DNA from: Chloroflexota bacterium
GTDB lineage: Bacteria > Chloroflexota > UBA11872
Length of the DNA stretch: 64,000 bases
Assembly (NCBI GenBank): GCA_026708035.1
Contig: JAPOVQ010000014.1
Span: forward strand, 128,826-192,825
Reading direction: 5' to 3'
The first letter of the stretch is position 1, and each line of letters starts with the position of its first letter. Below, piece after piece: positions 1-64,000 of the stretch. A program made the position numbers and the translations under genes. The notes under the pieces are model-generated. The model did not search any database, was not told the origin of the DNA, and saw only the letters and a list, made by a program, of their open reading frames with translations.

Positions 1-1257
1 CAACGTCGCCAGGGTGCTGTTGTGGTTCAACCGCAGCGTGGTGAGGCTGGTCAGACCGTCAAACACGTCCACCGGCAGTGCCGCCAGGCGGTTGTTGCTC
101 AGCGACAGCGTGGCGAGGGTGGTCAGCCCGTCGAAGACGTCCTCCGGCAACGCCGTCAAGGCGTTGTTGTTCAGATACAACTCTTGCAGGCTGTCGAGCC
201 CATCGAAACCGTCGGCCGGGACGGCGGCGAGCGAGTTGTGGTTCAGTCGCAGCACTTTCAGGCCGGTGAGCTCCCGGAAGTCACGGGCTTGCACGGCGGT
301 GAGGCTCTCGTCTGAGAGATCAAGGGTGCCGGTGATGCCGCGCAGATCGGCGTCCGTCACCTCCGCGCAGGCGCTCCTGCTGGTCAACGCGGCCAGAATC
401 GCGCTGCGCACCGCGGTCGTGCGGTCGCACACGCCCTCGGTGATGGTCACCGTCGCCGACGCCCGGTCGCCCAGGCTGTAGCTCGACCCCTCGGGCAAGG
501 AGATCGTGACCACCAGCGTCTCGCGGGCGCCGTCGTCGATGGCGCTGTCGTCGGTGATGGCGATCGCGATGCTCCCCTGGGTGGCGCCGGTCGCAATCGT
601 GATCGAGCCGGTGGCGGTCCCGCTGTAGTCGCTGCCGTCCCCGTCGACGGTGGCCGTGTCAGCGTCGGCGCCGATGGTGTAGTTGACCGTGAGCGTGGCC
701 TGGGGCGCGGGAGCGGCGGTGACGGTGAGGGTGGCGGTGCCGCCTTCGGCCACCGTCACGTCGGAACTCAAGGACACCGTGGGGGTCGTGAGCGTCGACG
801 CCCGGCCCCAATTGCTCCAGCGAAACCACGTGTTGGGGCTGCCTTCGGAGGGCGCCCGGACCCCGAGCACGGCAAACCAGTACAGCGTTCCGGCGTCCAG
901 CCCGCTGACGGTGGTCGTGTGCGCGGTCCCGGACACGCCCTGTTGCCCCGAGGTGCCCTGGGGCGGGTCGGGCACCGCCACCTGAAACCGTCCGCTCGTG
1001 CCGTCGGATTTCACCACGTAGAGCCAATGCACGTCGGTGTTGTCCGCCGCCAGCCAGATCACCGCGATGGAACTCGTCGTGGGCTGCGTCAGGGCGGAGA
1101 TCTGCGGCGCTTCCCGGGGCGGAATCTGCGCCTGCGCCGACCCGGCCAGAGACGCTCCGGGCAGGCCTGAAAGCTGGGCGAACGCGCCCAGCGCCGCCAG
1201 CACCAGGCCCACGGCCACAACCCGGGCAAATCGCCGATGCCCCGAGCCGCAATCCAT
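1..1257 (-). CDS. Secreted leucine-rich-repeat protein with FN3-like and Calx-beta domains (partial, 3' end outside window)
   Basis: The frame is open from an ATG at 1257 through the window edge (419 codons, no stop), so the C-terminus is missing. Residues 12-33 form a hydrophobic signal segment with a likely AQA cleavage site near residue 43. Residues about 50-155 resemble a fibronectin type III domain (SGLDAGTLYWFAV). Residues about 155-270 form a Calx-beta-like domain (TVAEGGTATLTVT, then a DDSAIDDGARETL acidic loop). From about residue 300 there are 24-residue leucine-rich repeats of the form LxxLxLxxNxLxxLPxxxFDGL. A surface or secreted adhesion role is inferred from this eukaryote-like domain mix. 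No neighbour gives context. Confidence 0.85.
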   Translation of the reverse strand, partial: MDCGSGHRRFARVVAVGLVLAALGAFAQLSGLPGASLAGSAQAQIPPREAPQISALTQPTTSSIAVIWLAADNTDVHWLYVVKSDGTSGRFQVAVPDPPQGTSGQQGVSGTAHTTTVSGLDAGTLYWFAVLGVRAPSEGSPNTWFRWSNWGRASTLTTPTVSLSSDVTVAEGGTATLTVTAAPAPQATLTVNYTIGADADTATVDGDGSDYSGTATGSITIATGATQGSIAIAITDDSAIDDGARETLVVTISLPEGSSYSLGDRASATVTITEGVCDRTTAVRSAILAALTSRSACAEVTDADLRGITGTLDLSDESLTAVQARDFRELTGLKVLRLNHNSLAAVPADGFDGLDSLQELYLNNNALTALPEDVFDGLTTLATLSLSNNRLAALPVDVFDGLTSLTTLRLNHNSTLATL

Positions 1258-1545
1258 GCTCCGCCCCCGCTGGTGTGCTCGCACGTTGGGCTACCGAGCA
1301 CCTCAGGAGGGGCGGACCAGCCCAACCCGGCGTACCGCGCAAACGCATGTAGTTATTAGACGTGCATATTAGCAGTCGGTAATGAAGAAAACTGCACTGC
1401 GATCAACCCGCCGAGCTCGGATCCGACCGTGCGTTTCCGGCAGCCGTTCGGGTGTAGGCATTCGTGGCTGCGGGCCCGAGGCTGGCCGGGCTCGCGGCGA
1501 CCTAGGTGAACGCAACTCCCCGGAGGCGGTCGGATTCCTCTAGAC

Positions 1546-2232
1546 GTGCGGGCGCTGCGGGCCATTGCCCCTTGGATCGTGGCGACTGGCGCGCTGCTGA
1601 TACTGCTGACTGTGGAGCGTCATTGGCCAGCGTTCCCGGAGTTTGACGGGAACCTCGAGTTCGGGCCGTTTCAGCCTGGCGACAGCCTTTCACAGACTGT
1701 GAAGGCCCCGCGAACGCCGCTACGGGCCGTGATGGTCTATCCCATAGGAACACCGCCACCCGGCACGCAGCTCCGGGTGTTTGCGATAGACGATGAGCCG
1801 GCGTTGATCGCCGAGTCGATAGCGGCGATTGACCCAGAGGGGCGGCTGCGGTGGGAGATACCGCAGCCCGTCGATACCAGCGGGCGATGGCTGCGGTTAC
1901 AGATTGTCAATTCACCAGAGTCGCGGCAGACGCTGACTGTGGAGGCCAACTTCTCTGATCCCTATCGTGATGGCGAAGCGGCGGCGCACGGCGACGTTGC
2001 TATGGCCGGACAGTTGGATGTGCGAATTGCGGGCTGGCGGTCGATGCGAATATGGGATGTGGCCGTAGAGGTCTGGCAAGCGACTGCGCTAGGCGCGGGG
2101 ATTGCAGTGCTGACCGGGCTGGTGGCGGTTGGCGCGCTCCGGGCGTGGCTGCGGTCCTTGGCGCTGGCGGTGGCAATAGCGGCGGTTGGGCTGTGCTCCG
2201 GATACTGGGCCCTCGCCCCTTGGCCTGGCTGA
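1546..2232 (+). CDS. Hypothetical membrane protein, 228 aa
   Basis: I do not recognise a family. The start is a GTG at 1546 (MRALRAIAPWIVATGALLILL), giving an N-terminal transmembrane helix at about residues 7-22. A soluble extracytoplasmic stretch of about 150 residues follows, containing beta-rich segments (LRLQIVNSPESRQTLTVEANF) that suggest a jelly-roll or carbohydrate-binding-like fold. Two further hydrophobic helices lie at about 180-200 and 205-222. The topology resembles small membrane-anchored sensory or cell-surface proteins. It stands alone between the upstream region of the LRR gene and the tRNA. Confidence 0.6.
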   Translation: MRALRAIAPWIVATGALLILLTVERHWPAFPEFDGNLEFGPFQPGDSLSQTVKAPRTPLRAVMVYPIGTPPPGTQLRVFAIDDEPALIAESIAAIDPEGRLRWEIPQPVDTSGRWLRLQIVNSPESRQTLTVEANFSDPYRDGEAAAHGDVAMAGQLDVRIAGWRSMRIWDVAVEVWQATALGAGIAVLTGLVAVGALRAWLRSLALAVAIAAVGLCSGYWALAPWPG

Positions 2233-2496
2233 CTGTGGCCCGGGCAAGCGACGACTTCGCGCTAAACGGAGGTATGGCTGTGTGCTTTCCCGCTAGCGCA
2301 TGCTGCGGAACAGGGCGATCAGCGGTTCAGCGTGCCGATCGTCGAGCGTTGAGCGGGAGCGCGGCGTTCAAGCGGGTCGCGACCGCGCTTGCCGAAGACG
2401 CTGTGGTCCAGCCTGTCCAACCAAATCGCGACGGTTTCATCGGGGGAGTGGCAATTGCCCGTCATTGCCGACTCCTGTCGGCGCCGGCCGCATCCT

Positions 2497-2572
2497 TGGT
2501 GGGCGATGCAGGACTCGAACCTGCGACTTCTACGGTGTAAACGTAGCGCTCTCCCAGCTGAGCTAATCGCCC
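2497..2572 (-). tRNA. tRNA-Val (anticodon TAC), CCA encoded
   Basis: Read on the minus strand, the 7-bp acceptor stem GGGCGAT pairs with ATCGCCC. The D-arm TAGCTCAGCTGGGAGAGC is followed by the anticodon stem-loop CTACG-TTTACAC-CGTAG, which places TAC in the anticodon. The T-arm is GCAGGTTCGAGTCCTGC. The discriminator A is followed by a genome-encoded CCA at 2499-2497. The cloverleaf is complete, with no intron. Confidence 0.97.
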
Positions 2573-2633
2573 ATCGCCGCCGGGTCGAGCCCGGCGGCAT
2601 CCTACCCTACGGCTCGGACGCTTCCGTCAGCCG

Positions 2634-3497
2634 CTAGTTCGCCCCGAGCTCCGGGGTTCCCAGGATCACCGGCAGACCCGTTTCCGGATTCGTGGGCACG
2701 TACACCACGCTGCCTGAGCCCATCTCGCGCAGCGCCTGGATGTACTTGTCCTGCAGCACCCTGGGAGTGAGCGATTCGTTGATGCGATTGTTGGCTTCGG
2801 CGATACCGTTCGCCTCTTCGATCCGGCGCTGGGCCTCTTCCTTGGCCTCGTCGACCCGGAAGCGGCGTTCCTGAATCGCTTGCTCGGCGGCCAGCTTGTT
2901 CTCGATGGCCTGGGTAATCACCGCCGGCAGGGTCACGTCGCGCAACAGCACATTTTGGATGGCAACGCCCCGCGGATTGAGCAACTCGTCCAACTGGTCC
3001 TGGATGCGGCTGCTGATTTCCTCACGAGCCGTCGTGTAGAGCGCCTCGGCCGTGTATTGGGCCACCACGTCGCGAATCGCGTCGCGAATGGCCGGCCGAA
3101 CGATGATTTCCTGGTAGACGCCTTCCGGCCCGACGTTATTGCGCACCTCCGGCGCATTGGCGAAGTTGAGCACGAAAAGCGTCGTAATGTCGAGGCCGAC
3201 CGACAACCCTTCAGAGGTCAGTGTGCGGACGGTCTGATCGGAGGCTCCGACTTCCTCGGCGCGCGAGCTCATCGTGATCGATTGCGTCCGCACGCTGTAG
3301 GTGTCCAGCGTTGCCCACGGCAGCTTCAGCAGCAGGCCCTGCGGCTTTGGTTGCGGGTCCACGACGCCGAACGTGTGAATCACGCCGACCTCGCCAACAC
3401 CCACGAAGCGGATGCTGAACAGCCCGATGATGATCACCGCGATCACCAAGATCACGCCTATGCCAAGGGCTGAATTGCCGTATCTGCGTTGGGCCAT
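2634..3497 (-). CDS. SPFH/prohibitin-family membrane protein
   Basis: This 287-residue protein has one N-terminal transmembrane helix (residues about 12-30, ALGIGVILVIAVIIIGLFSI). It is followed by an SPFH/Band 7 domain (GEVGVIHTFGVVDPQPKPQGLLLKLPW) and a charged coiled coil (RRFRVDEAKEEAQRRIEEANG) near residues 205-245. This is the prohibitin/HflC layout. Such proteins oligomerise into membrane scaffolds and often modulate FtsH-type proteases or membrane microdomains. No nfeD or ftsH partner is adjacent, so the partner is unknown. It is divergent from the glycosidase gene across about 125 bp that must hold both promoters. Confidence 0.88.
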   Translation of the reverse strand: MAQRRYGNSALGIGVILVIAVIIIGLFSIRFVGVGEVGVIHTFGVVDPQPKPQGLLLKLPWATLDTYSVRTQSITMSSRAEEVGASDQTVRTLTSEGLSVGLDITTLFVLNFANAPEVRNNVGPEGVYQEIIVRPAIRDAIRDVVAQYTAEALYTTAREEISSRIQDQLDELLNPRGVAIQNVLLRDVTLPAVITQAIENKLAAEQAIQERRFRVDEAKEEAQRRIEEANGIAEANNRINESLTPRVLQDKYIQALREMGSGSVVYVPTNPETGLPVILGTPELGAN

Positions 3498-3621
3498 GCG
3501 GACCTTCCTCTAGCGGCGGTTGGGTGGGAGACGCGGGTTGGCGGTCGCCGGCGCGCCATCCCCGCCTTGATACCATCCATGCGGTCTGTACTCAAGGATA
3601 CGTCGCACGTTGCCGATTTCC

Positions 3622-4932
3622 ATGCCGCGCCCGTGGTCGCGAAGACGCTTGCTGACCGTCCTCGCGGCCGGAGCCGCTACGCTGGCCTGTGGCGAATCCG
3701 GCGACAGGGTGGCGGACGCCGTTACCGTCACCGTGCCTTCCGAGCCGACGCCGACGCAGGCGGCCCCCACGGTCACCGCTGGCGTGCTCACGCCTCGAGT
3801 CCTCACGCCGAGTTCCGCCACGCCGAGCCCCGCTACCCCAGCCCCGGTCGCGCCGACTCCGGCGGTCCCGACTCCCGACCCGAATGACCCCGACGCGGCG
3901 CTCCGCCGTCTCGAAGGCTATGGCTTTCAGGCCCATATCTATAACCAGGACCGCGACCTCATTGTCAGCAGGACGCTCGACGCCGGATTCAACTGGCTCA
4001 AGCAGCAGGTGGAATGGAGCCAGACCGAGCCGATCGAGAAGGGTGGATACGACTGGCGGGAGCTGGACAAGGTTGTGGCCGACATTTCGGCCGCCGGATT
4101 GAACCTGCTGCTTAGCGTCGTGCGCGCGCCCGGCTGGGCGCTCGGCGAGGGGGCGCACGGCCCTCCGGCCGATCCCCAGGACTTCGAGGACTTCATGGCC
4201 GCCATCTCGTCCCGGTACCGGGGCGCCGTGCAGGCCTATGAGCTGTGGAACGAGGCCAACCTCTCGCGCGAGTGGGGCTATGGACGCATCAACGCCGGAG
4301 AGTTCGTGGAGCTGCTCCTGGCCGGCCACCGCGGAGTGCGCGCCGGCGATCCCGACGCCGTGACCATTGGCGGCGCCCTCACGCCCGCCGGCGACGTTGA
4401 CATTCCCGACCAGCAGGTGCAGGCCGTGGACGATGTGTCATTCCTCCGCCGCATGTATGAGTACAACGATGGCATCGTCCGCGACGGATTCGACGCGTGG
4501 GGCATCCACCCGGGGGGATTCAACAATGCTCCGCGCCAGGAGATTGGATCTCCGCGCGGCGACGGCTGGAATGGCCATGCGAGCTTCTACTTCCAGCGCT
4601 TCACGCAGCACCGGGCGGTCATGGAGGAGTTCGGCGACGGGGCAAAGCCCATCTGGATCACCGAGTTCGGCTGGTCAACCGCCAATCAGGACCCGGCCTA
4701 CGGCTACGGCGTCGACAATTCCGAGGCCGATCAAGCGGAGTTTCTTGTCGATGCCCTTCGGCTCGTGCGCGAGCAATACGACTACATCACCCACGCGTTC
4801 GTGTGGAATCTCAATTTCCAGTCCGTCGTGGGACCGGAAGACGAGAAGTTCCCCTTCGGCGTCCTGCGCCCCGATGGCACGCCCCGACCCTCATTTGAGG
4901 CGCTGGCGGCCATGCACAAGGGCGCCGCGTAG
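3622..4932 (+). CDS. Lipoprotein glycoside hydrolase-like TIM-barrel protein
   Basis: The ATG at 3622 is preferred to an in-frame TTG at 3610. The N-terminus has a twin-arginine-like SRRRLLTVLAAG signal and a lipobox ending at the Cys in TLAC, so the protein is probably exported and lipid-anchored. A Thr/Pro/Ala-rich linker of about 55 residues follows. The catalytic domain shows the GH-A clan signature: the acid/base Glu in YELWNEANL, and the nucleophile Glu in WITEFGWST near the C-terminus, with WN(L)NF after it. The fold resembles GH5/GH39/GH42-type enzymes acting on polysaccharides; the substrate cannot be deduced. No transporter or other CAZyme is nearby. Confidence 0.82.
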   Translation: MPRPWSRRRLLTVLAAGAATLACGESGDRVADAVTVTVPSEPTPTQAAPTVTAGVLTPRVLTPSSATPSPATPAPVAPTPAVPTPDPNDPDAALRRLEGYGFQAHIYNQDRDLIVSRTLDAGFNWLKQQVEWSQTEPIEKGGYDWRELDKVVADISAAGLNLLLSVVRAPGWALGEGAHGPPADPQDFEDFMAAISSRYRGAVQAYELWNEANLSREWGYGRINAGEFVELLLAGHRGVRAGDPDAVTIGGALTPAGDVDIPDQQVQAVDDVSFLRRMYEYNDGIVRDGFDAWGIHPGGFNNAPRQEIGSPRGDGWNGHASFYFQRFTQHRAVMEEFGDGAKPIWITEFGWSTANQDPAYGYGVDNSEADQAEFLVDALRLVREQYDYITHAFVWNLNFQSVVGPEDEKFPFGVLRPDGTPRPSFEALAAMHKGAA

Positions 4933-4947
4933 CCGCCGAGCGTCCGG

Positions 4948-5205
4948 CTACGCGAAATAGTCCGCGTTGATTGCGGTGTAGTGCTCCCACTCCTCGGGCA
5001 CGTCAAAGTCCGGAAAGATGGCCGTCACGGGGCATACCGGCTCGCAGGCGCCGCAGTCGATGCACTCCACGGGGTCGATGTAGAGCATTTCGGCCGCCTC
5101 ATGCTCGGGTGCGTCTGGTCCGGGATGGATGCAGTCGACAGGGCAAACGTCCACGCACGAGGCGTCCTTCGTACCGATGCATGGCTCGGCAATTACGTAC
5201 GTCAT
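4948..5205 (-). CDS. Ferredoxin, two 4Fe-4S clusters (7Fe/8Fe type)
   Basis: The ATG at 5205 is preceded by an AGGAGG about 10 bases upstream, so the longer open frame beginning at 5235 is discarded. The 85-residue product contains [28 protein letters not shown] at its start and a second motif, [12 protein letters not shown], near residue 55. The first motif has the wider Cys spacing (C-x7-C-x3-C) typical of 7Fe/8Fe actinobacterial-type ferredoxins (FdxA-like). It acts as a low-potential electron carrier. It lies downstream of the glucan phosphorylase gene on the same strand, separated by 127 bases, so co-transcription is possible but not required. Confidence 0.94.
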
Positions 5206-5332
5206 CGACGGGGGATTCCTCCTGTGTCGGCGCAAGCGCTGTCCGACCGGTCTGCCGGTCGCAACGGTACCTCAGGGTAAACGCTTGAACGGTCACTCAC
5301 AAAAGACGCGGCCACTGCGCGGCGCCTGCGCA

Positions 5333-7915
5333 TCAGGTCGCGCCGGCCGTCTCGCTCCAACGAATCAGCCCGGCATCGTACGGCCCGGCCAGCAGAGGAT
5401 GCCGGGGAATCACCCGGACGGCAATGCCCAGGCGTCCACTTTGGGACAGCACCGCGCGCCCGGTGAACCAGTGGGCGCCGTCCGCCTCCGCGCTCGCATG
5501 CTCCGTCACCTCGGCCCGGCCGCCGATCAGTGCTCCGTCGAAGTCCACGTGCCCCACGAACACCTCGACGGTCACGTCGTCGGGACTCAGCCCCGCCAGC
5601 GCCACGCGGGTTCGCACGGGCACGACCACGCCCGCGTCGACCTGGCTCGGCCCGTCGGCCTGAACCTCCACGATGTGCACGTGGGGCCACTGCGCCACCA
5701 CGTGGTCGAGCCAGTGGGCGAGGTCGGTGGCCGCGCCGCCCTGGTGCTCGCTCAGCCGACGGCCAAGCAGGTGCGCGGGGCCATAGAATGACTCGACATA
5801 ATCTTGGACCATTCGATTCGCGCTGTAGCTCGTCAGCGCCAGGGCCATCGAGCGTCGAGCCATTCGGATCCAGGCAATCGGTGTTTCGCCCGCGCCGACG
5901 TCGTAGAACAACGGGGCCACCGTGTGCTCGAGCAGGTCGTAGATGGCTGCGGCGTCGCTCGCGTCCCGTTGCCGTTCGTCGTCAACATCCGCCCGGCCAA
6001 TCGCCCATCCCGCCTCCGGCGTGTAAGCCTCGTCCCACCACCCATCGAGGACGCTGGCGTTGAGCACGCCGTTGGCTGCCGCCTTCATGCCGCTCGTGCC
6101 GCTGGCCTCCTGCGGTGGGATCGGCAGGTTCAGCCACACGTCGCAGCCCTGCACCAGGTCGCGCGCCAGGCCCATGTCGTAGTCCTCCACGAAGACCAGC
6201 CGCCCTTCGAATGCCGGATCGCGGCTGATGGCCGTGATTTCGCGCAGCAAGTCCTTGGCCAGATCGTCGTTGGGATGGGCCTTGCCCGCGAAGATGATCT
6301 GCACCGGTCGGTGGGAGTTCGCGACGATGGCCTTGAGCCGTTCCACGTCGTGCAGCAGCAGGGTTGGGCGCTTGTAGAGCGCGAAGCGGCGCGCGAACCC
6401 AACCGTGAGCACGTCGCTGTGTAGGGCGGCGGAGGCCTGCGCCAACTCGTGCGCCGCGGCTCCTCGATGCTCCGCCTGCGCTCGCAGGCGTCGCCGGACG
6501 TTGGCCACCAGACGCTCGCGGCGTTGCGTATGGACCCGCCAAAGCTCGTCGTCGGGAATGGCCGCCAGCCCCTCCTCGATGCCTTGCGGATCGGTGCGCT
6601 CGGCCCAATGTCGCCCCATGTAGCGCTGGAGCAGGCCGTTGAGCTCGCGAGATACCCAGGTGCGCAGATGCACCCCATTGGTCACGTGTCCGATCGGAAC
6701 TTCGCTGACCGGCACGCCCGGCCACAGCCGTTCCCACATCCGACGGCTCACGGTGCCGTGAAGCGCGCTCACGCCGTTGCGCCAGGCGGAACCGCGCATG
6801 GCCAGAGTGGTGATGCCGAACGGCTCGCCATCGTCGGCGCCGTTAACCCGTCCCAGGGCCAACGCGTGCTCGACGTCGATGTTCGACGCCTGCAGGTAGG
6901 CGCCGGCATGACGCTGCACCTGGTCCGCCGAAAACTCGTCGTGGCCGGCCGCGACCGGGGTGTGCGTGGTGAAGACATTGGTCGCCCGCACAATCTGCAT
7001 AGCCGCGGCCTGGCTGAGGCCGGTCTGCGCGCGGAGCGCCTGGAATCGCTCGAGAATGAGAAACGCGCTATGGCCCTCATTCAAATGGGCCACGGTCGGC
7101 GTGAGATCGAGCGCGTCCAAGGCGCGCATGCCGGCGACGCCCAGCAGCAGCTCCTGCCGAATGCGAATGTCGCTGTCACCGATGTACAGCCGGGACGTCA
7201 GCTCACGGTCCGCCGGGCTGTTCTCCGGCGTGTTGGCGTCGAGCAGGATCAGCGGCACACGGCCCACGTCCATCCGCCACAGCCGAACGGCGATCTCACG
7301 CCCGTCAATGGGCACCCGGACTGTCAGCGGCTGCCCGTCGCCCGACCGCACCGCGACCACCGGCAGGACCTCCACGTCGTTTTCCGGAAACTGCTCCCGC
7401 TGCGCGCCCGAAGGATCGATCGACTGCCGAAAGTACCCCTGGCGATAGAGCATGCCGACGCCGACCAGCGGCACCCCGAGATCGCTGGCGGCCTTGAGCT
7501 GATCGCCCGCCAGCACGCCCAGGCCGCCTGAATACAGCGGCACCGATTCCGCCACGCCGAACTCCATGGAGACGTAGGCCACGCGCAGTCCCTCCAGATG
7601 CCCGTGCATCTGCTCGAACCACGTGGGGCGCCTCAAATACTGGTCATAGGCTTCGGACACGCGGTCAAGGTCGGCGATGAATATCGGGTCCTCGGCCAGC
7701 ACTTGCAGCTGGCCCGGGGCTGCTCGGGTGAGCACGGCCACCGGATTCCCCTGCGAGGCGTGCCAGGCTTCGGCGTCGATGCGCCGAAACAGGTCCTGCG
7801 CCGCGGGCGTCCACGCCCACCACACGTTGTAGGCCAGATCGCGCAGCCGCTCGAGACGCTGCGGAAGCGCCGGCCGAACGGTAAAGATGCGGCTCGGGCG
7901 AACCTCAGCCGTCAT
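5333..7915 (-). CDS. glgP: Alpha-glucan phosphorylase (GlgP/MalP family)
   Basis: This 860-residue enzyme phosphorolyses alpha-1,4-glucans to glucose 1-phosphate. The N-terminal domain starts RLRDLAYNVWWAWTPAAQDLF, the hallmark of the shorter alpha-glucan phosphorylase class, rather than the animal/E. coli type. The PLP-binding segment EASGTSGMKAAANG, with the Schiff-base Lys, lies near residue 605. The HTPVAAGHDEF and GHVTNGVHLRTWV motifs are intact. The C-terminus adds about 100 residues with a beta-rich, sugar-binding-like character (VRTRVALAGLSPDDVTVEVFVGHVDFDGALI). No other glycogen genes are adjacent. It fits storage-polymer mobilisation feeding transketolase-linked carbon flow further along. 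Confidence 0.95.
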   Translation of the reverse strand: MTAEVRPSRIFTVRPALPQRLERLRDLAYNVWWAWTPAAQDLFRRIDAEAWHASQGNPVAVLTRAAPGQLQVLAEDPIFIADLDRVSEAYDQYLRRPTWFEQMHGHLEGLRVAYVSMEFGVAESVPLYSGGLGVLAGDQLKAASDLGVPLVGVGMLYRQGYFRQSIDPSGAQREQFPENDVEVLPVVAVRSGDGQPLTVRVPIDGREIAVRLWRMDVGRVPLILLDANTPENSPADRELTSRLYIGDSDIRIRQELLLGVAGMRALDALDLTPTVAHLNEGHSAFLILERFQALRAQTGLSQAAAMQIVRATNVFTTHTPVAAGHDEFSADQVQRHAGAYLQASNIDVEHALALGRVNGADDGEPFGITTLAMRGSAWRNGVSALHGTVSRRMWERLWPGVPVSEVPIGHVTNGVHLRTWVSRELNGLLQRYMGRHWAERTDPQGIEEGLAAIPDDELWRVHTQRRERLVANVRRRLRAQAEHRGAAAHELAQASAALHSDVLTVGFARRFALYKRPTLLLHDVERLKAIVANSHRPVQIIFAGKAHPNDDLAKDLLREITAISRDPAFEGRLVFVEDYDMGLARDLVQGCDVWLNLPIPPQEASGTSGMKAAANGVLNASVLDGWWDEAYTPEAGWAIGRADVDDERQRDASDAAAIYDLLEHTVAPLFYDVGAGETPIAWIRMARRSMALALTSYSANRMVQDYVESFYGPAHLLGRRLSEHQGGAATDLAHWLDHVVAQWPHVHIVEVQADGPSQVDAGVVVPVRTRVALAGLSPDDVTVEVFVGHVDFDGALIGGRAEVTEHASAEADGAHWFTGRAVLSQSGRLGIAVRVIPRHPLLAGPYDAGLIRWSETAGAT

Positions 7916-8012
7916 GCGCCGGGCGGTTCGTGCCGGAGCAAACGTCGGCGCACTGGCGCGGCGTGCGGCGAACGACGAGGGATCATGGCGCGGGGGCGTT
8001 TGGGGCGGGCGC

Positions 8013-8675
8013 CTACGCCGCCATCACCCACAGATTGTCGGCGACCGTGTCGTCAACCACGGCGGACTGGTCGTCCACCTGAACCACGATGTGCCCCGCC
8101 GGCGTGTGCTCGACGACATCGACCACCCGTCCGGGGACGAGTTGCTTCTCTTCGAAATAGCGCAGGAGATTGGTGTCGTCTTCCGCGGGCTCGGAGAGCC
8201 GCACGACTCGCACCTTGGAGCCGATTTCGGCCGTCGACAGCTTGAAGAGGTTGCCCACATCGGTCTCTGGGTAGTTGCCTGGGATGGGCAGCCCGTGCGG
8301 ACACGTGGGCGGATGGCCCAGCGCCTCCGAGATCCGATCCGTGAGCTCGGGCGAGATGGCGTGCTCCAAGCGGTCGGCCTCGTGGTGCACCTCGGCCCAG
8401 CCGAGCCCAAGCGTCCGGATCAGCCAGTGCTCGATCAGCCGGTGGCGGCGGGCCAGCTTCTCGGCGGTGCGCTCGCCGCCGAGCGTCAGGAACACCTCGC
8501 GTTGCGGAGCGATCCACACGTGACCGTCGCGCACCAGCCGTTCGAGCGACGCCGACACCGTGGGCGCCGATACCGCCAAGCGTTCCGCGAGGCGAGCGGC
8601 GATGACGGGCCCGCCCTCGGCGCGCAACCCATAGATCGCTAGCAGATAGTCTTCAGCCGTACTTGTCAGCGCCAT
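8013..8675 (-). CDS. DtxR/MntR-family metal-dependent transcriptional regulator
   Basis: The protein has an N-terminal winged helix (TSTAEDYLLAIYGL, then AERLAVSAPTVSASLERLVRDGHV), a dimerisation and metal-binding domain (RRHRLIEHWLIRTLGLGWAEVHHEADRLEHAIS, with the usual E/H ligands) and a C-terminal FeoA/SH3-like domain (LVPGRVVDVVEHTPAGHIVVQVDD). The ATG at 8675 is preferred to an in-frame GTG at 8693 because the helix-turn-helix domain starts directly after it. Family members repress Mn2+ or Fe2+ uptake when metal-loaded. The adjacent upstream ABC ATPase, with a palindrome in front of it, is a natural target. Whether Fe or Mn is sensed is not decidable from sequence alone. Confidence 0.92.
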   Translation of the reverse strand: MALTSTAEDYLLAIYGLRAEGGPVIAARLAERLAVSAPTVSASLERLVRDGHVWIAPQREVFLTLGGERTAEKLARRHRLIEHWLIRTLGLGWAEVHHEADRLEHAISPELTDRISEALGHPPTCPHGLPIPGNYPETDVGNLFKLSTAEIGSKVRVVRLSEPAEDDTNLLRYFEEKQLVPGRVVDVVEHTPAGHIVVQVDDQSAVVDDTVADNLWVMAA

Positions 8676-8728
8676 AGCCACGCATTCTGCCACGACGGGA
8701 ATACAGGACTGCGATCAGGGCGAATGGG

Positions 8729-9832
8729 TTAGGCCGGGCGTCCGCGGGCGGCGGGTGGCGCGAAGGCTGCGCCGGGTTGCCGTCGCGGCGCCACGCCCGC
8801 GCGCAGGAAGGCCAGCACGTCGCCGTCGAGCTGGACCCGCGCGCGCGTTCCCGGCGGGGGCAGGAATGTCGGTCCCGCGCGGCACTCCACCGTCAACCCG
8901 GAGTCAAAGCGCACCCGCACCAACTGGTCGTGCCCAAAGAAGCGGCGCGATTCAATCACGCCCTGGCCGCTGGGATCCTCGGAGATTTGCAGCGCCTCCG
9001 GTCGCACGTAGAGGTCGACCGTTCCAATCATGGGCTCGGGAATCGTCACCGTGCCGAGGTCGCACACCACGGCGCGACCAACGCCCGCGGCCTCGATCAC
9101 GTTGAACTGGCCGATAAAGTCGGCCACGGCCCGACTGACGGGCTGGCGATATATCTCGTGCGGCGGCGCGATCTGCAGCACGCGGCCGTCAATCATCACG
9201 GCCACCCGGTCGGCCAAGCTCAGGGCTTCTTCTTGATCGTGGGTCACGAACACGGCGGTCGTGCCGGACTCACGCAGCACGCGGCGCACGTCATTCCGCA
9301 GGTCGTTGCGCAGCGCCGCGTCGAGGTTCGAGAACGGCTCGTCCAGCAGCACCACGCGGGGATTGGGCGCCAGCGCGCGGGCCAAGGCCACGCGCTGCTG
9401 CTGCCCGCCGGACAGCTCATACGGCATGCGCGACGCCAGCGCCGAGAGGCCCACAAGGTCCAGCGTCTCGGCAACCCTGGCGGCACGCCCATTCCGCCGC
9501 GACAAGCCGAACCCCACGTTCGCCTGCACGTCTAGGTGCGGAAACAACGCATAGTCCTGAAACACCAGGCCAACCCGCCTGCGCTCCGGAGGCACGCTCA
9601 CGTCGGGTCCCTGCACAGCCGAGCCGCCCAGCACGATCGTCCCGGCGTCTGGCTGATCCAGGCCCGCGATGAGTCGCAGCGTCGTCGTCTTGCCGCAACC
9701 GCTCGGTCCCAGCAGCGCCAGGATGGATCCGGCCCTGACGTGGAAGGTCGCGTCGTCCACGGCCGTGGCCGCGCCAAAGCTCTTGCTCAGGCCCTCGCAG
9801 TGCAGCGCGATCGGCGGCGCTTCGGGCATCAT
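8729..9832 (-). CDS. ABC transporter ATP-binding protein, Fe3+/polyamine/sulfate type
   Basis: This 367-residue ATPase has Walker A GPSGCGKTT (residue about 42), Q-loop VFQDYALFPHL, signature [15 protein letters not shown], Walker B VVLLDEPFSNLD and the H-loop His in FVTHDQEEAL. A TOBE-type C-terminal extension follows (VRPEALQISEDPSGQGVIESRRFFGHDQLVRV). The closest familiar groups are FbpC/PotA/CysA. No permease or binding protein gene is next to it, so it is an orphan ATPase, or its partners are elsewhere. It shares strand and neighbourhood with the DtxR-type regulator, and a 31-bp inverted repeat sits just before its start. Confidence 0.92.
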   Translation of the reverse strand: MMPEAPPIALHCEGLSKSFGAATAVDDATFHVRAGSILALLGPSGCGKTTTLRLIAGLDQPDAGTIVLGGSAVQGPDVSVPPERRRVGLVFQDYALFPHLDVQANVGFGLSRRNGRAARVAETLDLVGLSALASRMPYELSGGQQQRVALARALAPNPRVVLLDEPFSNLDAALRNDLRNDVRRVLRESGTTAVFVTHDQEEALSLADRVAVMIDGRVLQIAPPHEIYRQPVSRAVADFIGQFNVIEAAGVGRAVVCDLGTVTIPEPMIGTVDLYVRPEALQISEDPSGQGVIESRRFFGHDQLVRVRFDSGLTVECRAGPTFLPPPGTRARVQLDGDVLAFLRAGVAPRRQPGAAFAPPAARGRPA

Positions 9833-9852
9833 CCGCGCATCCTAACGCGCAA

Positions 9853-9883
9853 GCCTTGGCTAATGCCGAATATTAGCTAAGGC
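9853..9883. promoter_or_regulatory. Inverted repeat, candidate DtxR-family operator before the ABC ATPase
   Basis: The arms GCCTTGGCTAAT and ATTAGCTAAGGC (12 bases, one mismatch) flank a 7-base centre, GCCGAAT. The site lies 20 bp upstream of the ATPase start at 9832. It is AT-rich in its core and has no T-run, so an operator is more likely than a terminator. The TTAGCTAA-like half-sites recall DtxR/IdeR/MntR boxes. Control by the neighbouring regulator is inference. Confidence 0.5.
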
Positions 9884-9897
9884 GAACCGCGGTCTTC

Positions 9898-11013
9898 CTA
9901 GCCGTGCGGCACCAGGGCGCTGCGCGTGATTCGACCGGAGTCCTGCTGCGCGAAGGCTTCGTTGATGTCGGCCAGCGGGAAGTGATGCGACAGCACCCGG
10001 TCGAACGGCAAGCGCGACACGTTGTCCTTCAGAAAATCCAGGGCATGCCGCAGGTCCTGCGACGTGTAGTGCGCCACGCCGATGATCGAGATGCTCCGGA
10101 AGACGATCCACGACGGATCGAATTCGGTATGCCAGCCGACGTTGATGTTGCCGATCTCCAGGTATCGCCCACCCGGCGCTGTCATCTGCAGGCCCTCGGG
10201 GACCACCCCGGGATGCCCCACCAGCTCCAGCGTCACGTCGGCGCCCAGCCCATCGGTGAGCTCGCGCACGCGGTCCACGCGCTGCTCGGGAGTCTCGAAC
10301 TCGCGCATGTCCACGATCTCGTCCGCGCCGAAGGATCGGATCAGGTCGATGCGCTCATCCACGCCGTCGATCGCGATGACCTTGGAGGCCCCGTGCGCCT
10401 TGGCCACGGCGGCCGCGTAGACGCCCAGTCCGCCGGCGCCCTGGATGGCCACCGTCTCATTGAAGGTCAGGCCGGCGCGGCGCAGACCGGAAATCACCTG
10501 CACCAACGCGCAGTTGAGTCCGGCCACCATGTCGTCGGTGAGGTGGTCCGGCACTTTGTACATCGTGTGGTTGGGGTGCAGGTAGTAGTACTGTGCAAAC
10601 GTGCCTCGGAAGTGCGGCCACTCTTCCAGCCCACCCTGGCGATCATGCTGACGCGTGGGACAAGCATAGGTATGACCCTTGAGGCAGGTGGGGCACTGTA
10701 GGTCGGGATAGAGGTATGAGAAGAGAACGCGGTCCCCTTCCTGGAGCGGCTCGCCCACTGAGTCGGTCGTCACGCCCGCGCCCAGGCGGTGGATCCCACC
10801 GGTGCCTTCGTGCCCCAAGCATGCCGGCATCGGCCGGCCCATCTTGACCATGTCCATCTCGCCGCGCCAGTAGTGCATGTCCGATCCGCAAATGTTCGCG
10901 AGGCTCATCTTGACCACCGCGGCGCCCGGCTCGGGGTCCGGAATTGGAAACTCGCGCAACTCGAAGGGCTTGCGAAAACCCAAGAACGCGGCGGCCACGC
11001 CTTTCTCGGCCAT
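9898..11013 (-). CDS. Zinc-dependent medium-chain alcohol/polyol dehydrogenase
   Basis: The product is 371 residues from the ATG at 11013, which has GGAGG ten bases upstream; the in-frame GTG at 11022 is too close to that site. The catalytic zinc site is visible as NICGSDMHYW (Cys) and LGHEGTG (His-Glu). The structural-zinc loop is degenerate (DLQCPTCLKGHTYAC), with Asp in place of the first Cys. The Rossmann motif GAGGLGVYAAAVAK is followed by an acidic residue (AIDG), indicating NAD preference. GroES-like and nucleotide-binding domains are complete. The substrate is unknown, but sugar-alcohol or threonine-type dehydrogenases are the nearest families. It is divergent from the SLC13 permease. 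Confidence 0.9.
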   Translation of the reverse strand: MAEKGVAAAFLGFRKPFELREFPIPDPEPGAAVVKMSLANICGSDMHYWRGEMDMVKMGRPMPACLGHEGTGGIHRLGAGVTTDSVGEPLQEGDRVLFSYLYPDLQCPTCLKGHTYACPTRQHDRQGGLEEWPHFRGTFAQYYYLHPNHTMYKVPDHLTDDMVAGLNCALVQVISGLRRAGLTFNETVAIQGAGGLGVYAAAVAKAHGASKVIAIDGVDERIDLIRSFGADEIVDMREFETPEQRVDRVRELTDGLGADVTLELVGHPGVVPEGLQMTAPGGRYLEIGNINVGWHTEFDPSWIVFRSISIIGVAHYTSQDLRHALDFLKDNVSRLPFDRVLSHHFPLADINEAFAQQDSGRITRSALVPHG

Positions 11014-11105
11014 TGCCTTCACTCCTCCCGGTCACGGCGGCGGTTCGCGATGCGCGGGCTTTAGCCTATCCCATTCCCTGACCGCGGCATGACGACAGAG
11101 GCGAC

Positions 11106-12881
11106 ATGACGACCGACGCCTGGATCCTCATCGGCGTGCTGGGCGGCGCCCTGGTGCTCTTTGCCAGCGAACGCGTGCGCCCCGACCTGGTCGGCGTGCT
11201 GGCCTTGCTGGCGGTGGCCTTCGCCGGCCTCGTCACGCCGGACCGGGTGTTTAGCGGGTTCGGCAGTCCCGCCGTGATCACGGTGGCGGGAATGTTTGTC
11301 CTGAGCGCGGGTCTCGTCGAGGCCCGGGTGCCGGCCGCGATCGCCGCAGGCATTTCGCGCCTAGGTGGCGGCCTGCGCCTGCGCATGGCGCTGCTGGTGC
11401 TGATCGTGGGCGTGATGTCGGCCGTGATGAACAACATCGCCGCCACTGTGATCCTGATCCCCGCGGCAACGACCCTCGCGCTCGGCGCGAAGACCTTCCC
11501 CTCCAAGCTGCTTATCCCAGTTTCGTTCGGCTCCCTGCTCGGCGGGCTGGTCACCTTGATTGGCACGCCGCCGAACCTGCTTGTCAGCGAGGCGCTCGCG
11601 CGGGCCGGCGAGACGCCGTTCGGCATGTTCGACTACGCGCCGACCGGCCTGGCCGTCATGGCGGTCGGGCTGCTCTACCTGCTGCTCGCCGGGCCGCGGC
11701 TCATCCCCGCGCGCGAGGGCGCAGACGTCGATCAAGAGATCCAACAGCGACGCGACTTCATGGTCGAGCTCGAGGTGCCGGGCGATTCGGACCTCGCCGG
11801 GCGCACGCTGTCGCAGCTGCGCTGGCGGCCTCGTTTCAGTATCGCCGTGGTCGAGATCACCCATCTCGGCGTCCGCAACAGGTTTCCGGGACCGTCCGAC
11901 GCCATCTATGCCGGCGACCGGCTGATCGTGGAGGGTGAGCTCGAAGCTGTCACCCGCTTTGCCCAATCCGAGCGTTTGCGATTCGCCGGTGAACATTCCG
12001 CAGCTTCTCGCGACGACGCGAGCGATGGGATGGCCGTGGTCGAGCTCGTCGCCGGGCCGGCCTTCAGGTTTGCGCACCAAACGGTCGTCCAGATGAACTT
12101 CAGGAGACGCTATGGCGGCGTGGTGCTGGGGATTTGGCGCCAGGGCCAGCGATTGGGACGCCCGATCCGCGATGTGCAAATCAGGCCGGGCGACGTGCTG
12201 GTGGTCCGAGTCCCCATCGATCGAGTCGACACCTTCGCTCGCTCTCGCGAGTTCATCCTGATCGGTCGTCGACCGGGAAGGCCGGCCGTTCGACCGCACA
12301 TGGCCGTTGCCGTGCTCATTCTCGGGGCCGTCGTTGGGCTGGCCGCCGCGGGCATCGCGCCCATTGCCGTCACGGCCGCCGCCGGCATCATCTTGATGCT
12401 GCTCTTCCGCGTGCTGCCCTACCAGCGTCTCTACACGGCCGTCGATTGGCGCACGATCGTGCTCATCGGCACGCTCATTCCGCTGGGCGACGCCATCACG
12501 TCCACCGGGCTCGCCGATCTCGCGGCGCAGTTCGCCGAGGAATATGTGAGCCCCATTGGGCCGCTGGCCGTGCTCGCCGGGCTATTCGTCGCCACCGCCC
12601 TGCTGACGCAGCTGATGTCCAACGCGGCCGCCGTCGTGCTCATTGCCCCCGTGGCGCTCGAGATCGCCGCCGGCGCGGGCATCGCCCCGCAACCGGCCCT
12701 CATGATGGTGGCCATCTCGGCCTCGACGGCCTTTCTCACGCCCATCGGCCACCAGGCCAACCTGCTCGTCTATAACGCCGGCGGCTACCGCTTCGTCGAC
12801 TTCCTGAAGGTGGGCGCGCCGCTGACGCTGCTGATCCTCGTCACGTCGCTCATCGTCGTGCCGATCGTGTGGCCGGTCTAA
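11106..12881 (+). CDS. SLC13/DASS-family anion permease with two TrkA-C (RCK-C) domains
   Basis: This 591-residue protein begins MTTDAWILIGVLGGALVLFASERVRPD and has about 12 transmembrane segments in two halves: residues 1-200 and about 395-590. The central region, residues about 215-375, holds two soluble TrkA-C modules (DLAGRTLSQLRWRPRFSIAVVEI and GVVLGIWRQGQRLGRP). This is the usual layout of SLC13/ArsB-superfamily permeases for sulfate, dicarboxylates or similar anions. The FGSLLGGLVTLIGTPPNLL and SASTAFLTPIGHQANLL motifs are the paired SNT-like substrate/Na+ site hairpins. The transported anion is not identifiable. A GAGG sits just before the ATG. It is monocistronic, convergent with the amine oxidase gene. 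Confidence 0.93.
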   Translation: MTTDAWILIGVLGGALVLFASERVRPDLVGVLALLAVAFAGLVTPDRVFSGFGSPAVITVAGMFVLSAGLVEARVPAAIAAGISRLGGGLRLRMALLVLIVGVMSAVMNNIAATVILIPAATTLALGAKTFPSKLLIPVSFGSLLGGLVTLIGTPPNLLVSEALARAGETPFGMFDYAPTGLAVMAVGLLYLLLAGPRLIPAREGADVDQEIQQRRDFMVELEVPGDSDLAGRTLSQLRWRPRFSIAVVEITHLGVRNRFPGPSDAIYAGDRLIVEGELEAVTRFAQSERLRFAGEHSAASRDDASDGMAVVELVAGPAFRFAHQTVVQMNFRRRYGGVVLGIWRQGQRLGRPIRDVQIRPGDVLVVRVPIDRVDTFARSREFILIGRRPGRPAVRPHMAVAVLILGAVVGLAAAGIAPIAVTAAAGIILMLLFRVLPYQRLYTAVDWRTIVLIGTLIPLGDAITSTGLADLAAQFAEEYVSPIGPLAVLAGLFVATALLTQLMSNAAAVVLIAPVALEIAAGAGIAPQPALMMVAISASTAFLTPIGHQANLLVYNAGGYRFVDFLKVGAPLTLLILVTSLIVVPIVWPV

Positions 12882-12884
12882 CGG

Positions 12885-14033
12885 CTATTGGGGCGTACCG
12901 TTCTCGAAGCGGTCCAGGCGGAACATCTCAATGTCGTGCCGGGATTTGCCGTCCAGCGCCAGCTCAGCCGCAATCTCGCCAACCACCGACGCGAATTTGA
13001 ACCCGTGTCCCGAACACGCCGACACCAACGTCACGTTCGGGTGTCGCGGGTGGGCATCCATGATGAAGTGGCCGTCCGGCGTGCTGGTGAACATGCAGGT
13101 CATCAGCTCCAGCGCGCGGCCGTTGGCGCCTGGAAAGTATGGAGCCAGGCACGTGCGTAACAGCGACTCGTCCGCGTCGTCCGTCGTCCGCGTGAGCTCA
13201 GCTGGCGTGACCGCGGTCTGCAGATGGAACATGCGCCCGAGCTTGAGCCCGGGCGGACCGTATCGAGGCAGGCCGTAGAAATACTCCTCGTCGCCCGGCG
13301 GTTGCAGCAGCCACACCGGCAGACGGTCCGGCTCGCAAATCGCCGGGTCGTCCGGCTCAAACCATCCGACCACCTGGCGTGTGACTTCCAGCGGCAGGTT
13401 CAGGTCCGCCAGCAATTCCGCCATCCACGCTCCGGCTGTGAACACGAGGCGCTCGGCTCGGTAAGCGCCGTGTTCCGTCTGAACCTCGACGCCGTCGGTG
13501 GTTGCCTTCCAGCCGGTGATGGCCTCCTGCGTCCGCACTTCCGCCCCGTGCGAGCGAGCCGCAGCCGCGTGCGCCAGAATCGCCCGCTCCGGGAGCAAGA
13601 ACCCAGCCGACGGATCGTGCACGCCGATCATGTCCTCTGAGAGTCGAATGGCGGGATACCGGTGCTGTACCTCGGAGGCATCGAGCACCTCGTGCGCCAG
13701 TCCGAACCGTTCGGCGGCCAACAGCGCGCCGCGCACCACCAGCGCATCGGGGCGCCCCATCGACAATCCGCCTGAGTGGATAAACAGCGTCTCGCCGCTG
13801 ATTTCCTCGAGCTCGCGCCACAGCGTCTGGGCCCGCTGCACCAGCGGCACGTACCCGGGCGCGTTGTAATACGCGTGCCGCATGATGCGCGTGTAGCCGT
13901 GGGAGCTGCCCTGGTCGTGCGCCAGGTCGAACTGCTCCAGCGCCAGGACGCGCACGCCCCGTTGCGCCAGGTGGAAGGCCGTGGCGCTGCCCATGGCGCC
14001 CACGCCGACTACGATGACATCCCAATCAGACAC
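12885..14033 (-). CDS. Monomeric sarcosine oxidase/N-methyltryptophan oxidase-like flavoenzyme
   Basis: This FAD-dependent oxidase has the dinucleotide-binding motif VIVVGVGAMGSATAFHLAQRG at its N-terminus and ALEQFDLAHDQGSSHGYTRIMRHAYY after it, both diagnostic of the MSOX/SolA/MTOX family. The motif CMFTSTPDGHFIMD near residue 310 carries the Cys that covalently binds FAD in characterised members. Its likely reaction is oxidative demethylation or deamination of a secondary amino acid, giving H2O2. The GTG at 14033 is chosen because GGAGG lies ten bases upstream; a longer in-frame GTG at 14057 lacks a site. It ends 3 bp from the SLC13 stop, in convergent orientation. Confidence 0.9.
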   Translation of the reverse strand: MSDWDVIVVGVGAMGSATAFHLAQRGVRVLALEQFDLAHDQGSSHGYTRIMRHAYYNAPGYVPLVQRAQTLWRELEEISGETLFIHSGGLSMGRPDALVVRGALLAAERFGLAHEVLDASEVQHRYPAIRLSEDMIGVHDPSAGFLLPERAILAHAAAARSHGAEVRTQEAITGWKATTDGVEVQTEHGAYRAERLVFTAGAWMAELLADLNLPLEVTRQVVGWFEPDDPAICEPDRLPVWLLQPPGDEEYFYGLPRYGPPGLKLGRMFHLQTAVTPAELTRTTDDADESLLRTCLAPYFPGANGRALELMTCMFTSTPDGHFIMDAHPRHPNVTLVSACSGHGFKFASVVGEIAAELALDGKSRHDIEMFRLDRFENGTPQ

Positions 14034-14089
14034 GCGGGCAATGCCTCCAGCGCTCACAATCCGCCCGCATTGTGCGAAAGGCCCGGCGT

Positions 14090-14974
14090 ATGAGCCACCC
14101 GCTGCGAATCGTGCTGCTGGGCACCGGAACTCCCGATCCGCGACCGCATCGCGGCGGGTCGTCCACCTACGTCGGCGTGGGTGATGCCGGCGTCGTCTTC
14201 GATCTGGGACCCGGGGCGACTCGGAATCTCGCGGCCGCGGGCATCGACCTCGCCACGATTGGCCATGTGTTCTTCACCCACCTGCACTTCGACCACTCCA
14301 CCGACTACCCGCACTTCGCGCTGTCGCGTTGGGACCAGGGCGCCGGACGCGGCGACGACCTCAACGTCTACGGGCCGCGGCCGCTGGAGCGCATGACGGA
14401 GCGCCTGTTCGGCCACGACGGCGCCTTTGGTCCTGATCTCGTCGCGCGCATCAACCACCCCATGAGCTTGCAGGCCTACCGCAACCGCGGCGGTGTGATG
14501 CCCCGCCGGCGCCCGCGCATTGCGGTTCAGGAACTCGAGGTGGGAGACACGGTCTCAGCCGATGGATGGACGGTTCGCGTGGGGCACGCCCAGCACGCGC
14601 AGCCCTATCTCACGTCGCTGGCCTACCGGCTCGACACCGCGGGGGGCTCGGTGGTGATCTCCGGGGACACGCGCCCATTGCCGGAGATTGTCGAGTTGGC
14701 GCGCGGGGCGCACACCCTGGTCCACATGGCCATGGAGGTCGACGCCGCGCGCGAACGCTGGCCAGACATTTACGCCGCCTGCACCACGGCCCGCGGCGCA
14801 GGCGAGATTGCCGCCGCCGCAGGCGTCCAGCGATTGGTGTTGGTGCACGTCATGACCGAAGCCGATGATCCGTCATATATGAACGCGATGATTGCCGAGG
14901 CGCGCGCAGTCTTCAACGGCTGTGTCATCGGCGGCGCCGACGGTCTGGTGCTGGCCTTTCCCGAGCTCGACTAA
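14090..14974 (+). CDS. MBL-fold metallohydrolase (RNase Z/arylsulfatase-like)
   Basis: The 294-residue protein begins MSHPLRIVLLGTGTPDPRPHRGGSSTYV, typical of the RNase Z/AtsA branch of metallo-beta-lactamases. The metal site is THLHFDHSTD (HxHxDH) near residue 70, with a second-shell His in VVISGDTRPL and a final His at VLVHVMTE. It therefore binds two metals and hydrolyses an ester or phosphodiester bond. The length is a little short for tRNase Z and lacks the flexible arm, so an arylsulfatase/lactonase-like role is as likely. Start: ATG at 14090 rather than the GTG at 14072. Its last four bases overlap the stop of the opposing kinase gene. Confidence 0.9.
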   Translation: MSHPLRIVLLGTGTPDPRPHRGGSSTYVGVGDAGVVFDLGPGATRNLAAAGIDLATIGHVFFTHLHFDHSTDYPHFALSRWDQGAGRGDDLNVYGPRPLERMTERLFGHDGAFGPDLVARINHPMSLQAYRNRGGVMPRRRPRIAVQELEVGDTVSADGWTVRVGHAQHAQPYLTSLAYRLDTAGGSVVISGDTRPLPEIVELARGAHTLVHMAMEVDAARERWPDIYAACTTARGAGEIAAAAGVQRLVLVHVMTEADDPSYMNAMIAEARAVFNGCVIGGADGLVLAFPELD

Positions 14975-15582
14975 CGCGCGCCGACGACTGCTTCAATGAG
15001 CCGCTCGGGCAGCGTGTCCCATGGGCGCGGCTCCACGACCGCGAGCCCTTGGCGCGAGGCCTCCGCGGCAAGCCACTGGCCGAACATCCACTTGGCCTTG
15101 GCCTCGGCTTGAAGCTCGTCTTGGCCTCGGCCCACCGCCCTGGTTCCGTGATGAGACGCCAGCGCGATTCGAAGCGATGATTCATCGGGCTCCACGATGA
15201 ACGCCGCCCGAATCCAGGCCGCGCGTTCGAGCATTGGTGGGCGAGCAAGCAGCGACGGCAAGATGCCGTCGCCCTCGATCACGATGGGCACTTGCTGGTC
15301 GACGTGGTTCTCCACAATCGCCTCCAGCGCGGCGGACATGACGTAGCCGACATCGATCAGAGCGGCGCACTGCTCCTCCGGCGTGCTTTTTCGAAAGTCT
15401 GGCTGCCTGTCGGCATACAGCGCCTTCGTTCCGCTGGGCAACGTGACATCAGCCCGTTGGAACGCGAGTCGCAGGTCATCGACCATCAACCACGGCACGC
15501 CGAGTGCCCGGCCCAAGCGCTCCGCCGCGGTCGTCTTTCCGGCTGCCGAATGCCCCCCGATAAGCAGTACGAGCCAGTCCAC
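14971..15582 (-). CDS. P-loop NTPase, small-molecule kinase-like (AAA/zeta-type)
   Basis: The 203-residue product opens MDWLVLLIGGHSAAGKTTAAERLGRALG, a Walker A typical of 2-phosphoglycerate kinase, zeta toxin and nucleoside-kinase-like proteins. VIEGDGILP near residue 100 is a likely second motif. No antitoxin-like gene is adjacent, so a toxin role is not supported. A metabolite kinase is the conservative reading, with unknown substrate. The start is a GTG at 15582. The gene follows ppk2 on the same strand after 33 bp, so the two may share a transcript. Confidence 0.75.
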   Translation of the reverse strand: MDWLVLLIGGHSAAGKTTAAERLGRALGVPWLMVDDLRLAFQRADVTLPSGTKALYADRQPDFRKSTPEEQCAALIDVGYVMSAALEAIVENHVDQQVPIVIEGDGILPSLLARPPMLERAAWIRAAFIVEPDESSLRIALASHHGTRAVGRGQDELQAEAKAKWMFGQWLAAEASRQGLAVVEPRPWDTLPERLIEAVVGAR

Positions 15583-15615
15583 CGCGCTCCGCCCGCTAGG
15601 AAACCCAGGCGCGAG

Positions 15616-16509
15616 CTACCAGACTTCGTCCCTGGCGTAGAGCGACTTTGCCGGCCCGATCAGCTTGGGATCGGGCTTCGGTACGCGCCGCTCGACGTCG
15701 GGGTCGTACTCCAAGCTCCGCAGCACGAAGCGCATGCAGTTCAGCCGGGCGCGTCTCTTGTCGTCCGACTTCACGACCACCCACGGCGAGGCCTTCGTGT
15801 CGGTGCCCGCGAACATCACCTTCTTGGCCTCCGTGAACTCGTCCCACAGCGGCAGCGACCGCATGTCCACGGGGCTCAGCTTCCACTGCTTGAGGCTGTC
15901 TTGGGCGCGAGACATGACGCGCCGCAATTGCTCCTCCTGGCTCACCGAGAACCAGAATTTGTACAGGCGCAGGCCCTCGTTGATCAGCATTTGCTCGAAA
16001 AGGACGGTATCGCGAAGGAAGCGCACAGTTTCGGCCGGCGAGCAGAAGCCCATCACCGGCTCGACCACCGCCCGGTTGTACCAGGAGCGGTCGAAGAACA
16101 CGATCTCACCCTCCGAGGGAAGGTGCTGCACGTAACGCTGGAAGTACCACTGGCCGCGCTCCCGCTCGGATGGGGCCGGCAGCGCAACGACCGTGGCGCC
16201 ACGGGGGTTGAGGTGCTCCATGAAACGCTTGATGGTTCCGCCCTTGCCGGCAGCGTCCCGCCCCTCGAATAGCAGCACGACGCGCTGCCCGGTGTCCTTG
16301 ACCCACTTCTGCATCTTCAGCAGTTCGACCTGCAGCGCGGCCTTCCGACGTTCGTACGCGCGCCGGCCCATCTTGGTGTCGTAGGGATAGGAGTCGCTGA
16401 TGATCTCGCGGCGCCCGGCGCGTTCCACCTTCCGCAGGATCTCCTTGGGAATCCCTTTCGTGGGAATCAGGAGACCGGAGTCGTCTCGTACGGCGGTTGC
16501 GGTTGCCAT
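15616..16509 (-). CDS. ppk2: Polyphosphate kinase 2 family protein
   Basis: This 297-residue PPK2 enzyme uses polyphosphate to phosphorylate nucleotides, usually GDP or ADP. The core shows Walker A FEGRDAAGKGGTIKRF (residue about 85), the conserved MEHLNPRGATVVALPAPSE segment, QRYVQHLPSEGEIVFFDRSWYNRAVVEPVMGF (Walker B plus lid) and the FWFSVSQEEQLRRV and DPLKQWKLSP-like (DSLKQWKLSPVD) motifs. The length fits a one-domain class I PPK2. AGGG precedes the ATG at 16509. Together with the complete phosphate regulon at 47-54 kb it points to active phosphate storage and recycling, though the two are 30 kb apart. Confidence 0.95.
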   Translation of the reverse strand: MATATAVRDDSGLLIPTKGIPKEILRKVERAGRREIISDSYPYDTKMGRRAYERRKAALQVELLKMQKWVKDTGQRVVLLFEGRDAAGKGGTIKRFMEHLNPRGATVVALPAPSERERGQWYFQRYVQHLPSEGEIVFFDRSWYNRAVVEPVMGFCSPAETVRFLRDTVLFEQMLINEGLRLYKFWFSVSQEEQLRRVMSRAQDSLKQWKLSPVDMRSLPLWDEFTEAKKVMFAGTDTKASPWVVVKSDDKRRARLNCMRFVLRSLEYDPDVERRVPKPDPKLIGPAKSLYARDEVW

Positions 16510-16553
16510 GGGAATACCCTATTTGCGCGTCTCGCACCCGTCAATTTCCGCTT

Positions 16554-16576
16554 CCAACCTTGACTATCAAGGTTGG
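16554..16576. repeat. Perfect 10-bp inverted repeat between transketolase and ppk2
   Basis: CCAACCTTGA and TCAAGGTTGG flank a CTA loop. It lies about 98 bp past the transketolase stop and 45 bp before the ppk2 start. No T-tract follows on either strand, so it is only a weak terminator candidate; it could also be a protein-binding site or an mRNA structure. Confidence 0.45.
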
Positions 16577-16673
16577 GCGGGGGCTGCGTCGCGCACCGCC
16601 GTGCTGGTCCCGACCGGTGACAGAGTGTCCCGTCGCACCGGCACTGGACCAGGCCGGCCTGGCCGGCCCGCGG

Positions 16674-19235
16674 CTACAGCGCCGCCAACACCTCGCGCTG
16701 GCGTGCCAGCCGCTCCGATCGGGCCGCGGCGAACCGCTTGATGCCGGCGTGGATCGAGTCGGCGTCGAGATTCGCCTCCGCGATCACGTCCGGCTCGGTC
16801 CCGCCGGTCAGCCACTGGTTGTCCCAGTCGGACCACAGCGAGTACTCGTCGGTCAGCGGGCCCAGATCGCGCACCGGCGGCACGCGCCGCGTGCCGGTGG
16901 ATACCACCATCGCGTCATAGCGCGCGCCGGCCGGTATGAGGCGATCGCGATAGTCCTGCGGCTGGCGCGCGAAGAGCTCCTCGCTCACCACGGCGACCAC
17001 CCGCACGTTCACGCCCTCGGCTTCGAGCTGCGGCAGCACGCGCATTAGGTTGACCGTCGAGTTCGAACCTTGCACGAACACCGTGCCCTGCGGCTCGCTG
17101 CCCGCGTCCCAGTCGCGGATCAAATACATCCCCTTGGCTGCCGCCAGCGGATCGGAGTCGGCGAATTCGTTGCGGTCGGCAACCGGAAAGTCTGGCCGCG
17201 CCACCTCGATGGTGATGAGCCCAACCTTCGGATCGCGGGCGGCAAGCGACGCCGCCGCGAAGTAGCCCGGCGCCACGTCGTTGTAGTCCCAGAAGCTCAG
17301 ATTGATCGCCTGGTCGCGCGGGAACAGCTTCCACACCTGCGGCGCAAAGATGCCGAAGTGCGTGCGCGCATCCGCGGCGGTCTCCGGCCCGGAGTGCCCC
17401 GCCAGAATGTGCAGTACGCCCATGCGAAACGGGCTGTCCTGGTTCTGCTGGCTCCAGACGCGAGCCGGCAGATACATCAGCGGCGTGAACGCGCCGTAGG
17501 TGCCGCTCAGCGCCCACACGCCGGCGTGCCGGTCGGGATCGAGCGACGCCGACTGGCTCACCAGCCCGATCGCCGACGAGGCGTTCCCGGCCTCCTCGAT
17601 CGGCGCTTTCATGCGCGTGCCCAACGGATTGTCTACCGGGTCGTAGTGCCCCCACAGCGCGCCCTTCTCCACGTTGATCGAGCTGGATAGGTCGGCCGCC
17701 AGGGTGATGAAGCGGTTGTCCGTGACGTAGTTGACCCACTTGATCAGTTCGGAAATCGCGCGCCGGGTTCCGGCAACATCGCCCGGCCGCTTGGCCAGCT
17801 CGATGTCCAGTGTCGCCGTCTCGCCGGTCAACTCATTGGTGACCTCGACCGACTGCGGCTCCAGCGGAATGTTCTCCGGACACAGCCGCTCGTCCATGAA
17901 CGGATTGGCCGTCGGGTCGATGCGCAGCGGCAGGTTGTCGTTCAGCGAGTCGCCGATCTCGACCAGCCGATCCGCCAGCCAGTCGCCCAATCCGTTCTGG
18001 TTGAGCACCGACATCGCCACGTCGATATTGGTCTTGAACTGGATCAGCCGCTCGCGCTCATCGGCCACCGGACCGTCGCGGATGCCGTCGAACTCCACGC
18101 CGTAGCGCCGCTCGAAGGTCTCGGCCAGCGCCACGAAATAGGGCTCGTTCATCTTCAGCTCGTAGGGATGGCTGTGATACCCGATGAGCTGCTCGCCGAA
18201 CCCGGGAAGGTGGCCGTTGTCGGCCGCCGGCCACCAGCCCTTGGTCGTCGTCCCGACGACGATGATCGGCCGGCGGTCGTTCGGGTCCCACTCTTCCATC
18301 GCCCATAGGGCGGCCATGACCTGGTCGTAGTCGTTGCCGTCCTCCAGCGAGATCACGTTCCAGCCGTAGGACGTCCACTGGTCCTCGATCACGTAGCCCT
18401 GGGTGAGGGACGGGTCGATGACCCCACCGACGAGCGAATCGTCGATGCCGGCGTTGTTGTAGGACAGGAGCACGCGCAGCCGCTTGCCCACCTGCTGCGC
18501 CAGAGCCTGCGTCTTCAGTTCCTGCGCGTGGCCCTCGGTCATGGCGAACTCGCCCTCGAGCGCGATCACCTTCAGCGAATCGTCGGCGCCGACGAAGTCC
18601 CAAAAGGCCGCCTTACCCGCCGCCGTGGCCACGCCGATGCCCGACGGCCCGCCGTTCACGTCGTTGGTCAGGTCGGTAGTCTCCGAGTGACCGGCCAGCG
18701 AGCGGATGCCGCGAATCTGGGCCTGCGCGAAGAGCGGGTGGTCCTCCAGCCCGTGGTCCTGCAGCAGCGTGTCCAGGGCGCCGCGTCCGCGACGGAATCC
18801 CAGCGCGTCGATCGGCAGCATGCCCACGTTGGGGTCGACGGCGTAGCGGTCGTCACCCGTCGCCGCGTGCTTCTGGGCCATGGCCTCGCCCATGATCATC
18901 CAGAGCGCATAGGCCGTGGGAATGTTGTGCCCCCCGGCCAGCATGAAGCGGTCGCAGAACGGGTGCTTGGGCCGGCGGTAGTCGTAGCGGAGGGCGCCGT
19001 TCTCGGGTCCGCCCAGATGCAGGGCCACGTTGTAGGGCGTATAGGCCAGCGGCCCGCCGAAGTGCCCGGTCTGGGCGTAGTTGCCCAGCAGCACCAGCGT
19101 CATGGCGGTCATGAACCCGACGTCTTCAATCCGCTCGCGGTCGTAGGCGGGGACTTTGACCGTGTCGTCGATCGTCACCGTCTGCACCGCGCTCGCGCGG
19201 GCGGTGACGCTTTGGCTGCCGTTGCTGTGCGCCAT
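16674..19235 (-). CDS. Transketolase-family TPP enzyme (853 aa)
   Basis: The enzyme transfers two-carbon ketol units in the pentose phosphate pathway. Its N-terminal TPP domain contains GHFGGPLAYTPYNVALHLGG, AGGHNIPTAYALWM and GEFAMTEGHAQELKTQAL...YNNAGIDDSLVGG. The central pyrimidine-binding domain follows (ITLAADLSSSINVEKGALWGHYDP, FGIFAPQVWKLFPRDQAINLSFWDYNDV), then a C-terminal domain (YDAMVVSTGTRRVP). At 853 residues it is much longer than the usual ~660 for Tkt, closer in size to phosphoketolase or pyruvate dehydrogenase E1 (AceE), so substrate assignment is provisional. The ATG at 19235 is chosen over a TTG at 19238; AGGAG lies 11 bases upstream. Confidence 0.82.
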   Translation of the reverse strand: MAHSNGSQSVTARASAVQTVTIDDTVKVPAYDRERIEDVGFMTAMTLVLLGNYAQTGHFGGPLAYTPYNVALHLGGPENGALRYDYRRPKHPFCDRFMLAGGHNIPTAYALWMIMGEAMAQKHAATGDDRYAVDPNVGMLPIDALGFRRGRGALDTLLQDHGLEDHPLFAQAQIRGIRSLAGHSETTDLTNDVNGGPSGIGVATAAGKAAFWDFVGADDSLKVIALEGEFAMTEGHAQELKTQALAQQVGKRLRVLLSYNNAGIDDSLVGGVIDPSLTQGYVIEDQWTSYGWNVISLEDGNDYDQVMAALWAMEEWDPNDRRPIIVVGTTTKGWWPAADNGHLPGFGEQLIGYHSHPYELKMNEPYFVALAETFERRYGVEFDGIRDGPVADERERLIQFKTNIDVAMSVLNQNGLGDWLADRLVEIGDSLNDNLPLRIDPTANPFMDERLCPENIPLEPQSVEVTNELTGETATLDIELAKRPGDVAGTRRAISELIKWVNYVTDNRFITLAADLSSSINVEKGALWGHYDPVDNPLGTRMKAPIEEAGNASSAIGLVSQSASLDPDRHAGVWALSGTYGAFTPLMYLPARVWSQQNQDSPFRMGVLHILAGHSGPETAADARTHFGIFAPQVWKLFPRDQAINLSFWDYNDVAPGYFAAASLAARDPKVGLITIEVARPDFPVADRNEFADSDPLAAAKGMYLIRDWDAGSEPQGTVFVQGSNSTVNLMRVLPQLEAEGVNVRVVAVVSEELFARQPQDYRDRLIPAGARYDAMVVSTGTRRVPPVRDLGPLTDEYSLWSDWDNQWLTGGTEPDVIAEANLDADSIHAGIKRFAAARSERLARQREVLAAL

Positions 19236-19480
19236 CAATCGCTGCTCCTTGAGAGTGGATGCCGGGGGAGGGGTATCGTCAGTCTTCCCCGGGTGCGCCC
19301 GTCACGCGGCGAACGAGGCACGCCGCCTCGATTGCGCCACCCGAAAGGCGCATAAGAGGGTACCCGATACCCCGAGCCTCGATAGCGCGATTCCGCTGCG
19401 GCGGAAGAGGTCGCCACACCGTCCGCGAGACGCGCCAGTCACCAGGGCATCGCCGATCTCCAGCGACGCGCTTGGCAGGT

Positions 19481-19924
19481 TCAGGAGCCCGTCAACAGCT
19501 TGCGCAAACCTCGGGGATACAACGGGCCGTCGAGCGGCTGGGAAAGGTCAAGCCACACGGCCTCGATGCGCTTGCCGCTTGACTCCGTTCCGTTGATCAG
19601 CTCGGCACGGTAGAGCGACCGGTCCACGAGCTGTGCCTCGAAGAGAAACTCGATCTGGTGCGCGCGCTCACCGTCCCGCTCGAAGATGTTCTCGACAGTG
19701 GTCAGATGCCGCACCTGATCGATCTCGGCCGCGATCTCCTCCAGGATTTCCCGCTTCACGGCCTGCGCCGCCCGTTCGCCGAACTCAATCGCGCCGCCGA
19801 GCGGTCGGTAGTAGCGACCGCCATCCGGCCCGGTGTACCGCCGCACCAGCAGCCGCGAACCGTCGCGAATGACCGCGAGCGCCACCGGGCGAATGCGAGA
19901 CTGGGGTTTTCGCTTGTCAGACAT
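19481..19924 (-). CDS. Nudix hydrolase
   Basis: The 147-residue protein contains the complete Nudix box GAIEFGERAAQAVKREILEE, the Mg2+-binding motif for hydrolysis of nucleoside diphosphate derivatives. The N-terminus MSDKRKPQSRIRPVALAVIRDGSRLLVRR is normal for the family. The ATG at 19924 is used; the open frame continues upstream to 20077 only through intergenic repeat DNA, which produces a spurious VIPAKAGIQ peptide. The substrate is unknown. It lies between trpS and the transketolase gene on the same strand. Confidence 0.9.
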   Translation of the reverse strand: MSDKRKPQSRIRPVALAVIRDGSRLLVRRYTGPDGGRYYRPLGGAIEFGERAAQAVKREILEEIAAEIDQVRHLTTVENIFERDGERAHQIEFLFEAQLVDRSLYRAELINGTESSGKRIEAVWLDLSQPLDGPLYPRGLRKLLTGS

Positions 19925-20043
19925 CAGTGCGCCATCCGAACCAGTCGGTCGGCCCCGTTGCCGAAATACGGCGGCGGTCCCACCGCCGGGCTCCGGCGTG
20001 CCGCTGCGGCGGGTCGGGGGGCACTTTGCCCGTGAAATGCGGA

Positions 20044-20073
20044 CCTGGATTCCGGCCTTCGCCGGAATGACGG
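20044..20073 (+). repeat. Short copy of dispersed R1 repeat
   Basis: CTGGATTCCGGCCTTCGCCG followed by GAATGACGG forms a stem from GATTCCGGC paired with GCCGGAATG-type sequence. The same core occurs at 37091-37116, 58078-58101 (opposite strand) and 63751-63799. Confidence 0.75.
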
Positions 20074-20092
20074 ACAAATATGCCGCACTACC

Positions 20093-21154
20093 CTATGGCG
20101 CGCCCTCCGGCGGGGGCGGCGGACCATCGCGCAAGTAATCGAGGCTGAGCGCCGTGCGGACCTGCTCCACCAACGCCTCGCCGCGGCGCTTCGTTGCCGC
20201 CGTGCCGGCTGCCAGCACGTCGCGCACGTCGTCGGGCCGCGCCGCCCAGTGCTCCCTCCGGTCGCGGATCGGCGCCAAAAGGTCGTTCATGGCTTGGAAC
20301 AGCCGGTCCTTGACCTCGACGTCCCCCACCCGTCCCGTCCGATAGCGGACTTTCAGGTCGTCCACCTCGTCCGTATTCGGATTGAAGGCGTCGTGATACA
20401 TGAACACCGGATTTCCCTCCACGGTGCCGGGATCGGTGGCTCGCAGCCGCTTGGGATCGGTGAACATGCTGCGCACCTTGGCCCGCAGCGTTTCTTCCGA
20501 GTCCTTGAGGAAGATCGCGTTGCCGGCCGAAGTGCCCATCTTGCCCTTGCCGTCGATGCCGACCAGCCGCGGCACCGCGCCTATCCGCGCCTCGGGTACC
20601 ACGAACGTGTCCCCAAAGCGCCGGTTGAAGCGGATGGCGACGTCGCGCGTCATCTCGATGTGCGGCAGCTGGTCGTCGCCCACCGGCACCAGGTGGGCCA
20701 GCGGCAGCAGGATGTTGGCGATCTGCATCACCGGGTAGTTGAAGAAGGCCACGGGCACCGACTTGGTCGTCGCCTCCAGGTCCGCCAGCTCGGCCTTCAA
20801 CGTCGGATTGCGTTGCAAATGGCCCAGCCCCAGAAACCAGCTCAGATGCAGCGTCAGCTCGGCGAACTCCGGCACGCCGCTCTCGATGACGAAGTGCGAG
20901 ATGTCCGGATCCAATCCCACGCCCAGCCAGTCCAGCGTCACTTCCCAAAGTCCCCAGCGAATCCAGGGCAGGTTGTCTGCGTAGTCCGAGACCTGGTAGT
21001 CGGCCAGCAGGAAGAACGATTCGTACTCGTCCTGCAGCTCCAACCACTGCGAAAACGCGCCGGCGTAGTGGCCCACGTGGGACGGCCCCGAGGGGCGCAA
21101 CCCAGTCAGGATGCGGCGTCGCTCGGCGGCGGGGGCGTTGGCAGGCTCCGACAT
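20093..21154 (-). CDS. trpS: Tryptophan--tRNA ligase
   Basis: This class I aminoacyl-tRNA synthetase charges tRNA-Trp. The HIGH-like motif is PSGPSHVGHYAGAFSQW near residue 20. The tryptophan pocket is marked by ADYQVSDYAD and by VPVGDDQLPHIEMTRDVA. The KMSKS loop reads KMGTSAGNAIFL, with Gly-Thr in place of the usual Ser-Lys, which is unusual. At 353 residues it has family length. The C-terminal tail is short and proline-rich (DGPPPPPEGAP) and reaches to the R1 repeat. The ATG at 21154 is clear. It is downstream of the transhydrogenase gene on the same strand, with 72 bp between. Confidence 0.95.
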   Translation of the reverse strand: MSEPANAPAAERRRILTGLRPSGPSHVGHYAGAFSQWLELQDEYESFFLLADYQVSDYADNLPWIRWGLWEVTLDWLGVGLDPDISHFVIESGVPEFAELTLHLSWFLGLGHLQRNPTLKAELADLEATTKSVPVAFFNYPVMQIANILLPLAHLVPVGDDQLPHIEMTRDVAIRFNRRFGDTFVVPEARIGAVPRLVGIDGKGKMGTSAGNAIFLKDSEETLRAKVRSMFTDPKRLRATDPGTVEGNPVFMYHDAFNPNTDEVDDLKVRYRTGRVGDVEVKDRLFQAMNDLLAPIRDRREHWAARPDDVRDVLAAGTAATKRRGEALVEQVRTALSLDYLRDGPPPPPEGAP

Positions 21155-21226
21155 GCGGGGTGACCTCGACGGCGATCAGGGGCAGTCCATAGTGCCACTG
21201 CAAGCCGCCGAAACGCGGCGCGGGGA

Positions 21227-22657
21227 CTACCGAATCAGCTTGTTGACCCCATTCAGGCCGGCAACCTTGTAGGCCTCGGCGAACGTGGGATAGTTGAAGA
21301 TCGTCTCCACGAAGTAGTCGATGGTGCCGCCAAGCTGCATGACGGCTTGGCCGATGTGCAGCAGCTCGCTGGCCTGGTTGCCGAAGATATGGACCCCAAG
21401 CACCTTGCGCGTGTCCGGGTCGAACAACAGCTTCAGAATGCCGAAGTCGTCGCCGATGATCGCGCCCCGAGCGATTTCCTTGTACCGGGCCACGCCGCTC
21501 TCGTAGGCCGCCCCTTCCATCGTGAGTTCCTCTTCCGTCTTTCCGACCAGGGCGATCTCGGGAATGGTGTAGATGCCGATGGGCAACTCGTCGTCGATGC
21601 TGGGGCAGTCCAATCCCAGGGCGTGGCGCGCGGCCAGGCGTCCCTGCTCCGCCGACGTGGACGCCAGCGCGGGCTGTCCGATCACGTCGCCCACGGCGTA
21701 GACGTGCTCTAACTCCGTCTGGAAAAACTTGTTGACTTTCACCCGTCCGCGGTCGTCGGCGGCCAGTCCGGCGGCGTCGAGATTCAGCAGTCCCGTGGCG
21801 CCGCGGCGTCCGATCGAGTACATCACCACGTCGCTGACCATGCGGGCGCCGGTTTCGAGCACCGTGACCGGACGGCCGCGATTGTCGAACACCACGGTCT
21901 CCACCTTATGCCCGAGGCGCATCGTGATGCCGTCCTCGCGCATGCGGAACTTCAGCGCTTCGCCGATTTCCTCGTCGACGATGTCGAGCAGCTCCTTGCG
22001 CCCGTCGATCAGCGTCACCGCGACGCCGAGCGTGGCAAATATGCTGGCGTACTCCGTGCCGATGATGCCGCCGCCCACGACGGTCAGCGACTTGGGAATC
22101 CTGGGCAGGTCCAGGATCCCGTCGCTGTCGACGACGCGCTCATTGTCGAAGGGAATGTGCGGCGGCCGCGCCGGGCTCGAACCGGTGGCCAAGATGACTT
22201 TGTCGGCCCGAACTTCGATGATGGAGTTTTCGGTATGGATCGCGAGCGTGTGGGAGTCAACGAAGTGCGCGACGCCGTTGAGCAGCTCCACGTCGTTGCG
22301 CAAGAACCCGTCGCGGACCACGTCCACTTCGGCCTGCACGACCTGCGCCGTGCGCAGCAGCAAATCGTGCATGGTCACGTCGGCCATCACGCGGTAGGAC
22401 TCGCCGTAGAACGAACGCTGGCCGATGCCGGTGACATGGATCACGGCCTCGCGCAGGGTCTTGGAGGGAATGGTGCCCCGATGGACCGCCTGCCCGCCGA
22501 CATAGCGTTGGCGATCGACCGCGGCCACGCGTTTGCCGCCCTTGGCGGCCTGGATCGCCGCGCGCCGTCCCGCCGGTCCCGTGCCGATGACCACAATGTC
22601 GTAGTGCGGCTTGTCGTTCGACGGGCCGCCGGGGCCAGGGCCTTGAGTGTTCTGCAT
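21227..22657 (-). CDS. sthA: Si-specific NAD(P)+ transhydrogenase (SthA-like flavoprotein)
   Basis: The 476-residue flavoprotein exchanges reducing equivalents between NADPH and NAD+. FAD motif YDIVVIGTGPAGRRAAIQAAKGG opens the protein. The segment GGQAVHRGTIPSKTLREAV replaces the redox-active Cys pair of lipoamide dehydrogenases with Ala and Thr, which is the diagnostic SthA feature. A second dinucleotide motif is VVGGGIIGTEYASIFATLG, and the FAD-contact motif is YAVGDVIGQPALAS. The dimer interface domain ends KVAGLNGVNKLIR. The ATG at 22657 (MQNTQGPGPGG) is used; upstream continuation of the frame to 23284 lies antisense to modA and is spurious. Confidence 0.93.
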   Translation of the reverse strand: MQNTQGPGPGGPSNDKPHYDIVVIGTGPAGRRAAIQAAKGGKRVAAVDRQRYVGGQAVHRGTIPSKTLREAVIHVTGIGQRSFYGESYRVMADVTMHDLLLRTAQVVQAEVDVVRDGFLRNDVELLNGVAHFVDSHTLAIHTENSIIEVRADKVILATGSSPARPPHIPFDNERVVDSDGILDLPRIPKSLTVVGGGIIGTEYASIFATLGVAVTLIDGRKELLDIVDEEIGEALKFRMREDGITMRLGHKVETVVFDNRGRPVTVLETGARMVSDVVMYSIGRRGATGLLNLDAAGLAADDRGRVKVNKFFQTELEHVYAVGDVIGQPALASTSAEQGRLAARHALGLDCPSIDDELPIGIYTIPEIALVGKTEEELTMEGAAYESGVARYKEIARGAIIGDDFGILKLLFDPDTRKVLGVHIFGNQASELLHIGQAVMQLGGTIDYFVETIFNYPTFAEAYKVAGLNGVNKLIR

Positions 22658-22744
22658 GCGCACAAACCGTTTGCCGCAACAGTTCCGCAGGCATCGTAGC
22701 GTGACAATCGTCGCGGTATCTGTGGCCTCGACTGTGCCGAGTGG

Positions 22745-23575
22745 GTGGGCGAGTTTGTGACGACGCGTTGGCGCCGTGCGGCGGTCTCGCTGCGTGCACG
22801 GCGTGCCGTGGCTGTGACCGGCCTTGCGGTGGTGCTGTTGACCGGCGCCTGCGCCCCGGTTCACCACAACGAAGTCACCGTCTATGCCGCGGCCTCGCTC
22901 CGCGATGCGTTCACCGAAATTGCCCAGGCATTTGAGGAGACTCGCTCGAATGCGCACGTGGTGCTCAACTTCGCGGGCTCGCAGGTGCTGCGGGCCCAGA
23001 TCGAGCGCGGGGCTCCCGCCGAAGTCGTGGCCACGGCGGACGAAGTCCACGCACGGCAGTTGGAGGCGGCCGGTCTGCTGGCGGCCTCGCCACGCACTTT
23101 CGCCGAAAACGCGCTCGTGCTCGCCGTGCCCGCCGACAATCCTCGAGGGCTTGGGTCCCTGGCAGATCTCACCGCGCCGGACGTGCGCCTCGTCATGGGC
23201 ATTGCAGATGTCCCCGTCGGTCGCTATGCCCGCGCCGCGTTGGAGCGCTATGCCGCGGCCATTGGACACGACGCATTCGTGCAAGCCGTGCTTGACAATG
23301 TGGTCTCATTCGAGACCAACGTCCGCCACGTGGCGGCGAAGCTGGAGCTGGGCGTGCTTGATGCCGGATTCATCTATACGACCGATGTGCTTGCGTCTGA
23401 CGGCGCCCTGATCGAGATTCCGCTGCCTCCGGAGGCGGCGATTGCGGCGCCCTATCCGATCGCCGTGACGAAGCGCGGAGCCGACCGAGAGGCTGCGACG
23501 GCCTTCGCCGACTTCGTGCACTCGCCCGCCGGCCAGCGCATCCTGGCGGCGCACGGCTTCCGGCCCGCCGGCTGA
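22745..23575 (+). CDS. modA: Molybdate ABC transporter substrate-binding lipoprotein
   Basis: The periplasmic or surface-anchored molybdate/tungstate receptor of the ModABC importer. It has a signal with lipobox LLTGAC (Cys near residue 36), then the ModA signature VTVYAAASLRDAFTEIAQAFEE, VLNFAGSQVLRAQIERGAPAEVVATAD and the C-terminal YPIAVTKRGADREAATAFADFVHSPAGQRIL. The GTG at 22745 is taken as start, but GTG 22757 is also possible because no strong ribosome site distinguishes them. It is divergent from sthA and 22 bp before modB. No ModE regulator or Mo-box is recognisable here. Confidence 0.94.
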   Translation: MGEFVTTRWRRAAVSLRARRAVAVTGLAVVLLTGACAPVHHNEVTVYAAASLRDAFTEIAQAFEETRSNAHVVLNFAGSQVLRAQIERGAPAEVVATADEVHARQLEAAGLLAASPRTFAENALVLAVPADNPRGLGSLADLTAPDVRLVMGIADVPVGRYARAALERYAAAIGHDAFVQAVLDNVVSFETNVRHVAAKLELGVLDAGFIYTTDVLASDGALIEIPLPPEAAIAAPYPIAVTKRGADREAATAFADFVHSPAGQRILAAHGFRPAG

Positions 23576-23597
23576 GACTCGCCGAGGAATCTCCGAA

Positions 23598-24404
23598 ATG
23601 CGCCGCGCCCAGTCCATCACGTGGAGCAGGCTTGCCCTGGCCGCGTCAGCCGCGATCCTGGTCGCCTTCATCGGCATCCCCGTGGGCGCATTGATCGCGC
23701 GCGGCGTCATCGAAGGCGACGTCCTCGCCGCGCTGCGCAGCCCGGTCGCCATCACCGCGCTCTGGCTCTCGCTGGCCACCTCGGCCATCGCCGTTGCCGT
23801 TGCCGTTGTGCTGGGAACGCCGGCGGCCTACCTCCTCGCGCGCCATGCCTTCCCCGGCCGAAGCATCGTCGACACCCTGATCGATCTGCCGGTGGTGCTG
23901 CCGCCGGTCGTCGGTGGGCTGGCGCTGCTCGTGGCGCTCGGGCGCCATGGGGTAATCGGCGGTCCGCTGGACGCCGCCGGCGTGGATGTCGCACTTACTA
24001 CCGGCGCGGTGGTTCTGGCGCAACTCTTCGTTGCCGTGCCCTTCTACATTCGGGCCGCGCGCGCCGGATTCGAGAGCGTCGACCGTCGGCTCGAATCAGT
24101 CTCCGCCACGCTTGGCGCCGGCGGATGGCGCACCTTCCGGCGAGTCACGGTGCCCCTCGCGCTGCCGTCGCTCATCGGCGGCGCGGTCATGTGCTGGGCC
24201 CGCGCCCTGGGCGAATTCGGCGCCACCATCATGTTCGCCGGCAATGTCTTCGGCCGCACCCAGACGATGCCGCTGGCGATCCTCGAAGCCATTGAGACCG
24301 ACGTCGACGCCGCGCTGGCCATCGCCATCGTCCTCATCGTCCTGGCCTTCGCCGGGCTGCTGGTATTCAAGGGACTGGCGCGGCTCGGAGGACGGGTCCT
24401 GTGA
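23598..24404 (+). CDS. modB: Molybdate ABC transporter permease
   Basis: This 268-residue permease has six predicted transmembrane helices and the EAA-loop motif ESVSATLGAGGWRTFRRVTVPLALPSL that contacts ModC. The LGEFGATIMFAGNVFGRTQTMPLAIL motif is characteristic of ModB/CysT-type permeases. GAGGAA lies before the ATG at 23598. It overlaps modC by four bases, so the two are translationally coupled. Confidence 0.94.
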   Translation: MRRAQSITWSRLALAASAAILVAFIGIPVGALIARGVIEGDVLAALRSPVAITALWLSLATSAIAVAVAVVLGTPAAYLLARHAFPGRSIVDTLIDLPVVLPPVVGGLALLVALGRHGVIGGPLDAAGVDVALTTGAVVLAQLFVAVPFYIRAARAGFESVDRRLESVSATLGAGGWRTFRRVTVPLALPSLIGGAVMCWARALGEFGATIMFAGNVFGRTQTMPLAILEAIETDVDAALAIAIVLIVLAFAGLLVFKGLARLGGRVL

Positions 24405-25486
24405 TTCGGGCGGACATACGCACAACGGTCGGCGGCTTCGACCTCGCGGTCGACCTCGCCGTGGATCGCGAGATCACCGTGCTCTATGGGCACTCCGGCG
24501 CCGGCAAAACACTTACGCTTGAGGCCATCGCCGGACTCCTCACGCCGCGTCAGGGCCGCATCACGCTGCATGACCGGGTCGTATTCGACAGCGCGTCCGG
24601 CGTCAACGTGCCGCCGCAACGGCGCGATCTCGGCTATCTGGTGCAGAGCTACGCGCTCTTTCCTCACCTCACCGTCGCGCAGAACATTGCCTATGGCCTC
24701 GGCCATGTCCGCCGTTCCGAGCGCCGCGAGCGCGTGGAGCGCTTCGCGCGCATGTTCGGCGTGGACGATCTGCTGCGTCGCCGTCCGGCGCGCATTTCGG
24801 GCGGCCAGGCCCAGCGCGTGGCCCTGGCGCGCGCGCTCGTGCGCGAGCCTCGGGTGCTGCTTCTCGATGAGCCATTCGCCGCGGTCGACTCGAGCAACCG
24901 CCGCACCATGCGGCGTGAGCTCCGGCAGCTCGCGCAGCGCCTCGATCTCAGCGTGGTCATGGTCACCCACGACCTCACCGAGGCCTACAACGTGGGCGAC
25001 CGGCTGGCGGTCATCGATCGCGGACGCGTGCTCCAGGCGGGCCCGCGCGACGAGGTCTTCCACCGTCCCGCCACGGCGCGCGCCGCGGAGTTGCTCGGGG
25101 TTCAGAACGTCCTGCCCGGACGGGTCGTGGGCGCCGACGGCGACCGAGTACATATCGCCAGTGGGCTCGGCATGGTCGCGGCACAGGCCGACTCCCGTCC
25201 CCAATCCGACCACGTCCAACTCGCCGTTCGCGCCGAGCAGATCATCCTCGAGCGGCCCGACCGGCCAACGACCGAGCGCGAGAACCGCTTTCAAGTCACC
25301 ATCGTGGACGAGGCGGCTTTCGGCTTCTCGCACACGCTGGTCGTGCGAGTCGACGACGTCCCGTCCGGCGCGCCAACGCTAGAGATCGACGTCCCGGCGC
25401 ACCCCTACCAGGTGCTCAACGTCCCCGCCCGCCGCGACTGGCGCATCCACATCCCACCCGAAGCGGTGCATGTGATCCCAACGTGA
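24401..25486 (+). CDS. modC: Molybdate ABC transporter ATP-binding protein
   Basis: The 361-residue ATPase powers ModAB. Walker A is YGHSGAGKTLTLEAIAG, the Q-loop lies in YLVQSYALFPHLTV, the signature is ISGGQAQRVALARAL, Walker B is VLLLDEPFAAVD and the H-loop is VMVTHDLTEAY. After the nucleotide domain, residues about 235-361 carry a MOP/TOBE-like regulatory domain (GVQNVLPGRVVGADGDRVHIASG, FQVTIVDEAAFGFSHTLVV). The start is a GTG at 24401 inside the modB stop. The operon ends here; a strong new promoter begins 40 bp further on. Confidence 0.94.
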   Translation: MIRADIRTTVGGFDLAVDLAVDREITVLYGHSGAGKTLTLEAIAGLLTPRQGRITLHDRVVFDSASGVNVPPQRRDLGYLVQSYALFPHLTVAQNIAYGLGHVRRSERRERVERFARMFGVDDLLRRRPARISGGQAQRVALARALVREPRVLLLDEPFAAVDSSNRRTMRRELRQLAQRLDLSVVMVTHDLTEAYNVGDRLAVIDRGRVLQAGPRDEVFHRPATARAAELLGVQNVLPGRVVGADGDRVHIASGLGMVAAQADSRPQSDHVQLAVRAEQIILERPDRPTTERENRFQVTIVDEAAFGFSHTLVVRVDDVPSGAPTLEIDVPAHPYQVLNVPARRDWRIHIPPEAVHVIPT

Positions 25487-25524
25487 ATGGCGATCGAGAC
25501 TCGGAGTGTTCGTGGTTTGTACGG

Positions 25525-25530
25525 TATAAT
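25525..25530 (+). promoter_or_regulatory. Perfect TATAAT -10 box before tcmP
   Basis: TATAAT at 25525-25530 lies 31 bp before the ATG at 25561. It stands out as an AT-rich island between the modC stop and tcmP. A consensus -35 at 17 bp is not evident. GGTGAG at 25549-25554 gives a six-base spacing to the ATG, and an in-frame TAG at 25555 fixes the start. Confidence 0.55.
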
Positions 25531-25560
25531 CGCCACGGAGGCTGTCTTGGTGAGTAGTCG

Positions 25561-26646
25561 ATGTCCGAAGGAACCGTCTGGCCGCTTGAGCCGCATACGG
25601 CCGCAAAGCACGAGATTCTCCGCCGGTATCTGGGCGCCTGGTTCGCGATTCTTGGTCGTCAGAACCGACGTTTGGTCTACGTTGATGGATTCTGTGGCCC
25701 CGGGCGATACACCGACGGGGAACCTGGGTCGCCACTTGTCGCGGTTGAAGTAGTACAAACTCTTGCGGGCAAGATCGCGGCTAAGCCAGAATTGGTATTC
25801 ATTGATAACGATGAATTGAGAATTGACAATCTCAAGCTGGAGCTTAGATCTGAAGCTTCGAATAGCTACAATATGCATATCATTTGTGGGGAGTTCAGAG
25901 ACAAATTCCCCAGGGTGATTAATTCGCTGGTCCGGCGACAACAGCCTACGCCACCTCTCTTCGCGTTTATCGATCCGTTCGGTTTCTCGGGTATCCCATT
26001 TGATCTTGTGAGACGAATCCTCAGTTACGAACGTTCCGAAGCGTTTATTCTCCTAAACACAAATGCGTTGCGGAGATTCCTGGAACATTCAAATCATGAG
26101 ATTCGGATCCATATCGCGGAGACTTTTGGGACATCAGATGTATTTGAAATCTCGACAGCCAGCTTTGATCGTCTTATGGCGCTCCGTGAGCTATATCAAA
26201 AGCAGCTCAGCCAACACGCAAAGTTTGTTCGATACTTTGAGATGCTCGATAGCAGTGGCTCCACTATCTACCACCTGTTCTTCGCGACGAACAATCCGCT
26301 TGGATTTGAGAAAATGAAGGACGCAATGTGGGCTGTGGATCGAACTGGTGCTTTTCGCTTCTCAGACAGGACTGATCCAAATCAAATGATCCTGTTGGGA
26401 CCCGACCCGAGCGGCGATCTGGCGGCCACTCTCGCGGAGCGGTTTGGTGGTCAGACGCACGACGCTCAATTGGTCAAGCGTTGGGTGGTGGAGAACTCGA
26501 TATTCGTGCGCAAGCACGTGACGGCCGCGTTGAGGTATGCGGAACGCAACGGGCAAATAGCCGTAGGCGAGTCCAAGAGCGACGGCAGCCGTCGGAAGCG
26601 CAACACCTATCCTGACGGATCAACGATCAAGTTTCGAGATCGCTGA
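25561..26646 (+). CDS. tcmP: Three-Cys-motif partner protein TcmP (methyltransferase-like fold)
   Basis: The 361-residue protein matches the TcmP family, named for its regular pairing with three-Cys-motif proteins of the Gp37/Gp68 type; its function is not established. The sequence shows a Rossmann-like pattern: VYVDGFCGPGRY at residues 39-50 resembles methyltransferase motif I, ELVFIDND at 77-84 an acidic motif II, and FAFIDPFGFSG at 134-144 a motif IV-like DPFG. A basic C-terminus (SDGSRRKRNTYPDG) could bind nucleic acid. Base composition is visibly more AT-rich than all neighbours, suggesting acquisition. It is 3 bp upstream of the Gp37/Gp68-type gene, so the two form one unit. Confidence 0.85.
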   Translation: MSEGTVWPLEPHTAAKHEILRRYLGAWFAILGRQNRRLVYVDGFCGPGRYTDGEPGSPLVAVEVVQTLAGKIAAKPELVFIDNDELRIDNLKLELRSEASNSYNMHIICGEFRDKFPRVINSLVRRQQPTPPLFAFIDPFGFSGIPFDLVRRILSYERSEAFILLNTNALRRFLEHSNHEIRIHIAETFGTSDVFEISTASFDRLMALRELYQKQLSQHAKFVRYFEMLDSSGSTIYHLFFATNNPLGFEKMKDAMWAVDRTGAFRFSDRTDPNQMILLGPDPSGDLAATLAERFGGQTHDAQLVKRWVVENSIFVRKHVTAALRYAERNGQIAVGESKSDGSRRKRNTYPDGSTIKFRDR

Positions 26647-26649
26647 GCC

Positions 26650-27372
26650 ATGACGCAGACTTCTCGCACTGAGTGGACGGACGCCACGTGGAATCCCGTG
26701 ACGGGGTGCACCCGCACGAGCCCTGGCTGCGACCACTGCTACGCCGAGCGGATGGCCAAGCGGCTGCAGGCGATGGGGAACCCCCGATACACGAACGGGT
26801 TCGAGGTGACGTTGCATTGGGACAAGGTGTCCGAGCCGCTGAAGTGGCGGCAGCCGCGCCGCATCTTCGTCAACAGTATGAGCGACCTGTTCCATGACGC
26901 GGTTCCGCCGGATTTCGTGCGGGCAGTCTTCGAGACCATGGCGTCCGCCCACTGGCACGAATTCCAGGTACTCACGAAGCGCGCTCGGCGGCTTCCCAAG
27001 ATCGCGGGCGGCCTCAAGTGGCCTCCCAATGTCTGGCTCGGCGTCTCGGTCGAGTCTCAGGAATATGCCTGGCGCGCCAACCACTTGCGTGGCGTCCCTG
27101 CCGCGGTGCGCTTCTTGTCGGTCGAGCCGCTTGTCGGGCCCGTTCAGACTCTGGACTTGGACGGCATCGACTGGGTCATTGTGGGCGGCGAGAGCGGACC
27201 CGGCGCCCGGCCAATGGACGCGCATTGGGCGCGCGCGATTCGCGACCAATGTGTGGCTGAATCCGTCCCCTTCTTCTTCAAGCAGTGGGGAGGTGTGAAC
27301 AAGCACCGCACCGGCCGCGTGCTCGATGGTCGGACGTGGGACGAATTCCCCGTGGCGGTGACAAGAACCTAG
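26650..27372 (+). CDS. Phage Gp37/Gp68-family (DUF5131) three-Cys-motif protein
   Basis: The 240-residue protein carries all family hallmarks: TEWTDATWNPVTGC...GCDHCYAERMAKRL with Cys at residues 20, 27 and 30, then RIFVNSMSDLFHD, FQVLTKRARRLP, VWLGVSVESQEY, VRFLSVEPLVGP, DWVIVGGESGPGARPM and VPFFFKQWGG. The C-x6-C-x2-C cluster, placed like the iron-sulfur site of radical-SAM proteins, suggests a metal cluster; that is inference. Named from mycobacteriophage proteins, the family is also widespread in bacterial islands next to TcmP. Its GC content is close to the host's, unlike tcmP. It ends 21 bp from the convergent LLM gene. Confidence 0.9.
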   Translation: MTQTSRTEWTDATWNPVTGCTRTSPGCDHCYAERMAKRLQAMGNPRYTNGFEVTLHWDKVSEPLKWRQPRRIFVNSMSDLFHDAVPPDFVRAVFETMASAHWHEFQVLTKRARRLPKIAGGLKWPPNVWLGVSVESQEYAWRANHLRGVPAAVRFLSVEPLVGPVQTLDLDGIDWVIVGGESGPGARPMDAHWARAIRDQCVAESVPFFFKQWGGVNKHRTGRVLDGRTWDEFPVAVTRT

Positions 27373-27393
27373 CCGCCTAGAACCCGGCCCCCG

Positions 27394-28476
27394 CTAGCTC
27401 GCCCCGTTCAACCGCGGCATCACCTCGTCCACCAGCAGCGTCATCGACTGCACCCATTGGTCGCGCGGCTGCCACTCGTGCGCCATGGCCAGCAGCACGC
27501 CGAATCCGCCCACGTCGTCGTACAGCTTCTGCAGCTTGGCGGTGACATCGTCCGGGCTGCCCACGATGAAGACGTTGTCCACCAGATACTCGACCGTCAC
27601 GTCCGAGTCCGGCATGTCCGTGTCGATCTTCATTGCGTCCAGCATGCGCACCTTCGGCATGATGTGCAGGAAGTAGTTGCGGAAGTCGCGGGCCAGCGTG
27701 CCCTCCAGGGCTTCCTTCCGCGCCTTCTCGGTGGTTTCGGCGATGTAGACCTCGCGCGCGATGCGCCATTGCGAGCGGTCGGGCGTTCGACCGGCCTCGA
27801 GCGCGCCTTCCTCCACCGATTCCCAGTGCGTCTTGATCACGCGCGTCGGCACCAGGTTGATGCTCATTGGAATCCAGCCGCGCGCGCCCGCCAGCGTCAG
27901 CGTGCCGGAGTTCTCCGAAACTCCCGCCACACCGATCGGGGGATGCGGCTTTTGGTAGGGCTCCATGTGCACCCGCAGGCCGATCAGGTCGTCCGGCTCG
28001 GGAATGTTGAAGTCCCAGAACGCCGATCGGTAGCGCCCCGGTTTCGGATCGTTCCAGAGCATGAGCACGGTTTCGATGGCTTCGCGCGTCATGGCCCGGT
28101 GTTCGCCCGTCTTCGGATCGAAGCCAAACACCTCGAAGTCGCCGGGGAATCCGCCGGATCCAACGCCCCACATGAAGCGGCCCTTGGCCATGTGGTCGAG
28201 TTGGGCGATCCGGTGGGCAATCATGAACGGATTGTGGTTGGGCATGCAGGTCACGCCCGTCCCGAACTTCATGCGCTCGGTTTTCGCCAGCGCGTGCGCG
28301 ATGAAAATGTCCGGCGCGGGGATGTTCTCCCACTGCGTCGTGAAGTGCTCCCCGATCCAGGCCTCGCTATAGCCCAGCTTCTCGAGCGTGATGAGCATGT
28401 CGAGATCGTTTTCCAGCGTCTCGGTGACGTTCGACCCCGGAGGGTGCAGGGGCATGGCGAACAGTCCGACGTCCAT
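27394..28476 (-). CDS. LLM-class flavin-dependent oxidoreductase (luciferase-like monooxygenase)
   Basis: This 360-residue TIM-barrel flavoenzyme of the bacterial luciferase/alkanal monooxygenase superfamily begins MDVGLFAMPLHPPGSN. It has the characteristic GYSEAWIGEHFTTQWENIPAPD, KFGTGVTCMPNHNPFMIAHRIAQLDHMAKGRFMWGVGSGGFPGDFEVFGFD and PPIGVAGVSENSGTLTLAGARGWIPMS segments. It uses reduced FMN (or F420) to oxygenate a small organic molecule, with unknown substrate. GGAGG lies five bases before the ATG. Such enzymes are abundant in marine SAR202-type Chloroflexota, which fits the suggested origin. It is alone on its strand, convergent with the accessory pair. Confidence 0.93.
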   Translation of the reverse strand: MDVGLFAMPLHPPGSNVTETLENDLDMLITLEKLGYSEAWIGEHFTTQWENIPAPDIFIAHALAKTERMKFGTGVTCMPNHNPFMIAHRIAQLDHMAKGRFMWGVGSGGFPGDFEVFGFDPKTGEHRAMTREAIETVLMLWNDPKPGRYRSAFWDFNIPEPDDLIGLRVHMEPYQKPHPPIGVAGVSENSGTLTLAGARGWIPMSINLVPTRVIKTHWESVEEGALEAGRTPDRSQWRIAREVYIAETTEKARKEALEGTLARDFRNYFLHIMPKVRMLDAMKIDTDMPDSDVTVEYLVDNVFIVGSPDDVTAKLQKLYDDVGGFGVLLAMAHEWQPRDQWVQSMTLLVDEVMPRLNGAS

Positions 28477-28636
28477 CGCAACCTCCGTCCCGTGTCGGGT
28501 CGGTGCGGGATCACTCTGAGCCGCGATTGTCGGCCAGCAGCGGATACAGCGTCAACGCCACCGCAATTGGTCATGAACGCCCCGGACCGCCGGCGCCCAC
28601 GTTGCTACCGTGGACAGTGGGACCGCGCACGGTGCG

Positions 28637-29326
28637 ATGCCGATGGCCGAGTGGGTAGCCGAGCAGGGACAGCTGCTGCTGGCCTTGCTCGAAGAGCACC
28701 AATACCTCGCGCTGGCCCTCGCCGTCGGTCTGGAGGGAGCAGGCGTGCCGCTGCCGATCTCGGCAGAGGTCGTCGTGGTCACGATGGGCTTTCAGGTCTA
28801 CCGCGGCGAGGCCAACCCGTGGGCCGTCATGGGCACCGTGGTCGCGTCCGCCACGGTGGGCGTGAGCGTGCAGTATTGGATCGCGCGCGGCATTGGCCGA
28901 CCGCTGCTGGATCGCTACGGACGCATCCTGCGAATTCGCCCCACGCACCTCGAGCGCCTCGAGCGCTGGTTCGCGCGGCGCGCCTTCCCGGTGGTCGTGA
29001 TCGGCCGCGTCGTGCCGGCCATTCGCATCATCATTCCCGTCGTGGCCGGGGTCGCGCGCGGCGACTTCCGGCGCTTCGTGCCCGCGGCGGCCGCCGGCAT
29101 CTCGCTCTGGGCGCCGCTCTACATGGGCATCGGCTGGGCCTTTGGCGAAACCGTGGAGCAGGTGCTGACCACCGTGCTCTCCGACCCATCGCCGGCCGTC
29201 ATCGCGGCGGCCGGCGTGGGCGGACTCGCCGTCGTCGCCCTGGCGATCCGCTTCCGCCGGCGTCTGGCCCCGCTAGTTGCCCGCCCCGCAGCGCGCCTCA
29301 CCGAGCGCATCGGGCGGCGCGGCTAG
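28637..29326 (+). CDS. DedA/SNARE-associated (VTT-domain) membrane protein
   Basis: The protein has five or six hydrophobic segments and the DedA core: GLEGAGVPLPISAEVVVVTMGF near residue 30, then RKRFPVVVIGRVVPAIRIIIPVVAGVARGDFRRFVPAAAAG-like sequence (with RVVPAIR and the reentrant loops). DedA proteins act in envelope homeostasis and lipid scrambling. The ATG at 28637 is used; an in-frame GTG at 28610 would add nine residues and neither has a clear ribosome site. It is divergent from the LLM gene. Confidence 0.88.
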   Translation: MPMAEWVAEQGQLLLALLEEHQYLALALAVGLEGAGVPLPISAEVVVVTMGFQVYRGEANPWAVMGTVVASATVGVSVQYWIARGIGRPLLDRYGRILRIRPTHLERLERWFARRAFPVVVIGRVVPAIRIIIPVVAGVARGDFRRFVPAAAAGISLWAPLYMGIGWAFGETVEQVLTTVLSDPSPAVIAAAGVGGLAVVALAIRFRRRLAPLVARPAARLTERIGRRG

Positions 29327-29336
29327 CTTCCGTCCG

Positions 29337-29717
29337 CTAGTCGAGCACCGCCGTCGCCTCGATCTCCACCAGGCCGCCCGGAAGCGCCAGTTCCACCCCC
29401 ACGGTCGACCGCGCCGGCTTCGTGTCGCCGAAGTACTCGATGTAGACCTCGTTCATGCCGGCGAAATTGGCGATGTCGGTGATGAACACCGTCACCTTCA
29501 CCACGTCGTTGAGCGACGCGCCGGCGGCCTCCAGCGCGGTCTTGACGTTCTCGAGCGTCTGCCGTGTCTGCGAGGTGATGTCGTCGCCCACCAGCTTGCC
29601 GTCGGCGTCGAGGCCCAGCATGCCGGCGGTCGTCACCACGTTGTTCTTGCGAACCACGAGCGTGTAAGGGGCGATGGGCGCGGACATGCTGTCCGGGTTG
29701 ATGCGCTGAATTCCCAT
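29337..29717 (-). CDS. RidA/YjgF family protein (enamine/imine deaminase-like)
   Basis: The 126-residue protein runs MGIQRINPDSMSAPIAPYTLVVRKNNVVTTAGMLG to GGLVEIEATAVLD. It has the RidA features TLENVKTALEAAGASLNDVVKVTVFITDI and PARSTVGVELALPGGLVEIEATAV. The active-site Arg is in PARSTV. Family members hydrolyse reactive 2-aminoacrylate-type imines. The ATG at 29717, with an AAGGAAC site, fixes the start; the longer open frame to 30104 crosses repeat DNA. It ends 10 bp from the DedA stop. Confidence 0.92.
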   Translation of the reverse strand: MGIQRINPDSMSAPIAPYTLVVRKNNVVTTAGMLGLDADGKLVGDDITSQTRQTLENVKTALEAAGASLNDVVKVTVFITDIANFAGMNEVYIEYFGDTKPARSTVGVELALPGGLVEIEATAVLD

Positions 29718-29832
29718 GGGCGTTCCTTCCGGGCAAATACGCGATGACCGAGGGTACACGGCGCACCGGCCAAACGCCGCCCACTGATCCTGTTGCGCAA
29801 CCCCTCCACCAGCGGTCGGACACGAGCCGCAT

Positions 29833-29918
29833 CCTCTCCCCGACAGGCCCCTTTTTCCTCTCCGACAGACCCTCTTCCCTCTCCGACAGGCCCTTTTCCC
29901 TCTCCGACGGGCCTTGTT
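29833..29918. repeat. Tandem repeat, four imperfect 20-24 bp units
   Basis: Units begin CCTCTCC(CC)GACAGGCCC and end in a T-run, at about 29833, 29857, 29878 and 29899. They differ at a few positions. The array runs directly into a B-family stem-loop at 29919. The 331 bp between the ridA and amidohydrolase starts (29718-30048) hold only this array, the stem-loop and, presumably, both promoters. Confidence 0.8.
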
Positions 29919-29952
29919 CCCTCTCCTGGGGGAGAGGGTTAGGGTGAGGGGA
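29919..29952 (+). repeat. B-family stem-loop repeat, copy 1
   Basis: CCCTCTCC pairs with GGAGAGGG around a short G-rich loop and is followed by TTAGGGTGAGGGG. The same structure and 3' tail recur at 58031-58067, 58830-58868 and 59448-59482. Confidence 0.8.
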
Positions 29953-30048
29953 ATCCGGCTCGCGGCCTCGGATTCCCGACCACCCGTCGAAACGCGTCCC
30001 GGTACGCGACGGCTACCATGGCGTTCCCCGTCAGCCGAGGACCTGCTC

Positions 30049-31212
30049 GTGTACGACCTCCTGATCTCCGGCGGCACCGTCGTCGACCCGGCGCAGGGCC
30101 TCAATCACCGGCGCGACGTGGCGATCACGGGCGGCCACGTGCGCGCGGTCGCCGAGCGCATCGACCCCGCACAGGCTCACCACGTCCTCGATGCCTCGGG
30201 ACTGCTCGTCACGCCCGGCCTCGTCGACGTTCACGTCCACGTCTACGACGGCGTGAGCCATTACGGCGTCGACGCCGACACCTACGTCCTGCCCAGCGGC
30301 GTCACCACCGCCATCGACGCCGGATCGGCCGGCGCCGACACCTTCGAAGGTCTCAGGCGCTACGTGATCGAGGTCTCCGAAACGCGCCTCAAGGCCTGTC
30401 TCAACATCTCGACGACGGGTATGGTCTCGCCGGTCGTGGGCGAGCTCGAGGACATCCGGCTCATCGACCCCAAGAGGGCCATCGAGGTCTGCGAGCGCCA
30501 CAGCGACGTGATCGTCGGCGTCAAGGCCAGGATCAGCGAGAACCTCGCCGGGAACAACGCGCTGCCCGCGCTGCACCGCGCCCGCGAGGCGGCGGACGCC
30601 GTGGGGCTGCCGATCATGATCCACCCCAACGCCCCCGTCTGCACCCTGGACGACATCCTCCGCGAGATGAAGGCCGGCGACCTGCTGACCCACTGCTATC
30701 ACGGGCTGGACGAAGGCGTCCTCGACGACGACGGCCGCGTGCGCGCCTCGGTCCGCGCCGCCGTGAATCGCGGCGTCCACCTTGACGTGGGCCACGGCCA
30801 GGGCAGCTTTTCCTGGAGCGTGGCCGAGTCGGCGATGGCGCAGGACCTGGTCCCAAGCACCATCAGCAGCGACCTGCACGCCTACAACTTCGACGGTCCG
30901 GTCTTCGACCTGGCCACCACCCTCAGCAAGTTCCTGCACCTGGGCCTGGACCTGCCCGACGCCCTGCGCCGCTGCACTGTCACCCCGGCGGAGATCCTGG
31001 GCATGCAGGGACAGATCGGCACCCTGGCGGTCGGCGCACACGCCGACGCCGCGCTCTTCCGGGAGGAGATCGGCGCCCACACCTTCGAGGACGCCCACGG
31101 CCAAACCCGCATCGGCGAGCGCCGCCTGGTGCCCGTCAAGGTCGTCAAGGGCGGCAAGGTCATCGATGCCGTCGCCCGCGGCTGGCACGGCCACCAGCAT
31201 CACCATCACTAG
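30049..31212 (+). CDS. Amidohydrolase/deacetylase-family metallohydrolase (dihydroorotase-like)
   Basis: The product has 387 residues from the GTG at 30049, which is preceded by GAGGA; the open frame upstream is repeat DNA. The N-terminus VYDLLISGGTVVDPAQGLNHRRDVAITGGHV is the beta domain of cyclic amidohydrolases. The metal site begins LVTPGLVDVHVHVYDG (HxH). Further ligands are the Lys-region VIVGVKARISE, IMIHPNAP, LLTHCYHG and the Asp in ISSDLHAYN. The family includes D-aminoacylase-like and dihydroorotase-like enzymes; the closest type is the amidohydrolase/deacetylase group. The protein ends in a His cluster (GWHGHQHHHH), possibly metal-binding. Confidence 0.88.
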   Translation: MYDLLISGGTVVDPAQGLNHRRDVAITGGHVRAVAERIDPAQAHHVLDASGLLVTPGLVDVHVHVYDGVSHYGVDADTYVLPSGVTTAIDAGSAGADTFEGLRRYVIEVSETRLKACLNISTTGMVSPVVGELEDIRLIDPKRAIEVCERHSDVIVGVKARISENLAGNNALPALHRAREAADAVGLPIMIHPNAPVCTLDDILREMKAGDLLTHCYHGLDEGVLDDDGRVRASVRAAVNRGVHLDVGHGQGSFSWSVAESAMAQDLVPSTISSDLHAYNFDGPVFDLATTLSKFLHLGLDLPDALRRCTVTPAEILGMQGQIGTLAVGAHADAALFREEIGAHTFEDAHGQTRIGERRLVPVKVVKGGKVIDAVARGWHGHQHHHH

Positions 31213-31230
31213 GCGAATCGTGCTGGCGGC

Positions 31231-34200
31231 TCACGACCAATCACGCGAGGGCGGTGCGCCCAGGCCGTCGCTCGTGGCGGGGTGGCAGGTGTGGGCCATC
31301 ACCTGCACCGCCCCGTGCTCGTCCTGCATCTCGCCGTAGACCAGCATCACCGGCGAATCCAAAATCGCGCGCTGGTAGCGGGTGAAGACCGACGGGCGAA
31401 TGATGATGTTGACCAGCCCGGTCTCATCCTCCAGCGACAGGAAGGTGTAGCCGCGCGCGGTGGGCGGGTGTTGGCGGTTGATCACGATGCCGGCCACGGT
31501 GACCATGACTCCGGTGCGGGCCTGCTCGCGCAGGGCGTCGGGAACGCCGCTGTCGCCCAGGCCCTGGAACTGCCGCCCGCTGCTCTGCCCGTCGTAGTGA
31601 TTCCCGGTGCGGCGGGCCCGCTCGCCGTAGCGCCCCACCGCGGGTGGATGCAGCGAGCGGCCTCGACCGCGGCGCGGGCGCGGAATCGGTGGGCGCACGC
31701 CGGCCGGAATGGCGACCCGAGGGATGCGCGTCGGCCGCGCCTTGACCGTCGCTGCGCTATCCGGGCGTGCGCGCCGCTTGGCGGCCAGGTCCAACAGGTC
31801 GGCGGCGCGCAGCACGCCGGATTGCGCCAGGGCCGGCCGCAGGAACTCCAGGCCGCGCCAGCGGGTCGAAAGGCCGGTGGCGGCGAAGTCCATCCGCACC
31901 TGCACCAGCGCGTCGGCCGGCGGCAGCGCCACCGGCTCCTCCAGCTCCGCCACCAGGTTCGGCAGCTCGCCGCCGTGGGCCGCCGGCGCATGGGCCTGCA
32001 CCTGCCAGAGCGCCGCGCGCCGGTTCAGCCCCAGACCGCGAAATGCCCCCGCCGTGGCCAGCGCTTCCAGGACGTTGATCGGCAACCGCGTCCGGCGGCA
32101 GAAGTCTTCCAGGGAGCGATACGGCCCGCGGGCCGACGCCTCATCCAGGCGCTCGCGGTGGGCCTCGCCCAGGCCCTCCACGTACTGATAGCCCATGCGC
32201 ACCGCGCCGTCCGGCTCCACCATGCACTCGAAGCGGCTGTGCCGGATGTCCACGGGACGCACCGTCACCCCGTGCCGCTGGGCGTCGCCCACCAGGGTGT
32301 GCGGGCTGTAGAAGCCCATCGGCTGGCTGTTGAGGATCGCGCAGGTGAACTCCGCGTGGTGGTGCACCTTCAGCCACGCCGAGACGTACACCAGCAGCGC
32401 GAAGGCGCAGGAATGCGCCTCGGGAAATCCATAGCCCGCGTAGCCCTCGATCTGGGCGTAGATCTGCTCCGCCGTCGCCGCGGGGATGCCGCTGCGGGTC
32501 ATGCCTTGCATCAGGTCCTCTTGCAGCGCCTGGATATGCGCCAGGGAGCGCTTGCGGCTCATCGCGCGCCGCAGCGCGTCGGCCTTGGTTGCCGAGAACC
32601 CGGCCGCGACCATGGCGATTTGCAGGCACTGCTCCTGGAAGATCGGCAGCCCCAGCGTGCGCTGCAGCACCGATGCCAGGCCGGGCCACACGGGATCGTC
32701 CGCCTCCTGCCCCGTGCGTCGCAGGATCCAGCGCCGGTGCATCTTGGTGGTCATCGGTCCGGGCCGGATGATCGCCACCTGCACCACCAGGTCATAGAAG
32801 CACCGCGGCCGCGTCTGCGGCAGCACGTGCATCTGGGCGCGGCTTTCCACCTGGAACATGCCGATGGTGTCGGCCGCGCAGATCGCGTCGTAGACCTCGG
32901 GGTCGTCGAAGCTGAAGTCCGCCAGCGCCAGGCGCCGGCCGTGCCGCCGTTCGATCAGTCGGAAGGCCCGCTGGATCAGCGTCAGCATGCCCAGCCCCAG
33001 CAGGTCGATCTTCAGCAGGCCGGTGTCGGCGCAGTCGTCCTTGTCCCACTGCGCCACGGTGCGCCCCTCCATCGTCGCCGGCTCGATCGGCACCGACCCG
33101 TCCAGCGGGTGCGAGGCGATGATCATGCCCCCGGTGTGAATGCCCAGGTGCCGGGGAAAGTCGACGATCTGCCGGCTTAGCTCCAGCAGATCGCGGCCCA
33201 CGCGGTTAGAGACCTCGCGCGGCACGTCGCCGCCCGCCTGATCGGGATGCGGCATCTCCACGCTGGGATGCCATTGCAGCCGCTCCGCCAACCGGTCCAC
33301 CTGGGCCTGCGGCAGCCCCAGCGCCTTGCCCACGTCGCGGATGGCCGAGCGCCCGCGAAAGCAGATGACGTTCGCCACCATGGCCGCGCGACGGCGGCCG
33401 TAGCGCTCATAGACGTACTGAATGACCCGCTCGCGCTCCTGGTGCTCGATGTCCAGGTCGATGTCGGGCGGCTCGTCCCGGTCCGGCGACATGAACCGCT
33501 CGAACATCAGCCCGGCGGCGATGGGGTCGACCATCGAGATGCCGAGGGCGTAGCAGAGGATCGATCCCGGCGCCGAGCCGCGGGTGTTGACCAGGATGTC
33601 GTGGCGGTGACAGAAGTCCACCAGGTCGCGCACGGTGAGGAAATAGCCCGCCAGCCGCAGGTCCTTGACGTACCGCAGCTCCCGCCGCACGCGCTCGCAC
33701 ACCGCCTCGTCGAGGTCTGGATAGCGCCGTCGCGCGCCCTCCCAGACCAGGCGCTCCATGTAGCCGTATTCCGACTCGCCGCTGGGCGTGGGAAACGTGG
33801 GCAGGCCGTATTCGAGCTTGCGACTCAGGTCGAAGTCGCACATCTCGGCAATGCGCAGCGTGTTGCCGACCGCCTCGGGGACGCCGGCGAACAGCCGCGC
33901 CATTTCCGAGGCGGACTTGAGCACGAACTCGTGATTGGGCCGCAGCCGCCGCCCCGCCGTTTCCAGCGTGGCGGTGTGCTTGATGCAGACCAGCACGTCC
34001 TGCAGCCGCGCCCGGGATCGGTCGTGGTAGTGGACGTTGTTGGTGGCCGCCAGCGGCAGGCCGGTGCGCCGCGCGACATCGAGCAGTCCGGCGTTGGCCA
34101 GGTGTTCCGTTTCGAGTCGATGGTCCTGGAGCTCGAGAAAGAAGCCGCCGGGTTCGAACAGCTCGGCGTAGGTTCCCGCCAGCTCGATGGCCTGGCGGTC

Positions 34201-34620
34201 GTCGCCATTTAGCGCCGCGTTTGGAATCGCGCCCCGCAGGCAGCCCGACAGCCCAACCAACCCGCGCGTGTGCCGCGCCAGGGTGTCGAGGTCCAGCTCC
34301 GCCGTTCCCTTGGGCCGGTCGCGGTGCGCCGCCGTGGCCAGCCGGCAGATGTTGGCGTAGCCCTCCCGGTCACGCGCCAGCAGGGTGAGGTGACGGCCCT
34401 CGGACAGGCTGGCTTCCATGCCCACGATGGGACGCAGGCCGTGCTCGCGCGCCGCGTGGGAGAACCGCACCGCGCCGTAGACCCCGTCGTGGTCCGTGAT
34501 CGCCAGCGCCGTCAGCCCAAGCTCGGCGGCGCGCGCCGCCATTTCCTCGGGATGCGACGCGCCATCGAGAAACGAGAAGTTGCTGTGCGCGTGCAGCTCG
34601 GCGTAGGCGGGCTGGGTCAA
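31231..34620 (-). CDS. dnaE2: Error-prone DNA polymerase DnaE2/ImuC
   Basis: This 1129-residue replicative-type polymerase lacks proofreading and carries out damage-induced mutagenesis. An N-terminal PHP domain begins TQPAYAELHAHSNFSFLDGASHPEEM (HxH). The polymerase active site is DEPPDIDLDIEHQERERVIQYV. Thumb and fingers motifs follow (FPRHLGIHTGGMIIASHPLDGSVPIEPA, IPIFQEQCLQIAMVAAGFSATKADALRRAMSRKR-like). A C-terminal OB fold carries GYTFLSLEDETGLVNIIIRPSVF. It starts at a TTG (34620) that overlaps the imuB TGA by two bases, so translation is coupled. Extension of the open frame upstream to 35427 lies inside imuB and is spurious. Confidence 0.95.
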   Translation of the reverse strand: MTQPAYAELHAHSNFSFLDGASHPEEMAARAAELGLTALAITDHDGVYGAVRFSHAAREHGLRPIVGMEASLSEGRHLTLLARDREGYANICRLATAAHRDRPKGTAELDLDTLARHTRGLVGLSGCLRGAIPNAALNGDDRQAIELAGTYAELFEPGGFFLELQDHRLETEHLANAGLLDVARRTGLPLAATNNVHYHDRSRARLQDVLVCIKHTATLETAGRRLRPNHEFVLKSASEMARLFAGVPEAVGNTLRIAEMCDFDLSRKLEYGLPTFPTPSGESEYGYMERLVWEGARRRYPDLDEAVCERVRRELRYVKDLRLAGYFLTVRDLVDFCHRHDILVNTRGSAPGSILCYALGISMVDPIAAGLMFERFMSPDRDEPPDIDLDIEHQERERVIQYVYERYGRRRAAMVANVICFRGRSAIRDVGKALGLPQAQVDRLAERLQWHPSVEMPHPDQAGGDVPREVSNRVGRDLLELSRQIVDFPRHLGIHTGGMIIASHPLDGSVPIEPATMEGRTVAQWDKDDCADTGLLKIDLLGLGMLTLIQRAFRLIERRHGRRLALADFSFDDPEVYDAICAADTIGMFQVESRAQMHVLPQTRPRCFYDLVVQVAIIRPGPMTTKMHRRWILRRTGQEADDPVWPGLASVLQRTLGLPIFQEQCLQIAMVAAGFSATKADALRRAMSRKRSLAHIQALQEDLMQGMTRSGIPAATAEQIYAQIEGYAGYGFPEAHSCAFALLVYVSAWLKVHHHAEFTCAILNSQPMGFYSPHTLVGDAQRHGVTVRPVDIRHSRFECMVEPDGAVRMGYQYVEGLGEAHRERLDEASARGPYRSLEDFCRRTRLPINVLEALATAGAFRGLGLNRRAALWQVQAHAPAAHGGELPNLVAELEEPVALPPADALVQVRMDFAATGLSTRWRGLEFLRPALAQSGVLRAADLLDLAAKRRARPDSAATVKARPTRIPRVAIPAGVRPPIPRPRRGRGRSLHPPAVGRYGERARRTGNHYDGQSSGRQFQGLGDSGVPDALREQARTGVMVTVAGIVINRQHPPTARGYTFLSLEDETGLVNIIIRPSVFTRYQRAILDSPVMLVYGEMQDEHGAVQVMAHTCHPATSDGLGAPPSRDWS

Positions 34621-36173
34621 TCGAGCGCTCCCTGGGCAAACCAGCGACCCTGGGCGCGGTCGTGGAAGAGCACCAGGCCGCGGCCGTCGTCCAACTGCAC
34701 GTGCAGGTAGTCGCGGTCGACGGGTTCCGCCCACCACTCCGTCTGCACCCGCTGCGGTCCGTAGCTGGCGACGACTTTCCTGGTCGCGCCCTCGAGCGTC
34801 ACCCAGCGGGCGTCGTCGGCTTGGCTGAGGCGCACCGGACGGGGCGGAGCGAAGAGCCGCGTGAGCCCGCGCGCGCCCACCAGGCCGGTCAGCCACACCG
34901 CCGGGAGCTTGGATGCCTCGCGCGTGGGGGACTCCTCGACGTAGGCGTCCAGACGGCGGGCGGCCGTGTCGAGCGTGAAGCCGTCGGGACAGAGCGCCAT
35001 GCGGAACAGCGCGGCGTCGCCCAGTTGCGCCCGCAGCCGGCTGATCGCGTGGTTGGCGCGCGCCACGCGCTCCGACCGGTTGCCGAGCAGCGACCGCTGC
35101 GTACCGACGCCAGGCTCTAGATGCCGCACGTCCAGGCTCATGCGCACCACGCCGGGCTGGTGGGATGAAATCTCCGGCATCACCGCGTCGGCTGGCGCGG
35201 TGTCGGCCCATGCCTCGAAGCGCCAGCGGGCCGCGTCGCGAAAGGTGGCGGCCGCGGCGGACGGCTCGGGCAGCGGCAGCGCGAACCGTTGCACCCTGCC
35301 GTCCGCGCGCTCGATCCGGCCGCCGACCTGCTGCGCCATCAGGTCCCGCTGGGCCAGGCGCGCGGCCAGGCGCTGCGCCAGGGCCTGCAGCGCGAAGGCG
35401 AGACGGTCCACGTTGTGCTCTTCCCACTCGAAGTCGACCGCTTCGTGCAGCACGAGCGGCCGCTTCCGTCCGCGCAGGGGCCTGAGCTCCTCGCCGCGGG
35501 CTAGCCGCCTTGCTTGCGCGCCCTCGACCCCGTAGCGAGTCCGCACGGCGTTGGCCGGCAGACCGGCGAACGCGCCGATCGTGGCGATGCCCAGCGTCTC
35601 CAAGGTGGCCAGCGTCCGCTCGTCCAGCGGCAGCCGCTCCACGGGCTGCTCGGCCAGGTAGGCCCGATCGGAGGTGGCGACGACGGCGACGCCTTCGGCG
35701 CCCGCCGTGCGCGCCGCCACCTCAGCCGCCAGGCGTCCCGTCGCCAGCCCGATGTGGGCCGTGTGTCCGGTCGCCGCCGCGACGTCACGGCGCACCCGCG
35801 CGCCCAGCGCCGCGTCGGGGCCGTAGAGCGGCTCCAGGCCCGCCGCGTCGGCAAACGCCAGCCCCACGCCTGCGTCCTCCACCAGCGGGGAAAAGCGGTC
35901 CAGCACGTCCAGCACCGCCGCGAACGCGCGGGTGTAGCGCGGCGGATCGTCGGGCACGAAGACGCCCCGCGGGCAGCGCTGCGCCGCTTCCTTGACCGCC
36001 ATGCCCAGCCGCAGCCCCGCGCCGTGGGCGGCGTCGGAAATCTCGATCAGCCGCCGCTGGCTAGCTTGCGGCGCGTAGATCGCCAGCGGCTGCGCCGACC
36101 ACGCCGGATGCGTCTGCGCTTCCACCGTGGTTCGAAAGCGCGGCATCCAGAGGCAAAGCGTCTTGCGGTCCAC
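34617..36173 (-). CDS. imuB: ImuB, catalytically dead Y-family polymerase
   Basis: The 518-residue protein is Y-family in fold but lacks the catalytic carboxylates: the N-terminus reads KTLCLWMPRFRTTVEAQTHPAW, without the DxD of active enzymes, and the SxDE motif is absent (VEDAGVGLAFADAAGLEPLYG). The fingers/thumb region LATLETLGIATIGAFAGLPANAVRTRYG is present. ImuB acts as the adaptor linking DnaE2 to ImuA and the sliding clamp. The GTG start at 36173 (or ATG at 36146) lies inside imuA, overlapping it by 113 bp. Its stop overlaps the dnaE2 start. Confidence 0.93.
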   Translation of the reverse strand: MDRKTLCLWMPRFRTTVEAQTHPAWSAQPLAIYAPQASQRRLIEISDAAHGAGLRLGMAVKEAAQRCPRGVFVPDDPPRYTRAFAAVLDVLDRFSPLVEDAGVGLAFADAAGLEPLYGPDAALGARVRRDVAAATGHTAHIGLATGRLAAEVAARTAGAEGVAVVATSDRAYLAEQPVERLPLDERTLATLETLGIATIGAFAGLPANAVRTRYGVEGAQARRLARGEELRPLRGRKRPLVLHEAVDFEWEEHNVDRLAFALQALAQRLAARLAQRDLMAQQVGGRIERADGRVQRFALPLPEPSAAAATFRDAARWRFEAWADTAPADAVMPEISSHQPGVVRMSLDVRHLEPGVGTQRSLLGNRSERVARANHAISRLRAQLGDAALFRMALCPDGFTLDTAARRLDAYVEESPTREASKLPAVWLTGLVGARGLTRLFAPPRPVRLSQADDARWVTLEGATRKVVASYGPQRVQTEWWAEPVDRDYLHVQLDDGRGLVLFHDRAQGRWFAQGALD

Positions 36174-36831
36174 CGGACCTCCTGAGAAACGGACAGTCGA
36201 TGACGAGGCGCCGCGCGCCCGTGCCGCTGCGCGACTTCAGCACCCGGACCTCCAGCGCCAGCCCGATCGGCGCCTGGGTCAGGCGACTGCGCTGCCAGCG
36301 CCAGCCGCGGCAGGCCACGCCGAGCCGCAGGGAGGCCAGGTAGGGCAACCCGGTGACGCGCCGGCCGCCGGACGCCGTCACCACCACCAGTCCCGCCGCC
36401 CCGCGTCCCGCCAGGTCGGCCAGGTGCGACCAGCGGTTGACCGGCGGCCGGGTGGCCTCCAGGTCCAGCAGCAGGGCCTCGAAGGCGTTGCTGCGCAGCA
36501 GCGTGGCGGTCGCCTGCAGCGCCGCGTCGGCGTCCGGCGGACGCACCACCACCAGGCGTGACAGATCGAGGCTCAGGGCCGCGCCCGCGGTGGGAGCGAA
36601 CGTACCGGGCAGATCGACGTAAGCCGCCAACCCGCCCTGATCGAGCGCGGCGGCCAGGGTCCGTAGCCCCAGCGTCAACGCGCCGCCGCCGCGTGGGCCG
36701 GTGAGCTCGCTCACCCGGCCACGGGGAATCCCCGCGAACCCGGTGGCCTGGTCCAGCGCGGGAATGCCGGTGGCAAAGGCGGCGTCCGGTGGACTGACGC
36801 CGAACAGGCGGCCGGCGGCGTGCAGCCCCAA
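36061..36831 (-). CDS. imuA: ImuA, RecA-like SOS mutagenesis protein
   Basis: The protein resembles a RecA core: TGIPALDQATGFAGIPRGRVSELTGPRGGGALTLGLRTLAAA, with the Walker A degraded to GPRGGGAL, then AAYVDLPGTFAP, LLLDLEATRPPVNRWSHLADLAGRGAAGLVVVTASGGRRV and RLVIDCPFL. It works with ImuB and DnaE2 in translesion synthesis. The TTG at 36831 is the first common start, but homologous-looking sequence (LRRAVRDIEQRLG) continues 22 codons upstream to a CTG at 36897 that has AGGG in front; an in-frame TAG precedes that. The true start may therefore be the CTG. The last 113 bp overlap imuB. Confidence 0.88.
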   Translation of the reverse strand: MGLHAAGRLFGVSPPDAAFATGIPALDQATGFAGIPRGRVSELTGPRGGGALTLGLRTLAAALDQGGLAAYVDLPGTFAPTAGAALSLDLSRLVVVRPPDADAALQATATLLRSNAFEALLLDLEATRPPVNRWSHLADLAGRGAAGLVVVTASGGRRVTGLPYLASLRLGVACRGWRWQRSRLTQAPIGLALEVRVLKSRSGTGARRLVIDCPFLRRSGGPQDALPLDAALSNHGGSADASGVVGAAAGDLRAAS

Positions 36832-36925
36832 GCGCTGCTCGATATCGCGGACGGCGCGCCGCAGCGCGGCGGGACGCTCGCTGTCGGGTAGAGGCAGTGA
36901 AGAGCCCTAGGTAGGACGGGACGCC

Positions 36926-36950
36926 ACTATACCAAACAAAAACCGAACAG
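36926..36950 (-). promoter_or_regulatory. Candidate imuA promoter with GTTC-N7-GTTT direct repeat
   Basis: On the minus strand, TATAGT (36931-36926) is a good -10 box. Just upstream is GTTC-GGTTTTT-GTTT, one base from the GTTC-N7-GTTC LexA site of alphaproteobacterial imu operons. SOS control is expected for this cassette, but the LexA motif of this lineage is not known to me, so the assignment is tentative. Confidence 0.35.
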
Positions 36951-37024
36951 AAGTAGGACGACCCCAAGCGGCGGTGGGCCAATTTGCGTCCGTCATTCCG
37001 GAGGAGGGAGACGTTGCAAATTTC

Positions 37025-37116
37025 GGTAGGGGCGGGTCTTAGACCCGCCCGGCGCCAAGCTTCCGGTGCGCCTCCAGATTCGACCGAACTGGATTCCGGC
37101 CTCCGCCGGAATGACG
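37025..37116 (+). repeat. R1 dispersed repeat, full copy
   Basis: This 92-bp element has two stem-loops: GGCGGGTCTTAGACCCGCC, and GGATTCCGGC pairing with GCCGGAATGA. A nearly identical copy lies at 58078-58168 in the opposite orientation. A truncated GTCATTCCGG fragment sits just before it at 36992. The 434 bp between imuA and the ABC permease stop (36832-37265) contain the imuA promoter, this element and no gene I can support. Confidence 0.85.
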
Positions 37117-37265
37117 AAGGGGTTACGGAAAGGTCTCTGGAGGCGGGAATCCATCCCCGCTTGCCCACCGACGAATCGAGGATGCCTGCCGATCACCTCA
37201 CCCGCATGCGTATCCCCGCTGCCGTGCCGGCCGGCGTTACCACTTCCCGGGAGTCCGGCGCCGCT

Positions 37266-38516
37266 CTACTCGTACCGCAGCGCCTCGATCGGCCGCAGCC
37301 GCGCCGCGCGGTTGGCGGGGTAGATGCCGAACACCAGGCCAATCGCCACCGACACCGCCAGCGCCAGGACCACCGGTTCGGGCGTCAGGTGGCCCTCCAG
37401 CGCGCGGCCGCCGATCCTCACGCCGCCCATGTAGGTCGCCAGCAGGCCGCCGATCACGGCCCCCGCGATGCCGCCGCCCAGGCTCACCAGCACGGCCTCG
37501 ATCAGGAACTGCACCAGGATGTCGCGGCGGCGCGCGCCGATGGCCTTGCGGATGCCGATCTCGCGCGTTCGCTCCGTCACGGACACCAGCATGATGTTCA
37601 TGATGCCGATGCCGCCGACCAGCAACGAGATGCCCGCAATCGCGCCCAGGAACAGTGTCAGCGTGCCCGTGACTTCGCCCAGCGCCTCGATGATGTCCTG
37701 TTGCGTGCGGATGGTGAAGTCGTCCTCGGTCACGTCGTGCCGCAGCCGGAGCAGCGCGCTCACCTCGTTGGTGACCGCCTCGATCGTTGCCTCGTTCTCG
37801 TCGGCGAGCGTCACGCTGATCTCGGACACGATGTCGTCGCCCGCCAGCGTGCGCGACGGGCTGATGCGCGTCTGAAGCGTGGTCAGGGGCACCAGCGCCT
37901 GGTTGTCGCGGCTCTGGAACGTGGCCTGGCCTGACTCCTCCATCACGGCGATCACGGTGAAGGTCTGGTTGTTGAGCCGCACCGTGGCGCCGATGGGGTT
38001 CTGGCCCGGGAACAGCTCGGTGGCAATCGTCTGTCCCAGGGCGATCACGCGCGCGCGTCGCTGTAGGTCGTCGTCGGTGATGAAGCGACCGGCCTGCGGC
38101 TGGAAGGTGCGCACCTCGGCGTAGCTTGGCGTCACGCCGATGATCTGCGTCGAGAACGCGTTGCCGCCCGCCACCAGCGATGCGCCCGTGTTGCGCGTGG
38201 GGGCGATGTCGACGATGCCCGGTATCGCCGCGTCGCGAATGGCTTCGGCGTCCTCGAAAGTCAGCGTCGGTGACGTGGCGCTCACGTCCACGAACCTGCC
38301 GCCGGTCGCCGACTGCACGCCGGGGCTGATGAAGAGCAGGTTGGAACCCGTGCCGCGGATGTTCGCCTCGATGGACGCCTGCGCGCCGGCGCCCAGCGAC
38401 ATCAGCGCGATCACGGCCGCCACGCCGATCACCATGCCCAGCACCGTAAGGCTGGTGCGCAGCTTGTTGGCGGCCAGCGCCCGCAGGGCCAGGCGCACGC
38501 CGTCCGCGAGGCTCAT
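37266..38516 (-). CDS. ABC transporter permease, MacB/FtsX type
   Basis: This 416-residue permease has the MacB layout: an N-terminal transmembrane helix (LRTSLTVLGMVIGVAAVIALMSLG), a large extracytoplasmic MacB-PCD domain (residues about 45-270) and three C-terminal helices (LTLFLGAIAGISLLVGGIGIMNIMLVSVTERTREIGIRKAIGARRRDIL, the FtsX-domain signature). The type exports peptides, lipids or toxins by mechanotransmission. It overlaps the ATPase gene by four bases and is the last gene of the operon adaptor-ATPase-permease. Confidence 0.95.
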   Translation of the reverse strand: MSLADGVRLALRALAANKLRTSLTVLGMVIGVAAVIALMSLGAGAQASIEANIRGTGSNLLFISPGVQSATGGRFVDVSATSPTLTFEDAEAIRDAAIPGIVDIAPTRNTGASLVAGGNAFSTQIIGVTPSYAEVRTFQPQAGRFITDDDLQRRARVIALGQTIATELFPGQNPIGATVRLNNQTFTVIAVMEESGQATFQSRDNQALVPLTTLQTRISPSRTLAGDDIVSEISVTLADENEATIEAVTNEVSALLRLRHDVTEDDFTIRTQQDIIEALGEVTGTLTLFLGAIAGISLLVGGIGIMNIMLVSVTERTREIGIRKAIGARRRDILVQFLIEAVLVSLGGGIAGAVIGGLLATYMGGVRIGGRALEGHLTPEPVVLALAVSVAIGLVFGIYPANRAARLRPIEALRYE

Positions 38517-39244
38517 GGGCCGCTTTCCGCGCGAGTGGTGAGGTCGTCGGCGGCGACCGTCCCGTCCACCATGCGAATCACCCGCTGGGTGCGCTCGGCG
38601 ACCGATGCCTCGTGCGTCACGATCAGCGTGGTGATGCGGCGCTCCTCGTTCAGGAGGACGAGCAGCTCCATGATTTCGTTGGCCGTGGCGGTGTCGAGGT
38701 TTCCGGTCGGCTCGTCGGCCAGGACCATGCTGGGATTGCCCACCAGGGCGCGCGCGATGGCCACGCGCTGCTGCTGCCCGCCGGAGAGCTCCGACGGCTT
38801 GTGGTGCATGCGGTCCTCCAGTCCGACGACGGCCAATGCCTCTTCCGCGCGTTGCCGCCGCTGGCGGTCGCGGGCGTAGAGCAGCGGCATCTCAACCTGC
38901 TCCAGCGCCGACATGCGCGCCAGCAGGTTGAACGATTGGAAGACGAAGCCGATCTTGCGGTTGCGGATGGCGGCTAGCGCGTCGTCGGACAGGTCGCCGA
39001 CCAACTCCCCGTCGAGGAAATAGCTGCCTTCAGTGGGCGCATCCAGGCACCCGAGCAGATTGAGCAGTGTCGATTTACCCGAACCCGAGTGCCCCATGAT
39101 GGCGACCATTTCGCCTTTGCCGATGTCAAAGGACACGCCGCGGAGGGCGTGCACGTCGATCGAGCCCATGTGATACGTCTTGACGAGGTCCTCGACGCGC
39201 ACGACCGGAGGTGGGGCGCCGTTCTCCTGGGAACCGGCGTCCAC
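38513..39244 (-). CDS. ABC transporter ATP-binding protein, MacB/LolD type
   Basis: The 243-residue ATPase has Walker A GHSGSGKSTLLNLLGCLD, Q-loop VFQSFNLLARMSALEQVEMPLLYA, signature [17 protein letters not shown], Walker B MVLADEPTGNLD and H-loop LIVTHEASVA. These are characteristic of the MacB/LolD class partnering FtsX-type permeases. The GTG start at 39244 overlaps the last base of the adaptor stop codon (TAGTG), so the three genes are translationally linked. Confidence 0.95.
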   Translation of the reverse strand: MDAGSQENGAPPPVVRVEDLVKTYHMGSIDVHALRGVSFDIGKGEMVAIMGHSGSGKSTLLNLLGCLDAPTEGSYFLDGELVGDLSDDALAAIRNRKIGFVFQSFNLLARMSALEQVEMPLLYARDRQRRQRAEEALAVVGLEDRMHHKPSELSGGQQQRVAIARALVGNPSMVLADEPTGNLDTATANEIMELLVLLNEERRITTLIVTHEASVAERTQRVIRMVDGTVAADDLTTRAESGP

Positions 39245-42093
39245 TAGCCGCCGCCCCCGCCCGGACCGCCGCCGCCAGGACCGCGGAAGCCGCCGCCTCC
39301 GAACTGCCCGGGTCTGAACTGACCCGGCGTGAAGCCGGCCGGCAGCTGCGGTAGCTGGAATCCGGCAATGGCCGCGCCGGTGAGGACCACGGACTCGCCT
39401 TCGACCAGTCCCTCGGTCACCTCGACGAACAGCTCATCTTGCAGCCCGACCGTGACCGGTTGCTGCTGGATGACGCCGTCCGCGCCGAGCACGCTCACGA
39501 ACGACCGGGGCCCAACCGTCTGGACGGCCTGCCGCGGGATGGCCAGGGCGCCGGGCGACTCGGCCAGCACGATTGAGACGTCGGCGGTGAGTCCACTCAG
39601 CAGACGAGGATCGGGCGAGGTGAAGCCGATTTCGACCGGGTACGTCACGAGTCCCTGCGATGCTTCGCCTTGCTGTCCGCGATGGATCACGGTGCCGGCG
39701 AAGACCGTGCCGCCGAGCGCCTCGAACTCGAGCCTCACCGATTGGCCCAGCTTGACGAGCCCGATGTCGGACTCATCCACGTTGACGAGCACGTGGATCG
39801 ACGCCGCCTCGGCCAGGGTCACGACGGTTGCCGGCGCCGCCAGCCCCACTTGACCATTCACGTCGATCACGACTCCAGCAAACGGCGCCACGATGAGCGC
39901 ATCGGCCAGGTCCTCTCGGGCGGCTGCCAGTCGCCGCTCGGCATCGGTCACGGCAAGTTTGCTTTGCTCAACGTCCAAGGCATCCGGCGGGGCCTGCGCG
40001 TCGTCCAGGGCCAACGCGGCTCGGCGCACGGCGTTCTCCGCCCGGAGAATCTCCAGGGCGGACGGTCCCTCCTGAAGTTCGTCCAACCGCGCGTTCGCGT
40101 CGGCCAGGGACAGCTCAGCCGCGCGTACGGCCTGTTCGGCGAGGCGGACGTCCGCCGGGTCGGGTCCCGCACGCAACTCGTCCAGACGCAGCCGGGCCGC
40201 CTCGAGCGACAGTTGCGCCGACGTCAGGCTCGCTTGCTCACGGAGCAGCTCGGCGGCGTCGGGGTCGGCGAGCAGGTCCTGCAAGCGCGCCTCGGCCGCG
40301 GTGACGCTGTGCGAGGCCACCACGATGGCGCTCTCCTGCGCGGCCACGTCGCTGTCCGACGCTCCGGCGCGCAATTCGTCCAATTCAGTCTCGGCGTCCG
40401 CGATTGCCTGTCGAGCCTCAACCACCGCGGCTTCCTCCACCGCGATCTCGACCTCGCTCGGTCCTTCGGTCAAGTCGGACAATCGTTCCTGGGCTGACGC
40501 CAGCGCCGCTCGCGTGGTCCTCACGGCAGCTGCCTGGGTCGCGATCTCAGTGGCCGACGGCCCCTCGATCAGCTCGCGCTGGTCGTCCTCGGCGTCGCGC
40601 AGCGTTCCTTCGGCCAGGGCGACGTTTGCCCGGGCCTCGGCAAGGTCTGCCTCGGTCGGAGCTTCCTGGAGCTCGTCCAACCGACGCTGCGCGGCGGCAA
40701 GGGCGCGCTCGCCGGCCGCGATGGCCTCGTTGAGCGCTGCGTAGTCGGGTCCGGCCCGCGCTTCATCGAGCTGTTGGGCGGCGGATTTGAGTCCGGCCTC
40801 GGCGGCCCGCACTCGGGCCGCGGCCGCCTCGATCTGATGCTCCGTGTGCTCATCGAATTGCGCCTCGCCGTGCGCCTCGTAGGCCGAAATCAGCGTGGCA
40901 CTGGCGGACTCGTAGCTCGACTCGGCGCCGGCGATGATCTGGATCTGCTTGGCGGGCGCCTCGGCGGCGTCTCGGCGGGCGCCGTCGAGGGTGGCCTGTG
41001 CGGTGGCGATCTGGTCGCGAGCGTCCTGGAGTTCCGACTCCGTCGGCCCGTCCGCCAGCGTGTCCAGCGACGCTTGCGCTTGCAGCAGGCCGGCCTGCGC
41101 GCTGTGCACGGCGTTCTCGGCGTCCGTCAGCTCTTCGGGCGTCGGATCGGCCGTCAGCGATGCCAGGTCCTCCTCGGCTTCGGCGAGCGAGGCGCGCGCG
41201 GCCTCCACGCTCGCGGCGGCCTCGTTTATTTCGGCCGGTGTGGCGCCCGCGCGCAGCGTGGCCAACTGGTCTTCGGCTTCGGCGTAAGCCGCGCGGGCCG
41301 ATCGGATCTTGAGCTCCGCATTGACCACGTCGCTCGTGCTCGGGTCTTCCAGAAGCGTGTCCAGCGCGTCCTTCGCGCCGGCGAGGCTCGAACGAGCCGA
41401 CTCGATCGCGCCTTGGGCGTCGGCCATCTCCCCGACCGCAGGCTCTTCAAGCAACGCCTGAAACCCCAGCTCGGCGCTTGCCAGGCTGGCTTGCGCCGAG
41501 GCGATGGCCCCTTCGGCTTCGACCAGATCGAGAGCCGAAGGTCCCGCCTGGAGGTCCTCAAGGTCCTTGACCGTACGGTCATAGTTCATTTGCGCCGAAA
41601 CCACCGCCGCTTCGGCAGCCGCAATATCCGATGCGCTGACTGGGGCTCGCAGATCCTCGAGCGACGCCTGTGCCTCCTGCGCGTCAAGCTCGGCGCGCTC
41701 GACGTCGGCGGCGTCGGCCGGCCGGAGGAGCTTGGCGAGCTGCAGCTCGGCTTGCTGCAGGGAAGATGCGGCGTCGTCCACGGCTCGCTCGAGATCGACG
41801 ACGTCGAGCTGGGCCAGCACGGTACCCGCGGGCACAAGCTGCCCGGTCTCCACGTGCAACGCCTGGACCGTGCCGGACTGCCCAAATCCCAGCCCGACCG
41901 TGTTGCCGAACTCCACGTTGCCGATCACGGCGAGCGTGCTGACCAGGTCCCGGCGCTCGACGCTGGCGGTTATCGGCGGCGCCTCTTCGTCGGCCTGAAA
42001 TACCTCGAGCCGGATGATCAGGAAGGCGGCGACGCCTCCCGCGACGGCCACGACGAGCAGCGCCACGACGGCCCTGCGAAGCAGACTTGACAT
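39244..42093 (-). CDS. Giant HlyD/MacA-type adaptor with about 17 helical repeats (949 aa)
   Basis: The N-terminal membrane anchor is residues about 6-28 (AVVALLVVAVAGGVAAFLII). It is followed by the first half of a lipoyl/barrel-sandwich domain (GNVEFGNTVGLGFGQSGTVQALHVETGQLVPAGTVLAQLD), then a very long helical region from about residue 105 to 740, then the second half (DALIVAPFAGVVIDVNGQVGLAAPATVVTL), a beta-barrel and the membrane-proximal domain, ending in a Gly-rich tail. The helical part is about 17 units of ~36 residues, each beginning (E/A)(G/D/A)PSxxE(I/L)xxAE and ending LxxL, with one irregular stretch near 370-430. Ordinary MacA/HlyD adaptors are 350-450 residues. The downstream ABC pair is its partner. 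Confidence 0.93.
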   Translation of the reverse strand: MSSLLRRAVVALLVVAVAGGVAAFLIIRLEVFQADEEAPPITASVERRDLVSTLAVIGNVEFGNTVGLGFGQSGTVQALHVETGQLVPAGTVLAQLDVVDLERAVDDAASSLQQAELQLAKLLRPADAADVERAELDAQEAQASLEDLRAPVSASDIAAAEAAVVSAQMNYDRTVKDLEDLQAGPSALDLVEAEGAIASAQASLASAELGFQALLEEPAVGEMADAQGAIESARSSLAGAKDALDTLLEDPSTSDVVNAELKIRSARAAYAEAEDQLATLRAGATPAEINEAAASVEAARASLAEAEEDLASLTADPTPEELTDAENAVHSAQAGLLQAQASLDTLADGPTESELQDARDQIATAQATLDGARRDAAEAPAKQIQIIAGAESSYESASATLISAYEAHGEAQFDEHTEHQIEAAAARVRAAEAGLKSAAQQLDEARAGPDYAALNEAIAAGERALAAAQRRLDELQEAPTEADLAEARANVALAEGTLRDAEDDQRELIEGPSATEIATQAAAVRTTRAALASAQERLSDLTEGPSEVEIAVEEAAVVEARQAIADAETELDELRAGASDSDVAAQESAIVVASHSVTAAEARLQDLLADPDAAELLREQASLTSAQLSLEAARLRLDELRAGPDPADVRLAEQAVRAAELSLADANARLDELQEGPSALEILRAENAVRRAALALDDAQAPPDALDVEQSKLAVTDAERRLAAAREDLADALIVAPFAGVVIDVNGQVGLAAPATVVTLAEAASIHVLVNVDESDIGLVKLGQSVRLEFEALGGTVFAGTVIHRGQQGEASQGLVTYPVEIGFTSPDPRLLSGLTADVSIVLAESPGALAIPRQAVQTVGPRSFVSVLGADGVIQQQPVTVGLQDELFVEVTEGLVEGESVVLTGAAIAGFQLPQLPAGFTPGQFRPGQFGGGGFRGPGGGGPGGGGG

Positions 42094-42248
42094 GATGGGC
42101 CTCAGGCTGGCGGCCGCACGTGCACCGCGACCACGGTGAATCTAGGCTTGCGCCTGTCGTCATCCGGTTGACCGGCTGTGCAGATTTCGTGGATTTTGGG
42201 TCCAACCCCGAACGCTGAGCGCACGAAACGCCTGTAGGAGGCGCACCT

Positions 42249-43127
42249 ATGGAGACCCGACGACTCGGCCGCACGGAGCACATGAGCTCGGTGGTCACAT
42301 TTGGCGCGGTCGCCGTTGGACGCGGCGTGGATCAGGCCGAGGCCGACGCCGCCGTTGATCTCGTCCTCGACCGCGGCGTCAATCACATCGACGTGGCGCC
42401 CAGCTACGGCCAGGCCATGGAACGCCTGGCGCCCTCGATGCCGGCCATTCGCGACCGGGTATTCCTGGGCGCCAAGACCGGCGAGCGCGGCTACCAGGAC
42501 GCCTGGGAGAGCATCCGCTCCTGCCAGCAGCGTCTGGGAGTTGAAGTGTTCGACCTTTTCCAACTCCACAGCGTCAGCACGTTCGAGGACCTGGACGCGG
42601 TAACGGCCGACGACGGCGCGCTACAGGCGCTCATTGAGATGCGCGATCAGGGGCTCACGCGCTTCCTCGGCATCACCGGGCACGGACGCGACGCGCCGCG
42701 CGTCCACCTGGAAGCGCTGCGGCGGTTCGATTTCGACACGGTTATGTTCCCCGTCTCGCCCGCCATCTATCGCAACGCGGCCTACCGCCGCGACGCCGAG
42801 GCGCTCCTGGCGGAAGCCGCCGCGCGGGACGTGGGTGTGCAGACCATCAAGATGCTGGCCCGCGGCGGTTGGGGCGGACGCGAGCGCGAGATCAACGTCT
42901 GGTACGACCCGCACCGCGAGCAGCCGGACATCGACCGGTCGCTCTGGTTCGTGCTCTCCCAACCCGTGCACACCGCGCCCAGCACCGGCGACCTGCGCCT
43001 CTTGCCCCAGATCCTCGACGCCGCCGAGCGCTTCCGCCCGCTCTCAGCCGCCCAGCAAGCCGAAGCCATCGCCGTCCAGCGCCCACCCATGCCCGAACCG
43101 GGACTCGCCATCGACGCCGCGGCTTAG
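42249..43127 (+). CDS. Aldo/keto reductase
   Basis: This 292-residue TIM-barrel NADPH oxidoreductase starts METRRLGRTEHMSSVVTFGAVAVG. Catalytic residues are visible: Asp and Tyr in HIDVAPSYGQAMERL, Lys in VFLGAKTGERGY and His in FDLFQLHSVSTFEDL. GGAGG lies before the ATG. The C-terminus (ILDAAERFRPLSAAQQAEAIA) fits the YqkF/IolS-like subgroup. The substrate is unknown. It diverges from the ABC adaptor gene and overlaps the convergent lipoprotein gene by four bases at the stops. Confidence 0.92.
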   Translation: METRRLGRTEHMSSVVTFGAVAVGRGVDQAEADAAVDLVLDRGVNHIDVAPSYGQAMERLAPSMPAIRDRVFLGAKTGERGYQDAWESIRSCQQRLGVEVFDLFQLHSVSTFEDLDAVTADDGALQALIEMRDQGLTRFLGITGHGRDAPRVHLEALRRFDFDTVMFPVSPAIYRNAAYRRDAEALLAEAAARDVGVQTIKMLARGGWGGREREINVWYDPHREQPDIDRSLWFVLSQPVHTAPSTGDLRLLPQILDAAERFRPLSAAQQAEAIAVQRPPMPEPGLAIDAAA

Positions 43128-44080
43128 GTCCCCTGCGCCGCGGGCGGGGTGAGCTCGGCTTCGCTGTCGTCGGTGGCGTACATGATCGTTTCGATGGCCT
43201 CGCGCAGCGCCTCGCCGGTTGGAAGTGCGGGCGCACCCTCGGGACGTTCAGCGACCGCCGTGTTGGACTCGATGGTCTCCACGATGGCGTCAATGGCCGC
43301 GTCCACGTCGTGCCCCGCGACGAACAGGAGTGAGGCGAACGACTGGCCGCCGGCGCGCGCTTCGCGCACCTCGCTGGGGTCGCGTCCGGTGCGCTCGGCT
43401 ACGACATTGACGATCATCTGGCCCATGCCGACGAAGGGTCTGGCTCCACCCGGCGCGACCGGCGCCTCGCCGTCGATTGCCGCGTTGACGACATTGCGCA
43501 GCGCGGCGCGCGGATCGAAGGCGCCTCCAGCCCCGCCGCCAAACCCGCCGCCACCGGCCCCGGCGCTGCCCGGACGAGCGCCACCGGCCTGACCAGCCGG
43601 ACCGCCTTGAAAGCCGGCCAGGATCTGGTCCACGGCTCGATCGACGACCGCCTCGCGGTCGACGCCCTCAGCCTCGATGATCTCGGCCAGGGTCATGCCG
43701 GATTCCTGGAGCGACTGCACCTCTTCCACCGACTTCTCGGCGGCCTCCGCCACAGCGGCAGTCACGGCGTCCGCCAGCCCCGCACCGCCGAACCGGCCCC
43801 CAAAAAATCCCGCGCCGCTCGGACGAACGCCGGGACCGTCGCCCTCCGCCGATCGTTCGACCCCGCGCGCTGACTGATCCGCCGGACGCGCCGTCGGAGA
43901 AGTAGCACTCGCCGCGTCGCGCGGGGCCGCCGTCGGTTCCACCGTGGCTACCGCCGCCGGGGTGACGCGAGTCGCGGTAATGGTTGGTTCACCCGACTCA
44001 CCGCACGCGGTCACCATGAGGCCGGTGAGAGCAGCCGTGACCGCCATCGCGGCAGCCCTACTCATCAATCCCGGACGCAT
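43124..44080 (-). CDS. Lipoprotein with two helical repeat domains and Gly-rich spacer
   Basis: The family is not named. From the ATG at 44080 the protein has a signal and lipobox (AALTGLMVTACGESG), then a Thr/Ala/Pro-rich linker. Two copies of a helical module follow: VAEAAEKSVEEVQSLQESGM-TLAEIIEAEGVDREAVVDRAVDQIL and VVAERTGRDPSEVREARAGG-QSFASLLFVAGHDVDAAIDAIVETI. They are separated by a Gly-rich stretch (GAGGGGFGGGAGGAF). Such modules recur in predicted extracellular bacterial proteins of unknown function. Longer in-frame starts lie upstream but would bury the signal peptide. The gene is monocistronic. Confidence 0.75.
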   Translation of the reverse strand: MRPGLMSRAAAMAVTAALTGLMVTACGESGEPTITATRVTPAAVATVEPTAAPRDAASATSPTARPADQSARGVERSAEGDGPGVRPSGAGFFGGRFGGAGLADAVTAAVAEAAEKSVEEVQSLQESGMTLAEIIEAEGVDREAVVDRAVDQILAGFQGGPAGQAGGARPGSAGAGGGGFGGGAGGAFDPRAALRNVVNAAIDGEAPVAPGGARPFVGMGQMIVNVVAERTGRDPSEVREARAGGQSFASLLFVAGHDVDAAIDAIVETIESNTAVAERPEGAPALPTGEALREAIETIMYATDDSEAELTPPAAQGT

Positions 44081-44263
44081 TGCAAGGCCTATTTCAAGCA
44101 TTTCGTCCGAGTCTCGGCATACCGGGTTGAGGTGCGGTCCACGCCGTTTGCAGATTCGATGCAGACCGTATGTGAGGGCGAGCGTGGCGTGAGTTGCGTC
44201 GCCATGCACCGCCCATCTACCGTTCCCAGGGCTGGCTCAGGCCTTCATTGTCAGGAGTCCTCC

Positions 44264-45931
44264 GTGGCGACGATGCGGGGACGGTTTGCGGTCGTCGAGG
44301 CGCTGCGCGCCGAGGGCGTCCGCTACGTCTTCGGCAATCCCGGCACCACCGAGAGCCCGCTGATGGACGCGCTGGACCGCGCGCCCGACCTCGAGTACAT
44401 CCTCGCCGCGCAAGAAGGCGTCGCCATGGGCATGGCCGACGGCTACGCGCGGGCATCGGGCGACGTCCCGTTCGTCAACCTGCACATCGACACCGGTCTC
44501 TCCAATGGTCTGAGCCTGCTGTTTAACGCCTACGCCGGTGGGACGCCGCTGGTGCTTTCGTCGGTGAATGCCAGCCTGTCCAAGATGGCCGACTACCGCA
44601 CCGACCTGGCGGGGCTCACCGCGCAGTTCACGAAATGGGGCGCGGAGGTCACGCATGCGGACCAGATTCCGTCCGTCATGCGGCGCGCATTTACCGAGGC
44701 CCGCACGCCGCCCACGGGTCCCACCTTCGTCGGCTTCGCGCCGGAGTCGCTCGATAGCGAAGCCGAGATTTCAACTGCGCCTCGCACCGACACCTTCGTG
44801 CGGGCGGGACCCGACCCGCGCGCCGTCGAGGCCGCGGTCACGGCCCTCGCCGACGCCCAGCGCCCTCTGATGGTCGTCGGCGACCGCGTGGCGCAGTTTG
44901 ACGCCGTCGATGCCGCCGTCGCCGTGGCGGATCGCCTTGGCGCGCGCGTCTACGGCGCCGGGTACACCGAAATGACGTTCCCCACGGGGCATTCGCAATG
45001 GATCGGCCAGCTGCCGCCCTACGCTCGGCTCTATCCGGAGCAGTTGCGCGCGGCGGACGTGGTGCTTGCCGTGGGCTGCAAGGTCTTTCACGACTTCTTC
45101 GACCTGCCGACGGACGTGCTCGCGCCCGACGCCACCCTCATCCACCTGGACTGCAACGCCAGCGAGATCAACCGCTCCCAGCCCACCGACTTGGGAATCC
45201 TGTGCGATCCGCGCGCCGGCCTGGAGGCGCTGGCCGAGGCGCTCGACGCGGCCTTCGACTCAGCCCGAACTGAAGCCGCCCGTGACCGTGCCGGACGCAT
45301 TGCCGCCGAAACGGCGGCCAAACGCGCCGCCATCCAGGCGGCCCTGCGCGAATGCCGCTCGAGCCGCCCCATGCCGCCCCTGCGCATGATGCACGAGCTG
45401 GCGCGGGCGGCACCCGACGACACCGTGATCGTCGACGACTCGATCAGCGCGCGTCCGATTCTCCACGAGGCCTTCGAGTTCAGCCGCCCCGGCAGTATGC
45501 ACTCCGAGCGCGCCGGCGGCGCCATCGGCTGGGGCATGGGCGCCGCGCTCGGCGTCAAGCTCGCCGAGCCGGATCGCCCAGTGCTCGGCATCATCGGGGA
45601 CGGCAGCGCCATGCTCTCGGCCCAGGCTCTCTGGACGGCCAGCGCCTACCGGATTCCCGCGGTCTATGTCATCTGCAACAACGGCGGCTACCGCGTGCTG
45701 AAGGTGAACCTGCACGCCTATTTCGAGGAAGTGCTGGGCGAGCCGGACCGACCGACCAGCTATCTCGGGATGGACCTGCCGCAGGAATTCGATCTGGGCG
45801 CCATCGCCGAGGCCATGGGCGTGGCGTCCGAGCGGATCGAGGACCCCGAGCGCATCGGTCCGGCGTTCCAGCGCGCGCTCGACTCCGGCAAGCCGGCGCT
45901 GCTCGACGTCATCATCGACGGAGCGTTGTAG
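44264..45931 (+). CDS. TPP-dependent decarboxylase/acetolactate synthase-like (benzoylformate decarboxylase type)
   Basis: The 555-residue enzyme has the three TPP-enzyme domains: N-terminal pyrimidine domain with the catalytic Glu in VFGNPGTTESPLMDAL and LAAQEGVAMGMADGYARASG; central nucleotide-like domain (RPLMVVGDRVAQFDAVDAAVAVADRLG); C-terminal TPP/Mg domain with GIIGDGSAMLSAQALWTASAYRIPAVYVICNNGGYRVLK. The best functional match is benzoylformate decarboxylase (MdlC); related acetolactate synthase-like roles are possible. The GTG at 44264 is selected because AGGAG is seven bases upstream; the open frame to 44132 has no such support. Its 3' end overlaps the convergent quinone reductase gene by 20 bp. 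Confidence 0.88.
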   Translation: MATMRGRFAVVEALRAEGVRYVFGNPGTTESPLMDALDRAPDLEYILAAQEGVAMGMADGYARASGDVPFVNLHIDTGLSNGLSLLFNAYAGGTPLVLSSVNASLSKMADYRTDLAGLTAQFTKWGAEVTHADQIPSVMRRAFTEARTPPTGPTFVGFAPESLDSEAEISTAPRTDTFVRAGPDPRAVEAAVTALADAQRPLMVVGDRVAQFDAVDAAVAVADRLGARVYGAGYTEMTFPTGHSQWIGQLPPYARLYPEQLRAADVVLAVGCKVFHDFFDLPTDVLAPDATLIHLDCNASEINRSQPTDLGILCDPRAGLEALAEALDAAFDSARTEAARDRAGRIAAETAAKRAAIQAALRECRSSRPMPPLRMMHELARAAPDDTVIVDDSISARPILHEAFEFSRPGSMHSERAGGAIGWGMGAALGVKLAEPDRPVLGIIGDGSAMLSAQALWTASAYRIPAVYVICNNGGYRVLKVNLHAYFEEVLGEPDRPTSYLGMDLPQEFDLGAIAEAMGVASERIEDPERIGPAFQRALDSGKPALLDVIIDGAL

Positions 45932-46970
45932 CCGCCTCCACGTCCGGTGCCAACACCACCTTGCCGACGGCTTCGCGCGCCTCGATCATGCGGTGCGCCT
46001 CCGCCGCCTGCTCCAGCGGCAGCACGGCCGCTACCACCGGACGCAGCGCGCCCGCAGCGGCCAGCCGCAGCAGGTCTTCCATGATCTCCGGGGCGTGCGC
46101 CGCGGCGTTGCTCTTGCCGCCCCAGCCAATGAGCCGGATGTTCTTGGTCCAGAAGGGATAGAAGTCCACGTTCCCGACGCCGCTGAAGCTGTTGGAGCCA
46201 AAGCTCACCATGCGCCCGCCCTCGGCCAGACACTCCAGGCTGCGGGTGAACACCTCGCCTCCGACCGACTCCCACACCACGTCGACGCCGCCACCGTCCG
46301 TGGCCGCCAGCACCGCGGGCACAAAGTCCTCCGCGCGGTAGTCGATCACCACGTCGGCGCCCAACTCGCGCACCAGCGCCACTTTGGCCGGGCCTCCGGC
46401 GGTTGCGATCACCCGCGCACCGAACGACTTGGCCAGTTGCACCGCCAACACGCCCGTCCCGCCCGCCGCCGCGTGGATCAGCACTGTCTCGCCGGCAGTC
46501 AGCCCCGCCGCCACCCGCAGCGTGTGATAGGCCACTGGCGCGTAGTTGAAGGCGGCGGCCTCGGCCGGCGTGAAGCCCCCCGGCGCCGCCGTCGGGCCGA
46601 CCGAACCTTCGGGATTGGGGCGCAGGGCCGCGGCGTCCACCACGCCGTATTCGACGTACGAGCCGGGTCGCAGGCCGCCGACAAGATGCCGCGACCCGAG
46701 CGCAACATCAGCAGCCTCAGCGCCAACGGCCACCACCTCACCACACACCGTGCCGCCGCGCACGTAGGGCGGGGCGGTGAGGCCATAGCCGGGCTCCCGC
46801 GCCGAGCCGATGCGCCCGCTGCCGCCCTTTCGAATGTGCAGTTGGACATAGTCAACGGACACGGCCAGCACCCGCAGCAGCACTTCGGTCGGGCCCGGCC
46901 ACGGCACGGGAAGTTGCGTGGGCACAAGTACGTCCGGTGCACCGAACTCGTGATGCACCACCGCGCGCAT
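45912..46970 (-). CDS. Quinone oxidoreductase-like MDR protein
   Basis: This zinc-free medium-chain reductase starts MRAVVHHEFGAPDVLVPTQLPVPWPGPTEVLLRV. Its NADPH-binding motif is VLIHAAAGGTGVLAVQLAKSFGARVIATAGG. GADVVIDYRAEDF and VDVVWESVGGEVFTRSLECLAEGGRMVSFG are typical of the QOR/crotonyl-reductase-like group. The ATG at 46970 is used, although GTG codons at 46988 and 46994 are in frame and one has AGG before it. The substrate is unknown; overlap with the TPP enzyme is tail to tail and does not imply shared function. Confidence 0.9.
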   Translation of the reverse strand: MRAVVHHEFGAPDVLVPTQLPVPWPGPTEVLLRVLAVSVDYVQLHIRKGGSGRIGSAREPGYGLTAPPYVRGGTVCGEVVAVGAEAADVALGSRHLVGGLRPGSYVEYGVVDAAALRPNPEGSVGPTAAPGGFTPAEAAAFNYAPVAYHTLRVAAGLTAGETVLIHAAAGGTGVLAVQLAKSFGARVIATAGGPAKVALVRELGADVVIDYRAEDFVPAVLAATDGGGVDVVWESVGGEVFTRSLECLAEGGRMVSFGSNSFSGVGNVDFYPFWTKNIRLIGWGGKSNAAAHAPEIMEDLLRLAAAGALRPVVAAVLPLEQAAEAHRMIEAREAVGKVVLAPDVEAATTLRR

Positions 46971-47137
46971 GTGGCTGGGCAACGACACGGCCACTACCTA
47001 CGCTTTGGCCACGCGTGAGCCGCGCGACCGTTCGGCCCGATGTGTCGGCAGCGGCAAGATGGGCCTACCATTGCCTGCATGGGTCTCCTGGGTGAACCGC
47101 CATCGACACTTCGGACGCCAGCCCGCCACGGGTACTC

Positions 47138-47821
47138 GTGGTTGACGATGAACCGAGCCTGCGCGCGGCCCTGACCTACAACCTACGCCGGGAGCACTAC
47201 GCTGTCGAGACCGCCAGCGACGGGGAGGAGGCGCTCGACCTGGCCCTCACCTCGGACCCCGATTTGATCATCCTGGACCTCATGTTGCCGGGCATGGATG
47301 GCCTGGATGTCTGCCGGCAGATCCGTCGCCGCAGCTCGGTGCCCATTCTCATGCTCACGGCCAGAGACGATGAGATCGATCGCGTCGTCGGCCTCGAGAT
47401 CGGCGCTGACGACTATCTGACCAAACCTTTCTCCATGCGCGAGCTCATCGCGCGCACCCGCGCCATGCTGCGGCGCCGGCAGCTGCTCCGCGCGGAAGTT
47501 GCCGCGTCCCAGCAGGACGCTCACCTGCTCGAGGCCGCCGGTGTTCGGCTCTCAATCCCCGACCGCGGCGTTGAGGTCGACGGAAGTCCGGTGCAACTCA
47601 AGCCCAAGGAGTTCGAGCTGCTGGCCTTTCTCATGCGCCACGCCGGCCACGTCTTCTCCGCCGAGCGGCTCATGGAGCGTGTCTGGGGATATGCGTCGAC
47701 CAGCGACACGCGCACCGTGGCGGTACACGTGCGCAGCCTCCGCACGCGCATCGAGAACGACCCGTCGAAGCCGCGCCGAATTCAGACGCTTCGCGGCGTC
47801 GGCTACAGGTTCGTCCCTTAG
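47138..47821 (+). CDS. Phosphate-regulon response regulator (PhoB/PhoP type)
   Basis: The receiver domain shows the acidic pair VVDDEPSLRAAL, the phosphoacceptor Asp in LIILDLMLPGMDGLDV, Thr in ILMLTARDDE and Lys in DYLTKPFSMREL. A winged-helix DNA-binding domain of the OmpR class follows (VQLKPKEFELLAFLMRHAGHVFSAERLMERVWGY...VHVRSLRTRIENDP). The GTG at 47138 is the only standard start, but it would truncate the first beta strand; in-frame sequence IDTSDASPPRVL extends back to an ATC at 47102, just after an in-frame TGA. The true start is uncertain. It is followed by the histidine kinase and pst genes, which define its role in phosphate sensing. Confidence 0.9.
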   Translation: MVDDEPSLRAALTYNLRREHYAVETASDGEEALDLALTSDPDLIILDLMLPGMDGLDVCRQIRRRSSVPILMLTARDDEIDRVVGLEIGADDYLTKPFSMRELIARTRAMLRRRQLLRAEVAASQQDAHLLEAAGVRLSIPDRGVEVDGSPVQLKPKEFELLAFLMRHAGHVFSAERLMERVWGYASTSDTRTVAVHVRSLRTRIENDPSKPRRIQTLRGVGYRFVP

Positions 47822-47832
47822 GAGAAGTCGGC

Positions 47833-49206
47833 ATGGGGCTTCGCACGCGGCTCGTGCTCGCCGGCGCAAGTGGTGTACTCGGCGGCGTGCTGACCGTATG
47901 GATCGCCCTGGCCGTGGGCGGCGCAGGGCCGCCAGGTCTCGCGGCGTGGTCCGTGGCGGGACTCGCCATCGGTCTCGGTGTCGGCGCGGCGCTCACCATG
48001 CTCGTCATGCGTATTCCGCTGCGCACGGTCGCGGCCGTGCGGGATGGCCTCGCACGGGCCACCGGCGGGGAGGCCGCGCCGCCCCTGCCGGCTGAGGGAG
48101 CCGGCACGGCCGAGCTGGCGCGGGTATTCAACGACGCGGCGCACCTGCTCGAGATTCGGCTTCGCGCGATACGCGTGAGCCACGCGCAGCTCAAGGCGGT
48201 CCTCAGCGCCATGGGCGATGGCGTCGTCATCGTGGATGAAGAGGAGGCCGTCGCGCTCATGAATCCCGCGGCCGGTTCGCTCCTCGGCGTCGAATCCGAA
48301 AATGCGCCTGGGCGCTCGCTCCCGGACGCCCTTCGCGACCACGAGCTTGTGGCGGTCTGCCAGCGCGCTCGCACCGCCGACGACACGGTGAGCGAGTCGC
48401 TGGTCGCGGTTGGACCGCATGGGCGATCCGTTCAGGTCGTCGCCACTCCGATCCGGCTGGGCGACATGCGTCACATCGTCCTGGTGCTGCATGACCTCAC
48501 GGAAGTTCGGGCCACGGCGGCGGCGCGGCGCGACTTTGTGGCCAACGTTTCTCACGAGCTGCGCACGCCGGTCACGTCGCTCCGGGCCCTGGTCGAGTCG
48601 CTGCAGGCGGGCGCGGCGGACGATCCGGAGCTGCGCACGGACTTTCTGCGACGGATCGACGGTGAAATCGACCGGCTGGCCGCCATGACCGCGGAGCTGC
48701 TCGATCTTGCCGCCGCCGAGGCCGGCCGCCTGTCCCGCCAGTTCGAGCGGGTCAACCTGGGCGACCTCGTGCGGCAGTCCGCCGAGCGGCTGCGTCCCCA
48801 GGCCGAGCGCGGCGGCGTCAGGCTCGACATCGACTCGCCCGGCGCCATGCTCACCGTCAGCGCCGACCCGGAACTGACCGACCGCATGGTGGTAACTCTC
48901 TTGCACAACGCCATCAAGTTCACGCCGCCGGGCGGGCGGGTGCGCGTGAGCGTCCAGGCCGAGAACGGCGATGCGGTCGTTCGCGTGCGGGACACCGGCG
49001 TCGGCATCGAGCCTGAAGAGCTCCCCCGCGTCTTCGAGCGCTTCTACAAGATCGATCCGTCTCGCGCCGGCGAAGGCGCCGGGCTCGGGCTGGCCATTGC
49101 CAAGCACACCGCCCTGCAGCACGGCGGTCGCATTTGGGCCGAGTCGGACGGTCCGAATCGGGGGTCGGTGTTTGCCGTGGCGCTTCCGGTCGCGGGCAAG
49201 AATTAA
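47833..49206 (+). CDS. Phosphate-regulon sensor histidine kinase (PhoR type)
   Basis: The 457-residue kinase has two N-terminal transmembrane helices (about residues 8-28 and 34-58) with almost no periplasmic loop, a HAMP-like stretch, and a PAS domain (residues about 118-225, LKAVLSAMGDGVVIVDEEEAVALMNPAAGSLLG). The HisKA domain has the phosphoacceptor His in DFVANVSHELRTPVTSLRALVESL, and the ATPase domain has LLHNAIKFTPPGGRV, VRDTGVGIEPEELPRVFERFYK and GLGLAIAKHTALQHGG. The lack of a sensor loop fits PhoR, which senses phosphate via PstSCAB-PhoU. GGAGA precedes the ATG, 12 bp past the regulator gene. Confidence 0.93.
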   Translation: MGLRTRLVLAGASGVLGGVLTVWIALAVGGAGPPGLAAWSVAGLAIGLGVGAALTMLVMRIPLRTVAAVRDGLARATGGEAAPPLPAEGAGTAELARVFNDAAHLLEIRLRAIRVSHAQLKAVLSAMGDGVVIVDEEEAVALMNPAAGSLLGVESENAPGRSLPDALRDHELVAVCQRARTADDTVSESLVAVGPHGRSVQVVATPIRLGDMRHIVLVLHDLTEVRATAAARRDFVANVSHELRTPVTSLRALVESLQAGAADDPELRTDFLRRIDGEIDRLAAMTAELLDLAAAEAGRLSRQFERVNLGDLVRQSAERLRPQAERGGVRLDIDSPGAMLTVSADPELTDRMVVTLLHNAIKFTPPGGRVRVSVQAENGDAVVRVRDTGVGIEPEELPRVFERFYKIDPSRAGEGAGLGLAIAKHTALQHGGRIWAESDGPNRGSVFAVALPVAGKN

Positions 49207-49262
49207 GCGAACGCTAAGCGCGCGCTTAATCCCCGTTTAAGGCCTGCGAGCGTCGCTTTAGG
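49203..49262 (+). promoter_or_regulatory. Candidate Pho box: TTAA-type direct repeats at 11-bp spacing
   Basis: TTAAGCG (49203), CTAAGCG (49214), TTAATCC (49226), TTAAGGC (49237) and TTTAGG (49257) recur at about one-helical-turn (11 bp) steps, with one slot unoccupied. This matches the layout of PhoB/PhoP operators (11-bp direct repeats; TTAACA-like in Bacillus PhoP). It overlaps the phoR stop and lies about 70-125 bp upstream of the pstS start. Confidence 0.6.
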
Positions 49263-49329
49263 TCGGCCTCGTACCTTGCTCGCAGCGGCTCAATTCTTGC
49301 CGCACGTATCGCGGGAGCGAGAGGCGCGA

Positions 49330-50421
49330 GTGGCCAAGCTGACGAGACGGCGCGTGATTCGAGCATTGGGGGCTGGAGTGCTCGGTGCGGGCGCCGCGGG
49401 GGTTCTCGCCGCCTGTGGCGAGCCGGAAGTCGTCACCAAGGAATCTGAGAAGGTCGCAACCAAGGAAGTCGACGTCGAAAAGATCGTCACGGTTCCGGCG
49501 CCGGCGAGCCCGATGACGGGAATGATCCTGGCGGACGGGTCGAGCACCGTGGGTCCGGTGACGCAGGCTGTGGCGGAAGAGTTCCGGAGCCAATTCCCTG
49601 AGGTTCGGGTGCCGGTGGGCGTGTCCGGCAGCGGCGCGGGCTTCAAGAAGTTCTGCGCGGGTGAGACTGACATTACCAACGCCTCGCGGCCCATCAAGGC
49701 GTCGGAAATCGAAACGTGCCAGTCCAACGGCATCGACTTCGTGGAAGTGCCGGTGGCCTTTGACGGGCTGGCCGTGCTGGCGAACCCGGCAAACGACTTC
49801 GTGGACTGCCTGACGGTGGACGAGCTGCAGAAGATATGGGAGCCGGCAGCCGAGGACACCGTTACCAGCTGGGCGCAGGTGCGCGACGGCTTTCCGGACG
49901 AACCGCTGATCCTCTACGGGCCGGGCGTTGACTCTGGAACCTACGACTACTTCACCGACGCGATCGTGGGTGAGGAAGGCGCGAGCCGGGGCGACTTCAC
50001 GCCGAGTGAAGACGACAACGTGCTGGTGCAAGGCATCGCGGGCGACCGCAGCGCGACCGGGTTCTTCGGCCTGGCGTACTACGCGGCGAACCAGGACAAG
50101 CTGAAGCTCGTGTCGGTGGACGGCGGCGAAGGCTGCGTGGCGCCGACGGCGGAGACCGTAAACACGGGCACATATCAGCCGCTGTCGCGGCCTCTGTTCA
50201 TCTACATCTCGGCGCCGGCGGCGGAGCGCCCGGAAGTGCAGACGTTCATCGAGTTCTATATGAAGAACGCGGGCACACTCGCGGCCGACGTGGGCTACGT
50301 GGAGCTGCCGCCGAACATCTACGACCTGGCCCTGAAGCGCTTCAACGACCGCATCACCGGTTCGATCTTCGAGGGCGAAGGATCCAAGGTCGGCGTCTCG
50401 CTCGAAGACCTCCTGAGCTAG
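49330..50421 (+). CDS. pstS: Phosphate ABC transporter substrate-binding lipoprotein
   Basis: PstS binds phosphate outside the membrane and delivers it to PstCA. A twin-arginine-like start ([31 protein letters not shown]) carries a lipobox ending LAAC. The phosphate-binding loops are [16 protein letters not shown] (residue about 62) and [26 protein letters not shown], with [13 protein letters not shown] later. The GTG at 49330 is used because GAGAGG lies a few bases upstream and a Tat-like signal follows; a TTG at 49276 would extend it. It is the first gene of pstSCAB-phoU. Confidence 0.95.
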
Positions 50422-50470
50422 CTTCAATTCCCCCGAGCGTTGCGGAACCTCCCCACTCTGCTCGCAGCGC

Positions 50471-50506
50471 GCCGGCTCCCGCACCCGCGGATGTGCGGGA
50501 GCCGGC
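50471..50506 (+). promoter_or_regulatory. Perfect 14-bp inverted repeat between pstS and pstC
   Basis: GCCGGCTCCCGCAC and GTGCGGGAGCCGGC flank an 8-base loop, CCGCGGAT. There is no T-run. It lies 50 bp after the pstS stop and 23 bp before the chosen pstC start. It likely stabilises the pstS mRNA or partially terminates, giving more binding protein than permease, as in other ABC operons. Confidence 0.7.
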
Positions 50507-50528
50507 CAGCCGGGGATTTGGCGTAGCT

Positions 50529-51527
50529 GTGAGCAACGACCTGTCCCGTATGCTTCGCGCGCGCCTGACTGGACGGAGACCCGTCGCACAGGACGTGAGC
50601 ACCTCTGCGGGCGCCCCTGACGCTCACTCGCCATTCGCGCCTCGCCGCCGGCGCGCGCTCATGGAGCGGGGCATCCATGGCGTGCTGTTCATCTGTGCCG
50701 CGGTGTCAATTCTCACGACCGCCGGCATCATCTTCACGCTGCTCGGCGAGACGCTGGCGTTCTTCCGCGAGGTCCCGGTCATTGATTTCCTCACCGGAAC
50801 GCGGTGGACCCCGCTGTTCGTTTCGAAGTCCTTCGGCGTTCTGCCGCTGGTCAACGGCACTCTCGTGGTTGCGTTGGTCGCAATCGTCGTGGCCGTCCCG
50901 ATTGGGCTGATGAGCGCGATCTTCCTCAGCGAATACGCGCCAGCGCGGGTGCGGGCCGCGATCAAGCCGGTGCTGGAGGTTCTCGCAGGAATCCCAACCG
51001 TGGTCTACGGATACTTCGCGCTGCTCTTCGTCACCCCCATCTTGCGGGACATATTTCCGCAGACGCAGGTTTTCAACGTGCTCAGCGCGGGCATCGTCAT
51101 GGGCTTCATGATCCTGCCGATGATGGCGTCCATCAGCGAGGACGCGCTGCGCGTCGTCCCGCGCAGCTTGCGCGAAGGGGCGTACGCCCTCGGCGCCACG
51201 AAATTCCAGGTGACGGTACGCGTGGTTGTGCCGGGGGCGCTTTCGGGAATCCTGGCCGCCGTCATCCTATCCGTGTCGCGCGCCATCGGCGAGACCATGA
51301 TCGTGTCCATCGCCGCCGGGCAGCAGCCGAAGGTCGGCTTTGATCTGCTGTCCTCCATGGAGACCATGACCGCATACATCGTGCAGGTGAGCCTGGGCGA
51401 CACCCCGCAGGACACCATCGAGTACCGCACGCTGTTTGCCGTGGGCACGCTCTTGTTCCTCATGACGTTCGTGATGAACATCCTGAGCGACTGGATCGTG
51501 CGCCGATACCGTGAGGTGTACCAGTGA
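50529..51527 (+). CDS. pstC: Phosphate ABC transporter permease PstC
   Basis: The permease has six transmembrane helices after a polar N-terminal extension of about 45 residues. The characteristic segments are [63 protein letters not shown] and the EAA motif [47 protein letters not shown]. The start is uncertain: GTG 50529 is chosen because the alternative GTG at 50493 falls in the hairpin; ATG 50550 is also possible. It overlaps pstA by four bases (GTGA). Confidence 0.93.
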
Positions 51528-52404
51528 CACCGGACGCGTCCAAGCGCTGGCGTCCGCGCATCCGCCAGCGGAATGCCATCGGGCGCGGGTTTGCCGCGCT
51601 GACCATCGTGTCCACCCTGCTTGGCATCGCCATGCTCGTGGCCCTGCTCGTCGATGTCTTCAGCGACGGCGCCGCGCAGGTCGACGGCCATTTCCTGACG
51701 AGCTACCCGTCGCGCTTTCCCGAGGATGCCGGGCTGCGCTCCGCTCTCCTGGGCACGTTGTGGTTGATCGTTCTAACGGCCGTTATCGCCTTCCCACTTG
51801 GCGTCGGCGCGGCGATTTACCTCGAGGAGTACGCGCCCGACACCTGGCTCACCCGGTTCATCCAGCTCAACATTGCCAACCTGGCCGGAGTTCCATCGGT
51901 CGTCTACGGCCTGCTCGGCCTGGGGCTGTTTGTTCGGTGGTTCGCGCTGGGCCGCAGTCTCATGGCCGGAGCCATGACGATGGCGCTCTTGATCCTGCCG
52001 CTCATCATCGTCGCGTCGCGCGAAGCGATTCGCGCCGTGCCCGACGGTCAGCGTGAAGCCTCCTACGCGCTTGGCGCGACGCGGTGGCAGACGGTCTTTC
52101 GGACCGTGCTGCCGGCAGCCGGTGGGGGAATTTTGACAGGCACAATTCTGGCGTTGGCGCGGGCGATTGGTGAGACTGCGCCACTGATTACGATTGGAGC
52201 GCTGACCTATATCGCCTTTGATCCGACTGGCCCGATGGACCTCTTCACCGTCCTCCCAATCCAGATCTTCAACTGGGTCTCGCTGCCGCAGGAGGGATTC
52301 AGCGAATTGGCGGCCGGAGGCATTGTGATTCTGCTGATCGTCTTGTTGCTCGCCAACTCGATTGCGCTCTTCATCCGATTCCGACTGCAGCGGAGGTTTG
52401 ACTG

Positions 52405-52405
<1 letters not shown>
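51524..52405 (+). CDS. pstA: Phosphate ABC transporter permease PstA
   Basis: The 293-residue partner of PstC has six transmembrane segments. Family signatures are [44 protein letters not shown] and the EAA loop [49 protein letters not shown]. It begins with a GTG at 51524 within the pstC stop. Its stop TGA overlaps the pstB ATG by one base. Confidence 0.95.
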
Positions 52406-53256
<851 letters not shown>

Positions 53257-53270
53257 GGAGGAAGGCGCTC

Positions 53271-54023
53271 ATGCCGCGCCAGGAATACGTCCAGCGTCTG
53301 AATGAACTCCAAGACGAAATCCTTCTCGTTGGGTCGATGGTCGACAAGGCGGTCCAGCGCGCCGTCGAAGCCCTGCGAACTCGCGACGCCGCGACAGCCC
53401 AGGCGGTGATTGACGCCGACGACGAGATCGATGCGCGTCAAATCCAACTCGAAGAGCACGCCATCGACATCATGGCCACGCAGCAGCCGATGGCCAGCGA
53501 CCTGCGCCAACTCGTTACCGCCCTCCACGTGGCCGACGAGCTGGAGCGAATGGGCGACTACGCCGAGGGCATCGCCAAGATCACGCTGCTCATGGGCGAG
53601 CAGGCGCCCATAAAGCCGCTGATTGACATTCCCCGCATGGCGGACATCGCCCGCGAGATGATGCGCGCCAGCCTCGACGCACTGGTGGCCCGCGACATCG
53701 AGGCCGCGTCCGCGGTTTGGCAGCGGGACGACGAAGTCGACGAGCTCTACGAGCAGGTCTACCGCGAACTCGTCACCCATATGATCGCGGACCCGACGAA
53801 GATCGAGCGTGCGACCTTTCTGATTTGGGTGGCCCACAACATCGAGCGCATCGCCGACCGCGCCACGAACATCGCCGAGCGTGTGATCTTCGTCAGCACG
53901 GGCCAGATCCCCACGCGCGAGGAGTGGTGGGACAAGCGCCTCACCGAGCGCGGCAACGGCAACGGCAACGGCAACGGCGCCGGCGACGGCGCCGATGGCA
54001 GGTTTCCACCGGTCGGGGTTTAG
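53271..54023 (+). CDS. phoU: Phosphate signalling protein PhoU
   Basis: This two-repeat helical-bundle protein starts MPRQEYVQRLNELQDEILLVGSMVDKAVQRAVEAL. The conserved metal-binding motifs are ELERMGDYAEGIAKI in the first half and NIERIADRATNIAERVIFV in the second. It mutes the histidine kinase when phosphate is plentiful, by contact with PstB. GGAGGAAGG lies before the ATG at 53271. The C-terminus carries an extra low-complexity GNGNGNGNGAGDGADG tail encoded by GGCAAC repeats, not seen in typical ~230-residue PhoU. Confidence 0.96.
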   Translation: MPRQEYVQRLNELQDEILLVGSMVDKAVQRAVEALRTRDAATAQAVIDADDEIDARQIQLEEHAIDIMATQQPMASDLRQLVTALHVADELERMGDYAEGIAKITLLMGEQAPIKPLIDIPRMADIAREMMRASLDALVARDIEAASAVWQRDDEVDELYEQVYRELVTHMIADPTKIERATFLIWVAHNIERIADRATNIAERVIFVSTGQIPTREEWWDKRLTERGNGNGNGNGAGDGADGRFPPVGV

Positions 54024-54087
54024 CGGGCGGCGCGACGCGATGGCCGACCCGCAGGTGCTGTTCGTCTGCCGGCGCAGCCCCCGTCCG

Positions 54088-54112
54088 CCATTCCCGCGGA
54101 AGCAGGAATCCA
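54088..54112 (-). repeat. Degenerate R1-family stem-loop
   Basis: ATTCCCGCGG-AAGCAGGAAT lies between phoU and the glycosyltransferase gene. It is a shorter, diverged relative of the R1 core, in the same orientation as the 58.1-kb copy. Confidence 0.5.
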
Positions 54113-54125
54113 AACTCGGCCGACC

Positions 54126-55379
54126 ATGCGTGCACATCTGCCGCCCGCGGACCCGCCGATCTCCGTGACGACCGCACTCTGGCTCGTCGTGGCGCTCTCG
54201 CTTACTGCCCTTGGCGCCTGGCTCGTGCTGCTCCTGGCGCGGGGCGGCTTCTGGCGCACGGACGTTCGCCTTCCGGCAGTTGATCTCGCCGCCCAGCCGT
54301 CCGAGTGGCCGGACCTCGCCGTCGTCGTGCCGGCGCGCAATGAAAGCGACGTACTGCCCCACACGCTGCCGGCGCTGCTCGCGCAGGACTATCCGGGTGA
54401 CCTGCACGTCTATTTGGTCGACGACGTAAGCGACGACGCCACCGCCGAGACTGCCCAAGCCATTGCCGTGGGCGTCGGCGCCGCCGACCGCCTGACGGTC
54501 ATTCGCAACAACCCTAGGCCGCCCGGATGGATGGGAAAGACCTGGGCCATGCACGCGGGCGTACACGCGGCCTTGGGAGGGCGTCCAGACTACTTCCTCC
54601 TCACCGATGCCGACATTCGGCACCCGCTGGACTCGGCCCGGTCACTGGTGGCCGCGGCGATTCACCACGACCTCGACCTGGTCTCGCAGATGGCGATGCT
54701 CCGCGTCGCTTCCCTCTGGGACCGCCTGCTCATTCCAGCATTCGTCATGTTCTTCGGCATGATCTACCCCTTCCGCCGGTCGAACGATCCAGGAACCGGG
54801 ACTGCCGCCGCGGCGGGCGGCTGCATGCTCGTTCGAGCCGTCGCGCTTGAACGCGCCGGGGGCATCGAGTCGATTGCCGGAGCCGTCATCGACGACTGCG
54901 CCCTGGCTCGCCGCATAAAGGACCACGGTCGGCCGCAGGGCGGACGGATCTGGTTGGGGCTCTCGCGCGAGGTGCGCAGCGTGCGTCGCTACCGAGGCCT
55001 GGGCGAGATCTGGTCCATGGTCACGCGCTCGGCGTACGCCCAGTTGGACTTCGCCGCCTGGCGCCTGGCCGGTACGGTGTTGGGGCTGCTCGTGGTGTTC
55101 GTGTGGCCGCCGGTCGCCATCATCCTGGGCGCGGTTGCCCTCGCGACCGGCGCAGCCGCCGCTCCGGCCGCGCTGCTCCTGGCGTCGGGATTCGCTGCGT
55201 GGGCGCTTATGACCGCATCGCTGGTCCCGATGCTGCGCTGGTATGGCACCCGAACAGTCCTCGCGCTCGCGCTGCCCGTCACCGCCGCCATCTACACGGC
55301 TATGACAGTGGACTCGGCCCGCCTTCACTGGTCGGGCCAGGGCGGACGCTGGCGCGGGCGCCGCGTGGGCGGGCGCTAG
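54126..55379 (+). CDS. Glycosyltransferase family 2, hopene-associated HpnB type
   Basis: The 417-residue membrane glycosyltransferase has an N-terminal helix (LWLVVALSLTALGAWLVLLLARGG), the GT2 domain beginning LAVVVPARNESDVLPHTLPALLAQDYPGDLHVYLVDDVSDDATAE, DYFLLTDADIRHPLDSARSLVAAA (DxD) and GGCMLVRAVALERAGGIESIAGAVIDDCALARRIKDHGR, and three C-terminal helices. The GRIWLGLSREVRSVRRYRGLGEIWSMVTRSAYAQL segment is strongly HpnB-like. HpnB is found in hopanoid clusters, but no other hpn or squalene gene is in this window, so the acceptor is uncertain. Confidence 0.88.
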   Translation: MRAHLPPADPPISVTTALWLVVALSLTALGAWLVLLLARGGFWRTDVRLPAVDLAAQPSEWPDLAVVVPARNESDVLPHTLPALLAQDYPGDLHVYLVDDVSDDATAETAQAIAVGVGAADRLTVIRNNPRPPGWMGKTWAMHAGVHAALGGRPDYFLLTDADIRHPLDSARSLVAAAIHHDLDLVSQMAMLRVASLWDRLLIPAFVMFFGMIYPFRRSNDPGTGTAAAAGGCMLVRAVALERAGGIESIAGAVIDDCALARRIKDHGRPQGGRIWLGLSREVRSVRRYRGLGEIWSMVTRSAYAQLDFAAWRLAGTVLGLLVVFVWPPVAIILGAVALATGAAAAPAALLLASGFAAWALMTASLVPMLRWYGTRTVLALALPVTAAIYTAMTVDSARLHWSGQGGRWRGRRVGGR

Positions 55380-55400
55380 AATCTAGCGCTCGCCGCCGGA

Positions 55401-56240
55401 ATGCGCCGCATCGTCAAGCTCGCCTACAGCACCTGGGGCATGGCCGACGTCCCCATCGAGGTCGCCGTGCCGCGACTGGCCCGGATGGGCTACGCCGGGC
55501 TCGAGCTCACCATCCTGCCCGGCTACACCACGGCCCTCGAACGCCTGGACGCCGCCGCCCGCCAACGCATCCCCGCCTTGCTGCGTGAGCAGGGCATGAC
55601 GCTCACGGCGCTCGCCGCGCACTCGCGGCTCCTGGATCCCCCGGAATACCTGACCAGCATCACGCGCTTGCGCGAGGCCGTGCATCTGGCCGTCGCGCTT
55701 GACCCCGACGACCCGCCACCGATCAACACGCTGCCCGGTGGCGTCCCGTCCGAATGGGATGCCGTGCGCCATCGAGTGGTCGACGAGTACGCCCGACTCG
55801 GAGAATACGCCGCCCCTCACGGCGTGTCGCTGGCCATCGAGCCGCACGTCGGAGCGGCGCTCAGCCGGCCGGACCAAGCGCTCTGGTTGATTGAGCGGAT
55901 TGGCCTGCGCAACGTCGGTCTCAACGTCGACTACAGCCACTTCCAGGCCATTGGCATGAGCGTGGCCGAGGCTGTGCCCCCGCTGGCGCCGCATGCGCTG
56001 CACACGCATATCAAGGGTGTGACCGGGCGTTGGCCCAATCACGCGTTCGTCACGCCCGGCGAGGACGACTTTGATCACGCCACCTACCTGCGGACGATGC
56101 ATGAGTGCGGCTATCGCGGATACGAGACGGTCGAGATCTCGAAGATGGTCGTCGCTCGGCCCGACTATGAGCCGTTCGCGCACGCGCAGCTTGCCTATGA
56201 CACCCTTGCCGACGCGGCGCGTCGGGCCGGCATTGGCTAG
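55401..56240 (+). CDS. Sugar phosphate isomerase/epimerase (xylose isomerase-like TIM barrel)
   Basis: The 279-residue protein begins MRRIVKLAYSTWGMADVPIEVAVPRLARMGYAGLEL. The metal-binding positions typical of the AP-endonuclease-2 superfamily are visible as Glu in VSLAIEPHVG, Asp and His in VGLNVDYSHFQAIG, His in LHTHIKGVTG and Glu in GYETVEISKM. It probably isomerises or epimerises a sugar or inositol derivative. It begins 21 bp after the glycosyltransferase stop. Confidence 0.88.
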   Translation: MRRIVKLAYSTWGMADVPIEVAVPRLARMGYAGLELTILPGYTTALERLDAAARQRIPALLREQGMTLTALAAHSRLLDPPEYLTSITRLREAVHLAVALDPDDPPPINTLPGGVPSEWDAVRHRVVDEYARLGEYAAPHGVSLAIEPHVGAALSRPDQALWLIERIGLRNVGLNVDYSHFQAIGMSVAEAVPPLAPHALHTHIKGVTGRWPNHAFVTPGEDDFDHATYLRTMHECGYRGYETVEISKMVVARPDYEPFAHAQLAYDTLADAARRAGIG

Positions 56241-56330
56241 CCGCCTGTAGGCGTCCCTGTCCTCGCAAGGCCACGGCGCTAGCGCCGGCGAGATCGGTGT
56301 GGGCTGGTCGAGTGTGAAACGGAGGGTCGG

Positions 56331-56951
56331 GTGCTAAGGGCCGGACCCATGGCCGCAATTGCGACCCTCGTGCTGATGGTGGCGGCGGTCGTTGTGCTGA
56401 CTCTGCTCCCAGCGGCCGCCGGCCAGGCTCCTCCGGCGAGCCCGCCGCAGATTACGCCGCAGGCGGCGGAGCAGGCAGAAGCGCCGGAGGAGTCCGACCT
56501 CCCGATCGCGCCGGTCAAGCCAATTCCGGCAATCGAGCGTGCGCCCATCGGCATGGGCGTGTCGTTTGCTCTGCTGCTGTATTTGATCGACGCGGACGGT
56601 CTGCTGAGCGCCTTGGAGCCGGCGGTGACCTACTTGGACTACGAGGCCGGCCGCGCGGCCCATGGCGACGTCAGCGCGCTGCGAGTCATTGCCACGGCCG
56701 GCGCAACTGGCGAGGTGTTTTCCCGGGCCAACACCACGTTCATGGAGTTCCGATTGCCGCGCAGCGGAGTGTTTTACAACCGCTGGCTGCGCGACCTGCT
56801 GGCCGAGGGTCGCGATGCCCAGGCAACGCTGATCGAGCGCCAGTTGACCGATGGTTTCGATGCAGCGCCAACCGGTGATACCTACACCGAGCTGGCCGCC
56901 AAGTTTCGGACAGCCTCTCGTTTTCGCAACGACCTGGCGGCGCGACCCTAG
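56331..56951 (+). CDS. Hypothetical secreted/membrane-anchored protein, 206 aa
   Basis: I do not recognise a family. The N-terminus (MLRAGPMAAIATLVLMVAAVVVLTLLPAAAGQAPPASPP) is a signal peptide or anchor, followed by a Pro/Glu/Ala-rich segment to about residue 65. A second hydrophobic stretch (IGMGVSFALLLYLIDADGLLSAL) leads into a soluble helical C-terminus with no cysteines. The GTG at 56331 is used; ATG 56349 is a possible alternative. It stands alone between two metabolic genes. Confidence 0.6.
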   Translation: MLRAGPMAAIATLVLMVAAVVVLTLLPAAAGQAPPASPPQITPQAAEQAEAPEESDLPIAPVKPIPAIERAPIGMGVSFALLLYLIDADGLLSALEPAVTYLDYEAGRAAHGDVSALRVIATAGATGEVFSRANTTFMEFRLPRSGVFYNRWLRDLLAEGRDAQATLIERQLTDGFDAAPTGDTYTELAAKFRTASRFRNDLAARP

Positions 56952-57019
56952 CCGCCCGCTCGCGCAGACTGCCCGCCCGTGGTTTCATACCGCGACGATC
57001 CATCCCGCGAGACCCGAGT

Positions 57020-58003
57020 ATGAAACGATCCGCCAAGCCCGAAGGCAAGTTCAACGTCGTAATCGAAGAGGTCCCGATTCCCGAACCGGGACCGGAACAG
57101 GTGCGGATTCGATCCGTCACCAGTCTCATCAGCCGCGGCTCGGAGATCGGCGCTCGCTATACGCGTGAGCACGCCGTGAATCCGGAGTCCATGGGCTATT
57201 CGCTCGCCGGGGTGGTGGATGCCGTCGGCGAAGAGGTCACCCACTTGCAGCCCGGCGACCGGGTGGTGTCCCTCGCCCCTCACGCCGAATACGTCGTGCG
57301 AGACGCCGTGTACGCCAGGCCCGACGCCCAGAATCAGGTCTACCCGATCGCCGACGGCGTGAGCTTCGAGCAGGCGACCTACTGGCCGCTGCTGGCCGGG
57401 GGCGTGACCTGGGTGGATATCGAGGGATTGGCCCGCGACGACCTCGTCGTGGTGGTCGGCCAAGGTCTGGTCGGCAGCCTGATCATGCAGGTGCAGAAGC
57501 TAAACGGCACCGGCACGATCGTGGCCATCGACACGCTGGACCTGCGCTGCGAGATGGCGGCCAAGCTGGGCGCGGACATCGTGATCAACGCGGCCAAGGA
57601 AGACGCGGTGGCCGCGGTCCAGCGCCTGTCCAACGGCGTCGGCGCCGACACGGTGGTCTATGCCGTCGGCGGCTCGGCCGGTCCCAAGGCGTTCGGACCG
57701 GCCATGGACATGGTCGCCCGCGGCGGAACGCTGCACCTTGTCGGGCTCTACGAGGACCAGCCGCTGCCCTTGACCTCGGGCGCGGCGCAAGGTCGGCGAA
57801 TCATCGGCGGCTACTACCGGCGCGGTCCCGACGCGGCGTCGGCGCGACGCGGCATGGATCTGCTCGCATCCGGCCAGGTCGCACCCGAGCACATGACAAC
57901 TCACCGCTATCCGTTCGAGCAGGTCGCCGACGCGTTTGACCTCCTCTACAACCGGATCGGCGAGACCCTGGGCGTCGTATTGGAGTTCGACTACAGAGGG
58001 TAG
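57020..58003 (+). CDS. Zinc-free MDR dehydrogenase (threonine/quinone reductase-like)
   Basis: The 327-residue protein has a GroES-like N-terminal domain (VVIEEVPIPEPGPEQVRIRSVTSLISRGSEIGARY) without catalytic-zinc Cys or His, and a Rossmann domain with VVVVGQGLVGSLIMQVQKLNG, AIDTLDLRCEMAAKLGADIVIN and GRRIIGGYYRRGPDAASARRGMDLLASGQV. The family handles polyol, alkene or quinone substrates; the SRGSEIG start recalls bacteriochlorophyll/secondary-metabolite dehydrogenase subgroups. NAD(P) specificity is likely NAD (Asp after the third strand). The substrate is unknown. Confidence 0.88.
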   Translation: MKRSAKPEGKFNVVIEEVPIPEPGPEQVRIRSVTSLISRGSEIGARYTREHAVNPESMGYSLAGVVDAVGEEVTHLQPGDRVVSLAPHAEYVVRDAVYARPDAQNQVYPIADGVSFEQATYWPLLAGGVTWVDIEGLARDDLVVVVGQGLVGSLIMQVQKLNGTGTIVAIDTLDLRCEMAAKLGADIVINAAKEDAVAAVQRLSNGVGADTVVYAVGGSAGPKAFGPAMDMVARGGTLHLVGLYEDQPLPLTSGAAQGRRIIGGYYRRGPDAASARRGMDLLASGQVAPEHMTTHRYPFEQVADAFDLLYNRIGETLGVVLEFDYRG

Positions 58004-58030
58004 TTGGGTGCCCGTCGGTGCCGGCGGTCG

Positions 58031-58067
58031 CTCCGTCTCCCGTGGGGAGAGGGCTGGGGTGAGGGGA
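58031..58067 (+). repeat. B-family stem-loop repeat, copy 2
   Basis: CGTCTCCC and GGGGAGAGGG around CGT, followed by CTGGGGTGAGGGG. Directly precedes the inverted R1 copy. The 234 bp between the dehydrogenase stop and the next gene are made almost entirely of these two repeats. Confidence 0.75.
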
Positions 58068-58077
58068 CTGTTCCCTC

Positions 58078-58168
58078 CGTCATTCCGGCGCAGGCCGGAA
58101 TCCAGTCCGGTCACATCTGGGGCGCGCCGGATGCTTGGCCTCCGGCGGGTCTCGGACCCGCCTCTACC
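58078..58168 (-). repeat. R1 dispersed repeat, inverted full copy
   Basis: Reverse complement of the element at 37025-37116, with about ten differences over 91 bp. Both stem-loops are kept: GGCGGGTCTCGGACCCGCC here, and GTCATTCCGGC with GCCGGAATCC. Confidence 0.85.
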
Positions 58169-58237
58169 CGACTTGCCCGAGGGTCCGCGTAGACTCAGGC
58201 AACCCAGCATCCCCGACTAGGCATCCGGAGACTGGCA

Positions 58238-58741
58238 ATGCTGACCCTGCGCACACAAGCCAAGTCCATTTCGCCGGAACTGTGGCGAGCCGTGGGCGTG
58301 GGGCTCGTCGTCGCCGTGCTGTTCTTCGTCGTCGTCGGGCTCGTCACCGGCGCCATCGACACGCCGGTCCTCGAGCGCCAGACGCCGCTGCTGGCGATCG
58401 ACTACCCGATCTGGGTAGTCAACGCGGCCCTGCTCGGCGCGCTGTCGGGACTCAGCGTCTATGCGCGGTCGCGCCGCATTGACCAGAGCGGCACGGCCAT
58501 CTTCAGCGGGGGATTCCTGGCGGCGTTCGCCGTGTCCTGTCCCCTGTGCAACGGGCTGCTGGTGGCCGCCTTCGGCACCGCCGGCGTGCTCAACGTCATC
58601 GAGCCGGCGCGACCGTTCATCAACGTCGCCACCATGCTCATCCTCACCGCGCTGCTCTTTAGGCGCTGGCGCACGTTCCGCGCCGACTGTGCTGCCTGCG
58701 ATGTGGCGCCAACGGCCGCGACCGAGCCGCCACGGCCCTAG
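58238..58741 (+). CDS. Small membrane protein with a CPxC motif, 167 aa
   Basis: I do not recognise a named family. Predicted helices lie at about residues 16-40, 48-68, 88-112 and 122-138. The third contains FAVSCPLCNGLLVAAFGTAGVL: a Cys-Pro-Leu-Cys pair at a helix start, as in thiol-disulfide or metal-handling membrane proteins. The C-terminus has a second Cys pair, RADCAACDVAP. Such CxxC arrangements suggest copper or redox handling, but that is inference. GGAGA lies six bases before the ATG at 58238. Confidence 0.72.
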   Translation: MLTLRTQAKSISPELWRAVGVGLVVAVLFFVVVGLVTGAIDTPVLERQTPLLAIDYPIWVVNAALLGALSGLSVYARSRRIDQSGTAIFSGGFLAAFAVSCPLCNGLLVAAFGTAGVLNVIEPARPFINVATMLILTALLFRRWRTFRADCAACDVAPTAATEPPRP

Positions 58742-58750
58742 CTGCCGCCC

Positions 58751-58792
58751 GGTGGCCCATGCTCGGTGGCCCATGCTCGGTGGCCCATGCTG
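58751..58792 (+). repeat. 14-bp tandem repeat, three units
   Basis: Three consecutive copies of GGTGGCCCATGCTC (the last ends in G). Ten bases after the stop of the CPxC gene. The unit is also the opening of the duplicated D block. Confidence 0.85.
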
Positions 58793-58805
58793 CGTGCAGC
58801 ATGGG
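58784..58805 (+). terminator. Perfect 10-bp hairpin after the CPxC gene
   Basis: CCCATGCTGC and GCAGCATGGG flank GT. No T-run follows, so termination is uncertain. Part of the D block. Confidence 0.4.
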
Positions 58806-58829
58806 AGCTGGACCTGCGCTCGGTCCGGT

Positions 58830-58868
58830 CCCCTCTCCCCGCTGTGGGAGAGGGATAGGGTGAGGGGA
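58830..58868 (+). repeat. B-family stem-loop repeat, copy 3
   Basis: CCCCTCTCCCC and GGGAGAGGG around GCTGT, then ATAGGGTGAGGGG. It lies inside D copy 1. Confidence 0.75.
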
Positions 58869-58990
58869 ATGGCCGGTCCCGCGCTGCGCGCAGCGCGGGC
58901 CATCGAAGACTGCGGGCGGCCACTAGGGCCGCCCCTACAGGGAATGACCGTTCGTGTAGGGGCGCCCTTTGTGGGCGCCCGCTTCCCGCG

Positions 58991-59305
58991 TCAATGCCGG
59001 TCCGGCTCGTAGCCCAAGTCTTTCAAACGCTCCCGCGCGAGCTTCAACTCGTCAACGCTGAACAGCGGTCTCCATCGCTCTTGCAACATCAGGACTTCCA
59101 CGGACATATCCAGTCGCCCCTGCTCGCCAAGTTCGGTTAGCCCCGATCGAACCGGAGAAATGCCGAGCAGTTGCTTTGCCGCAAAGACCCCGCTGTGTCG
59201 GCGCATCGCTTGCATGAGGAACATGGGAAAGCTGTGGGACTTGAAATCGGCATAAACGTGGTTCTCGAGTGCTCGATGGAACTCGTCCTCAAGCCTGGTG
59301 GTCAT
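58991..59305 (-). CDS. Hypothetical protein, 104 aa
   Basis: Not recognised. From the ATG at 59305 it reads MTTRLEDEFHRALENHVYADFKSHSFPMFLMQAMRRHSG to LKLARERLKDLGYEPDRH. It is mainly helical, soluble, with a C-terminal stretch that looks like a helix-rich DNA- or protein-binding tail. A TTG at 59323 would add six residues. Its last six residues and stop lie inside duplicated block D and match the end of the GNAT gene (YEPDRH versus YEPDRY). Confidence 0.72.
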   Translation of the reverse strand: MTTRLEDEFHRALENHVYADFKSHSFPMFLMQAMRRHSGVFAAKQLLGISPVRSGLTELGEQGRLDMSVEVLMLQERWRPLFSVDELKLARERLKDLGYEPDRH

Positions 59306-59366
59306 TACCTGGCCATTTCGCAATGTCCGACCGCTTGGAAAGCATACTCACGCCGGGCCTGACGCT

Positions 59367-59628
59367 GCTCGGTGGCCCATGGTGCGAACCCGCTGGCGGC
59401 CAGGCTGCGTGCAGCATGGGAGCTGAAATCGCGCTCGGTCCGGTCCGCTCTCCCCACTGCGGGAGAGGGATAGGGTGAGGGGAATAGCCGATCCTGCGCT
59501 GGACGCCGCGCGGGCCACCGAAGACTGCGGGCAGCCACTAGGGCTGCCCCTACGGGAAATGACCGTCCGTCTAGGGGCGCTCCTGGTGGGCGTCCGCGTC
59601 CCGCGTCAATACCGATCCGGCTCGTAGC
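59367..59628. repeat. Duplicated block D, copy 2
   Basis: Second copy of the block at 58771-59013, with a 26-bp insertion after GGTGGCCCATG. It includes a B-family stem-loop at 59448-59482. Its right end again contains the last 23 bp of a minus-strand gene, here the GNAT gene stopping at 59606. Confidence 0.85.
59448..59482 (+). repeat. B-family stem-loop repeat, copy 4
   Basis: CTCTCCCC and GGGAGAGGG around ACTGC, then ATAGGGTGAGGGG. Inside D copy 2. Confidence 0.75.
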
Positions 59629-60703
59629 AGTAGGCGTCGCTGCGCGGAAACAGCGCCGCCAGCCACGGCAAATCTTCCGGCGCGATCGACACGTCGTCGA
59701 CTTCGGCGACCTCAACAGCCGACCAATAGCCAAAGAGAAGTTGGGTCAGACGCTCGTGCGGCAGGGCCAGCGCGCGCTCCGGCCCACGGCCGCCGACGTC
59801 GACGGCGGTCGTCCCCAACGGCGTTGTGACGCGCACGCGGGATGGGGCCTCGTCGCCACACACCGCCGCCCGCGCGGGCAGCGTCGACTCGATGGCCCGC
59901 AGCACCGCATCCTGATCGAGGATGCGCAGCATATAGCCGGAGTCTTGCGGTCGAACCGTTTCCTGCTTGCATTCCATTCGCCGCACATAGGAGCCAAGGC
60001 CGACCTCGGGATGCAGCTCGAACCTGATGCTCGACGCCTGCCGCTTTGCGGCCTCGACAGACACCAGCGCAACCAGCGACGGTGCGACTGCCGACTCCGT
60101 GAACCCGGCGTCGATGACCTCCACTCCGGTCGAGTCCTCGCGCAGCGCGATGTAACCAACGGAGCGACCGTCCGAGTCAACGGCGATCCACAGGCCCGTC
60201 GTGCCCAGGATCGTTGAGCCGTTGCGTAGGCCGATCCAGTCCGCGGGGTCGCGCACGACCGAGCCGTCCAGGCCGGCGTTGACCGCGTTGTAGATATCGG
60301 CGACCGCCGGCAGATCGCGTGTGTCCGCCGGCCGCGCACGATGCCGGCCGATCGCTTGCTCGGCGACCTTGGTCTCCACCTCCATAGCAAAGTCGCACCC
60401 GATCGTGGCGTAGCCGAACTGCCCGTAGAACCCCGGAATGCCGAATAGCGCGACCGTCGAATAGCCGGCGTCGGTGAGGAGGTCGTGCGCGTGCGCCATC
60501 AGCGCGCTGGCGTAGCCGCGGCGGCGGTGGCCTTCCTCTGTGAAGACGTTGGCAATGCCCGCCGTGCGCAGCGTCGCGCCGGCCAGTCGAACCGGCGCCG
60601 CCATGACTTCCAATGAACACACCAACTCGTCGTCGAGCTCGGCCCAAACATCGGTGCGCCCCGGCTTCGGCGACGGCGCCTGGTGGAAGCGCAGGCGGCT
60701 CAT
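59606..60703 (-). CDS. GNAT-family N-acetyltransferase (Eis-like)
   Basis: The 365-residue protein carries the acetyl-CoA motif VFTEEGHRRRGYASALMAHAHDLLTDAGYSTVALFGIPGFYGQFGYATIG near residue 55-105, typical of Eis-like acetyltransferases, which have a second GNAT fold and an SCP2-like C-terminal domain; the tail (LPHERLTQLLFGYWSAVEV) fits the latter. Substrates include aminoglycosides or peptides in characterised relatives, but are unknown here. It ends YEPDRY within duplicated block D. It lies 7 bp after gltX in the same direction. Confidence 0.88.
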   Translation of the reverse strand: MSRLRFHQAPSPKPGRTDVWAELDDELVCSLEVMAAPVRLAGATLRTAGIANVFTEEGHRRRGYASALMAHAHDLLTDAGYSTVALFGIPGFYGQFGYATIGCDFAMEVETKVAEQAIGRHRARPADTRDLPAVADIYNAVNAGLDGSVVRDPADWIGLRNGSTILGTTGLWIAVDSDGRSVGYIALREDSTGVEVIDAGFTESAVAPSLVALVSVEAAKRQASSIRFELHPEVGLGSYVRRMECKQETVRPQDSGYMLRILDQDAVLRAIESTLPARAAVCGDEAPSRVRVTTPLGTTAVDVGGRGPERALALPHERLTQLLFGYWSAVEVAEVDDVSIAPEDLPWLAALFPRSDAYCYEPDRY

Positions 60704-60710
60704 CGGCGGG

Positions 60711-62168
60711 CTATGCGATCAGCTTCGCCCGTGCGCGTTGCAGGCGAACGAGACATCGTTCGCGGCCGAGCACGGCCATGGTCTCGAACAGCGGCGGAGT
60801 GGCGCGCCGGCCGGTCACCGCAATCCGGATGGGCATGAACAGGTCGCCCGTCTTCCAGCCCAGCCGCTCGGCCAGCCCGCGCAGCATGGTCTCGATCGCC
60901 CCGATGGTGAACTTCGGCAGCTCGCGCACCAAGCCTTCCACGGTCGCCAGCGCCGCCGCGGTTTCGGCCCTGTCGTGGCGCTTGAATCGCATCAGCTCCA
61001 CGTCGGGATCGAGGTCGTCGTCGAAGAAGAACCCCATCATGTCCGGCACGTCGCTCAAGTGGCCGATGCGCTCCTGCTCCAGCGCCAGCGCCTGCCGGAA
61101 ATAGTCCTGCTGCGCGTCGTCCACCTGCAGCCCACCGTCCCGCGCGAACGGCAGCGCGCGATCGGCCAGCGCATCCATGTCGAGTCGACGAAGCCAGACG
61201 CCGTTGAAGTGATCCAGCCGCTGCACGTCGTAGACCGCGTCGGCGCGATTGACGCGTTCCAAGCTGAATTCGTCCACCAGATCTTCGAGGCTGAACAGCT
61301 CGCGCTCGTCGCCCGGCGACCAGCCGAGAAACACCATGAAGTTGACCACGGCCTCGGGGAGATAGCCCTGCGCCCGATATTCGCCCAGCCACTGCGAACC
61401 GTCGCGCTTCGAGAGCTTCTGACGCCGCTTGTTGAGCAGCAGCGGCAGGTGCGCGAAGTTCGGCGGCTCCCATCCGAGCGCCCGATAGAGCAGCACCTGT
61501 CGAAATGTGTTGGAGGTGTGGTCGGCGCCGCGCACGACGTGGGTGATCGCCATGGAGCGGTCGTCGGCCACCACGGCCATGTTGTAGAGGGCCGTGCCGT
61601 CGCCGCGGGCGATCACGAAGTCCTCGATCTCCGAGGCGTCGGTCTCGAGCGGCCCGAACACCCCGTCCTCGAAGCCCACCGTGCCCGAACCGGAGGCAAA
61701 GCGCACCGCGGGCACCACGCCCGCCGCCTGGCGCTCCGCGATCTGGGCGGCGGTCAGGGAGCGACCGTTGCCGCTGTAGCGCGGCGTCTGACCGCGCGCG
61801 ATTTGCGCCTCGCGCTCGGCCGCGCGCTCCTCGGCGGTCGTGTAGTCGTAGTAGGCCGCGTCCGACCCAAGCAGCGCCTCGATGGCCTCCCGGTGCACGT
61901 CGTGGCGCTCGCTCTGTCGATAGGGTCCGTAGGGACCGCCGACGTTCGGGCCTTCGTCCCAGTCGAGGGACAGCCAGCGCAGGCCGTCGTAGATGCCGGC
62001 CTCCTTCTGGATATCGCTGCGCTCGCGGTCGGTGTCCTCGACGCGCAGGATGAACGTGCCGCCCGACTGCCGCGCCAGCAGGTAGTTCATCAGCGCCGTG
62101 CGCGCGTTGCCGATGTGAATGTCACCGGTCGGACTCGGCGCCATCCGCACCCGCATGCCGGTCGTCAT
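60711..62168 (-). CDS. gltX: Glutamate--tRNA ligase
   Basis: This 485-residue class I synthetase has the HIGH motif MAPSPTGDIHIGNARTALMNYLLARQSGG, the Glu-pocket sequence RVEDTDRERS, and the KMSKS-type loop LLLNKRRQKLSKRDGSQWLGEYRAQGYLPEAVVNFM. The C-terminal anticodon-binding region is complete (ETMLRGLAERLGWKTGDLFMPIRIAVTGRRATPPLFETMAVLGRERCLVRL). The ATG at 62168 is preceded by no strong site. The gene is followed by the GNAT gene on the same strand. Confidence 0.97.
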   Translation of the reverse strand: MTTGMRVRMAPSPTGDIHIGNARTALMNYLLARQSGGTFILRVEDTDRERSDIQKEAGIYDGLRWLSLDWDEGPNVGGPYGPYRQSERHDVHREAIEALLGSDAAYYDYTTAEERAAEREAQIARGQTPRYSGNGRSLTAAQIAERQAAGVVPAVRFASGSGTVGFEDGVFGPLETDASEIEDFVIARGDGTALYNMAVVADDRSMAITHVVRGADHTSNTFRQVLLYRALGWEPPNFAHLPLLLNKRRQKLSKRDGSQWLGEYRAQGYLPEAVVNFMVFLGWSPGDERELFSLEDLVDEFSLERVNRADAVYDVQRLDHFNGVWLRRLDMDALADRALPFARDGGLQVDDAQQDYFRQALALEQERIGHLSDVPDMMGFFFDDDLDPDVELMRFKRHDRAETAAALATVEGLVRELPKFTIGAIETMLRGLAERLGWKTGDLFMPIRIAVTGRRATPPLFETMAVLGRERCLVRLQRARAKLIA

Positions 62169-62594
62169 CCTGCGCTCATTCCTCGGAATGGAAAGTGGTG
62201 GGATCCGCGCGCCAGCGTACTAAGTGGCTGCCGCCGGGGGACGCTCGCTGCGATCTGGTGGCCGGGGTTTCTATACACGTTCGGGGTTTAACTTCGACGA
62301 CGAAATAATGGCGCGCAATTGATGACTGCTAGCTGCGCAACTGCTGACCTGGTGGTGGTCGGCCTTGTGCCTGCAGCGGCCATCGCCCTCGACGGCGGCC
62401 GGCAGCCATAGGATCGCCATAACGACCCCAAGCACTGTAGATAACTATATGCCTCACTGAAGTCTGGACAGTATCCAGCGACGACACCCCTAAATTGAGT
62501 GAAAAAGAATTCAGAAAGGGTTGTGACATGAAGTTCTGCGAGCTACGGTGCCGGTAGGTGAGCAATGGCGCTCACTCGGAGGAAGGAGGCAGCC
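62169..62594. other. 426-bp intergenic region, no gene supported
   Basis: It separates divergent gltX and the secreted-protein gene. It becomes AT-rich after about 62270 (GTAGATAACTATATGCC; CCCTAAATTGAGTGAAAAAG) and must hold both promoters. TGGACA (62465) with TAAATT (62491) is a possible but overly wide -35/-10 pair. A GTGAGC-AATGGC-GCTCAC inverted repeat at 62558 lies just before the ribosome site. A 78-codon minus-strand open frame here has no supporting features. Confidence 0.5.
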
Positions 62595-63425
62595 ATGTCT
62601 CGCTTCGTACACCTGAGCCGTGTCGGCCGCCGCAGTCTCGGGGCGGTGCTCCTCTTGGCCTGTATGACGGCGCTTGTCATCGCGCCAGATGCCGGGAGCC
62701 AGACTCCACCCGGCACCGCCCCGCCCGTGCTCGTCGTGCCTGCTGGAGAGGCGGTCCGAGCTGGTGATGTGGCTCCCGACGACGTGATCCGCTACACGTG
62801 GGATGCCCTTGGTCCCATCGGGCGCGAGCAGCTGGGGATCACCTCGCTCGACGATCTGCGCAATATGGTGATTACCGGGCCGCATGTAATCCCCGAGTGG
62901 TCAACGCCGAACCTCGACAACAGCAACGTCGAGAATGATCCAGATGCGCCGGTCCCCGACGACGCTCTCTCCGTAACGGTAACTCCAGAGATCAGCTCGG
63001 GAAAGGCCTCAACGCTCGGAGACGGGGCTGTCGCAATGGGGATGAATCCGTGCAAGAGCGACACCAAGAAAGCCAACATCGTCCACCGCTCTAGGACTTT
63101 CTGGTGCTACACCGGCACGGTAATCGCCGACACCCCGGCACTTCCGCTCCTGAAGACCTGGGTGAATACGGAGTGGCAATGGGAGGGCATCGTCCAGGTG
63201 AAGTACTCCGGGACTCCGAAGTACATCAAGAAGACCGCTGGCGGAATTGGTCATGATCGCCTCTGGGACGAGGCGAAGGGCGAGGTCAAGAAGGAGATCT
63301 ACGTCGACAATGAGCCTGGACCGGATGTCTGCTACAAGTGGAACAGCTACATCCAGAAGCGGCAGTACGGCAACGGGAACACCGGACCGGCACGAGCATG
63401 GGCCGGTAGCCAATCGCCCTGTTAG
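62595..63425 (+). CDS. Secreted protein of unknown function, four cysteines, 276 aa
   Basis: The ATG at 62595 has GGAAGGAGG seven bases upstream, one of the strongest ribosome sites in the window. Signal peptide: MSRFVHLSRVGRRSLGAVLLLACMTALVIAPDAGSQ. An acidic linker follows, then a domain of about 130 residues with four Cys (MNPCKSDTKK, TFWCYTGTV, DVCYKWNSY, SQSPC), Trp-rich (WVNTEWQWEGIVQVKYSG) and beta-rich, which suggests a disulfide-stabilised extracellular fold. I do not recognise the family. A perfect hairpin and a tiny membrane peptide gene follow. Confidence 0.7.
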   Translation: MSRFVHLSRVGRRSLGAVLLLACMTALVIAPDAGSQTPPGTAPPVLVVPAGEAVRAGDVAPDDVIRYTWDALGPIGREQLGITSLDDLRNMVITGPHVIPEWSTPNLDNSNVENDPDAPVPDDALSVTVTPEISSGKASTLGDGAVAMGMNPCKSDTKKANIVHRSRTFWCYTGTVIADTPALPLLKTWVNTEWQWEGIVQVKYSGTPKYIKKTAGGIGHDRLWDEAKGEVKKEIYVDNEPGPDVCYKWNSYIQKRQYGNGNTGPARAWAGSQSPC

Positions 63426-63458
63426 GCCTCGCGAACCAGGATCATTAGCTGAGCATGA

Positions 63459-63492
63459 CCGGGCCGGGGAGACTGGCTGCTCCCCGGCCCGG
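63459..63492 (+). terminator. Perfect 13-bp GC-rich hairpin after the secreted-protein gene
   Basis: CCGGGCCGGGGAG and CTCCCCGGCCCGG flank an 8-base loop ACTGGCTG, starting 34 bp past the stop. There is no T-run, so it could be a terminator of a non-classical type, or a stabilising or attenuating structure between this gene and the small peptide gene that starts 10-22 bp later. Confidence 0.55.
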
Positions 63493-63513
63493 CGGCATCG
63501 AATGAGAGTTGCC

Positions 63514-63645
63514 ATGAAACGCTTCGCGGCCATCCTGCTCATGCTGATTGCCCTACAGACAGCGGCGGTCGTGGATATCGACCTCTCGTGGGAATCGGCG
63601 CGTCGCCAATCCGTTGATCTCATTGAGCGCTCCAGCGGGACCTAA
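63514..63645 (+). CDS. Very small membrane/secreted peptide, 43 aa
   Basis: MKRFAAILLMLIALQTAAVVDIDLSWESARRQSVDLIERSSGT: a basic start, a 14-residue hydrophobic helix and a polar C-terminus. GAGAG lies five bases before the ATG at 63514; an upstream in-frame ATG at 63502 would add four residues. It follows the secreted-protein gene after a hairpin and on the same strand. It might be a small membrane peptide or a remnant. No homologue is recognised. Confidence 0.4.
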   Translation: MKRFAAILLMLIALQTAAVVDIDLSWESARRQSVDLIERSSGT

Positions 63646-63743
63646 TGCGAATCGTTCGTCGGCAAAGAGGTAGACCTTGGCGCAATCCAATTGCGGCGTT
63701 CGCGAACCGCTCCTCCCCGCACCTTCAGGTCGTCTCTGGGGTC

Positions 63744-63799
63744 AACCGGACTGGATTCCGGCTCCCCGCCTGCGCGGGAAAGGCTTCGCCGGAATGACG
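63744..63799 (+). repeat. R1-family repeat with internal 22-bp insertion
   Basis: CCGGACTGGATTCCGGC and CTTCGCCGGAATGACG match the R1 core, but TCCCCGCCTGCGCGGGAAAGG is inserted between the two halves. Similarity to the 37.1-kb copy continues past the end (GGGGTGACG versus GGGGTTACG). Confidence 0.7.
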
Positions 63800-63819
63800 G
63801 AGGGGTGACGCAAAGATCG

Positions 63820-64000
63820 CTAGAGTGGCAACCGCCCCTGCGCGGCAGCGAAGAGCACCGTGTAGTTCATCGAGACGACGGGCTCGCGGCCTTCGAGGAT
63901 GGCTTGGTGCAGCTCGCGGATGGGCACGCGCTCGATCTCCAGCAGCTCGTTGTCGTCGAGTTGCTGGCGGCCCGGCGTGAGGGTGTGGCCGAAATACATG
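63820..64000 (-). CDS. Nudix hydrolase, C-terminal fragment (5' end outside window)
   Basis: Reading from the window edge, the last 60 codons give MYFGHTLTPGRQQLDDNELLEIERVPIRELHQAILEGREPVVSMNYTVLFAAAQGRLPL and a TAG at 63822-63820. The LTPGRQQLDDNELLEIERVPI pattern is the C-terminal signature of ADP-ribose pyrophosphatase-type Nudix enzymes. The Nudix box itself lies outside. The R1-family repeat sits directly downstream of the stop. Confidence 0.75.
   Translation of the reverse strand, partial: MYFGHTLTPGRQQLDDNELLEIERVPIRELHQAILEGREPVVSMNYTVLFAAAQGRLPL

Follow-up and report, generated by a model that had tools for sequence, protein, structure and literature searches.

A catalogued TcmP-DUF5131 gene pair of Chloroflexota joins a predicted methyltransferase to a spore photoproduct lyase-like protein behind a LexA-type operator

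Two adjacent genes of a Chloroflexota bacterium, tcmP and a DUF5131 (Gp37/Gp68) gene, code for a predicted class I methyltransferase and for a protein akin to spore photoproduct lyase (SPL), and lie behind a LexA-type operator. We tentatively read this pair, with slightly less than even confidence, as a LexA-controlled two-enzyme module that would act on nucleic acid, most likely against phages or mobile DNA. The pair is common and is an already catalogued, unvalidated candidate defense system; beyond its PADLOC listing, we describe here the SPL-like partner, the RlmJ-like nature of TcmP, the exchange of TcmP and the LexA-type operator. An SPL-like partner, a swapped TcmP and LexA-type operators in several phyla take the pair from "function unknown" to directly testable and, if radical chemistry on nucleic acid proved true, it would be a new chemistry for bacterial immunity or for the SOS response.

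The first-pass annotation of the 64,000 nt stretch of DNA analyzed here (the window) had singled out this pair, and included neither its radical-SAM or SPL kinship nor the LexA-type operator, the exchange of TcmP classes or the PADLOC listing. None of the three outcomes named there as contrary to its proposal (a TcmP fold unrelated to methyltransferases, cysteines not conserved among homologs, or a lack of association with phage or defense genes) was clearly found.

Results

The TcmP-DUF5131 pair and its catalog entry

Both open reading frames were confirmed, 3 bp apart, between a molybdate-type ABC operon (modC-like gene) and an LLM oxidoreductase gene (Table 1). Their neighborhood in the window consists of metabolic genes and an SOS mutagenesis cassette, and is not a defense island; the cassette was recognized from ImuA/RecA and Pol IV-family HMM matches below their cut-offs and from a dnaE2-like ORF read from the sequence. 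The pair had been credited with a perfect TATAAT box of its own: the hexamer is present, but a promoter scan found no sigma-70 hexamer pair at this position, so that the case for an own promoter is the -10 hexamer itself. The suspicion that the pair was assembled from two sources agrees with composition, GC and GC3 being 0.52 and 0.57 for tcmP vs. 0.65 and 0.83 for the DUF5131 gene (0.69 and 0.84 for the upstream modC-like gene), as well as with the exchanged block and the PADLOC classes described below.

Table 1. Coordinates in the window of the tcmP-DUF5131 locus and associated features.
Feature	Position	Strand	Evidence
tcmP, RlmJ-like predicted class I methyltransferase, 361 aa	25561..26646	+	TIGR04474 E = 1e-61; PDC-M30A E = 3e-49; AF2 pLDDT 93; Foldseek class I methyltransferases; hhalign RlmJ
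Methyltransferase core of TcmP, residues 11-259	25591..26337	+	TIGR04474 match; invariant K16, Y23, G46, D138
Predicted C-terminal winged helix of TcmP, residues 267-335	26359..26565	+	Sub-threshold PF22560; model secondary structure
DUF5131 (Gp37/Gp68) gene, SPL-like, radical-SAM-like protein, 240 aa	26650..27372	+	PF07505 E = 5e-103; AF2; Foldseek; hhalign
C20-x6-C27-x2-C30 putative cluster motif of the DUF5131 protein	26707..26739	+	Invariant 105/105; CX3CX2C in family relatives
LexA-type operator GTTCGTGGTTTGTACGGTA, reverse complement TACCGTACAAACCACGAAC	25508..25526	-	0 mismatches to congener motif
-10 hexamer TATAAT, 2 nt overlap with LexA-type operator	25525..25530	+	Sequence
Block without counterpart in congeners (exchanged tcmP plus upstream region)	25478..26664	+	blastn vs. 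G001-G005
Second LexA-type box of the window, 99 bp upstream of imuA	36930..36948	+	Matrix score 27.5
imuA-imuB-dnaE2-like SOS mutagenesis cassette, ~4 kb from the pair	31231..36831	-	HMM matches below cut-offs; ORF reading

The two proteins gave nearly full-length matches to both models of the PADLOC candidate system PDC-M30 (PDC-M30A, 3e-49; PDC-M30B, 2e-108) and their genes are adjacent, which places the pair in this class; the DUF5131 protein matches PDC-M41B/M30B. PDC-M30 is a computational candidate only, derived from guilt-by-embedding (PMC10855318, PMC12988326), and in a survey 68.8% of the 32 Pseudomonas aeruginosa strains carrying it were phage-resistant, which is a correlation only (PMC10855318). 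Our literature search found no anti-phage validation of PDC-M30, no PMC paper on DUF5131 itself except one that mentions a phage Gp37Gp68 gene and, in the searchable literature, no mechanism proposed for the pair.

The DUF5131 protein as a relative of spore photoproduct lyase

The signature of the radical-SAM superfamily is CX3CX2C, and its chemistry relies on a [4Fe-4S] cluster and the reductive cleavage of SAM; SPL uses radical chemistry to repair UV damage in DNA (spore photoproduct). The DUF5131 protein matches PF07505 along residues 5-234 of its 240 residues (344.1 bits, gathering cut-off 28.9 bits; E = 5e-103), and C20, C27 and C30, together with Y31 and A32, did not vary among the aligned relatives (105 of 105). 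Its AF2 model (mean pLDDT 94) retrieved SPL as the five top PDB matches in Foldseek (prob 0.99-1.00), pointing to a (partial) radical-SAM TIM barrel, with modest scores (E from about 1e-3 to 7e-3, TMq 0.50-0.52), and the cysteine motif directly follows the first strand of the model, where radical-SAM enzymes also have theirs.

The window protein shows CX6CX2C instead of the strict signature and did not match Pfam Radical_SAM (PF04055). Nevertheless, its motif equals the canonical one with three inserted residues, and searching with TIGR04471, a remote family, returned DUF5131 family relatives that do carry CX3CX2C (L206, L207, L208, L215, and L224), exemplified by WNPVVGCKHGCPYCYA (L215), FNPVTGCLHGCEYCYA (L207) and NLVIGCTIGCSYCYA (L206) vs. 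WNPVTGCTRTSPGCDHCYA in the window. Largely common to these relatives and the window protein are the S-x-S/G-D motif following beta2, LTK/R, EPL and WxIxG. In hhalign, a DUF5131 profile matched a mixed SPL/SplB set with prob 93 (one comparison reaching E = 2.7e-7), and the cysteine motif, the SD motif following beta2 and the TK motif were in register, whereas the control TcmP profile reached prob 0.35; the strong match appeared only with the broader SPL/SplB profile, and narrow DUF5131 sets scored weakly against SPL (prob 2.6 with one SPL sequence, 29 with an SPL set). Additionally, in Halopiger a TcmP gene adjoins a canonical SPL-like radical-SAM gene in place of DUF5131. From the Foldseek matches, the CX3CX2C relatives, the in-register profile alignment and the Halopiger arrangement, we are confident of the kinship to SPL, which favors an iron-sulfur-type site among the two options, iron-sulfur or zinc, offered by the first-pass annotation. 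Because the CX3CX2C signature fails, the window protein is radical-SAM-like and not a proven member of the superfamily.

The likeness to SPL (PF20903) and to SplB/Rv2578c-like proteins thus comprises the fold, the position of the cysteine motif and the SD and TK motifs. The differences comprise the spacing of the cysteines, a similarity below Pfam Radical_SAM detection and, as read from the sequences, Ser76 of DUF5131 for the SPL cysteine just before the TSD motif; also unlike SPL, DUF5131 usually adjoins a TcmP in the cellular sets studied. DUF5131 is also a remote relative of radical SAM mobile pair A (TIGR04471; 72.9 bits, far below the cut-off of 355); in mobile pair A/B, however, the partner is a second radical-SAM protein, whereas here it is a predicted methyltransferase.

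TcmP as a putative methyltransferase

TcmP matches TIGR04474 along residues 11-259 (208.9 bits, curated cut-off 53 bits; E = 1e-61). The stretches VDGFCGPGRY, ELVFIDND and FAFIDPFGF, formerly pointed out as class I methyltransferase motifs, are all present, and prediction of the structure of TcmP alone (AF2, pLDDT 93) gave the corresponding fold, with 184 Foldseek matches to class I methyltransferases at E ≤ 0.001. Direct sequence searches yielded no convincing solved relative for either TcmP or the DUF5131 protein, the closest solved sequence to TcmP being RlmJ (E = 0.007), which is the 23S rRNA m6A2030 methyltransferase. A TcmP profile matched Escherichia coli RlmJ with prob 89.5 in hhalign, vs. 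0.45 for the unrelated methyltransferase RsmJ used as control. Similarity to RlmJ includes the motif I region (YVDGFCGPGRY in TcmP, YLDTHAGAGRY in RlmJ), with a shared Y-[VL]-D-...-G-x-G-R-Y, a PGSPLIA/PGSPLVA block and the [FI]IDP of motif IV. We are therefore confident that TcmP belongs with the class I methyltransferases and is nearest in sequence to RlmJ.

Unlike RlmJ, TcmP is partnered, mobile, and has an extra predicted C-terminal winged helix, suggested by a weak PF22560 GMT-wHTH match (E = 0.02, below cut-off) and by helices 284-295, 302-312 and 317-329 plus short strands near the C-terminus of the model. Across 79 sequences, K16, Y23, G46 and D138 are invariant; motif IV of the window protein reads DPFG, of which only D138 is invariant in TcmP, instead of the DPPY-type motif of N6-adenine methyltransferases, so that N6-adenine methylation would be only a tentative assignment for TcmP. 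A reading as a Trm1-like guanine methyltransferase, suggested by the shared DPFG and by the presence of Trm1 among the Foldseek matches, was discarded, RlmJ being the best match by sequence; since TcmPs do not share the P of DPFG, we assign no base specificity.

Exchange of TcmP at one genomic site

The modC-like and LLM genes occur together in five congeners (G001-G005). In agreement with the idea that the pair was inserted between them, G001 and G004 contain only about 40-50 bp and no pair at this site. We saw by eye no direct repeats at the empty-site junctions, and no transposase among the inspected ORFs, and discarded a transposon insertion. G002 and G005 carry a DUF5131 protein that is 90-91% identical to that of the window, whereas their TcmPs are only 23% identical to it and fall in PADLOC class M41A, the window TcmP being M30A. 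The blastn alignments of the window with the five congeners extend up to L171:1303 and resume at L171:2491 where DUF5131 is present. The site in G003 (L176) has DUF5131 alone, 73% identical to the window's, preceded by a short in-frame stretch, MDEFLRLYVAASDE, and a stop; the stretch resembles the start of the G002 TcmP, and tcmP has apparently been deleted.

The same pattern is seen at larger scale, as across 112 DUF5131-TcmP pairs lying within 400 bp, DUF5131 proteins 45-55% identical carry TcmPs that are about 21% identical. These comparisons make us confident that TcmP is an exchangeable module at this site, and suggest that DUF5131 would be the constant catalytic partner and TcmP a replaceable, fast-diverging specificity partner. 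Since A subunits of both types are combined at one site with near-identical B partners, PDC-M30 and PDC-M41 look like a single system whose A subunits are interchangeable.

LexA-type operators precede the pair

The operator preceding tcmP, GTTCGTGGTTTGTACGGTA, has no mismatches to the congener motif; shuffled sequences give an expectation of 0.03 matches per window with three mismatches allowed. In G002 and G005 the same motif precedes the pair, and in G003 it precedes DUF5131, in each case in opposite orientation with respect to the genes. The six genomes of the window's genus (score 20.5) and six from the sister genus (scores 25.5-29.1) also have it ahead of lexA, at a distance of approximately 100 bp; it was not clear upstream of lexA in G006, and is found at dinB in this lineage. 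The imuA box is the only other site in the window (matrix score 27.5, vs. 30.2 for the tcmP box) and repeats the operator/-10 layout of tcmP (GTTCGGTTTTTGTTTGGTATAGT). Thus, one 19-mer motif is common to lexA, dinB, imuA and the pair, that is, to lexA and classical SOS genes. In genome scans, each genome had a few sites of this kind, and a reversed control pattern gave almost no sites.

A LexA-type box was also seen at an Rv2578c-like radical-SAM gene (L294:999-1937, with orthologs in L301, L308, and L261), which is boxed in several genomes of the family and distantly related to radical SAM mobile pair B (TIGR04470; 87 bits, cut-off 410).

Other phyla were tested with their own LexA boxes. The Gram-positive-type box CGAACNNNNGTTCG, with at most one mismatch and within 250 bp upstream, was found at 19 of 39 pairs vs. 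16 of 651 other genes, a difference whose Fisher p = 3e-17 overstates independence, since 15 of the 19 positive pairs are from Streptomyces. Perfect boxes of this type occur in Alicyclobacillus, Ornithinimicrobium, Nocardiopsis and Rhodococcus. Among Proteobacteria, a perfect CTGTN8ACAG precedes an Acidovorax pair by 47 bp, and in Methylobacterium a perfect GTTCN7GTTC lies 3 bp upstream of DUF5131, both being eight-base patterns and individually modest. No recognizable box was present at the remaining 20 of the 39 cellular loci in the Gram-positive-type test, and Pseudomonas, Rhizobium, Halopiger and most IMG/VR loci likewise yielded none. Lineage-appropriate LexA boxes are thus seen ahead of many pairs from Actinomycetota, Bacillota and some Proteobacteria. 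We are confident of LexA-type operators in several lineages, and less sure of LexA control across the whole family; judging from these sites, DNA damage probably induces the pair.

Distribution of the pair and its possible purpose

The 112 pairs include all arrangements (tcmP first, DUF5131 first, convergent and divergent), and we are confident that the pairing is conserved. In line with the phage or defense link proposed in the first-pass annotation, pairs are present in phages, plasmids and some defense-like islands. In Rhodococcus, the pair is near Wadjet-like genes and a zeta toxin; there are restriction-modification (R-M)-like genes near the pairs of Acidovorax and R. phaseoli; and in the temperate Gordonia phage Easley the pair sits between the integrase and the immunity repressor. 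In an expression table, SMa2243 of S. meliloti, a TcmP, is beside the defense helicase gene hna (PMC12445080).

In the explanation that we tentatively prefer, LexA would occupy the promoter of the two genes until its cleavage is triggered by DNA damage, for example from phage infection or mobile-element activity. TcmP, with its RlmJ-like SAM methyltransferase core and predicted winged helix, would then choose and methylate a target, on which the DUF5131 protein, an SPL-type radical-SAM-like protein with an enlarged cluster loop, would perform a radical step. TcmP would be exchanged between lineages because it carries the target specificity, and the likeliest purpose would be a response, set off by damage, to phages or mobile DNA. 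We lean to defense on account of the PADLOC PDC-M30/M41 classes, the Wadjet-like, R-M-like and hna neighbors, the slot in a temperate phage, the patchy presence of the pair and the exchange of TcmP. Counting against the explanation as a whole are the metabolic and SOS neighborhood in the window, the many unboxed pairs, the existence of solo DUF5131 genes in phages, and the similarity of near and far neighbors when scanned against PADLOC, with R-M, MADS-like and DUF1016/PDC-S02 matches in both sets. A broader proposal, that this is a widespread SOS-induced radical-SAM/methyltransferase pair performing an undescribed two-step modification, with interchangeable TcmPs setting the target and PDC-M30 and PDC-M41 being one system, we regard as possible and rather doubtful.

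The probable membership in the SOS regulon could also be due to DNA repair and not to phage combat, with the SPL-like enzyme reversing or rewriting a lesion by radical chemistry and TcmP marking or processing the site. The closest solved fold to DUF5131 is indeed that of a DNA repair enzyme, LexA boxes recur upstream of the pair, the same genome has the boxed Rv2578c-type SPL-like gene, and the B. glumae pair adjoins imuA-polY-dnaE2; furthermore, solo DUF5131 genes are found in phage regions with RecT, RusA or Rad52. However, the distribution is very patchy, with TcmP present in 36 of the 121 genomes sampled from the phylum and the pair absent from the site in some congeners, and pairs are often carried on plasmids and in temperate phages, while the hypervariability and class exchange of TcmP would be unusual for an enzyme acting on a fixed lesion. 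We consider repair the less likely of the two purposes, if worth keeping in mind, and would tentatively favor defense.

The methyltransferase-like component, the R-M-like neighbors and the carriage by phages would also suit a constitutive base modification that marks own or phage DNA in the manner of a restriction-modification or anti-restriction system. Self-protection, though, should need permanent expression, and LexA control would keep the modification off without damage, which argues against constitutive self-marking; we regard this explanation as improbable. In two actinobacteriophages (L231:2305-4906 and L236:2421-4975), a C5-cytosine DNA methylase gene adjoins or overlaps the solo DUF5131 gene, a point in favor of constitutive modification, but this adjacency is absent from 29 other solo viral loci and we discarded a general pairing.

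Least probable is that the three cysteines hold zinc or are structural and DUF5131 is a non-radical TIM-barrel helper of TcmP, as the broken signature, the missing PF04055 match and Foldseek values of only about 1e-3 (TM about 0.5) might suggest, given that relatives with otherwise shared motifs keep CX3CX2C, the motif is placed as in radical-SAM enzymes and the SPL profile aligns in register.

Solo DUF5131 genes of mycobacteriophages lie in DNA-metabolism regions, and the existence of such phage genes suggests that DUF5131 can act without TcmP. The genome of the window contains, on another contig, a second DUF5131-TcmP pair (L178:690-5517), for which we found no LexA box; its TcmP is M41A-like and the pair is directly downstream of a gene for a 1002-aa protein with similarity to N6-methylases and type I-II R-M proteins. 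Finally, three plasmid loci, from Rhodococcus, Acidovorax and Burkholderia (L240, L244, and L245), have two TcmP genes around a single DUF5131 gene.
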